A stretch of 47,319 nucleotides of DNA from an uncultured Alphaproteobacteria bacterium (GTDB taxonomy: Bacteria > Pseudomonadota > Alphaproteobacteria > HIMB59 > GCA-002718135), in the NCBI GenBank assembly GCA_902627245.1, contig CACOIH010000010.1, positions 1 to 47,319 of the forward strand. The letters are read 5' to 3'. This document shows, in pieces, positions 1 through 47,319 of this stretch. Below the pieces are notes generated by a model. It saw only the letters and a list, made by a program, of their open reading frames with translations, searched no databases and was not told the origin of the DNA. How positions within the stretch are numbered: the first letter of the stretch is position 1; each line of letters begins with the position of its first letter. Made by a program: the position numbers and the translations under genes.

Positions 1-1
1 T

Positions 2-265
2 GTTAAGTTAGTATTAGACAAAGCAATATTAAACAAAAATAATTCAAAATCGTTATTTTATTATACGTCAAAAATTAATAAAACTTATTCAGTAGAAAAA
101 AAAATACAGCTTATTGAAACTCTCTGGGAAATAGTATTATCAGATGGCAATATACATGACTACGAATCTAGTTTAATTAGAAGACTTTCAGGACTATTAT
201 ACATTTCTGATATCAATTCTGGAAATGCTAGAAAAAGAGCCCTAAATAATATTTCTAATAAATGA
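2..265 (+). CDS. TerB-family (tellurite resistance TerB-like) protein, C-terminal part, truncated at window start
   Basis: Open frame 2 from window start to TGA at 263-265; translation ...[35 protein letters not shown]... matches TerB-like helical motif; ATGA overlap with next gene. Confidence 0.7.
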
Positions 266-594
266 CATACGTAGTTGATGAAAAATGTATTAAATGCAAG
301 CATATGGATTGCGTCGAGGTTTGTCCTGTAGATTGTTTTTATGAGGGAGAAAATATGCTAGTTATCCATCCAGATGAATGCATTGATTGTGGCGTATGTG
401 AACCGGAGTGTCCTGCAGAAGCAATATTTTCTGATACTGAAGAAGGTATTGAAAAATGGGCTGAATTAAATAGAAAGTATGCTGAAATTTGGCCGAATAT
501 AAATGAAAAAAAAGAACCGCCAAAAGATGCTGAAGAGTGGCAGAAGATTGAAAATAAATATGAAAAACATTTTAGTGAAAAACCAGGAAATTAA
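262..594 (+). CDS. fdxA: Ferredoxin, FdxA type (7Fe/8Fe)
   Basis: [29 protein letters not shown]...[16 protein letters not shown] two Fe-S cluster motifs, typical FdxA length and C-terminus. Confidence 0.95.
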
Positions 595-1095
595 ATGACA
601 AAAAAAAATAGTGAATTTAAAATAGGCGAGATAGTAGTTTATCCTAAGCATGGAGTAGGTGAAATTGTAAAAATAGAAAACATGGAAATTGCAGATATAA
701 AAACAAAGTTTTATGTAGTTAAAATGGAACAATCTAAATTAATTATAAGAGTTCCATTAGATAAGCAAAATGAAGTTGGATTAAGAAAAATTTCATCTAA
801 GAAAATTATAGATGAGGTATTTACAACGTTGAAACTAAAGCCAAAAATTAGAAGAATAATGTGGAGTAGAAGAGCCCAAGAGTACGAGACTAAAATTTTT
901 TCAGGTGAACCAATAAGAATTGCTGAAGTTGTTAGAGATTTATTTAGAAAAAATAGCCAGGCTGAACAATCCTATAGTGAAAGACAAATGTTCCAAGTTG
1001 CTATTGAAAGATTGGCAAGAGAAGTAGCAGCAGTAGAAAAAACTGATTATTTTCAGTCCACAGAAAAAATCGAACTAATTTTGAGTAAAAAGTAG
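595..1095 (+). CDS. carD: CarD family transcriptional regulator
   Basis: FKIGEIVVYPKHGVGEIVKIE N-terminal CarD/TRCF RNAP-interaction domain; start abuts fdxA stop. Confidence 0.93.
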   Translation: MTKKNSEFKIGEIVVYPKHGVGEIVKIENMEIADIKTKFYVVKMEQSKLIIRVPLDKQNEVGLRKISSKKIIDEVFTTLKLKPKIRRIMWSRRAQEYETKIFSGEPIRIAEVVRDLFRKNSQAEQSYSERQMFQVAIERLAREVAAVEKTDYFQSTEKIELILSKK

Positions 1096-1099
1096 AAAA

Positions 1100-1912
1100 T
1101 TGAATAGTTCAAGTAATTTTATTGAATTAAAAAAAGCTTCTAGAATATGGGCAATCGGATCAATTCATTCAAATAGTATTTCTTTTGAGTCAATAAGAAA
1201 TTATATAATAAAAAATTTTCAAGAAAATGATAAACTTGTTTTTCTAGGTAACTTAATTGGTCTAGGAGATTTAACTAAAGAAACCATATCAAGTGTTATT
1301 GATCTTAGATTCGATTTAATGTCTAAGCATAAATTAAAACCAACTGAAATAGTTTTTTTAAGAGGTGCACAAGAAGAAATGTTTAGTAAATTACTTCAGC
1401 TTCAAATTGCACCAAATCCGATAGAAATTATTAATTGGATGTTTGACCATGGTGTTGACAAAACTTTGTCATCATATGGTTTTTCAAAGGATGAGGTTAT
1501 AAATATTGCATCTTCGGGGACAGTATCAATTTCTAAGTGGACATCTAGACTAAATAAGTCCATTCTTAAACATCCTGGTCATAAAGAATATTTTACAAAT
1601 TTAAAACACGCAGCCTATTCGTCTTCAAAAAAAATACTTTTTGTTAATAGAGGTGTTGATATTACAAGGCCCTTGTCTGCTCAAAATGATTGTTTTTGGT
1701 GGGGTTATCAAAATTTCTCAAAAATAAATAAACCTTATAACTCATTCATTAGAATAGTTAGGGGATATCAGTCAAACAATAGTAATGAACTTGAACATGC
1801 AAAAAATAGAGTAATTTGCACTTTATTTAAACAGCCCTTAACTAATAATACAATATATGCTGGGATTTTTAAGGAAAATGGTGAAATTTTAGAATTATTT
1901 GAGTCAAATTGA
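1100..1912 (+). CDS. Metallophosphoesterase-fold protein with degenerate active site (probable pseudo-enzyme)
   Basis: TTG start; order of degenerate PPP-like motifs GSIHSN / FLGNLIGLG / LRGAQEE / FVNRGVDITRPLSAQ / IVRGYQ. Confidence 0.65.
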   Translation: MNSSSNFIELKKASRIWAIGSIHSNSISFESIRNYIIKNFQENDKLVFLGNLIGLGDLTKETISSVIDLRFDLMSKHKLKPTEIVFLRGAQEEMFSKLLQLQIAPNPIEIINWMFDHGVDKTLSSYGFSKDEVINIASSGTVSISKWTSRLNKSILKHPGHKEYFTNLKHAAYSSSKKILFVNRGVDITRPLSAQNDCFWWGYQNFSKINKPYNSFIRIVRGYQSNNSNELEHAKNRVICTLFKQPLTNNTIYAGIFKENGEILELFESN

Positions 1913-1943
1913 TCCAAATCCAAATATCTGCGTATAATAAGGT

Positions 1944-2810
1944 ATGACACTAAAACAAAACTTTTTTTCTAATGGATTAGTTGAATTTTCTAAAAAAGCA
2001 GCCATTCTAGAAAAAGAAGAAGAGTTCTCTCTCATAAATGACTGGAGAGATAATAAGAATTCTAAATCTCTTCAAAAAATTTTGAATGCATACCTTAGAC
2101 TCTCCGTATCTTATGCTAGAAAATACTCTAGCTACGGTCTTCCATTAGATGATCTTATACACGAGGGCGTATTAGGAATTATGCATGCTTTAGATAAGTT
2201 TGATACATCAAAGGATTTTAGATTATCAACTTACGCATCATGGTGGATAAGAGCATCAATACAAGACTATATACTTAAGAATTGGTCGGTTGTTAGAACT
2301 GGTTCAACAGCTTCTCAAAAAGCTTTATTTTTTAATTTAAAGAAAATTAAACAACAAATTAATGATGTTTCAAGAGAATTTATGGGACAAAACGAAATCG
2401 ACAAAGTATCAAGTATGTTAAATGTTAAATCAATAGAAGTTCAAAATATGGAGTCACGTTTAACAGGTGGTGATTTACACCTTAATCAGAAGGTTGATAA
2501 CGATAGTGAAAACGATATGATGTCATTACTGGCAGATGAAAGAGAAAATCCTGAAGAAATATACGAAAGTTTTAAAGACGCTGCTGTTAAAAAGGACTAT
2601 ATTAATGCAGCCATAGATACCTTAAATGATAGGGAAAAAACTATTATAAACCTTAGAAAGTTTAAGGAAAAAAGCATTACCCTAGATGAACTTGGCCAGA
2701 TGCTTAAGATTAGTAAAGAAAGAGTTAGACAAATTGAAACTAAAGCTTTGGATAAGTTAAAAAAAGCAATTTTAGAAATTTCTCAACAAGATAAAGAATT
2801 TTTTATTTGA
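1944..2810 (+). CDS. rpoH: RNA polymerase sigma-32 factor RpoH
   Basis: Sigma-70 region 2 (LRLSVSYARKY..GLPLDDLIHEGVLGIMHALDKFD..RLSTYASWWIRASIQDYILKNWSVVR) and region 4 HTH (LDELGQMLKISKERVRQIETKALDKLK). Confidence 0.93.
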   Translation: MTLKQNFFSNGLVEFSKKAAILEKEEEFSLINDWRDNKNSKSLQKILNAYLRLSVSYARKYSSYGLPLDDLIHEGVLGIMHALDKFDTSKDFRLSTYASWWIRASIQDYILKNWSVVRTGSTASQKALFFNLKKIKQQINDVSREFMGQNEIDKVSSMLNVKSIEVQNMESRLTGGDLHLNQKVDNDSENDMMSLLADERENPEEIYESFKDAAVKKDYINAAIDTLNDREKTIINLRKFKEKSITLDELGQMLKISKERVRQIETKALDKLKKAILEISQQDKEFFI

Positions 2811-2840
2811 TAGTTTCTCATTATCAAATATTATAAGTTA

Positions 2841-3371
2841 ATGAGGATTTTAATAATTAATTTTTTCATATTTCTAATAACGACTAATGTATATGGATCA
2901 AACCTCAATATATTCGGCATTGGTCTATATGATGTAAAATTTGACAATTCAGCAAAGCACGAAACAGTTGACATAAGATATGAAAGAAGATTTGATAATA
3001 CACTACTTGATATCGGACCAAAAGAAGATAACTTTTTTTTCTTAAAACCATTTATTGGTCTTGAATACACAGGGGATAGTGCATCATATTTTATAACAGG
3101 AATATATCTTGAAGATAACCTAGGACAATTATTAAAAGGTGAAAAAAATAGGTTATTGTTTACACCAAGTTTTGGAGTAGGTTATTATAATAACGGATCA
3201 GGTAAAAATCTAGGAAACGAAATTCAATTTCGTACAACTTTAGAATTAAGTTATGAGTTAAAAAATCAAAACAGAATTGGATTTTCTTTTGGTCATATTT
3301 CAAACGCTAATTTAGGTGATAAAAATCCTGGAGCTGAAATAATTAATATAACCTACCAAGTTCCTTACTAA
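2841..3371 (+). CDS. PagL-like lipid A 3-O-deacylase / acyloxyacyl hydrolase family outer-membrane protein
   Basis: Signal peptide, beta-strand repeats and C-terminal FGHISNANLGDKNPGAE motif typical of PagL (catalytic His/Ser). Confidence 0.8.
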   Translation: MRILIINFFIFLITTNVYGSNLNIFGIGLYDVKFDNSAKHETVDIRYERRFDNTLLDIGPKEDNFFFLKPFIGLEYTGDSASYFITGIYLEDNLGQLLKGEKNRLLFTPSFGVGYYNNGSGKNLGNEIQFRTTLELSYELKNQNRIGFSFGHISNANLGDKNPGAEIINITYQVPY

Positions 3372-4357
3372 TAATTCAAAAATAACTTTTTACTTTTTAC
3401 AAAATTTAAAAAAATGCTTTCAATCAATTTTAGATCCCCACTTTTGATGCTATCATTTATTTTAGCCTTAAAGATTTTGCTATTTGGAACACCAAAAAAT
3501 ATCTGCAAAATCGGACTTAACAATCTAAATATTGAGTCAATTTCTAATTTTGTTTTAATATAATCAAAATAAGCAAAAATTAATTCTTCATTTACGTCTG
3601 TAATTTCATTAATGTTATAAAATCTCTTATCTACTTCACGTAATAAAAAAGGATTGTTTTGTATTAGCCGGCCAAGCATAACACCATCAAAATTATTTAT
3701 TAAATCTGAAGCTTTTTCTAAACTATTTATTCCACCATTAAGCACAAATATAGCAGATGGATATCTGTTTTTGATCCTATCAACAAAATTATAATCTAAA
3801 GGAGGAATTGAGCGATTTTGACTTGGACTTATACCACTCAATATTGCATTTCTAGCATGTACATACACAATCTTTATTCCACTTTTTAAAGTTTCATCAA
3901 TAAATTCCTCAAAAAAATCATAATTTTTTTCTTTACCTAAACCTATTCTACATTTCATTGAAACTTCAATTTTATTATTTTGCATTGACTCTAAGCATTG
4001 TCTTACTAAAATCTTATCTTTCATTAAGCATGCACCAAAACTTCCCTTTTGTACTGATTTACTTGGACACCCAACGTTCAGATTAATCTCATCATAATTA
4101 TATTCATAAGCAATGTTAGAACACTTATTTAAATCTTCTAGATTTGAACCTCCAACCTGAAGAGCTACAGGATTATGTCCATCATTTTCAATAACCAGAT
4201 CTTTATTTCTAGAGTGTATCATTGTTTTTGCAGCAATCATTTCAGTAAATAGAAATGATTTTTTTGATAATATTCTATAAAGTTTTCTAGCGTATGGTGT
4301 AGTGTATCCCATCATGGGCGCTACACAAACTCTTCTATTTATATCTTTCTTGTACAT
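3368..4357 (-). CDS. dusA: tRNA-dihydrouridine synthase, DusA type
   Basis: RVCVAPMMGYTTPYARKLYRILSK, NLNVGCPSKSVQKGSFGACLM, NGGINSLEKA. Confidence 0.93.
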   Translation of the reverse strand: MYKKDINRRVCVAPMMGYTTPYARKLYRILSKKSFLFTEMIAAKTMIHSRNKDLVIENDGHNPVALQVGGSNLEDLNKCSNIAYEYNYDEINLNVGCPSKSVQKGSFGACLMKDKILVRQCLESMQNNKIEVSMKCRIGLGKEKNYDFFEEFIDETLKSGIKIVYVHARNAILSGISPSQNRSIPPLDYNFVDRIKNRYPSAIFVLNGGINSLEKASDLINNFDGVMLGRLIQNNPFLLREVDKRFYNINEITDVNEELIFAYFDYIKTKLEIDSIFRLLSPILQIFFGVPNSKIFKAKINDSIKSGDLKLIESIFLNFVKSKKLFLNY

Positions 4358-4450
4358 TTAATCTGAAATATTAAACATATTACTTAAATAAACTTCTAAT
4401 TACTTGCCTACAATAATTACTTAATATAAATTAATTTTTATCAGGATTTT

Positions 4451-5095
4451 ATGATAAATAAACTTAGTCCTCTTCCTAATTTTTTAATTTCAAGATATAA
4501 AAATTGGAAATCTTCAACATACTTAAAAAACCAAAAAAAGTTCAGTAAACTTGCATCTCAAGGTCAAAATCCAACTTGTATGATTATTTCATGTTGTGAT
4601 TCAAGAGTACATGCCACATCACTTTTTAGTGCTGATGAAGGTGAATTTTTTATTCATAGAAATATTGCAAATTTAGTACCTCCATTTTTGCCACACGGAA
4701 ATAATTATGGAACCTCAGCAGTTATCGAATACGCATTAAATGAGCTTAAAATTAAACATATTATTATATTAGGTCATACTGGTTGTGGTGGAATAGAGAC
4801 CAGTTATAATTTTCACAAAACTGGTATAAAAAAAGATTATGTATTTATATACAAATGGCTTAAGATAATATCACCTGCCTTAAAAAATATTTTAAAAAAC
4901 GAATCTAAGAATTCACAATTAAGAAAACTTGAAGAAGAAAGTATAAAAAATTCTATAAAAAATTTGTTTACATATCCAAATATAAAAAAAGAAGTGAAGA
5001 ATGAAAACTTATTTGTGCATGGCTTGATTCATGATATTGGCTCAGGATCTCTTAAATACTTAAATCCAATAAACAAAAAGTTTGAAGCTCTTTAA
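4451..5095 (+). CDS. Beta-class carbonic anhydrase
   Basis: ISCCDSRVHATSLF, IIILGHTGCGG zinc-binding motifs. Confidence 0.94.
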   Translation: MINKLSPLPNFLISRYKNWKSSTYLKNQKKFSKLASQGQNPTCMIISCCDSRVHATSLFSADEGEFFIHRNIANLVPPFLPHGNNYGTSAVIEYALNELKIKHIIILGHTGCGGIETSYNFHKTGIKKDYVFIYKWLKIISPALKNILKNESKNSQLRKLEEESIKNSIKNLFTYPNIKKEVKNENLFVHGLIHDIGSGSLKYLNPINKKFEAL

Positions 5096-5893
5096 TTAGC
5101 TGTAAGAGTTTTTACTAGATGGAAATTTCTTTAACTTTACATCTTTAACAAACTCTTCGATAGCTTTTGAAATATTAATTGAAATATTGGTATAATTTTT
5201 TATAAATTTTGGCTTTCTTTTATCTGGGCTAAAATTCAATATATCGTCAATAACTAATACTTGTCCATCACAATAATTTGAGGAGCCAATACCTATTGTC
5301 GGTATTGATAATTTTTTTGTAATTTTTTTAGCAGCAAAAATAGTTATGCATTCAAGTACAATAAACTTTGAACCTGCTTCCTGTAGGTCTATCGCTAGTT
5401 TAAGCAGATTTTCAATTTCTTTGTCTGTCTTTCCTACGCTTTTTATTTTGCTAAAGTCAGAATATTTTTGTGGAGTAACTCCTATGTGAGAAACGATTTT
5501 AATTTTTTTACTAGTTAAATACTTTACAATTTCAATATTACTTCTATCAGTTTCAATTTTTATAAAATCAGCTTTGCTAAATTTTAAAATCTCAATGGCA
5601 TTTTTCAGAGCTTCCCTTTTACTTCTATATGTTTTGTAAGGCATATCTACAATTGTCATTGATTTTTTAACACTCTTCGTGACAGCTTTTGCATGATTCT
5701 TCATGATTTCTAAATTTACTGATCTGGTGTTAGACATTCCATATATTGTAGTTCCAACTGAGTCACCTATTAAAATTAAATCTACTTTGCCATCTAAAAT
5801 TTTAGCAATTGGATCAGAATAAGCAGTAAGACAAGTAATGGCTTCTTTATTTTTTTTTCTCAATAATAGTTTTTTATAGCTAATTTTTGACAT
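5096..5893 (-). CDS. panB: 3-methyl-2-oxobutanoate hydroxymethyltransferase
   Basis: ITCLTAYSDPIAKILDGKVDLILIGDSVGTTIYG and IPTIGIGSSNYCDGQVLVIDDIL. Confidence 0.95.
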   Translation of the reverse strand: MSKISYKKLLLRKKNKEAITCLTAYSDPIAKILDGKVDLILIGDSVGTTIYGMSNTRSVNLEIMKNHAKAVTKSVKKSMTIVDMPYKTYRSKREALKNAIEILKFSKADFIKIETDRSNIEIVKYLTSKKIKIVSHIGVTPQKYSDFSKIKSVGKTDKEIENLLKLAIDLQEAGSKFIVLECITIFAAKKITKKLSIPTIGIGSSNYCDGQVLVIDDILNFSPDKRKPKFIKNYTNISINISKAIEEFVKDVKLKKFPSSKNSYS

Positions 5894-5901
5894 TAAAATA
5901 T

Positions 5902-6600
5902 TTATACAGATCTTGTAATACCGCCATCAACTCTTAAATTTTGTCCTGTTATGTAAGATCCATCTTTGGATGCTAGCAGTCTAATAATAGCTGAAATTTC
6001 CTTAACTTTTCCAGCCCGTTTTAAAGGAACCCTATCAATAAATTTTTTCTTTGGTTTCAAACTATCAATAAAGCCTGGAAGTACATTGTTCATTCGAATA
6101 TTAAATTTTGCATACTCATCAGAATAAATTTTTGTAAAAGAAGACAAACTAGCTCTCATTATACCTGAAGTAGGAAAACTTTTTTCTGGCTCAAATACAG
6201 CATAAGTAGATATATTTATTATTGAACCGAATTTTTGTTTTTGCATAATAGGCGTTACTAATCTAGACGCTCTAACAACATTTAAAAAATATATTTCCAT
6301 AGAATCGATCCATTCTTGATCAGTTATATTTAGTATATTGCCCTTTGGGCCGTGTCCTGCACTATTTACCAAGACATCTATTCTTCCCCACTTCTTAATT
6401 ACAATATTAAAAAATTGTTCAATATCATCTATATTTAAATTTGAACCTGTGAAACCAACACCCCCTAGTTTTTTTGCTAATTTTTCACCTTTTCCTGATG
6501 ATGACATTATTGCAATTTCAAATCCATCTTTAGCTAGTACTTTAGCAGCATCAGCTCCCATTCCAGTACCTGCAGCGATTAGAACAGCAACTCTTTTCAT
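5902..6600 (-). CDS. SDR family oxidoreductase
   Basis: Rossmann N-terminus, NSAGHG, C-terminal YITGQNLRVDGGITRSV. Confidence 0.9.
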   Translation of the reverse strand: MKRVAVLIAAGTGMGADAAKVLAKDGFEIAIMSSSGKGEKLAKKLGGVGFTGSNLNIDDIEQFFNIVIKKWGRIDVLVNSAGHGPKGNILNITDQEWIDSMEIYFLNVVRASRLVTPIMQKQKFGSIINISTYAVFEPEKSFPTSGIMRASLSSFTKIYSDEYAKFNIRMNNVLPGFIDSLKPKKKFIDRVPLKRAGKVKEISAIIRLLASKDGSYITGQNLRVDGGITRSV

Positions 6601-6603
6601 GAT

Positions 6604-6726
6604 TTAATTCTTTAGATAAGGTCCAAGACTTAAGTCTAAACCCGCCCCTACTCTTAGTAAAGAATAAATTATAACTAAAAAGAAAATAACAATAATTAAG
6701 TTTCTAATAATTTTTTTTTCATCCAT
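6604..6726 (-). CDS. Small (40 aa) putative single-pass membrane protein
   Basis: Own translation of reverse strand: MDEKKIIRNLIIVIFFLVIIYSLLRVGAGLDLSLGPYLKN*; fills the gap between two same-strand genes. Confidence 0.5.
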   Translation of the reverse strand: MDEKKIIRNLIIVIFFLVIIYSLLRVGAGLDLSLGPYLKN

Positions 6727-6763
6727 ATTATTCAGATAATAATTATTTACAAACTAAAATCAA

Positions 6764-8014
6764 TTACGCAATTATAATCTCTCTATCAGTTATAGGTTTT
6801 TCCTTAATTGGAAGATGAATAATAGCTGAAAAGGCTCCAACACCTATACCTACCCACCATACAATATCGTAACTACCATACATATCATAGAACACACCAC
6901 CCAACCAAACACCAACAAAAGAACCTATTTGGTGAGAAAGAAATACAATCCCATAAAGCGTACCCATGAATTTTATTCCATAAATATGACCTATCAAACC
7001 TGAGGTCAAGGGAACAGTTGCTAACCAAAGAGAACCCATAACCATAGAGAAGATAGCAATAGATAATGGAGTGATTGGCAAAATTATAAATAAAATTGCT
7101 GCAACAGTCCTGCCCGTATAAATTAGAGATAGTAGATATTTTTTTGTATATCCTTTACCTAAGGCACCAGCAAGTATGCAACCAATAATATTAAAAAAAC
7201 CAATTAAAGCCATAGACAAAGCCCCAAGTCCTTCAACCGAATTACAAATCAAAGATATAAAACTGCCTTGAATTATAGGACTACTAGCCTCAGTGATAAA
7301 TGCTGGAAAATGAGCTGTTATAAAAGCTAATTGAAATCCACAAGAAAAAAAACCAAAAAAAAGCATCGCATACGTTGGATCTTTAATTGCTATTTTTAAA
7401 GTATTGCTGAGATTTTCATTTTTTTTTAAAATTTGTTTTTGTGATTTTGTATTTAAAACTGGAACCAGAAAAATCGTTAAAAGAGTAATAATTGCAAATA
7501 TTTCAAAAATAGAAGACCAAGGCATAACTGATAATAGTATTGCAGCGAAAGGAGGTCCTATAACCTGTCCTGCTGAACCAGCTGCTGTCGTTAGCCCTAA
7601 AGCTATTGACCTCTTTTCATCACTTGAAGCTCTCCCTACTACAGCTAGAACTGGACCAAAACCACTACCTGCGATACCAAAGCCAATTAAAATATTTAGA
7701 AGTTGATGTGACTCAGGCGAACTTGCTGTACTGCTGACAAATATGCCTAGTGCATAAAGTAATAATCCTAAAGTGATTGCTTTTCTATCCCCATACTTTT
7801 CAGCAAAAGCACTGAAAATAGGGGTTCCAATACCCCATGCTAAATTTTGTATAGCTATAGCAAGTGAAAACTCTGAACGTGCCCATAAAAATTCTTCTGC
7901 AATTGGAATTTGAAAGAGACCAAAAGTTGATCTTATTGCAAAACTAATTAACAGTATTAAGCTTCCAGCAATTAAAACTGGAGTGAATAATGTTACTCCA
8001 CCGTTATCTTTCAT
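6764..8014 (-). CDS. MFS transporter
   Basis: About 12 hydrophobic segments, conserved GDRKAITLG loop. Confidence 0.9.
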   Translation of the reverse strand: MKDNGGVTLFTPVLIAGSLILLISFAIRSTFGLFQIPIAEEFLWARSEFSLAIAIQNLAWGIGTPIFSAFAEKYGDRKAITLGLLLYALGIFVSSTASSPESHQLLNILIGFGIAGSGFGPVLAVVGRASSDEKRSIALGLTTAAGSAGQVIGPPFAAILLSVMPWSSIFEIFAIITLLTIFLVPVLNTKSQKQILKKNENLSNTLKIAIKDPTYAMLFFGFFSCGFQLAFITAHFPAFITEASSPIIQGSFISLICNSVEGLGALSMALIGFFNIIGCILAGALGKGYTKKYLLSLIYTGRTVAAILFIILPITPLSIAIFSMVMGSLWLATVPLTSGLIGHIYGIKFMGTLYGIVFLSHQIGSFVGVWLGGVFYDMYGSYDIVWWVGIGVGAFSAIIHLPIKEKPITDREIIIA

Positions 8015-8051
8015 GGTAATCTGGTGATATCAGTAAAAAAATAAAATTCTA

Positions 8052-8522
8052 TTAAATTTTTGAATTTACTTCCTGTCTTTCATTTTCTTCTTTTTCAGGA
8101 ATAACGTATGCAACTGCACAGTGTTCTAAACAATATGGTTTTTCTTCGAACCTATCCTTTCCACAAAAATGAAAGTCATTTTCATCAGGGTGTCCTACAG
8201 GCCACTCGCATCCTCTTTTAACTGAAGAATTAAATAAGTTTTTTACTACTGGTTGGAAAGAAGAAGTTTCATTAACTGGCCTTATCTCTTCTTGTTTACT
8301 TTCAAAATTCAATTTTGGCATTACTGGGGATCGTGCTTTTTTTCTATCTGGTTTTACAGCACTCCTTCTTATAGGAGATGGCCTTCTTTCAAGTCCAATT
8401 CTATGAGCTTTTCCAACAACTGCGTTTTTAGTAAAACCTAATAATTTTCCAATCTGTGCTGTAGGTAGACCTTGATCCCACAAATCTCTTAGTTTTGCTA
8501 CGTTGTTTTCATCCCAAGGCAT
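8052..8522 (-). CDS. gcrA: GcrA cell-cycle regulator
   Basis: MPWDENNVAKLRDLWDQGLPTAQIGKLLGFTKNAVVGKAHRIGL N-terminal and CEWPVGHP...FCG...YCLEHCAVAY C-terminal motifs. Confidence 0.95.
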   Translation of the reverse strand: MPWDENNVAKLRDLWDQGLPTAQIGKLLGFTKNAVVGKAHRIGLERRPSPIRRSAVKPDRKKARSPVMPKLNFESKQEEIRPVNETSSFQPVVKNLFNSSVKRGCEWPVGHPDENDFHFCGKDRFEEKPYCLEHCAVAYVIPEKEENERQEVNSKI

Positions 8523-8660
8523 AATTAATCTATAATACTACATTTAGTAGTTTAAAAAAGCTTTAATATACTAAATATATGTATTAAAAAAGATAAAACT
8601 GCAAATTTTTGAAAAAAATCAATGATATCAAGCATTTTTTTTATAATGATGTGAATAGAA

Positions 8661-9857
8661 ATGAAAGAATTAAAAAATCTAGACTGCACAAACAAAAGAA
8701 TAATTGTGCGCGTCGATTTAAACGTACCAGTTTTTGAAGATAAAATAACTGATCATTCAAGAATTCATGCAATTATCCCCACACTAAAAAAACTAATTAA
8801 AAATAAAAATAAAGTATTCTTAATTGCACATTTTGGTAGGCCTAATGGAGAAGTTAATAAAAAATATTCTACTAAGTTTTTATGTCCAGAATTAAAAAGA
8901 TTGTTAAATCTAAAAACAATTCATTTTTTAGATAACTATGAAAATAAAATAATTGAAACTAGAATTTCTGAAATGAACTTAGGGGAAATTTGCCTATTAG
9001 AAAATATTCGGTTTAATATTGAAGAAGAAAAAAATGATCTTAATTTTTCAAAATTATTAGCTTCTTGTTTTGATATTTATATTAATGATGCTTTTTCTGC
9101 TTCACATCGTAATCACGCATCAATAACAGGTCTAACTAAATATTTACCTTCATATGCAGGATTAAGCTTCTCTAAAGAAATTGAAAATTTAGATAAATTT
9201 TTAGAAAATTCAAATAAACCAAATTTGGCAATTATAGGTGGTTCAAAGGTTTCAACAAAAATTAAAGTTTTGGAGAATTTAGTCGAAATTTTTGACTCTA
9301 TAGTAATTGGTGGTGCAATGGCTAACACATTCTTGTTATCAAATAATTATAATGTTGGATCTTCTTTAGTAGAAAATGATTTTATCAATTTATCAAAAGA
9401 AATACAAGAAAAGGCAAAATCAAAAAACTGCAAAATATTTTTACCAATTGATGTTGTTTGTTCTAAAAATCTAGAAGATAAAGAAAATATTCAGAGTTAC
9501 TCAATTAACAATGTTCCAAGCGATCAAATGATTCTAGATGTTGGTGAAAAAAGTACAAAATTAATTTCAGATGAAATTTCAAAATCTAAATCAGTATTGT
9601 GGAATGGGCCTCTAGGTGCATTCGAGTACAATCCATTTGACAAAAGCACAATATCAGTTGCAAATATTATACTAGATATTTCAAGTAAGTCTGAATTAGA
9701 TGCTTTAGCTGGAGGAGGAGATACACTTGCAGCAATAAAAAAAGCACAAGCTAATGAAGCATTTAATTATTTATCTACAGCTGGAGGTGCTTTTTTAGAG
9801 TGGCTTGAGGGAAATAAATCTCCAGGATTTATAGCACTAAAAGAAAATAGATTATAA
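8661..9857 (+). CDS. pgk: Phosphoglycerate kinase
   Basis: RVDLNVPVFEDKITDHSRIHAIIPTLK; IGGSKVSTKIKVLENL; WNGPLGAFE; AGGGDTLAAI. Confidence 0.98.
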   Translation: MKELKNLDCTNKRIIVRVDLNVPVFEDKITDHSRIHAIIPTLKKLIKNKNKVFLIAHFGRPNGEVNKKYSTKFLCPELKRLLNLKTIHFLDNYENKIIETRISEMNLGEICLLENIRFNIEEEKNDLNFSKLLASCFDIYINDAFSASHRNHASITGLTKYLPSYAGLSFSKEIENLDKFLENSNKPNLAIIGGSKVSTKIKVLENLVEIFDSIVIGGAMANTFLLSNNYNVGSSLVENDFINLSKEIQEKAKSKNCKIFLPIDVVCSKNLEDKENIQSYSINNVPSDQMILDVGEKSTKLISDEISKSKSVLWNGPLGAFEYNPFDKSTISVANIILDISSKSELDALAGGGDTLAAIKKAQANEAFNYLSTAGGAFLEWLEGNKSPGFIALKENRL

Positions 9858-9858
9858 T

Positions 9859-10398
9859 CTAATCTTCTATTTGATATTTTTTAATCAGAGGAAACTGTGT
9901 CATAGTGAAAATAAATGTAATTGGCAAGATGCCAAAAACTTTAAAATTTACCCAAATGTCTGTACTTTGTGTCCTCCACACAATTTCATTTAGAACGGCA
10001 AGTGCAACAAAAAAAGCAATCCACCTCTGAGTTAATATTTTCCAACCATCTTCTTTTAGTTTTAGCGCTGCCCCCAAAAGATATCTCAAAAGAGGTTTTT
10101 TTACAACTATTCCTCCATATAAGATTAATGCAAAGACTAAATTTATTATAGTAGGTTTCATTTTGATAAAAATTTCGTTATCAAAATAAATTGTTAGACC
10201 GCCAAATATTAAAACAATAGTCGCTCCAAGAGTTGGCATAATTGGTATTTTCTTTTCAAGTAAGTAAGAAATTGCTACTGAAATTACAGTCGCTATCATT
10301 AGTGGAAGTATTGCATCCTGTAGACCACTTCTAGTATAGAAAATAAAGAATACTGCTAGTGGTCCTATATCAATTAATAATTTATAAATTGACTTCAT
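9859..10398 (-). CDS. Septation protein A (YciB/IspA family)
   Basis: IGPLAVFFIFY; multi-TM; LNEIVWRTQSTDIWVNFKVFGILPITFIFTMTQ. Confidence 0.9.
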   Translation of the reverse strand: MKSIYKLLIDIGPLAVFFIFYTRSGLQDAILPLMIATVISVAISYLLEKKIPIMPTLGATIVLIFGGLTIYFDNEIFIKMKPTIINLVFALILYGGIVVKKPLLRYLLGAALKLKEDGWKILTQRWIAFFVALAVLNEIVWRTQSTDIWVNFKVFGILPITFIFTMTQFPLIKKYQIED

Positions 10399-11315
10399 TT
10401 TTGTTCATCTAAATTTAAAATAGATCTAGCAAAGCTTCGAGAATCAAAATTTACAAGATCCTCAACACTTTCACCAAGACCCACATAACTTATAGGGATT
10501 TCAAGTTTATTTGCAATTGAAATCAATGCTCCACCTTTAGCCGTTCCATCTAATTTAGTTATTATAAGACTTGATACCTTAAGTTCATTTCCAAATATTT
10601 CCGCTTGTTTAATCATATTAGAACCATTTGTTCCATCTAAAACTAATACAGTTTCAACTTTAATAGAGGAGTCAATTTTAGAAATAACATTTTTCATTTT
10701 AATTAACTGATTTATAAGGTTTGTATTATTTGATAATCTTCCAGCAGTATCAACAAGTAAAAAATCATAATCTTCTTTTTCAAATTTTTCAGTTGCTTGA
10801 TATGCAATACTTGCTGGATCTTGATTACTTTTTCCAGCAATAAAACTAGTATTGTTTTTTTTTGCCCAATTTTCCAATTGTTCAACCGCAGCTGCTCTAA
10901 AAGTATCACAAGCTGCAATTAGAGTTTTTTTATTTGATGAAACTTTATTCGCAATTTTACCAATAGTTGTTGTCTTTCCACTACCATTTACTCCAACAAA
11001 AATTAATATTTTTTTCTCATCACTGTCTGCATCTATAAGTATGTGTTCTCTAGGTAGCAAGATGCTTTGTATATTTTCAGCTAAAACTTCTAGAACGGTT
11101 TTTATTTCATCATCATTTGAAATTCTAAATTTGTTTATTGAAATTAGCAACTTATTTACAACATCTAAGCTTATATCGGACGAAATAAGAACACTCTCTA
11201 ATTCTTCTAAAGTTACATCATCAATTTTCTTTTTTTTTAAAATTTCTAAAATATTAAAAGAAAGTGCGTTTGAAGTCTTGCTTAACCTACTTTTAAAAAT
11301 TGAGAAAAAACTCAT
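10395..11315 (-). CDS. ftsY: Signal recognition particle receptor FtsY
   Basis: FVGVNGSGKTTTIGKIA, AACDTFRAAAVEQLENW, LVDTAGR, TKLDGTAKGG; short N-terminal domain. Confidence 0.96.
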   Translation of the reverse strand: MSFFSIFKSRLSKTSNALSFNILEILKKKKIDDVTLEELESVLISSDISLDVVNKLLISINKFRISNDDEIKTVLEVLAENIQSILLPREHILIDADSDEKKILIFVGVNGSGKTTTIGKIANKVSSNKKTLIAACDTFRAAAVEQLENWAKKNNTSFIAGKSNQDPASIAYQATEKFEKEDYDFLLVDTAGRLSNNTNLINQLIKMKNVISKIDSSIKVETVLVLDGTNGSNMIKQAEIFGNELKVSSLIITKLDGTAKGGALISIANKLEIPISYVGLGESVEDLVNFDSRSFARSILNLDEQK

Positions 11316-12571
11316 ATTTTTTTTGCTAATAGCATATCATTTTCTACACTCGTATATATACAGGATATTATATTCCCCTCTTTAAATTCTTTCTCAAGTT
11401 TTACTTTTAAAAAATGTTGATCTTTTCCTAATGAAAAATTTTCTTTTCTACTTTCCACTAAAATTCGTTCTTTCTTTCCAATATTTTTTTTTAAATGTTG
11501 TCTTAATTTTTCAATACCTTTTTCTCTAAGTCTTCTTGCTCTATCTTTTATAATATTTTTTTTAACTTGAGGCATTCTAGATGCAGGAGTGTTTTCTCTT
11601 GGTGAATACGGGAAAATATGAAGATGAGTTAAGTTACATTCGTCAACTAGTTTAATTGAATCTTGAAACATTGCTTCTGTCTCCGTTGGAAAACCAGCTA
11701 TTATATCAGCACCAAAAGTAGCATCTTTGCGAACAGACAAAACTTTCTTACAAAAATTAATTGCCATTTCTCGTGAATGCCTTCTTTTCATTCTTTTCAA
11801 AATTAGATTGTTTCCAGCTTGTAAGCTTATATGAAAATGAGGCATTAATCGTTTTTCTTTTAAAACATCCCAAAAATCTTCATCTATTTCTGCGCAGTCA
11901 ATTGAAGATAAACGTAGTTGTTTTAATTCAGGCACTAATTTTAGAATTCTTTTGATTAAGTTTGAAAAAGTTGGTTTTGCAGGAAGATCTTTTCCATAAT
12001 CAGTTATATCTACTCCTGTTAAAACAACTTCATTATATCCATTGCTAACAATATTTTTTATTTTATTTACTATTTCACCAGCAGGTACACTTCTATTATT
12101 TCCTCGACCAAATGGAATTATACAAAAAGTACAGCGATGATTACAACCTTGTTGTATCTCAATATAAGCTCTTGATTTTCCTTCAAATTTTTCAATAGAA
12201 TTTGGTACTGTTTTAATTTCTTCTAATATATTTCCTACTTTAAAATTTTGGGTTTGATCTATATTTTTCCATGTTAAAGCTTCTAATTTTTCAGTATTGC
12301 CAATAATTGAGTCTACTTCTTTTAAGTTTTTATATTTCAATGGATTAATTTGAGCCGCACATCCAGTTACTACTATTTTATTATTAGGAAAATTTTTTTT
12401 TGCTTTTCTAATCTCATAAGATACTTTTTTTTCAGCTTCTTGAGTTACGGCACAAGAATTTATAACTGTTACATTATCCAAATTATTAACTTCAAGATGG
12501 TTTTTAATAATTTCACCTTCATAAATATTCAATCTACAGCCTAGATTAACTATATGGTTTTTATTTTTCAT
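11312..12571 (-). CDS. mtaB: tRNA (N6-threonylcarbamoyladenosine)-methylthiotransferase MtaB
   Basis: LGCRLNIYEGE, GCNHRCTFCIIPFGRG radical-SAM motif, MiaB/MtaB architecture. Confidence 0.93.
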   Translation of the reverse strand: MKNKNHIVNLGCRLNIYEGEIIKNHLEVNNLDNVTVINSCAVTQEAEKKVSYEIRKAKKNFPNNKIVVTGCAAQINPLKYKNLKEVDSIIGNTEKLEALTWKNIDQTQNFKVGNILEEIKTVPNSIEKFEGKSRAYIEIQQGCNHRCTFCIIPFGRGNNRSVPAGEIVNKIKNIVSNGYNEVVLTGVDITDYGKDLPAKPTFSNLIKRILKLVPELKQLRLSSIDCAEIDEDFWDVLKEKRLMPHFHISLQAGNNLILKRMKRRHSREMAINFCKKVLSVRKDATFGADIIAGFPTETEAMFQDSIKLVDECNLTHLHIFPYSPRENTPASRMPQVKKNIIKDRARRLREKGIEKLRQHLKKNIGKKERILVESRKENFSLGKDQHFLKVKLEKEFKEGNIISCIYTSVENDMLLAKKI

Positions 12572-12574
12572 TAA

Positions 12575-13393
12575 TTATATTTCTAAACTACCTTGATAAC
12601 TTATTTCAGCGGGCCCAATCATAATAGCTTCATTATTAATTATATTTATATGCAGAGATCCTTTTTCAAGTTTCACTTCAGCATTATTTTCAATTAATCC
12701 TTTTTTCCAAGCTGCATATACAGCTGCACAGGCACCACTGCCGCAAGCTAACGTTATTCCAACCCCTCTTTCCCAAACCCTCATTTGAATTGATTTTGAA
12801 TCAATAACTTCAACTATTTCAACATTAGTTTTTTTTGGAAAAAGCTCATGATTTTCTATTTCAGGTCCTATGCTTTCAAGATCAGTTTTATAAATTGATT
12901 TTCCAAAAAAAACTACATGCGGATTACCAATATTTACTGCAACTCCCTTACTATATCCATCAATTGAAATTGGTATATTCATTGTGTCAACTTCTTTTCT
13001 TAAAGGAATCTTTTCCCAAGTATTTTTAATTAAACCCATATTGACACTTATATTTCCACCTATTTTTTTTGATTCTAATATTCCTGCAATAGATTGTATT
13101 TTTAAAATTTTTTTATCAGTATCTTCATCAAATAATATTTTTGCTACGCAACGTGTACCATTGCCACAAGCTTCAGCTCTATCACCACCCGGATTAAAAA
13201 TTTCAATTTCAGCATCAGCACTTTGATTATCTGTATTATCAATAGTGATTAATTGATCGCACCCTGCTCCAGTTCTCCTATCGCTAAGTCTCTTAATAAT
13301 ACTTTCCGTTATCTCAATATTGTTAGACCTTTTATCTATAATTACGAAATCGTTGCCTAGGCCATGCATTTTTATAAAGTCTACTTTTTGCAT
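12575..13393 (-). CDS. dapF: Diaminopimelate epimerase
   Basis: FIKMHGLGNDFVIID; AEACGNGTRCVA; TLACGSGACAA. Confidence 0.97.
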   Translation of the reverse strand: MQKVDFIKMHGLGNDFVIIDKRSNNIEITESIIKRLSDRRTGAGCDQLITIDNTDNQSADAEIEIFNPGGDRAEACGNGTRCVAKILFDEDTDKKILKIQSIAGILESKKIGGNISVNMGLIKNTWEKIPLRKEVDTMNIPISIDGYSKGVAVNIGNPHVVFFGKSIYKTDLESIGPEIENHELFPKKTNVEIVEVIDSKSIQMRVWERGVGITLACGSGACAAVYAAWKKGLIENNAEVKLEKGSLHINIINNEAIMIGPAEISYQGSLEI

Positions 13394-13538
13394 ATTTGTT
13401 TTATAACCTAATTTATCAATAAATCTCAGTAAATATGGGAAATTTAAGAATACTTGACTTTCAATTATTCAGCTAATACAGGGTCATAAACAAATCCTAT
13501 ATTTGTAAACGATTTAGCTTGTTACAATTGTGATAGGT

Positions 13539-13569
13539 GCTCTAGCCCACGAGTTTCGTGCCCTGGAGT
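13539..13569 (+). promoter_or_regulatory. GC-rich stem-loop in ffh 5' region (candidate cis-regulatory RNA)
   Basis: CTCUAG(40-45)/CUGGAG(63-68) stem, CC/CC symmetric internal loop, CACGA(48-52)/UCGUG(56-60) stem, GUU loop; last two digits are offsets from 13500. Confidence 0.55.
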
Positions 13570-13589
13570 TAAAATGCTATTGGAGAATT

Positions 13590-14954
13590 ATGTTTGATGC
13601 GCTGAACACAAAATTTGAAAAAATTGTTCAAAGTATAAGGGGTAAGGCTGTTATATCAGAAAAAGATCTAGAAGCTACATTACGTGAAATTCGAATTGCT
13701 CTCTTAGAGGCGGATGTATCTTTAGTTGTAGTAAAAGATTTCATCAATTCTATCAAGACAAATATTTTGGGAAAAGAAATACTTAAATCAGTTAAGCCAG
13801 ATCAAATGATTATAAAGCTTGTCCAAGACGAACTTGTAAAGATTCTTGGATCAGAAAACGAAACTCTAAATTCATCATCTTCACAATTAACTAAAATATT
13901 ATTTTGTGGATTACAGGGTTCTGGAAAAACAACATCAATTGCTAAACTTTCACATTTTTTAAAGAAATCTTCAAAGAAAAAAATTTTACTAGCATCAGCA
14001 GATATATACAGACCTGCAGCTCAAGAACAATTAAAAGTATTAGCTAAAGAAACGGGTTCAGATTTTTTTAGTCATGATTTATCATCAACTGATAAAATTA
14101 TTGATGAGTCCACAGTGTATGCTCAAAAAAATTTATTTGATATTCTTATTTTAGATACAGCTGGAAGACAGGTAATAGATAAAAAGTTAATGAGTGAATT
14201 AATAGAAATTGAAAATAAGTTTAAGCCTGATGAAACCTTGCTAGTAGCAGATGCTCTAACAGGACAAGATGCAGCAAACGTAGCAAAAAGTTTTTCTGAC
14301 GCCGTAAATATTACTGGATCAATTTTAACAAGAATTGATGGTGATAGCAGAGGTGGTGCAGCACTATCAATTAAATCGATCACAAATTCTCCTATAAAAT
14401 TTATAGGTTTAGGTGAAAAGATAGAAGACTTTGAACCTTTCCATCCTGAAAGAATTGCTCAGAGAATTTTAGGTATGGGAGATATCGTTTCTCTTGTCGA
14501 AAAGGCTGCAGAGAGTCTTGATAAAGAAGAAATGCAAGATATGGCAAAAAAAATTGCCAAAGGAAAATTTGATCTTGAAGATTTTGCAAATCAGTTAAAA
14601 CAAATGGGCAAAATGGGAGGGGTTTCAGGTTTACTTTCAATGATGCCTGGTGTTTCAAAAGCACAAAAGTTAATGGCTGAAAATAACATTTCTAATTCAA
14701 TGATCGATAAACAGATAGCAATAATTAATTCAATGACAAAAAAAGAGAGAGCTGATCCAGATATAATAAAAGCCTCACGTAAAATAAGAATTTCAAATGG
14801 ATCTGGAACAAAAGTTCAAGATGTTAACAGATTGTTAAAACAGTTTCTCCAATCACAGAAAATGATGAAGAGAATGAAATCAATGGGCAAAGGAGGAATT
14901 CCCAGTGATTTAATGCAAAAATTACAGGGAAATTTTCCCCCAAATATAAATTAG
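13590..14954 (+). CDS. ffh: Signal recognition particle protein Ffh
   Basis: MFDALNTKFEKIVQSIRGKAVISEKDLEATLREIRIALLEADVSL; GLQGSGKTTSIAKL; M-domain. ATG at 13590 preferred (GGAG upstream) over GTG 13530. Confidence 0.97.
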   Translation: MFDALNTKFEKIVQSIRGKAVISEKDLEATLREIRIALLEADVSLVVVKDFINSIKTNILGKEILKSVKPDQMIIKLVQDELVKILGSENETLNSSSSQLTKILFCGLQGSGKTTSIAKLSHFLKKSSKKKILLASADIYRPAAQEQLKVLAKETGSDFFSHDLSSTDKIIDESTVYAQKNLFDILILDTAGRQVIDKKLMSELIEIENKFKPDETLLVADALTGQDAANVAKSFSDAVNITGSILTRIDGDSRGGAALSIKSITNSPIKFIGLGEKIEDFEPFHPERIAQRILGMGDIVSLVEKAAESLDKEEMQDMAKKIAKGKFDLEDFANQLKQMGKMGGVSGLLSMMPGVSKAQKLMAENNISNSMIDKQIAIINSMTKKERADPDIIKASRKIRISNGSGTKVQDVNRLLKQFLQSQKMMKRMKSMGKGGIPSDLMQKLQGNFPPNIN

Positions 14955-14966
14955 AAAGGAAACAAA

Positions 14967-15473
14967 ATGCCAGTAAGAATAAGATTATCAAGAGGTGGAG
15001 CTAAAAAAAGACCATTTTACAGAATAGTTGTGGCTGATTCTAGAAGAGCAAGAGATGGAAAATTCATCGATCAAATTGGAACTTATAATCCAATGCTTCC
15101 AAAGGATAGTGCCGATAGAGTTAAAATGGATTTAGATAAAGCTAAAGAATGGATTTCAAAAGGGGCAAAACCCTCAGACAGAATTTCAATCTTTCTTAGC
15201 AATCTTGGTGTGATGCAAAAACCAGTTATTACTGAAAAAACAAAAAAACATTTACCTAAGAAAAAAGCACAAGAACGCTTAGCTGCTGCTAAAGAAAAAG
15301 AGGAAGCTGCTAAAGCCGCATCAGAAGAACCAAAAGCAGAAGAAGCAGTAGCAGAAGCTAAGCCAGCTGAAGACGCACAACCTGCTGAAGAACCAAAAGC
15401 AGAAGAAGCAGTAGCAGAAGCTAAGCCAGCTGAAGAGCCAAAAGCAGAAGAAGCTGAAGCTAAAAAAGAATAA
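14967..15473 (+). CDS. rpsP: 30S ribosomal protein S16 with Ala/Glu/Lys/Pro-rich C-terminal extension
   Basis: MPVRIRLSRGGAKKRPFYRIVVADSRRARDGKFIDQIGTYNP; repeat tail. Confidence 0.97.
   Translation: MPVRIRLSRGGAKKRPFYRIVVADSRRARDGKFIDQIGTYNPMLPKDSADRVKMDLDKAKEWISKGAKPSDRISIFLSNLGVMQKPVITEKTKKHLPKKKAQERLAAAKEKEEAAKAASEEPKAEEAVAEAKPAEDAQPAEEPKAEEAVAEAKPAEEPKAEEAEAKKE
15324..15436 (+). repeat. Intragenic direct repeat: 50-nt identical unit at 15324-15373 and 15387-15436 (63-nt period)
   Basis: gaagaaccaaaagcagaagaagcagtagcagaagctaagccagctgaaga occurs twice exactly; a third partial diverged copy follows. Confidence 0.95.
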
Positions 15474-15487
15474 AATTTATTTTTGCT

Positions 15488-15994
15488 TTGAGTAATAAAG
15501 ATATTATTCCTGTTGGTCAGTTTGGAGCTCCTGTTGGTTTAAAAGGTGAAATAAAAGTTAATCTTATGACTACCTCATTTGAAGTTTTTAAAAATTTAAA
15601 ATACTACTATAATTTTGATGGTACAGTTTCTTGGAATTTTACGAATATTTTATTTAAAAATAATAAGTGCGTTGTTCAGCTTAAAGAATGCTTATTAAGA
15701 GAAGATGTCTTAAAGCTAAAAGGTCAAAAAATTTTCTCAAATAAGAAATTTTTTCCAAAAACAAAAGATAACGAATTTTACATAAACGACTTAATAGAAT
15801 GTACGATTTTTTTAAAAGATAATTCAAATATCGGAAAAGTTTTAAGTGTTCAAAATTTTGGTGCAGGTGATTTATTAGAACTCAAATATAATAATAATTT
15901 TATTCTTATACCTTTTGATAAAACAAATATCTTATCAGTTAATATTAATAAAAAAGAAATTATAGCTGATCCAATATCTGGTATTCTTGATTAA
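15488..15994 (+). CDS. rimM: 16S rRNA processing protein RimM
   Basis: TTG start; IIPVGQFGAPVGLKGEIKVN; GDLLELKYNNNFILIPF; between rpsP and trmD. Confidence 0.93.
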   Translation: MSNKDIIPVGQFGAPVGLKGEIKVNLMTTSFEVFKNLKYYYNFDGTVSWNFTNILFKNNKCVVQLKECLLREDVLKLKGQKIFSNKKFFPKTKDNEFYINDLIECTIFLKDNSNIGKVLSVQNFGAGDLLELKYNNNFILIPFDKTNILSVNINKKEIIADPISGILD

Positions 15995-15995
15995 A

Positions 15996-16703
15996 ATGAG
16001 AGTAGTAATTTTAACCTGTTATCCTGAGATGTTTCCTGGTTCTTTAGGTCATTCTATAATTGGAAATGCATTAGAAAATAAAAAATTTTCTCTTGAGATC
16101 ATCAATCTACATAATTTTGGAATTGATAAAAGAGGTAGTGTAGATGATGAGCCTTTTGGGGGAGGTCCTGGAATGGTAATCCGACCTGATGTGATAGAAA
16201 AAGCTTTAAATTCAATAATATTAAAAACTCATAATTTTTGCAAAATTTTTTTAACACCTTCTGGTCAACAACTATCACAAACTAAACTTAATAATTTATC
16301 AAAATATGATGAAATGGTCATTTTATGCGGTAGATTTGAAGGAGTTGACCAAAGAGCTATAGAAATACTTAGTTTTCAGGAAATAAGTATCGGTGATTAT
16401 GTCCTATCTGGTGGAGAGATTGCTGCTCAGGTGTTAGTTGAAGGTTGTATTCGTCTCATTCCTGGAGTATTAGGGCATCCACAAAGTTTATTAGAGGAAT
16501 CTTTTTCTAATAATCTTCTTGAATATCCTCACTACACCAGGCCAAAAAACTGGGAAGATACTCAAGGAAATAAACATGAGGTACCAAATGTTTTAACATC
16601 GGGTCATCATGAAAAAATTGGAAGATGGAGAAAAGATAAGGCAATAGAAAAAACTAAAAATCTAAGACCAGATCTTTTAAAAAAAGGATTAAACGATGAG
16701 TAA
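15996..16703 (+). CDS. trmD: tRNA (guanine-N1)-methyltransferase TrmD
   Basis: [54 protein letters not shown]. Confidence 0.97.
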
Positions 16704-17295
16704 CTTACTTGATACATTTGAAAAGCAACAGATTGAAAGATTGACTTCAAAAAAAAGGATTCCTGCATTTCGTGCAGGTGATACATTAAAAGTTACAGTT
16801 AGAATAACTGAAGGAAGTAAATCAAGACTCCAAGCTTTTGAAGGAATTTGTATAGCAAGAAAAAATAATTCAGTTAATTCAAATTTTACCGTAAGGAAGA
16901 TTTCACATGGAGAGGGAGTTGAAAGAGTTTTTTCTTTATTTAGTTCTATTGTTGAAAAAATTGAGGTTATAAGAAAAGGTGATGTAAGAAGAGCCAAGCT
17001 ATATTATTTAAGAAAACTTTCTGGTAAAAAAGCAAGAATTGCAGATCGTGATAGAGGTGATGAAGCTGATCAATATGAATATATTGAGGAAAATCATAAT
17101 GAGGAAAAAAATTTAGCTAATGATAATCAATCAGCGTCCCAACCACCTGAAAAAGAAAAAGCTGAAGAAATAAATTCAGCTGATAGTGCTAAAACTATTG
17201 AAGGAACAGAAACAGCTGAAGTCGCCCAACCTAAGGAGGAGTCTCAAGCTGATAATAAACAAAAAGCCGAAGACAACTCGGATGAAGCAAAATAA
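16696..17295 (+). CDS. rplS: 50S ribosomal protein L19 with acidic C-terminal extension
   Basis: [55 protein letters not shown]; about 80-residue Glu/Ala/Lys-rich tail. Confidence 0.96.
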
Positions 17296-18685
17296 TCCTA
17301 AAACACTATTTGATAAGATTTGGCTACACCACCTTGTTGATCAACAAGAAGACGGGACCTGCCTTATTTATATTGATCGACATCTAGTGCACGAGGTTAC
17401 TAGTCCTCAAGCATTTGAAGGTTTAAGAAATTCAAATCGTAAGGTAAGAAGACCTGAAAGTACTTTTGCAGTTGCTGATCATAATGTTCCAACCTCGGAC
17501 AGAACAAAAGGTATTGAAAATAATGAAAGTAGAATTCAAGTAGAAACACTTGAAAAAAATTGTAAGGATTTTGATGTAACTCTTTTTCCTCTTTTAGATA
17601 GTAGGCAGGGGATTGTTCATATTGTTGGACCAGAGCAAGGAATAACTCAACCCGGAATGACCATAGTATGTGGTGATAGTCACACCGCAACACACGGTGC
17701 GTTTGGTGCATTAGCCTTTGGTATTGGAACAAGTGAAGTTGAACATGTGCTTGCAACTCAGACATTAATACAAAAACCTGCAAAAAATATGCTTATATCA
17801 GTTAATGGTGAATTAAAGTCTGGTGTAACTGCTAAAGATATTATTCTTCATATAATTGGTCAGATAGGTACGGCAGGTGGAACAGGTTATGTAATTGAAT
17901 ATGCAGGAGAAGCTATTTCAAACCTTTCAATGGAAGGAAGAATGACTATTTGTAATATGAGCATCGAAGCTGGAGCAAGGGCCGGATTAATTGCACCTGA
18001 TGAAATTACTTTTGAATACATAAAAGGTAGACCATACGCACCAACTGGAGATAATTGGGATAAGGCCATAAATTTTTGGAGATCATTGCCATCCGATAAT
18101 GGAGCCAAATATGATAAAGAAATAATAATTGATGCTGATGATATTGCGCCTCAAATTACGTGGGGAACAAGTCCACAAGATGTAGTTGCAATTGATGGCA
18201 CAGTCCCAAATCCAAATGAAGAGAGCAACCCAAATAGAAAAAAAGCTATGGAACGATCACTCGAATATATGGGTTTGGAACCTAAACAGGAAATTCAGAA
18301 GATTAAAATTGATAAAGTATTTATTGGTTCATGTACAAATGGTAGAATTGAAGATTTAAGAGAAGTAGCAAAAATTGTAAAGGGAAAAAAAGTGTCAGTA
18401 GAGTCTATGATAGTGCCAGGTTCTGGTCTAGTAAAGAAACAAGCTGAAAGTGAGGGTCTTGATAAAATTTTCATTGATGCAGGATTTGACTGGAGAGAGC
18501 CAGGATGTTCAATGTGCTTAGCAATGAACCCTGATCAATTAAAACCTAAAGAACGATGCGCATCAACATCCAATAGAAACTTCGAAGGACGTCAAGGTAG
18601 AGAAGGTAGAACACATCTCGTCAGCCCAGCAATTGCTGCAGCATCAGCTATTAAAGGTTCTTTCACTACTGTCGAGGATTTATAA
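17282..18685 (+). CDS. leuC: 3-isopropylmalate dehydratase large subunit
   Basis: [56 protein letters not shown] 17282 preferred over the track start. Confidence 0.97.
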
Positions 18686-18686
18686 A

Positions 18687-19286
18687 ATGGATCCTTTTGT
18701 AAAAATAAAGAGTATTCCTGCGCCATTACCAATGATTAATATTGATACTGATATGATTATCCCTAAACAGTTTCTAAAAACTATTAAAAGATCGGGCTTA
18801 GGTAAAAATTTATTTCATGAATTAAGATATGATATCCAAGGCAATATCAAAAATGACTTTGTTTTAAATTGGGATCCTTATAAAACCTCTAAAATTTTAA
18901 TAGCGGGTGCAAATTTTGGTTGTGGATCTAGTCGGGAACATGCTCCCTGGTCTTTGTTAGATTTTGGTTTTAAGTCTATTATAGCTCCTAGTTTTGCAGA
19001 TATATTTTTTAATAACTGTTTCAAAAATGGAATCTTACCAATTAAATTAGATCAACGGAATGTAGATATTTTAATGAAAGAGGCTGAAGATAAAAAAGAA
19101 ATTTCTGTGGATTTAGAGAATCAAATTATTAGTTATGATGATAAAAATATTAAATTCGAAGTCGATGAATTTAGAAAAAAATGTCTAATTGAAGGATTAG
19201 ATGATATTGGTCTTACACTTCAGAAAAATAAAAAAATAGATATACACGAAGAAAAAATTCACAACATCCAACCCTGGATAGTCTAA
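18687..19286 (+). CDS. leuD: 3-isopropylmalate dehydratase small subunit
   Basis: [42 protein letters not shown] 18687 preferred. Confidence 0.97.
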
Positions 19287-19291
19287 AATTT

Positions 19292-20404
19292 ATGAGCAAT
19301 AAAAAAATTCTTATTTTGCCAGGTGATGGCATTGGAAACGAGGTTATGGCTGAAGTTTTCAAAATTATTAATTGGATGGAAAAAACCAAATCTATGTCAT
19401 TTGATATATCTGAAAGATTAGTTGGAGGTACGGCATATGATAAAGAAGGTGACTCTATAAGTGATGAGACAATGCAAGTTGCGTTAAACTCAGACGCTGT
19501 ATTATTTGGAGCAGTAGGAGGCGCTAAGTGGGATAATGTTGAAAGAGAAAAAAGACCAGAAGCAGCATTATTAAGACTTAGAAAGGATTTAGATCTTTTC
19601 GCTAACCTAAGACCAGCTGTAGTCCTTGATGCCCTAGCAGAGGCTTCATCTTTAAAGATAGATTTGGTAAAAGGTTTAGATATACTAATAGTTAGGGAGC
19701 TTACCAGTGGTATTTACTTTGGTCATCCAAGAGGAATTTCCAAAATTAATGAGACTGAAAGTAAAGCAATTGACACGCAAGTATACACCACTTCTGAGAT
19801 TGAGAGAGTTTCAAGAGTAGCATTTGATTTAGCTAAGTTAAGAAATAATAAAGTATCATCAGCTGAGAAATCAAATGTCATGGAAACGGGATTGTTTTGG
19901 AGAAATATAGTAACCGATTTACATAATAAAGAATATTCTTCGGTAAATTTAGAACATATATTAGCTGATAATTGCGCAATGCAACTCGTTCGCGATCCAA
20001 AACAATTTGATGTAATCCTTACCGATAATCTTTTTGGAGATTTACTTAGTGACACTGCAGCAATGTTAACAGGATCACTAGGTATGTTACCATCCGCATC
20101 ACTTGGCCCAGTTAAAGATAATGGTACAAGAGCCGCTATGTATGAACCAGTTCATGGAAGTGCGCCTGATATTGCCGGTCAATCAAAAGCTAATCCACTT
20201 GCGATGATTATGAGTTTTGCAATGATGCTTAAATATAGTTTTGATATGCAGGAAGATAGTCAATTGGTTGAAAGAGCTGTTCAAAGTGTTTTATTAAAAG
20301 GATTAAGAACTGCTGATATAAAAGATGGTGCAAATAAAGTTATTTCTACTAAAGAAATGGGTGATGCTGTTGTAGAAGAATTAAAAATTTTATCAGGTAA
20401 TTAA
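19292..20404 (+). CDS. leuB: 3-isopropylmalate dehydrogenase
   Basis: [47 protein letters not shown]. Confidence 0.97.
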
Positions 20405-21448
20405 ATGACTCAAAAATATAATATAGCAGTTGTTGGCGCAACAGGGGCAGTAGGAACCGAAATTGTTCAAATATTAGAACAAAGAGATTTTCCAATTGAT
20501 AAGTTGTTTTTATTGGCATCATCAAAATCAAAAGGAAAAAAAGTAGAATTTAGAGATCAAGAAATTATTGTTGAAGATCTATCAGAGTTTGATTTTTCAA
20601 AAGCACATATAGGCTTGTTTTCACCTGGAGGAAAAATTTCTGCTAAATATGCTCCTAAAGCAGCTAAAGCAGGATGTTTAGTGATAGATAATACCTCACA
20701 TTTTCGAATGCATCATAATATTCCATTAATTGTACCTGAAGTTAATGCAAAAGCTCTAGATGAATTTTTTGATGATGAAAATAGAACAAACATAATATCA
20801 AATCCTAATTGTTCAACAATACAGATGGTTGTTGCTTTAAAGCCACTTCACGAAAAAGCAATTATAAACAGAGTGGTTGTATCCACATATCAAGCAGTAT
20901 CTGGTGCGGGTAAAATAGGCATGGATGAATTATTTAATCAAACACAAAATGTTTATGCAAATCAAGAGTTAAAAAAAGAAAAGTTTACCAAGCAAATAGC
21001 ATTTAATGTTATTCCACATATTGGAGCATTTTTAGAAAATGGTAATACTGAAGAAGAACAAAAAATGATTGATGAAACAAAAAAAATTCTAGATCAGGGA
21101 ATTAATGTCTCAGCAACGTGTGTTAGAACAGCAGTTTTTATAGGACATTCAGAAGCGATAAATATAGAATTTGACTCCCCAATAGATGAAAAAGATGCGA
21201 ATGAAATTTTATCTAACACTGATGGTATATCAGTAATTGATCACAGAAAAGATGAAGGATATATTACCCCAGTAGAAATTGCAGGAGAGGATAAAGTTTA
21301 TATTAGCAGAATAAGAAATGATCAATCTATTGATAATGGTTTAAATTTATGGGTTGTATCTGATAATCTTCGGAAAGGTGCTGCTCTTAATGCTGTTCAA
21401 ATTGCTGAATTAGTAATCTCTGAATATTCAAATTTTATAAAAATATAA
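20405..21448 (+). CDS. asd: Aspartate-semialdehyde dehydrogenase
   Basis: VVGATGAVGTEIVQILEQRDFP; NPNCSTIQMVVALKPLH; TYQAVSGAG. Confidence 0.97.
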   Translation: MTQKYNIAVVGATGAVGTEIVQILEQRDFPIDKLFLLASSKSKGKKVEFRDQEIIVEDLSEFDFSKAHIGLFSPGGKISAKYAPKAAKAGCLVIDNTSHFRMHHNIPLIVPEVNAKALDEFFDDENRTNIISNPNCSTIQMVVALKPLHEKAIINRVVVSTYQAVSGAGKIGMDELFNQTQNVYANQELKKEKFTKQIAFNVIPHIGAFLENGNTEEEQKMIDETKKILDQGINVSATCVRTAVFIGHSEAINIEFDSPIDEKDANEILSNTDGISVIDHRKDEGYITPVEIAGEDKVYISRIRNDQSIDNGLNLWVVSDNLRKGAALNAVQIAELVISEYSNFIKI

Positions 21449-21461
21449 TAATCTTTTACAA

Positions 21462-21536
21462 TGGCGGTCTCGTAGGGACTCGAACCCCAAATCCATGTTC
21501 CGAAGACACGTGTGATATCCATTTCACCACGAGACC
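21462..21536 (-). tRNA. tRNA-Arg, anticodon UCG, CCA encoded
   Basis: Reverse complement GGTCTCG TG GTGA AATGGATA TCAC A CGTGT CTTCGGA ACATG GATT TGGGG TTCGAGT CCCTA CGAGACC G CCA; all four stems pair. Confidence 0.96.
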
Positions 21537-21584
21537 TTTTAAATAACTATTATATATTATGTGATTAGTTTTAAGAAATTTAAA

Positions 21585-22178
21585 TTACCAAGAGCTATCT
21601 GGCTGTTTTAAAAACTCTTCTTCATCATGTGTTGACTTTCTGCTTAAAATTTTATTTCTATGAGGATATCTTCCAAACTTTTTTATTGCAACGGTGTGGT
21701 CATTCCATGCTTTTTTTATTCTTATATATTCAACATGATCCTTTAAATAAGTATCTACTAATTTATGACCAAAGATATGATCACTAATATCCTCGCTGTG
21801 GATTAGTGGTAAAAGAAGAAAATGTATTTTATCTTCTTCTAGATCTTCTAAAAAACCTCTGTCTACTGCCTCATTTACTATCAATCTACATCTATAATCT
21901 TGTTCGTAAGCTTTTGGATCATTTCTATAAAAATTTCTAGATAGTTGATCTAACAACATAATTAAGGCAACACATTCTTCAGGATTATCTTGCCATTCAT
22001 CACACTGGTGGTTAACTGCATTTGTAAAGTCGTTGAAAAATAATTTTTTTAATAGAATATCAAATTTATCATCTTTTTTAAACCATTTCTCCAGAGATGT
22101 TTTAACAAAACAAAAATCAAGAATAACTTTAGCTCTTTCATTAATCATATAGCTGTAATATAAATAAGTCTTCTCCAT
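21585..22178 (-). CDS. DUF924 family protein (start may be the internal Met at 22148)
   Basis: ECVALIMLLDQLSRNFYRNDPKAYEQD; FLLLPLIHSED; DHTVAIKKFGRYPHRNKIL. Confidence 0.92.
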   Translation of the reverse strand: MEKTYLYYSYMINERAKVILDFCFVKTSLEKWFKKDDKFDILLKKLFFNDFTNAVNHQCDEWQDNPEECVALIMLLDQLSRNFYRNDPKAYEQDYRCRLIVNEAVDRGFLEDLEEDKIHFLLLPLIHSEDISDHIFGHKLVDTYLKDHVEYIRIKKAWNDHTVAIKKFGRYPHRNKILSRKSTHDEEEFLKQPDSSW

Positions 22179-22856
22179 ATGACATTAAATAAATTAAATA
22201 AATCAATAATTCAGTGCAGAAAATGTAATCGGTTAGTTCATTTTAGAGAAAAAATTGCCAATGAGAAAAGACGTCAATATTTTGATCAAGATTATTGGGG
22301 CAAACCTATTACTGGTTATGGTGACCCTAGCGCTAAGCTTTTGATGGTTGGGTTAGCGCCTGCAGCACATGGCGGTAACAGGACAGGCAGAGTATTTACT
22401 GGAGATAAATCAGCAGATTTTTTGTTCAAATGCTTATACGAATCTGGTTTTTCCAATCAACCACTATCAGTAAACAAAAATGATGGTTTGAAACTTAATA
22501 ATTTGTACCTTACGACTGCTTTAAAATGTGTTCCGCCAGAAGACAAGCCAACATCAAATGAATTAAAAACTTGTTTTAATTTTTTTAGTAAAGAAATTAG
22601 TTCATTAAAAAATATCACAATTATATTAGCTCTTGGTAAAATAGGTCATGATGCGTGTATCAATTATTACAAGCAATATTATGATATAAAAAACAAGGAT
22701 TATATATTCAGTCATGGAAGTAAAAATAAACTTCCTGATAAGAAGATACTTATGGGAAGTTATCACCCTAGTCCACGTAACGTGAACACTGGAAGAATTA
22801 ACAAATCAAAAATGGTTAATCTATTAAAAAAAGTAAAAAAAGAACTGGATAATTAA
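22179..22856 (+). CDS. Uracil-DNA glycosylase family 5-like (UdgB-type)
   Basis: CRKCNRLVHFRE; LLMVGLAPAAHGGNRTGRVFTGDKSADFL; GSYHPSPRNVNTGR. Confidence 0.85.
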   Translation: MTLNKLNKSIIQCRKCNRLVHFREKIANEKRRQYFDQDYWGKPITGYGDPSAKLLMVGLAPAAHGGNRTGRVFTGDKSADFLFKCLYESGFSNQPLSVNKNDGLKLNNLYLTTALKCVPPEDKPTSNELKTCFNFFSKEISSLKNITIILALGKIGHDACINYYKQYYDIKNKDYIFSHGSKNKLPDKKILMGSYHPSPRNVNTGRINKSKMVNLLKKVKKELDN

Positions 22857-24058
22857 TGAAGAAATTTTTTTTGCAAGATCCAAAGTTACTCACGTATGGA
22901 TTTTTAGTAATTTTTTTTGCAAGTTACGGTCAAACTTTTTTTATAGCTTTGTTTAATAATGATATAAAAAAAATTTATAACCTTTCTGATGGTGAATTTG
23001 GAATGGTATACGCCATTGCAACTACCACTAGCTCATTATTATTAATCAATTTTGCTAAAATAATAGATTTTGTTGATTTGAGAATTTATTCATTTTTAGT
23101 AACCTTGGGATTACTCTTACCCTGCCTTGCAATCTATTTTCTTCCAGAAAACATTATATATCTTTTTATAATAATATTTGCTTTACGTTTTTTTGGTCAG
23201 GGCGCTATGAGTCATGCTGGAATAACCTCACTAACAAGGTACTTTGGTAAGAATAGGGGCAAAGCAATATCAATTGGAAACTTAGGCGGGATGATTGGTG
23301 TAATGTTTTTACCAGTTCTTGTAGTTTACCTGTATCAGTTTTTTGATTTTAAACAAATTTGGTTAATGTGTTCACTATCTATAATCCTTTTTTTGCCTAT
23401 TCTTTATTTTACTTTGAGCAATCAAAACGAAAGACAAACTAATTTTAATGTCTCAAATAAAAAAAGTAAAAAAAATTGGACTACACTACAAGTAATCAAA
23501 GATAAAAGATTCATAATATTTTTGCCATTAACTATATCATTTTCATTCATAGGTACCGGACTAATGTTTCATCAAATTTTTATTTTTACAGAAAAGGGAT
23601 GGACACTTGAAATGCTTGGAACCGGTTTTATTTTTTTAGGTGCTTTTTCTATTATTGGACTTCTTTTCGGTGGGCCATTGATTGACTTGTTGAACCCAAG
23701 AAAAGCTATTATGTATTTATTATTACCAATTTTTCTTGGAATTATAATTTTGTTTTTTTTTAACAATTTTTATTTTTTAATAATATATATGTCATTATAT
23801 GGTTTAAATTTAGGAATTTCAGCCCCTTTTACAGGCTCTTTATGGGCTGAACTTTTTGGTCTAGAAAGTATTGGAACTGTAAAAGCACTTTTTCATGCAA
23901 TCTCTGTTTTAGCCAGTGCTATTTCACCAGTTGTTTTTGGTTATATAATTGATTGGGGTTATGGAATTAAAGTTATTTGTATTATTTCATTAATTATGAT
24001 TATATTTTCTTCACTTTTACCTGTATTTTTTGAAAACCATGAACAAAGAAATAAATGA
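22856..24058 (+). CDS. MFS transporter
   Basis: About 12 TM segments; RYFGKNRGKAISIGNLGGMIG. Confidence 0.88.
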   Translation: MKKFFLQDPKLLTYGFLVIFFASYGQTFFIALFNNDIKKIYNLSDGEFGMVYAIATTTSSLLLINFAKIIDFVDLRIYSFLVTLGLLLPCLAIYFLPENIIYLFIIIFALRFFGQGAMSHAGITSLTRYFGKNRGKAISIGNLGGMIGVMFLPVLVVYLYQFFDFKQIWLMCSLSIILFLPILYFTLSNQNERQTNFNVSNKKSKKNWTTLQVIKDKRFIIFLPLTISFSFIGTGLMFHQIFIFTEKGWTLEMLGTGFIFLGAFSIIGLLFGGPLIDLLNPRKAIMYLLLPIFLGIIILFFFNNFYFLIIYMSLYGLNLGISAPFTGSLWAELFGLESIGTVKALFHAISVLASAISPVVFGYIIDWGYGIKVICIISLIMIIFSSLLPVFFENHEQRNK

Positions 24059-24179
24059 AAGTTTAAATTTCCTCTTAAAAGAATACAAAAGATTACTTAA
24101 AAAAAAAGAAATGAAAATCATATCAAAAGCTGAAGATGAAACATTAAAAAAATTATCTTCATTTTTAGGTAAGAAATAA
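24039..24179 (+). CDS. Small (46 aa) charged hypothetical protein
   Basis: MNKEINESLNFLLKEYKRLLKKKEMKIISKAEDETLKKLSSFLGKK*; overlaps MFS 3' end and shares TAATG with the next gene. Confidence 0.5.
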   Translation: MNKEINESLNFLLKEYKRLLKKKEMKIISKAEDETLKKLSSFLGKK

Positions 24180-25219
24180 TGTCTTTCAGTGTTATTGATC
24201 AATATAATAGTTTTGTTGAAAATAATTTTATAAAAACTAGTCAGGCTCAGCTAGAAGTCCTAAAAAAATTAAATTCAGTTTGGAAAAAAAATAATAAAAA
24301 TAGTCTATTTATTAAGTCTAAAAAAAAAGATGGCATTTATTTATACGGAACAGTTGGAACAGGAAAAACTTTTTTATTAAATCTTTTTTATCAAAACTCA
24401 AAAGTAGGAAAAAAAATACATTTTAATAACCTCATGATCAGAATTCACGAAGTAGTTCAAAGCTCTAACAATAAAGATAAAGCAATTGAAGAATATATAA
24501 AAAAAATCGGTAAAAATTTTAAAATTTTATTTATTGATGAAATGCATATATTTAATATTGTTGATGCACTGATTATAAAAAAGATATTTTTTCTATTAAA
24601 TAAGCACAATATTTTTATAGTTATTTCCTCAAATTTTAAACCTGATGATTTGTATAAAGATGGCCTCCAAAGAAATGATTTTATTCCATTTATTGAGCTT
24701 ATAAAAAGTAATTTTGAAATTATTAATATGAAACTTAGTACAGATTATAGAAGACAAACTTTAAATCAGTCAAAAACATACTTCACTCCAATAAATAATG
24801 AAACACGACAAGAATTTGAAATTTTATTTAATAAGTTTGTTGACAACACTCATTTAACTAAAATTATTATAAAATCTAATAGTAGAAAAATAGTATTTGA
24901 TAAATGTAGCTCAAATATTTTAATGACAGATTTTAAAAAATTATGCGAAGATAATTTTAGTCATCAAGATTATATCAATATATCAAAAAATTTTAATATC
25001 ATATTTCTAAATAATGTACCCGAACTTGATGATCAAAAAAAAGATTCTTGTAGAAGATTCATAAGCCTTATTGATATGCTTTATGAAAATAAATGTTCAA
25101 TAGTGATTCTTGCAGCAAAACCTATTTCTTCTCTAAATTCTATCCAAAGTCTAAATGATGAATTTAAAAGAACTGCTAGCAGACTATATGAAATGACAAT
25201 AGTCCAGCCTATAAAATGA
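24179..25219 (+). CDS. zapE: Cell division protein ZapE / AFG1-family ATPase
   Basis: GIYLYGTVGTGKTFLLNLFY Walker A; FKILFIDEMHIFNIVDALII Walker B; LSTDYRRQ. Confidence 0.92.
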   Translation: MSFSVIDQYNSFVENNFIKTSQAQLEVLKKLNSVWKKNNKNSLFIKSKKKDGIYLYGTVGTGKTFLLNLFYQNSKVGKKIHFNNLMIRIHEVVQSSNNKDKAIEEYIKKIGKNFKILFIDEMHIFNIVDALIIKKIFFLLNKHNIFIVISSNFKPDDLYKDGLQRNDFIPFIELIKSNFEIINMKLSTDYRRQTLNQSKTYFTPINNETRQEFEILFNKFVDNTHLTKIIIKSNSRKIVFDKCSSNILMTDFKKLCEDNFSHQDYINISKNFNIIFLNNVPELDDQKKDSCRRFISLIDMLYENKCSIVILAAKPISSLNSIQSLNDEFKRTASRLYEMTIVQPIK

Positions 25220-26202
25220 AAAGATTTTTAAAATATCTTATCAGCATATTTATTGTTTTATCTTTTATTTATTATGGCGCTGGTTTTTACGTAGCTTATC
25301 AAATTTTAAAAATCGATTATTCTTGTGGTATGCACGAAGGATCACTCCCAAATACTTGGAGTACATCGATTGATGCACATCAATATAAGGATATTTCTCA
25401 GAGAACACTTAGAGAAAACTTTCCATATGAAAATTATTATTTAGATGAGTGGCAAGACGTTTATTTTTTATCAAGAGAAGAAAATATTAAACTAAATGGT
25501 TGGCTATTTAATTATTTTCCAAATAGACCAATTATAATAGTTACACATGGTATAAATCCTAATGGTAAGTGCAAGTCAGAATCTAACTTAATTACGTCTC
25601 TTTTGGTTAAAAAAAAATTTAATGTTTTAACAATAGACTTAAGAAATTATGGTCAGAGTGACAGAACTTCGAAATATGAGGATTTAGGTTTAAAAAGTTA
25701 TAAAGATATTTTAGGAGCTTTTGATTTTCTTATTAATATTGGTTTTAAAAGTAATCAGATAGGTCTTCATGGAATTTCTCTTGGAGCAAGTACCTCTATA
25801 TTCGCAGCTCATGAAGAACCAGAAATTTTAGCAATCTGGTCCGATAGTCCAATAGCTGAATTTGGAATGGCGTTAACAGATGAAATAGCAAGGTATGGAT
25901 TATCAATCGAATTTGGTCCAGCAGTAAGTTTTGCTGGAAAAGTCTTAACTGGAATTGATCCTAGCTTATTATCTCCAGCTCTTAAACTTAGTAAAACACA
26001 GTCATATTTTTTTACACATGGCGACAAAGATACAAGAGTATTAACAAGACATTTTAAATTTTATGAGAGATATACTGTAAAAAATAAGATCAACGCGCAA
26101 TATTGGCTAGCAGAAGACTCCAACCATGTTGATAGCATGATAAAATACCCCGACGAATATGCTGATAAGATGGAAAATTTTTTTAATTCTGTTCTTGATT
26201 AA
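25216..26202 (+). CDS. Alpha/beta hydrolase with N-terminal membrane anchor
   Basis: IIVTHGINPNGKCKSES; LTIDLRNYGQSD; GLHGISLGAST nucleophile elbow. Confidence 0.85.
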   Translation: MKRFLKYLISIFIVLSFIYYGAGFYVAYQILKIDYSCGMHEGSLPNTWSTSIDAHQYKDISQRTLRENFPYENYYLDEWQDVYFLSREENIKLNGWLFNYFPNRPIIIVTHGINPNGKCKSESNLITSLLVKKKFNVLTIDLRNYGQSDRTSKYEDLGLKSYKDILGAFDFLINIGFKSNQIGLHGISLGASTSIFAAHEEPEILAIWSDSPIAEFGMALTDEIARYGLSIEFGPAVSFAGKVLTGIDPSLLSPALKLSKTQSYFFTHGDKDTRVLTRHFKFYERYTVKNKINAQYWLAEDSNHVDSMIKYPDEYADKMENFFNSVLD

Positions 26203-26206
26203 ATAA

Positions 26207-26344
26207 AGCCGGATATCTCAACTAGTTAGTACCTTGGCAGACACTTCTCTAGAATAGAAACTCATATAATCATCAAACGGCGGGTAAGATGATTAAAATC
26301 TCTTGGCGTTCCTCCGAAGCAAAGAAATTAAGCATTATCCGGCT
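26207..26344 (-). ncRNA. Candidate 6S RNA (ssrS-like)
   Basis: Perfect 9-bp closing stem (26336-26344/26207-26215), further G-U-containing helices, about 16/19-nt central bubble, terminal stem-loop; G-U pairs support minus strand; promoter-like boxes upstream. Confidence 0.62.
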
Positions 26345-26349
26345 ATGTT

Positions 26350-26378
26350 AGAATAATATCAAATTGTATAAAATTCAA
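26350..26378 (-). promoter_or_regulatory. Putative sigma-70-type promoter for the 26.2-26.3 kb RNA
   Basis: Minus strand TTGAAT (26378-26373), 17-nt spacer, TATTCT (26355-26350), 5 nt before the closing-stem A. Confidence 0.45.
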
Positions 26379-26427
26379 GGAATATAGCTATTTTTTACTA
26401 TCAATTATACTAAGGTTTGCCTTGCTA

Positions 26428-26444
26428 TGTTAATCTTATTAACA
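26428..26444. promoter_or_regulatory. Perfect palindrome upstream of sdhC (candidate operator)
   Basis: TGTTAAT-CTT-ATTAACA, 7-bp arms, about 115 bp upstream of sdhC ATG. Confidence 0.4.
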
Positions 26445-26558
26445 ATTTAGCTACTTTGTTTTTACTATATAAGAAAATTAGAAATCCTTGTTTTTTTTTG
26501 AAATTCTAGGAAAAATATATACTTAAGTAAATATAACTATTAAAATTGTAATTTTATA

Positions 26559-26930
26559 ATGATTGATAATCGTCCATTATCACCACATCTATCAATTCAC
26601 AAAAAGGTTCTTACAGCCCTTTTTTCAATATTCCACAGAATAACTGGAATTGGTTTAAGCTTAGGATCTATTCTAATTTCAATTTGGTTTTTACTTATAA
26701 GCCTAGGTCCAAATTATTTTGTATATTTTGAGATGATTTCAAAAAATATTTTATTTAAGTTTATTCTTTTAACTTGGACAATTGGGGTCTTTTACCATCT
26801 ATATAATGGCTGTAGAAAACTCTACTGGTCATTTGGAATTGGTATGGATTTAATTACTGTGTATAGATCTGGATATATAGTATTATTTCTAACACTTGCA
26901 TCTACTATATTAGTGTGGGTTCTAATATGA
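26559..26930 (+). CDS. sdhC: Succinate dehydrogenase cytochrome b556 subunit
   Basis: RPLSPHLSIHKKVLTALFSIFHRITGIGLSLG; HLYNGCRKLYWSFG. Confidence 0.95.
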   Translation: MIDNRPLSPHLSIHKKVLTALFSIFHRITGIGLSLGSILISIWFLLISLGPNYFVYFEMISKNILFKFILLTWTIGVFYHLYNGCRKLYWSFGIGMDLITVYRSGYIVLFLTLASTILVWVLI

Positions 26931-27265
26931 AAAATTATGCTTTAAAATGGGTAATTCAAAGAATTACAGCATCACTGCTTATACCATTAACTTTTTGGTT
27001 CATATATTCTGCAATTTCTCTTTCAAAAATGGAGTATGACGAAACAATTAGCTTCTTTCAGTCGTATTTGAACTCCTTTTTATTTTATGTAATGATGATA
27101 GCTATGCTTTTGCATGCAAAATTAGGCCTTCAAACAATAATAGATGATTATGTCACATCGAAAAAAATTTATAATTTAAGTAAATGGGGAATTAACTTAA
27201 CTTCGTATTTTTTAATGATATTATTAACTATTTTTATAATAAAAACTGCTATTTTTAATGTCTAA
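26927..27265 (+). CDS. sdhD: Succinate dehydrogenase hydrophobic membrane anchor subunit
   Basis: [45 protein letters not shown] 26927 in ATGA overlap with sdhC. Confidence 0.94.
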
Positions 27266-29051
27266 CTCATATAATATAATAGATCATCATTATGATGTTG
27301 TTGTGATCGGTGCCGGGGGATCAGGCTTAAGAGCAACTCTGGGATGTGCTGAAGCTGGTTTAAAAACAGCATGTATTTCAAAAGTTTTTCCCACAAGAAG
27401 TCACACCGTTGCAGCTCAAGGAGGAATTGGTGCAGCATTAGGAAATATGGGAGAAGATAATTGGAAGTGGCATATGTACGACACCGTTAAGGGGTCTGAT
27501 TGGCTGGGTGATCAAGATGCAATAGAATATTTATGCTCTAAAGCACCAGAAGCAGTAATTGAACTTGAGGACTATGGAATGCCTTTCAGCAGAACAGATG
27601 ATGGTAAGATATATCAAAGACCCTTCGGAGGTCATCTTACAAATAATGGTGAGGGTGCTCCCGCTATGCGAGCTTGCGCTGCTGCCGATAGAACAGGTCA
27701 TGCATTATTGCATACTCTTTATCAACAATCATTAAAAAACAATGTTGAATTCTTTATTGAATATTTTGTTCTTGATTTAATTTCAGATGATAATGGTAAT
27801 TGTATTGGAGCAGTTGCTTGGTGTCTTGAAGATGGTTCAATTCATCGGTTTTTATCTCATCAAACAATACTCGCTACAGGAGGGTATGGAAGAGCATATT
27901 TTTCATCAACTAGTGCTCATATCTGCACGGGTGATGGAAGTGCAATGGCACTAAGGCAGAATTTACCGTTGTCTGATATGGAGTTTATTCAATTTCATCC
28001 AACTGGTGTATATGGAGCTGGTGTCTTAATTACTGAAGGAGCCAGAGGAGAGGGCGGTTATTTAACTAATAGCGATGGTGAAAGATTTATGGAACGTTAT
28101 GCTCCAAATGCTAAAGATTTAGCTTCTAGAGACGTTGTGAGTAGGGCTATGACTATAGAAATAAGTGAAAATAGAGGATGTGGAGATAATGCTGACCATG
28201 TTCTTCTACATCTTGAACACATAGATGCTGACACTTTGCACAAAAGATTACCTGGAATCTCTGAAACTGCAAAAATCTTTGCTGGAGTAGATTTAACTAA
28301 AGATCCAATACCTGTTTTACCAACAGTTCATTATAATATGGGTGGAGTTCCTACAAATTATAGGACAGAAGTTCTAAGACCTACTAAACAAAATCCAGAC
28401 AATGTGTGTGAAGGTTTAATGGCAGTAGGAGAAGCGGCTTGCGTATCTGTACATGGAGCAAATAGGCTTGGAACAAATTCACTTATCGATTTAGTAGTTT
28501 TTGGTAAAGCTGCTAGTTTAACTTGTAAAGAAAAAGTAAGACCTAACTCAAAAAAAATTGAAATAAGTAAGTCTAAAACAGATGATATTATTCAAAGATT
28601 TGACAGGATTAGAAATAGTAAAGGTAGTTCAACGACTGGTGAACTTAGAACGACAATGCAACATGTTATGCAAAAAAAATGTGCTGTTTTTAGAACACAT
28701 GATTTAATTTCTAAAGGCATAGAAGAATACCAAGATATTGAAGGTTCAATGGATAATATTGATATTAAAGATAAATCACTTGTATTTAACACTGATCTTG
28801 TCGAAGCCCTAGAGCTTCACAACCTAATGGCTCAATCAAAAGTAACATTATACTCAGCTCTTAATAGAAAAGAAAGTAGAGGAGCACATGCTCGTGAAGA
28901 TTATAAAGATAGAGATGATAAAAATTGGTTAGTTCATTCTTTAGCTTGGTTGAATGAAAATGGTGATGTAAATATGGGTTCAAGAGCAGTTCATATGAAC
29001 ACATTAACAAACCATGTTCAGCCAATTCCACCTAAAAGAAGAGTTTATTAA
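27258..29051 (+). CDS. sdhA: Succinate dehydrogenase flavoprotein subunit
   Basis: [54 protein letters not shown]. Confidence 0.98.
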
Positions 29052-29845
29052 TGGTTGAATTTTCTCTTCCAGCAAATTCAAAAGTAACAAATGGTAAACT
29101 ACATTCTAGTAAAGAGATAGCCGAGTCACCAAAAAAATTAGTAATTTATAGGTGGGACCCCGAAGATGATAAAAATCCAAGATTAGATACTTATGAAATA
29201 GATCAAAGTAAGTGTGGCCCCATGGTTTTAGATGCACTTATGAAAATTAAAAATGAGATTGATCCCACTCTTACATTTAGAAGATCTTGTCGTGAGGGTG
29301 TTTGTGGTTCATGTGCAATGAATATTGATGGAGTAAATACTCTTGCGTGTCTAAAAAGTATGTCTGATGTAAAAAAAGATATAAAAATTTATCCACTACC
29401 TCATATGCGAGTTGTTAAAGATTTAGTTCCAGATTTAAGTAAAGCTTATGAGCAATTGGCATCAATTAAACCTTGGCTTGAAAGAGCAAAGCCAAACGGT
29501 AAAAATTTAGACGATCAAAATGAAGAAAAAAAACAATCACCAAAAGATAGAGAAAAATTAGATGGGAAATGGGAATGTGTTTTATGCTTCTGTTGTACAA
29601 CATCATGCCCAAGCTATTGGTGGAATGGAGATGAATATTTGGGACCAGCTGTATTACTTCAAGCAGCAAGATGGGTTGAAGACTCCCGTGATGCTGAAAG
29701 AAAAAAAAGATTAACAGCAATAAATGACTCACTAAAACTTTATAGGTGTCATTCGATAATGAATTGTACTCGCTCTTGTCCCAAAGGTTTAAATCCTGCA
29801 AAGGAAATTGCCGGTTTAAAAAAGGCTATTGTTACAGAATTATAA
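29051..29845 (+). CDS. sdhB: Succinate dehydrogenase iron-sulfur subunit
   Basis: [61 protein letters not shown]. Confidence 0.98.
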
Positions 29846-30826
<981 letters not shown>

Positions 30827-30867
30827 TTGTCTTTACTAACTAATCTAACTAATACGTTTTAATCAAA

Positions 30868-32052
30868 ATGAATTTACATGAATATCAAGCTAAAGACCTC
30901 TTAAGAAAGTATAATTTACCTATATTGCAGGGTAAAAGCTATATAGAAAATATTGATAATTTTAGTAAAGACATAGAAAATATTGAGGGCCCACCGTGGG
31001 TAATTAAATCACAGATACATGCAGGTGGAAGAGGAGCTGGAAAATTTTTAAAACCATTTAATGAAAAAGGTGGTGTACAAATCAGCAATACTTCTGAAGA
31101 CGCTCGAAAAATTGCTATGGGAATGATGGGAAATACCTTAGTTACAAAACAAACAGGAAATGAAGGAAAACTTGTAAAAAGAGTTTATTTGGAGGCTGGA
31201 TGTGAAATTGATAGAGAGTACTATTTAAGTATTTTGCTAGACAGAAATCAGTCAAAATTAATGTTGATGGTCTCTAATGCTGGAGGAATCGATATAGAAG
31301 ATGTTGCTGAAAAGACTCCGGAACGAATTCATTATATCCATTTTGATAATTCAAAAAACATTATAGTAAATGATAATCTTCAAAAAAAATTAAACTTTTC
31401 AATTAATGAATTTAGTCAGTTTAAAGAAATTATTTCTAATTTATGCCGTGCATATGTTGAAATAGATGCCTCTTTGATTGAAATAAATCCACTAGTTGTA
31501 ACAAAAGATAAAAAATTAATTTTACTCGACGCGAAAATTAATATTGATGATAATGCTCTTTTTAGACAAAAAGAAATTGAAAAACTAAAAGATACATCAG
31601 AAGAAAATAAATTAGAACTTGAAGCTTCTGAAAATGATATGGCTTACATAAAGCTTGATGGGAAAATTGGTTGTATGGTTAATGGAGCTGGTTTGGCTAT
31701 GGCAACAATGGATATAATTAAACAATTTGGAATGGAACCAGCAAACTTTTTAGATTTGGGTGGTACAGCAAATAAAGAAAGAGCAATTAAAGCTTTTAAA
31801 ATTATTCAATCAGATCAAAATGTAAAATCAGTTTTCATCAATATTTTTGGAGGCATAATTCATTGCGATATGATTGCTAATGGTATTATAGATGCAATTA
31901 AAGAACTAGATTTCAAACTTCCAGTTGTAGTAAGATTTCAAGGAACAAATTCACAAGAAGGAAGAGACATAATCAATAATTCATCACTAGGATTAATTTC
32001 GATTGATGATTTTTCAAGTGCAGCTCAAAAAGCTGTAGATCTTTCAGAGTAA
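30868..32052 (+). CDS. sucC: Succinyl-CoA synthetase beta subunit
   Basis: [44 protein letters not shown]. Confidence 0.98.
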
Positions 32053-32936
32053 TGTCTATTTTAATCAATAAAAATACAAGAGTCATTTGCCAGGGATTTA
32101 CTGGTTCTCAAGGAACGTACCATTCAGAACAGGCGATAGCTTATGGAACTAACATGGTAGGAGGTGTTACTCCAGGGAAGGGTGGACAAGTTCACTTAAA
32201 TTTACCAGTATTTGATACAGTAGCAGAGGCAGTCAAACAGACTGAAGCAAATGCAACAGTCATTTATGTTCCAGCTAAGTTTGCAACTAGAGCAATTCAT
32301 GAAGCTTTAGATGCAAATATTGAACTAATAGTTTGTATCACAGAGGGTATTCCAGTTTTGGATATGATTGATATTAAAAAAAGAATAATGGAAAAAAAAA
32401 CATATCTTGTCGGACCTAACTGCCCAGGTTTGATTACACCTTCAGAATGTAAAATAGGAATTATGCCAGGTTTTATACATAAAAAAGGTAAAATTGGGAT
32501 TGTGAGTAGATCAGGAACATTGACTTATGAAGCCGTAGCTCAGACAACAGAAGTAGGATTAGGACAATCAACTTGTGTAGGCATTGGAGGAGATCCAATA
32601 CATGGAATGAATTTTGTAGATTGTATAAAATTGTTTTTATATGATGATGAAACTGAAGGAATACTAATGATTGGCGAAATAGGTGGTGAAGAGGAAGAAA
32701 ATGCTGCTGAATTTATTTCTAATTCAAAAATCAAAAAACCCATTTCTGCATTTATAGCTGGACAATCGGCACCTAAAGGTAAACGAATGGGTCATGCAGG
32801 TGCAATAGTTTCAGGTTCAAAAGGCACTGCTCGTTCTAAAATTGATTCTTTAGAAAAAGCAGGTGTATTTGTTTCAAAGTCACCAGCTTCTTTAGGAAAA
32901 ACAATGAAAACAGCAATGCAAAATGGGAATATTTAA
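32052..32936 (+). CDS. sucD: Succinyl-CoA synthetase alpha subunit
   Basis: [57 protein letters not shown]. Confidence 0.98.
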
Positions 32937-32986
32937 GTTCTATTTCTTTAATTATCCTTTATTAAAAATAATAGTAATAAGCTTAT

Positions 32987-35890
32987 ATGAATGATTCTTT
33001 TTTAAATAGTGCAAATGCACCTTATGTTGCAGAATTATATTTTAAATATAAAGACAATCCTGATAGTGTTGATAGTAACTGGAAAGATTTCTTTAGCAAT
33101 TTAAATGAAGACGACCATTCAGTATTAAAAGACTTTGGTGGGCCTGAATGGAAACAGAGACCATCGAACGTAATTGATGATATTTCCTTTGATAAAAAAA
33201 TAAGATCTTTTCAAAATATTGATTTTGATAGTTTCAAAACATCAACTTTAGATTCTATAAGAGCATTAAGATTGATAAGAGCCTTCAGAATAAATGGACA
33301 CCTAATTGCTGATTTAGACCCACTTAAAATTTTAGAAAGAAATTACCCACCTGAACTTGATTATAAAAGCTATGGTTTTTCTGACAGCGATTTAAATAGA
33401 GAAATATTCATTGATGGCAGTCTAGGATTGGATAGAGGAAAGCTAAAAGATATAATTAGAATATTAAAAGAAACATATTGTTCATCAATAGGTGTTGAAT
33501 TTTTGCATATTCAACAAGCTGGTCAAAAGCAATGGGTTCAAGAAAGAATAGAAGAAGTTAGAAATAAAACTAACTTTACAAGTGAAGGGAAAAAAGCAAT
33601 TTATAAAAGAATAGTTGAATCTGAATTGTTTGAACAATTTTTAGATAAGAAATTTCTTGGTACAAAAAGATATGGTATCGAAGGTGGTGAGTCAATGATC
33701 CCCGGTATTGAACAAATTGTTAAACAAGCATGTATATCAGGTATTGAGGATATAATTATCGGTACTGCTCATAGAGGACGATTAACGTTACTCTCAAGCG
33801 TTTTGGAGATGTCCTACAAAAATATTTTATCAAAATTTCAAGGTTCAATTAATGATCCTAATGAAGTTCTCGGATCAGGTGATGTAAAGTATCATTTAGG
33901 AGTATCTACAGATAGAGAATTTGAAAGTAAAAAAATTCATTTATCTTTAACATCTAACCCATCTCACCTTGAAGCAGTAAATCCTGTAGTTGTTGGAAAG
34001 GTAAGAGCTAAACAGACTTTATCCAAAGATAAAAATACAGATAAAGTAATTGCTTTATTAATACACGGAGATGCTGCTGTGGCTGGTCAAGGTGTAGTAG
34101 CTGAAACATTTGCTATGTCACAACTAAGGGGTTTTAGGACAGGTGGCACTATACACTTTGTTATAAACAACCAAATTGGGTTTACTACAATGCCTCAATA
34201 TGGAAGATCAGCACCATACTGTACTGAAATTGCGAAAATGGTTCAGGCTCCAATATTTCATGTTAATGGAGATGATCCTGAAGCTGTAGTTCATGTTTGT
34301 CGTTTAGCAACAGAATTTAGAAATAAGTTTAAAGTCGATGTGGTTGTAGATATGTTTTGTTATCGAAGATCTGGTCACAATGAGGCTGATGAACCTTCAT
34401 TTACGCAACCATTAATGTACAAAGCAATAAAAAGTCATCCAACAACAAGAAAAATTTATGAAAAAAAATTAGTTGATAATTCTATTATGACTGAAGAAGA
34501 ATCAAAAAATATAGCTGATGATTTTAAATCTTTTTTAGATCAAGAATTTGAAGCAGCAAAAAATTATAACCCCAATAAAGCTGATTGGCTTGAAGGTACA
34601 TGGACTGGTCTATCAACGGCAACTTTTGATGCAAGACGAGGAAAAACTTCTGTAAAGAAAGACGAACTAATTGATATAGCAAAAAAAATACATCTTATTC
34701 CAAGTGAATTTAATGCACATAAAAGAATCCAAAAAATATATCATGAAAGATTAGAGTCAGTTGTTAATGGAAAAAATATTGATTGGGCAACTGCTGAGAG
34801 TCTAGCATTTGCTACACTTCTAAATGAAGGATATGGAGTTAGGCTTTCAGGTCAAGATGTTGGACGTGGAACTTTTAGTCATCGACACGGAGTTTTATAT
34901 GATCAAGTAAATGAAAAAAGACATGTACCTCTAAGACATTTTCAACAAAAACAAGGTTACTTTGAAATAGTCGATAGTTTTTTATCCGAATTTGGAGTTC
35001 TTGGTTTTGAATACGGCTACTCACAAGCAGATCCTAAAACATTGGTAATTTGGGAAGCTCAATTTGGTGACTTTGCCAATGGTGCACAAATTATGATTGA
35101 TCAATTCATAAGCTCTGGCGAAAGAAAATGGTTAAGAATGTCTGGCCTAACTTTATTATTACCTCATGGGCATGAAGGTCAAGGACCGGAACATACAAGC
35201 GGACGATTGGAACGTTTTCTTCAAATGTGTGCTGAAGATAATATGCAAATAATTAACTGTACCAGTCCTGCAAACTATTTCCATGTTCTAAGAAGACAAT
35301 TGCATAGAAACTTCAGAAAGCCACTAATAATTTTTACTCCAAAATCAACCTTGAGACATAAGAAAAACACATCTGACATTGATCAATTTATAAATGGCTC
35401 AACGTTTCATAGAATACTAACTGATTTGATTCCTAATAGTGAAAAAAAGAAAAAAAAGAGATTATTATTATGTTCTGGAAAAATATATTTTGAAATTCAA
35501 GATAGATTGGAAAAGTTAAATATTAAAAACTGTGCAATTATTCGTCTCGAACAAATATACCCATTTCCATATGAAATATTTAAGGATGAACTTATAAATT
35601 ACAAAGATGCTGAAATATTATGGGTTCAAGAGGAGCCAAAGAATATGGGCGCTTGGGGATTTGTCAGAAGTAGAATTGAAAGTGTAATGTCAGAAGCTGA
35701 CGTTAAACAAAAAGAACTTTACTATGTCGGCAGAAGCCCTGCCGCTTCACCTGCCGCTGGATCACTCCCAAGGCACATAACAAATCAGGAAAATATTATT
35801 AGTCTTGCAACCGAAGGAGATATTGAAAAAGTCAAAAAATCGTGGGCAGGCGTATCAACAAAATTAAAAACAAATCTGCCAATTGAATAA
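32987..35890 (+). CDS. sucA: 2-oxoglutarate dehydrogenase E1 component
   Basis: KRYGIEGGESMIPGIEQIV; IGTAHRGRLTLL; GDAAVAGQGVVAETFAMSQL; SGQDVGRGTFSHRH. Confidence 0.98.
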   Translation: MNDSFLNSANAPYVAELYFKYKDNPDSVDSNWKDFFSNLNEDDHSVLKDFGGPEWKQRPSNVIDDISFDKKIRSFQNIDFDSFKTSTLDSIRALRLIRAFRINGHLIADLDPLKILERNYPPELDYKSYGFSDSDLNREIFIDGSLGLDRGKLKDIIRILKETYCSSIGVEFLHIQQAGQKQWVQERIEEVRNKTNFTSEGKKAIYKRIVESELFEQFLDKKFLGTKRYGIEGGESMIPGIEQIVKQACISGIEDIIIGTAHRGRLTLLSSVLEMSYKNILSKFQGSINDPNEVLGSGDVKYHLGVSTDREFESKKIHLSLTSNPSHLEAVNPVVVGKVRAKQTLSKDKNTDKVIALLIHGDAAVAGQGVVAETFAMSQLRGFRTGGTIHFVINNQIGFTTMPQYGRSAPYCTEIAKMVQAPIFHVNGDDPEAVVHVCRLATEFRNKFKVDVVVDMFCYRRSGHNEADEPSFTQPLMYKAIKSHPTTRKIYEKKLVDNSIMTEEESKNIADDFKSFLDQEFEAAKNYNPNKADWLEGTWTGLSTATFDARRGKTSVKKDELIDIAKKIHLIPSEFNAHKRIQKIYHERLESVVNGKNIDWATAESLAFATLLNEGYGVRLSGQDVGRGTFSHRHGVLYDQVNEKRHVPLRHFQQKQGYFEIVDSFLSEFGVLGFEYGYSQADPKTLVIWEAQFGDFANGAQIMIDQFISSGERKWLRMSGLTLLLPHGHEGQGPEHTSGRLERFLQMCAEDNMQIINCTSPANYFHVLRRQLHRNFRKPLIIFTPKSTLRHKKNTSDIDQFINGSTFHRILTDLIPNSEKKKKKRLLLCSGKIYFEIQDRLEKLNIKNCAIIRLEQIYPFPYEIFKDELINYKDAEILWVQEEPKNMGAWGFVRSRIESVMSEADVKQKELYYVGRSPAASPAAGSLPRHITNQENIISLATEGDIEKVKKSWAGVSTKLKTNLPIE

Positions 35891-35931
35891 ATATAACTAA
35901 ATGTTATTAAAGTAATATAAAAGTAATATAA

Positions 35932-37122
35932 ATGAGTACAGAATTAATTGTTCCAACACTTGGTGAGTCAATCACAGAAGCAACAGTTTCAAAATGGCTA
36001 ATAAATATAGGGGACAGTTTTGAAGCTGATCAGCCGTTGGTTGAAATTGAAACTGATAAAATAACTGTTGAAGTACCAGCTCCTCACGCAGGTTCTCTAA
36101 AAGAAATTAAAGTTCAAGAAGGCACTGATATAAATATTGGAGGTATCTTAGGTATATTGGATGAAAGCAAAGGTGACAAACTAGGTTCACCTAAAATCAA
36201 GCAACAAAATAATGAAGTAAAACCTAACATTGAAAAAGAAAAAAAAGAAAACTCACAAGTAGATTCAAATTCTAATAAATCTTCTCCATCTGCTAGAAAA
36301 ATGGCAGAAGAAAATAATATTAGTATTCAGGATATTAAATCATCTAGATCTGATGGAAGAATAAACAAAGAAGATGTAGTTAATCATATTAATTCTTCAG
36401 GAAAAGACTCAAGCACATCTAGTGAAAGAGAAGAAATTGTTAAAATGTCTAAAATTAGACAGACGATTTCAAAAAGACTTAAAGAGGCTCAAAACACAGC
36501 TGCAATATTAACTACGTTTAATGAAGTTGACATGTCTCAAATTATGGAAATTAGAAATTCTAAAAATAAAGAATTCCAAGAACGATATGAAGTCAAATTA
36601 GGCTTTATGTCTTTCTTTGTTAAAGCTGTGACAGAAAGTTTGAAAGAATTTCCTGCTGTTAATGCAGAAATCAAAGATGAAAATATTATTTATAAAAATC
36701 ACTTCGATATTGGTATAGCAGTTGGAACTGAAAAAGGACTTGTAGTTCCTGTTTTAAAAGATGCTGATACAATGAATTTTGGACAAATTGAAAAGAGTAT
36801 TATTGAATTAAGCACAAAGGCAAAAGATGGAACATTATCGATGGATGATTTATCTGGGGGTACATTTACAATTTCTAACGGTGGAGTTTATGGCTCTATG
36901 CTAAGCACGCCTATTATTAATAGACCGCAATCAGGTATTCTTGGAATGCATAATATCCAAAAAAGAGCAGTAGTAGTTGACGATGAAATTGTAATTAGAC
37001 CAATGATGTATGTAGCATTAAGTTATGATCATAGAATTATTGATGGTAAAGAGAGTGTTGGTTTTTTAGTAAGTGTTAAAAAATTGTTAGAAAACCCGTC
37101 ACAATTAGTATTAGGAATATAG
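35932..37122 (+). CDS. sucB: Dihydrolipoyllysine succinyltransferase (2-oxoglutarate dehydrogenase E2)
   Basis: [17 protein letters not shown] lipoyl domain with ETDK; C-terminal [19 protein letters not shown]. Confidence 0.97.
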
Positions 37123-37123
37123 T

Positions 37124-38521
37124 ATGGAAGATTTTGATTTAATTATTATTGGTGCAGGACCAGGTGGTTATGTTGCAGCAATTAGAGCAGCACAACTTGG
37201 AATGAAAGTTGCCTGCATTGAAAAAGAATCCTCACTTGGCGGTACGTGTTTAAATATAGGATGTATTCCTTCAAAAGCTTTATTAAATTCTTCTGAAAAA
37301 TTTGTAGAGATATCCAATCATGCAGCAGAGCATGGAATTAAAACTTCTAATGTAGATTTAGATTTAGATGTATTGATGCAAAGAAAGACTAAGATTGTAA
37401 AAAAATTAACAACTGGAATAGGTTTCTTATTTAAAAAAAACAAAATTACTCATATCCCAGGTTCAGCATCATTTGTTGATTCCAAAACAGTTTCAATTAA
37501 AAATGGAAAACAAGAAATCACAGCATCAGCAAAAAACTTTATTATTGCTACTGGATCATCTTCTATAGAGATACCAAAGATTCCTGTAGATGAAAAACAA
37601 ATTGTGTCTTCAACTGGAGCACTCTCATTAACTAAAGTTCCTAAATCACTTCTCGTTATTGGCGGTGGTTATATTGGATTAGAAATGGGATCAGTATGGA
37701 GTAGACTTGGATCTAAAGTGACTGTTGTTGAAGCGCTAGATAGAATTGTACCAACAATGGATGGCGAAATAGCAAAAGAGTTTATGAAAATGCTTCAAAA
37801 ACAAGGTTTGGAATTTAAACTATCACATAAAGTGAGTTCAGCTAAATCTACTAAATCAGGAGTAGATGTTAAAATGGAAACATCTGATAAAAAAGTAATT
37901 AAAGAAAATTATGAAGTTGTTTTAATGTCAGTTGGTAGAAAACCTAACACTGAAGGATTGGGTTTAGAAAAAATTGGAGTTAAGTTAACAGATAAAAAAT
38001 CAATTGAAATCAAAGATAATTTTCAAACGTCAGTAAAAGGAATTTTTGCTATAGGTGATGTAGCACCAGGACCAATGCTAGCACATAAAGCTGAAGAAGA
38101 AGGGGTAGCTTGTGTAGAATATATAAATGGTCAAAAGCCTCATATAAACTATGATGCTATACCTGCAATTGTTTACACTAATCCCGAGATAGCATCTGTT
38201 GGTAAAACAGAAGAACAACTTAAAGAAGAAAATAAAGAATTCAAAACTGGAAAATTCCCCTTTATGGCAAATGGTCGTGCATTAACAACATCGGCTTCTG
38301 AAGGTTTTGTTAAAATTTTAGTAGATAAAAAAACAGATGAAATTTTAGGTGCTCATATAATTGGTCATGACGCAGGTCAATTAATTGCAGAGATAGTTAC
38401 CACTATTGAATTTGGTGGAAGTGCAGAAGATATTGCGAGAGTATGTCATGCTCATCCAACAACAAGTGAAGCAGTAAAAGAAGCAGCTTTAAGCGTAGAT
38501 GGGAGAGCTATTCATATCTAA
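37124..38521 (+). CDS. lpdA: Dihydrolipoyl dehydrogenase
   Basis: IIGAGPGGYVAAIRAAQLGMKVACIEKESSLGGTCLNIGCIPSKALL; HAHPTTSEAVKEAAL. Confidence 0.98.
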   Translation: MEDFDLIIIGAGPGGYVAAIRAAQLGMKVACIEKESSLGGTCLNIGCIPSKALLNSSEKFVEISNHAAEHGIKTSNVDLDLDVLMQRKTKIVKKLTTGIGFLFKKNKITHIPGSASFVDSKTVSIKNGKQEITASAKNFIIATGSSSIEIPKIPVDEKQIVSSTGALSLTKVPKSLLVIGGGYIGLEMGSVWSRLGSKVTVVEALDRIVPTMDGEIAKEFMKMLQKQGLEFKLSHKVSSAKSTKSGVDVKMETSDKKVIKENYEVVLMSVGRKPNTEGLGLEKIGVKLTDKKSIEIKDNFQTSVKGIFAIGDVAPGPMLAHKAEEEGVACVEYINGQKPHINYDAIPAIVYTNPEIASVGKTEEQLKEENKEFKTGKFPFMANGRALTTSASEGFVKILVDKKTDEILGAHIIGHDAGQLIAEIVTTIEFGGSAEDIARVCHAHPTTSEAVKEAALSVDGRAIHI

Positions 38522-38524
38522 TTA

Positions 38525-39490
38525 ATGTTTAAATTAACAATTAAATTAATCTTTATTTTTTTTATAACCAACATCTTTAATCAATCATTTTCTAAAGAAA
38601 CTAAATTTGAAAAAAGACTTAAGAAAGATATTGATAAATTATCTAAAATAAGTGGTTTTATAGATAATGAATTAAAATTATATGATGAGGAACTAGTTAT
38701 AGATAAAAAAAATACTATTATTATCATTTATAATCATGGTTCACATACTCCAGAAAAGAGAAGAGAAGAGTGTGTTAAAGGAGCTGGAAGAATCCCTGAG
38801 GTGATTTCTAGTTTACATAATAAAAAAATAAATAATATGACAATAAGAATATACCGTATGTGTTCAGGAGTCAGAGGGCTTGGTGACCATCACTTTGATA
38901 GGGTACATAAACTTTTTGTTGATGAGGGTAACCCCAATGGATTTATTGATCTTATTGATTATGATGGAATAAAATTGTATGACAAAGTTCAACAACATTT
39001 AAGAAGACAAGTTGTAATAGACACAATTGATAATCTCTTAGAGAAAGGTTACGATAATATTATTCTATCTGGATTATCTGCAGGTGGTTTTTTATCATTT
39101 TATTTAACAGCTCATTTTCCTGACAAAATTAATGGTAGTATTATATTCAATCCCGCAGCTTTTCAGGGTAAACTATCTGAAAATGCTTACCCACCACGTC
39201 AAGTTTTGAGAGAAAATTGGGAAAAAGAAATGTCGCAATTTTCTGAGATTAATTCCTTAGTATTTATTCATGATGATGATGGATTAGAAGATAGTACAAC
39301 TTTATCTTTTTTGACAAAAATGAATAAAGTGAAGACAATTAATTACACGGATTTTGGATGTGAGCCTCCTCTTAACAACAAATATAAAGCTCACATATTT
39401 CCTGTTTATCCAGAAAAGGATAGTTGTTTTACTAAATGGGAAAAGAAAAATAATTATATAATTGATTATTTAAAAAGCATTTATAATTAA
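38525..39490 (+). CDS. Putative exported alpha/beta-hydrolase-like protein
   Basis: N-terminal signal peptide; IIYNHGSHTPEKRREECVKGAGR; ILSGLSAGGFLSFYLTAHFPDKI nucleophile elbow. Confidence 0.7.
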   Translation: MFKLTIKLIFIFFITNIFNQSFSKETKFEKRLKKDIDKLSKISGFIDNELKLYDEELVIDKKNTIIIIYNHGSHTPEKRREECVKGAGRIPEVISSLHNKKINNMTIRIYRMCSGVRGLGDHHFDRVHKLFVDEGNPNGFIDLIDYDGIKLYDKVQQHLRRQVVIDTIDNLLEKGYDNIILSGLSAGGFLSFYLTAHFPDKINGSIIFNPAAFQGKLSENAYPPRQVLRENWEKEMSQFSEINSLVFIHDDDGLEDSTTLSFLTKMNKVKTINYTDFGCEPPLNNKYKAHIFPVYPEKDSCFTKWEKKNNYIIDYLKSIYN

Positions 39491-39694
39491 TTAAATTTTA
39501 CTTAAATCCATATTCTTTTTATATTTTTTTGATGATTGTTTAACAACTGCTTGACCACATCTCATAACTTTTCTTTTAAGATCAAAAGTCATTTTAGGCT
39601 CACCATGCAATTTCCACCCATTTGATAAAGCTTCTGTTACTCTTTGACAAAAGTCAACAGTATCATCATCAGTAATAAACCTATAACCTTTCAT
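39491..39694 (-). CDS. DUF1737-like small protein
   Basis: MKGYRFITDDDTVDFCQRVTEALSNGWKLHGEPKMTFD. Confidence 0.75.
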   Translation of the reverse strand: MKGYRFITDDDTVDFCQRVTEALSNGWKLHGEPKMTFDLKRKVMRCGQAVVKQSSKKYKKNMDLSKI

Positions 39695-39711
39695 TATTAT
39701 CTCCTTTTAAA

Positions 39712-40374
39712 TTATTTTATATTTAACAAATTTATTTCTATTATTTTAATCAAGTACTCAACAAGATCTGTTTGCATATCAGCGGTAAATTTATTTTTAT
39801 CTTTTGAACCCATAGCTAATATAATTATATCTTCACCAAACTTTACTTTTAATAAAATATAAGATTTTATAATTGTTGATTTATTAGGAAAAAAAATAAG
39901 TAAACCATTAGGATTTTGATTGAGGTTTGTAATCATTTTATTTTTAAAATAACTGTTAGCAATTTTATTATCTAATTGTGCTAAATTTTCAGCTTTAACA
40001 TTTTCATTTGTAATAAAACAATTCATTTCATCACAACCTAGTATTACTTTAAGATCATTTTTTATTAATCCTATCAATTTGGGTAAATTCTTAATATTTA
40101 AAATTCTTATTGTTGATTTTAGAACTCTTTTTTGAGCATTGAGATGGCTTTTTCCAGCAATTAAAACTTTTGTCATTTGATTTTGTAAATCAATATTCTG
40201 TTGCGAAATTTTTTTGTAACGATAAGCTTCAAGGTCTATAACCTTATCGGAACTATTATCTGAAAGTGGAAAATTTAAATCTTTTACAAGATCTGAATTT
40301 TTAATAAAAAAATTTTTATTTTTTTTTAAGAAATCAATTATTTTTTTTTCTGATAATTCATCTTCTTTTGCCAT
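39712..40374 (-). CDS. DUF484 family (GAF-like) protein
   Basis: IIDFLKKNKNFFIKNSDLVKDLNFP...VIDLEAYRYKKISQQNIDLQNQM; internal Met 40374 preferred over the track start, which overlaps the transaldolase-like gene. Confidence 0.85.
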   Translation of the reverse strand: MAKEDELSEKKIIDFLKKNKNFFIKNSDLVKDLNFPLSDNSSDKVIDLEAYRYKKISQQNIDLQNQMTKVLIAGKSHLNAQKRVLKSTIRILNIKNLPKLIGLIKNDLKVILGCDEMNCFITNENVKAENLAQLDNKIANSYFKNKMITNLNQNPNGLLIFFPNKSTIIKSYILLKVKFGEDIIILAMGSKDKNKFTADMQTDLVEYLIKIIEINLLNIK

Positions 40375-40378
40375 AAAA

Positions 40379-41038
40379 TTATTTAGGCAGTATCTGTTGT
40401 CCTGTTTTTGCCCAATCATCTAGAAAAGCTTTCAATCCTTTGTCAGTAAGAGGATGTTTATAAAGTTCATGAATTACCTTTGGAGGTAGAGTGGCAACAT
40501 GAGCCCCAATTACAGCTGAGTCAATAAGATGCTGAGTATTTCTGACAGAAGCTACTAAAACCTCTGTATCAAAACCATAGTTTTCATACATGATGACAAT
40601 ATTAGAAATAAGATCCATTCCTTTTTCACCAATGTCGTCTAGTCTTCCAACAAAAGGTGAAATAAAAGTTGCACCAACCTTTGCTGCTAAAAGTGCTTGT
40701 GCTGCAGAAAAACAAAGTGTGACATTAACCATAATATTTTTTTCTCTCAATGATTTACATGTCTTGAGTCCAGCTGGAGTTAACGGAACTTTCACGGCTA
40801 CATTTTTGGCAAGAGATGCTAAATACAATCCTTCTTCTAACATTTTTTCAAATTCAGTCGCTGTTACCTCAGCGCTTACTGGTCCCGGTACAATTGAACA
40901 AATTGTTTTAATCGTTTCACCCATATCTTTTCCACTTTTTGCTATTAATGATGGATTCGTAGTCACTCCATCAATTAGTCCACTTGGCATTAATTGCTCA
41001 ATCTCAGGTATATCGGCGGTGTCTATAAAAAATTTCAT
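40379..41038 (-). CDS. Fructose-6-phosphate aldolase / transaldolase family
   Basis: [80 protein letters not shown]. Confidence 0.95.
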
Positions 41039-41101
41039 TGTTTGTTGTATACCATATACAAGTTATTTAGAAAGTTAACATATAAAAAGTAAATAAATAT
41101 A

Positions 41102-43054
41102 ATGTTGTATGACGTAATAGTAACAAGACCTTTTGATAAAGTTTTTACTTATTCTTCAAAAAATAAAGAATTAAAAGTTGGGCAAGTAGTATTAGTCCCA
41201 TTTGGCAAAAAAATAGAAACTGGCATTATTTGGAATAAAAATATTGAAAAGCCAAAACATGAAATAAGAGAAATAACTAAGATAATAGAGAGAATAATAC
41301 TTACAAATACAACAATTGAATTTATCAAATGGATAACAAATTATACTTTAGCTCCAGTTGGATCAGTTTTAAAACTTTTTTTAAATAATAATGAAATTGT
41401 CGAATTTAACCTGGAGAAATTTAGTAAAGATAAATTAAATTCTTCAGTCATAACTTTAAACCAAGAACAAGAAAGTGCAAAATTAAAAATAATCCAATCA
41501 ATTAATACATCAAAGAAGCCAATCTTATTAGAAGGTGTAACAGGCTCTGGTAAAACTGAAGTTTATTTTGAGATTATTGAAAAATTTTTAAAAGAAAAAA
41601 AACAAATTCTTATTATGGTTCCTGAGATTAGCTTAACTCCACAATTAGAAACACGTTTTAAAAAACGATTTGGTATTGATGTTCTTTTATGGCATTCTAA
41701 AATAACAAAAAAAAATAGACAGAAAATCTGGCATCAATGTTTTAACGGCGATCAAGTTATCGTAATTGGTGCCCGCTCTAGTTTATTTTTACCCTTTTCA
41801 AATCTTGGTTTAATTGTTGTAGATGAAGAACACGATTCTAGTTATAAACAGGAAGAAAACATAAGGTACCAAGCAAGAGACTTGGCAATAGTAAGATCAA
41901 AAATTGAAAATAATTTTATTTTGCTTGCGTCTGCCACACCTTCGTTAGAATCAATTAACAATGTTAAAATTAAAAAATATGATCATGTATTTTTATCAAA
42001 GCAATTCTCAGGAACACCATTACCTGAAATTTCGTTAATAAATTTAAATAAAGAAAAACTTGAAAAAGACAAATGGATTTCAAGATCAATTAATGAAGAG
42101 ATTTCAAAATGCTTAGATAATAAAGAGCAAGCACTTATTTTTTTAAATAGAAGGGGTTACTCCCCTCTAACTTTGTGTAACAGTTGTGGATTTAGATATG
42201 AGTGTGAACAATGTTCATCTTGGATGGTCATGCATCAAAACAAAAAAGTTTTTATATGTCATCAATGTGGAAATATAAAGAAAGTAACCCTAATTTGTCC
42301 TAAATGTGAAGAAAAAGATAGTATTAAATTTATTGGACCAGGAGTTGAAAGAGTAGCTGAAGAATTAACATTAGTATTTCATGACGCAAAGATATCAATT
42401 ATGTCTAGTGATAATGTTAATACTCCAAATAAAATAAAAAAATTTATTGATGATATAAATAACAAAGAAATAGATATAATTGTTGCTACTCAAATTATGG
42501 CTAAAGGTTATGACTTTCCTAACTTATCTTTAGTTGGAATTGTTGATGCTGATGCAGGATTATTTGGAGGAGATCCAAGAGCAATCGAAAAAACTTTTAA
42601 TTTGTTGCAACAAGTGGGCGGTAGAGCGGGAAGAGGTAAAAAATTAGGTAAAGTTTTATTACAAACTTATTTTCCTGAACAACCAATAATTAAATCAATC
42701 CAATTACGTGAAAGAGAAAAATTTATAGAACGAGCTTTAGAAGAACGAAAAAATTTTAATATAACCCCATTTGGGTTTATGACTGCAATTATTATTTCCA
42801 GTCATACCAAAGCATTAGCTTCAAAATCTGCTTCCCAATTAGTTCAATTAAGTATTAACAATGAAAATATTAAAGTACTTGGGCCAGTTGAGGCACCAAT
42901 AGCTCTATTAAGAGGACAGTTTCGCTTTAGAATATTAATAAAAGGTAATAATAGAAAAAAAATCAATAAATTAACGAAAAAAATAGTCCGAGATGCTAAA
43001 TTACCCGCATCAGTGAAGCTAATTATTGATGTCGATCCATATTCATTTATGTGA
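41102..43054 (+). CDS. priA: Primosomal protein N' (PriA helicase)
   Basis: LLEGVTGSGKTEVYFEII; VVDEEHDSSYKQE; Cys-rich zinc region CNSCGFRYECEQC...CHQCG...CPKC. Confidence 0.96.
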   Translation: MLYDVIVTRPFDKVFTYSSKNKELKVGQVVLVPFGKKIETGIIWNKNIEKPKHEIREITKIIERIILTNTTIEFIKWITNYTLAPVGSVLKLFLNNNEIVEFNLEKFSKDKLNSSVITLNQEQESAKLKIIQSINTSKKPILLEGVTGSGKTEVYFEIIEKFLKEKKQILIMVPEISLTPQLETRFKKRFGIDVLLWHSKITKKNRQKIWHQCFNGDQVIVIGARSSLFLPFSNLGLIVVDEEHDSSYKQEENIRYQARDLAIVRSKIENNFILLASATPSLESINNVKIKKYDHVFLSKQFSGTPLPEISLINLNKEKLEKDKWISRSINEEISKCLDNKEQALIFLNRRGYSPLTLCNSCGFRYECEQCSSWMVMHQNKKVFICHQCGNIKKVTLICPKCEEKDSIKFIGPGVERVAEELTLVFHDAKISIMSSDNVNTPNKIKKFIDDINNKEIDIIVATQIMAKGYDFPNLSLVGIVDADAGLFGGDPRAIEKTFNLLQQVGGRAGRGKKLGKVLLQTYFPEQPIIKSIQLREREKFIERALEERKNFNITPFGFMTAIIISSHTKALASKSASQLVQLSINNENIKVLGPVEAPIALLRGQFRFRILIKGNNRKKINKLTKKIVRDAKLPASVKLIIDVDPYSFM

Positions 43055-43176
43055 TTTACCCACATTTTAAAAAATATCTTGCATTTAACTCATTTGACGC
43101 ACAAACTGACAGTTTACCTGCTTTTTCTGATGTGCTAATAGCCTATTTCAAATCTTCTTATGAAATTGATTTATGA
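43051..43176 (+). CDS. Putative small protein (41 codons) bridging priA and atpH
   Basis: GTG start overlaps pri[45 protein letters not shown]; stop overlaps atpH ATG (ATGA). Confidence 0.45.
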   Translation: MIYPHFKKYLAFNSFDAQTDSLPAFSDVLIAYFKSSYEIDL

Positions 43177-43730
43177 CATCTAAAATATCTTCTGGCGATA
43201 TGATATCTGATAGATACGGATCCGCTTTATATGACCTTGCATCTGAAAAAAAATGTATTGATGAAATACTAAATGATTTTGCTACAGTTGAAAAAATAAT
43301 GAAAGAAAGTTCTGATTTAAGAAATATTATAAAAAGTCCACTTGTTAATTCCGAAGAGAAACTTAATATTTTATTAAAAATTTTTGATGGATTTAACTTT
43401 AATAATCTAACAACAACTTTTCTAAAAGTTTTAGATAACAATAAAAGAATTTCAAATCTCTCAACAATCATATTACAATTTAAAAAAATAAACTCTGAAA
43501 AAAGAGGTGATATTGCAGCTGATGTAACATCAGCAAACGAACTATCTGAAGATGAAAAAAATAATATTACAAATCAACTCAAAAATAACTTGGGTCAAAA
43601 ACTTTCTCTAAATTTTGATGTTGATAAAGATATCATTGGAGGACTGATTGTTAAAGTTGGGTCAAAGATGATTGATACTTCGATCGCAAATAAAATTAAT
43701 AAATTAAAAATAGCTATGAAGGGGGTATAA
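43173..43730 (+). CDS. atpH: ATP synthase F1 delta subunit
   Basis: [48 protein letters not shown]. Confidence 0.95.
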
Positions 43731-45265
43731 TGGAAATTAAAGCAGCAGAAATATCATCTGTTATTAAAGATCAAATCGCCAATTTTGAAACTAAAGCAGA
43801 TGTTGCTGAGGTTGGAACTGTATTAAGTGTTGGTGACGGTATTGCGCGTGTTTATGGTTTAGATAAAGTGCAAGCAGGTGAAATGGTTGAATTCCCAGGT
43901 GGTGTTAAAGGTATGGCCCTTAACTTGGAGATGGATAATGTAGGTGTTTCTATATTTGGAGATGATACAGGCATTAAAGAGGGAGATACAGTTAAGAGAA
44001 CTGGAGAAATTGTTGATGTACCCGTTGGAAAAGAATTATTAGGTCGTGTTGTCGATGGTTTAGGAAATCCTATTGATGGAAAAGGTCCTATCCAATCATC
44101 TGAAAAAAGAAGAATTGAATTAAAAGCTCCAGGAATTATACCTCGCCAAAGTGTATCAGAACCAATGCAAACTGGGATTAAAGCCCTTGATGCCCTTGTT
44201 CCTGTTGGAAGAGGTCAACGTGAGCTAATTATTGGAGATAGGCAGACAGGTAAAACAGCTGTTGCTATAGATACCATCCTGAATCAAAAGTCAGTCAATC
44301 AATCTAACAATGAAAAAGAAAAACTTTATTGTATCTATGTTGCAATTGGACAAAAAAGATCAACAGTTGCTCAAATAGTTAAGACTTTAGAGGATAATGG
44401 CGCAATGGAATACACTATTGTTGTTTCTGCAACAGCATCTGAACCTGCTCCTCTGCAATTTTTATCAGCCTATACAGGTTGTACAATGGGCGAGTATTTT
44501 AGAGATAATGGAATGCACGCTCTAATAGTTTATGATGATTTATCTAAACAAGCAGTTGCTTACAGACAAATGTCCCTATTGTTAAGAAGACCACCAGGGC
44601 GTGAAGCATATCCGGGAGACGTATTTTATATTCATAGCCGTCTTCTTGAAAGAGCTGCCAAAATGAGTGATGAACATGGTGGTGGAAGTTTAACTGCCCT
44701 GCCAATTATTGAAACTCAGGCTGGTGACTTGTCTGCTTATATTCCAACGAATGTTATATCTATTACAGATGGACAAATATTTTTGGAAACTAACCTATTC
44801 TTTGCTGGTATTCGACCTGCCATTAACGTTGGTTTGTCGGTTAGTCGTGTTGGTTCAGCTGCACAAACAAAAGCAATGAAAAAAATTGCTGGTCCAGTAA
44901 AACTTGAACTTGCACAGTATCGTGAGATGGCTGCGTTTGCTCAGTTTGCATCAGATCTTGATGCATCAACAAAACAACTACTTGATAGAGGTGCAAGACT
45001 TGTTGAAATTTTAAAACAAGGTCAGTATTCACCACTAACAGTATCAGAGCAAGTTGTATCTATATATGCCGGTGTTAGAGGATATTTAGATAAAGTAGCT
45101 GTAGGTGATGTTGTGCGTTTTGAAACTGAGGCCCTAAATGAAGTTAGAACTAATCATTCTGACTTATTAGACGCTATCGCTAATGAAAAAGAATTATCCC
45201 AAGAGAATGATAATAAATTAAAATCAATCTTGGATAATCTTGTAGAAAAATTTACGAGCAACTAA
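43730..45265 (+). CDS. atpA: ATP synthase F1 alpha subunit
   Basis: [15 protein letters not shown]; standard full-length alpha subunit. Confidence 0.99.
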
Positions 45266-45268
45266 TTA

Positions 45269-47319
<2,051 letters not shown>

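Follow-up and report, generated by a model that had tools for sequence, protein, structure and literature searches.

A segment of the minus strand upstream of the sdh genes is almost certainly a real structured RNA gene, and comparison with relatives strongly supports its description as a stand-alone bacterial small RNA that is single-copy, has its own putative sigma-70-type promoter and diverges from sdhCDAB. The window, that is, the whole 47,319-nt stretch analysed here, forms contig C10 of a genome recovered to about 62%, and BLAST, covariance-model and folding evidence place the small RNA of about 139 nt at 26206..26344 (-). The original prediction, an unannotated structured RNA on the minus strand that has a promoter of its own, was borne out in the relatives by homologues, covariation, synteny and a strand test, and the small RNA matches no catalogued RNA family.

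Locus and distribution among relatives

The small RNA lies between a convergent alpha/beta hydrolase gene (25216..26202, (+); Pfam PF00326/PF00561), which ends 3 nt from the 3' end of the RNA, and the divergent sdhC and sdhD genes (26559..27265, (+); sdhC by Pfam PF01127), followed downstream by sdhA (27258-29051, (+)). The convergent hydrolase gene and the divergent sdhCDA genes flank the RNA in all 49 loci examined, and BLAST against its own genome returned a single copy of the segment. Aligned relatives are 137-147 nt long, with about 171 nt in one genus that carries an extra hairpin; a protein-coding reading was rejected because the length differences within 137-147 nt are not multiples of three. 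Taken together, the segment has its own promoter, compensatory changes in a conserved fold, no coding character and a position outside mRNA leaders, as is generic for stand-alone small RNAs.

By BLAST, the segment was found in 42 of 101 genomes sampled from the genus and the order, every one of them in the same genus. Covariance model R1 extended the homologues to 80 of 163 genomes of the order, distributed over six genera of one family with E values down to 1e-38, and covariance model R2 gave no match outside the family among 388 class-wide genomes under Infernal's stricter filters. A 21-base exact pattern of hairpin C (described below) matched 37 contigs in a collection of genomes from 85,462 species, and the titles of these contigs named only uncultured Alphaproteobacteria, Proteobacteria, Pelagibacteraceae or Pelagibacterales. 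The carrier clade is probably the open-ocean AEGEAN-169/HIMB59 group (PMC10308909). The RNA is missing from 19 genomes of the same genus because the locus was not assembled: 14 of them gave no match to sdhA, and the remaining five have a contig that stops before the expected site. In the second family of the order (f2, HIMB59-type), sdhC is preceded by different genes and no RNA match was obtained even with the filters off; annotated phage records likewise gave no match to the small RNA. The open-access literature on small RNAs of this clade yielded only a passing joint mention of the two, and an earlier description may exist elsewhere, for example among ocean metatranscriptome small RNAs.

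Strand, promoter and conserved fold

Base pairing in the relatives distinguished the two strands. Standard pairs filled 1603 of 1648 cells of the structural alignment when read on the minus strand (97.3%) versus 1446 of 1648 on the complement (87.7%), and the minus-strand reading contained 173 G-U cells versus 16 A-C cells. Judged by these counts, the minus strand is the functional one, as had been proposed from the G-U pairs of the single sequence. The predicted promoter withstood comparison as well: the -35 element TTGAAT (26373..26378, (-)) and the -10 element TATTCT (26350..26355, (-); TANNNT in relatives) are separated by exactly 17 nt, and the arrangement TTGAAW-N17-TANNNT recurs 5-7 nt upstream of the RNA in 46 of 49 loci with an invariable spacer of 17. 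The other three loci keep the -35 element and have a similar -10 hexamer that lacks the final T. The U-rich stretch noted at the 3' side was also found after the closing stem in most relatives. A pattern search for an intrinsic terminator found none, leaving the 3' end uncertain; it probably falls directly after the closing stem, at the U-rich stretch that reaches into the end of the convergent hydrolase gene.

Covariation supports a fold of two nested three-way junctions, in which the closing stem P1 surrounds P2 and hairpin C, and P2 in turn surrounds hairpins A and B. P1 pairs 26336..26344 (5' strand) with 26207..26215 (3' strand), both on the minus strand, and this perfect 9-bp closing stem, already recognised in the single sequence, was upheld by two-sided changes at five pairs; in G150/L082 its sequence is wholly different (GCUGAGUAG/CUACUCAGC) and pairing is retained. 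P2 joins CUC/CUU at 26330..26332 (-) to GAG at 26261..26263 (-), with 99.2% of cells paired, and in other genera it comprises 7-8 bp of different sequence, as in L080 (AUAAACUC/GAGUUUAU) and L147 (ACUCUAU/AUAGAGU). The 3' strands of P1 and P2 were assigned from covariation and from the folds of distant homologues. Hairpin A (26300..26326, (-)), with the consensus UUCUUnGCUUC-GGAG-GAACGCCnAGAA, exposes a GGAG loop at 26315-26312; 99.5% of its cells are paired, with two-sided changes at three pairs. Hairpin B (26267..26295, (-)) combines a covarying stem, with two-sided changes at five to seven pairs, and an invariant CCGCC loop (26283-26279). Hairpin C (26222..26252, (-)), CUAG-AGAA-GUGUCU-GCCA-AGGUAC-NNN-CUAG, carries a GCCA loop at 26238-26235 and an AGAA/NNN internal loop; all of its cells are paired, and its ten base pairs, among them two invariant G-U pairs, occur in every sequence.

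Across 44 distinct homologues, the conserved fold had 97.3% of its cells paired, versus at most 43% in slid controls. The compensatory changes that the original prediction had named as a check were present, with two-sided changes at 13 pairs (5.0 in shuffles) and in 59 cells (16.6 in shuffles) and a covariation score of 0.161 versus 0.099 in shuffles, counts that are biased in favour of the model since alignment A2 was fitted to its structure, and that leave invariant pairs (most of hairpin C and much of hairpin A) outside the reach of covariation testing. Extension of hairpin B to the CCGCC loop raised the totals to 15 two-sided pairs and 68 cells, but most members of the genus leave the first two of the added pairs open. 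Independent support for the branched fold came from single-sequence folds of the distant homologues L080, L082 and L147. The last (L147:2001-2171, minus strand; 171 nt) followed the same branched plan at -59.9 kcal/mol (z -5.06); its extra hairpin, about 30 nt long and found in this one genus, lies directly 3' of the P1 5' strand. Without a given structure, RNAalifold recovered P1 and hairpins A, B and C, and P2 too when covariation was weighted. In the window itself, the minus strand gave a minimum free energy of -41.5 kcal/mol (z -3.25) for 139 nt and -41.9 kcal/mol (z -3.80) for 151 nt with flanks, and the plus strand a z-score of about -2; such single-sequence values are suggestive only, as the complement scores equally or better in some relatives. 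We regard the existence of a structured RNA as settled because of conservation and covariation, not because of z-scores.

Conservation was unevenly distributed over these elements. Hairpin C had a mean column identity of 0.962, hairpin A of 0.943 and CCGCCG of 1.0, compared with 0.886 for P1, 0.793 for the stem of hairpin B and 0.59-0.74 for the linkers. CCGCCG is thus 100% invariant although the stem of hairpin B covaries. Stems of A and C that appear frozen beside freely covarying stems suggest recognition by a protein or a ribonucleoprotein, or a tertiary contact.

The same alignment bears on the 6S-like architecture that had been proposed from the single sequence, a rod with a closing stem, a large open bubble and a terminal arm. 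Only 66% of sequence cells hold a standard pair in its inner stem CUUAAUU/AGUUGAG, and CUUUG/CAAGG is broken at one pair in 19 of 44 homologues. The region assigned to the large open bubble is occupied by the highly conserved hairpins A (26326-26300) and C (26252-26222). Within the terminal arm, the UAAUCAUC/GAUGAUUA hairpin was confirmed, whereas AGAGAUU/AGUUUCU forms standard pairs in only about 89% of cells. The conserved branched fold had a lower energy than the rod-and-bubble fold in 44 of 44 homologues. The apparent 6S hallmark of this segment is, as far as the homologues indicate, an accident of one sequence, because the inner stem of the rod is unconserved and the branched fold wins in every homologue.

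Predicted function and alternative explanations

The segment matched no Rfam family at gathering score, and at E<=10 it returned only implausible eukaryotic chance matches far below the cut-off, so that the Infernal/Rfam comparison proposed earlier for 6S was negative at either threshold. In seven diverse homologue loci, the RNA had no match at E<=5. The only match at gathering level in the window was a tRNA gene at 21465-21536 (minus strand). The 6S identity (RF00013) was rejected on the Rfam result and on the unconserved rod fold, as the closing stem, central open-promoter-like bubble and terminal arm of 6S did not hold together in the relatives. Rfam 6S was found in none of 101 genomes of the genus and the order, with positive controls, including Caulobacter, scoring, and it scored in 144 of 193 alphaproteobacterial genomes sampled. 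The order without a recognisable 6S has either lost it or carries one that diverged past the Rfam model. Hfq (PF17209) and ProQ/FinO (PF04352) were each found in 0 of 12 genomes of the order, a set that included several over 90% complete, and the E. coli control was positive for both; a small RNA that depends on Hfq or ProQ requires a host that encodes either, and none of these 12 was found to do so.

We propose, with a probability of about one half, that the small RNA is a scaffold acting in trans: it would hold out hairpins A and C to a partner, either a protein or a ribonucleoprotein, and CCGCC may be a loop for pairing. A transcript of about 140 nt would be made on the minus strand from the predicted sigma-70-type promoter, and its junctions would display three near-invariant elements, the GGAG hairpin A, the CCGCC hairpin B and the GCCA hairpin C. 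The partner would grip hairpins A and C, which we infer because their stems are frozen like their loops, unlike an antisense seed, and the CCGCC loop could serve as a pairing site. Action would be independent of Hfq and ProQ because neither was found in the searched genomes. It is a bolder and unlikely proposal that this is a new RNA family, confined to one family of marine alphaproteobacteria, which joins a core machine, either RNA polymerase or the ribosome, in a ribonucleoprotein and fills a global-regulator role in cells without recognisable 6S, Hfq and ProQ. That a small RNA persists family-wide in nearly unchanged form at one locus, in small genomes where neither Hfq nor ProQ was detected, suggests that its function is important. 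The RNA offers a defined molecule for asking how regulation works in bacteria of this kind when the common RNA chaperones are missing, and ocean metatranscriptomes already available can be searched for it with the covariance model.

The most serious competitor to the scaffold reading, possible and yet rather doubtful, is an Hfq-independent antisense small RNA in which the CCGCC loop, being exposed, and perhaps also the GGAG loop would pair with mRNAs to repress or activate them. An invariant CCGCCG on a stem that itself covaries is what would be expected of a seed loop, and loop-seeded small RNAs that work without Hfq are known in streamlined marine bacteria (Yfr1-type). A seed alone, however, would not need the stems of A and C to be frozen like their loops. 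Furthermore, CGGCGGR sites were few in six genomes (4-8 on each strand, against 4-16 with the reversed control) with no conserved target, and a duplex scan of the gene starts in the window produced nothing convincing. A CGGCGGG site, complementary to the loop of hairpin B, does occur in or near mdh in two genomes (G138 C1:344906 and G119 C3:94353), about 3.6 kb from the small RNA in the same operon region, and is probably incidental. As an antisense target, mdh was rejected, for the site of G138 and G119 is absent in G125 and at the mdh start of the window.

It is highly unlikely that the RNA is a functional stand-in for 6S that binds the RNA polymerase holoenzyme through a different fold. Such a role would suit an order in which Rfam 6S goes unrecognised while most of the sampled alphaproteobacterial genomes score, and the size and closing stem fall within the 6S range; yet the promoter-like bubble is unconserved, with hairpins A and C filling its region, and no Rfam 6S score was obtained up to E<=10. 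The absence of 6S is not linked to the presence of this RNA, because neither Rfam 6S nor this RNA was found in family f2, so that loss of the one is not coupled to gain of the other. A cis-regulatory leader of the sdhCDAB operon on the plus strand, which would account for the invariable position upstream of sdhC and for a plus-strand fold that also beats shuffles, is very improbable given the poorer pairing of that strand and the excess of G-U over A-C cells reported above, a conserved promoter directed along the minus strand and a segment that ends about 215 nt before sdhC. The perfect 9-bp terminal inverted repeat could suggest a mobile or repeated palindromic element without a function of its own; this was rejected and has a negligible probability, as the segment is single-copy, its synteny is fixed in 49 of 49 loci and its stems show compensatory changes.

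Comparison with known bacterial RNAs

The structured RNA candidates described from 'Ca. Pelagibacter ubique' (PMC2704228) resemble the present case in being conserved intergenic RNAs of AT-rich marine alphaproteobacteria. The motifs listed in the abstract of that paper lie before rpsB, rpsL or ffh or are riboswitches, together with four further motifs, and the words sdhC and succinate are absent from its text. The small RNA is like 6S RNA (SsrS, RF00013) in being a bacterial RNA that stands alone, in its size class of 140-190 nt and in having a closing stem, whereas 6S is a rod with a central bubble and the RNA described here has nested three-way junctions and hairpins of extreme sequence conservation. 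The hairpin A run CGGA-GGAAC-GCCAAG resembles the tip motif of SRP RNA (CGGAAGGAAGCAGCCAAGG). The small RNA nevertheless has another fold and no match to the SRP covariance model, and the bacterial small SRP RNA (RF00169) was rejected since genuine SRP RNA was found at other loci in six of eight genomes, including G138, G119, G125, G102 and G150, with no model match here. The Yfr1-type RNAs of marine picocyanobacteria are Hfq-independent, and the present RNA resembles them in being short and stand-alone, in exposing an ultraconserved motif and in having streamlined marine hosts. Yfr1 is far smaller and unbranched, and it is by size and branching that the two are set apart, with no sequence relation claimed.
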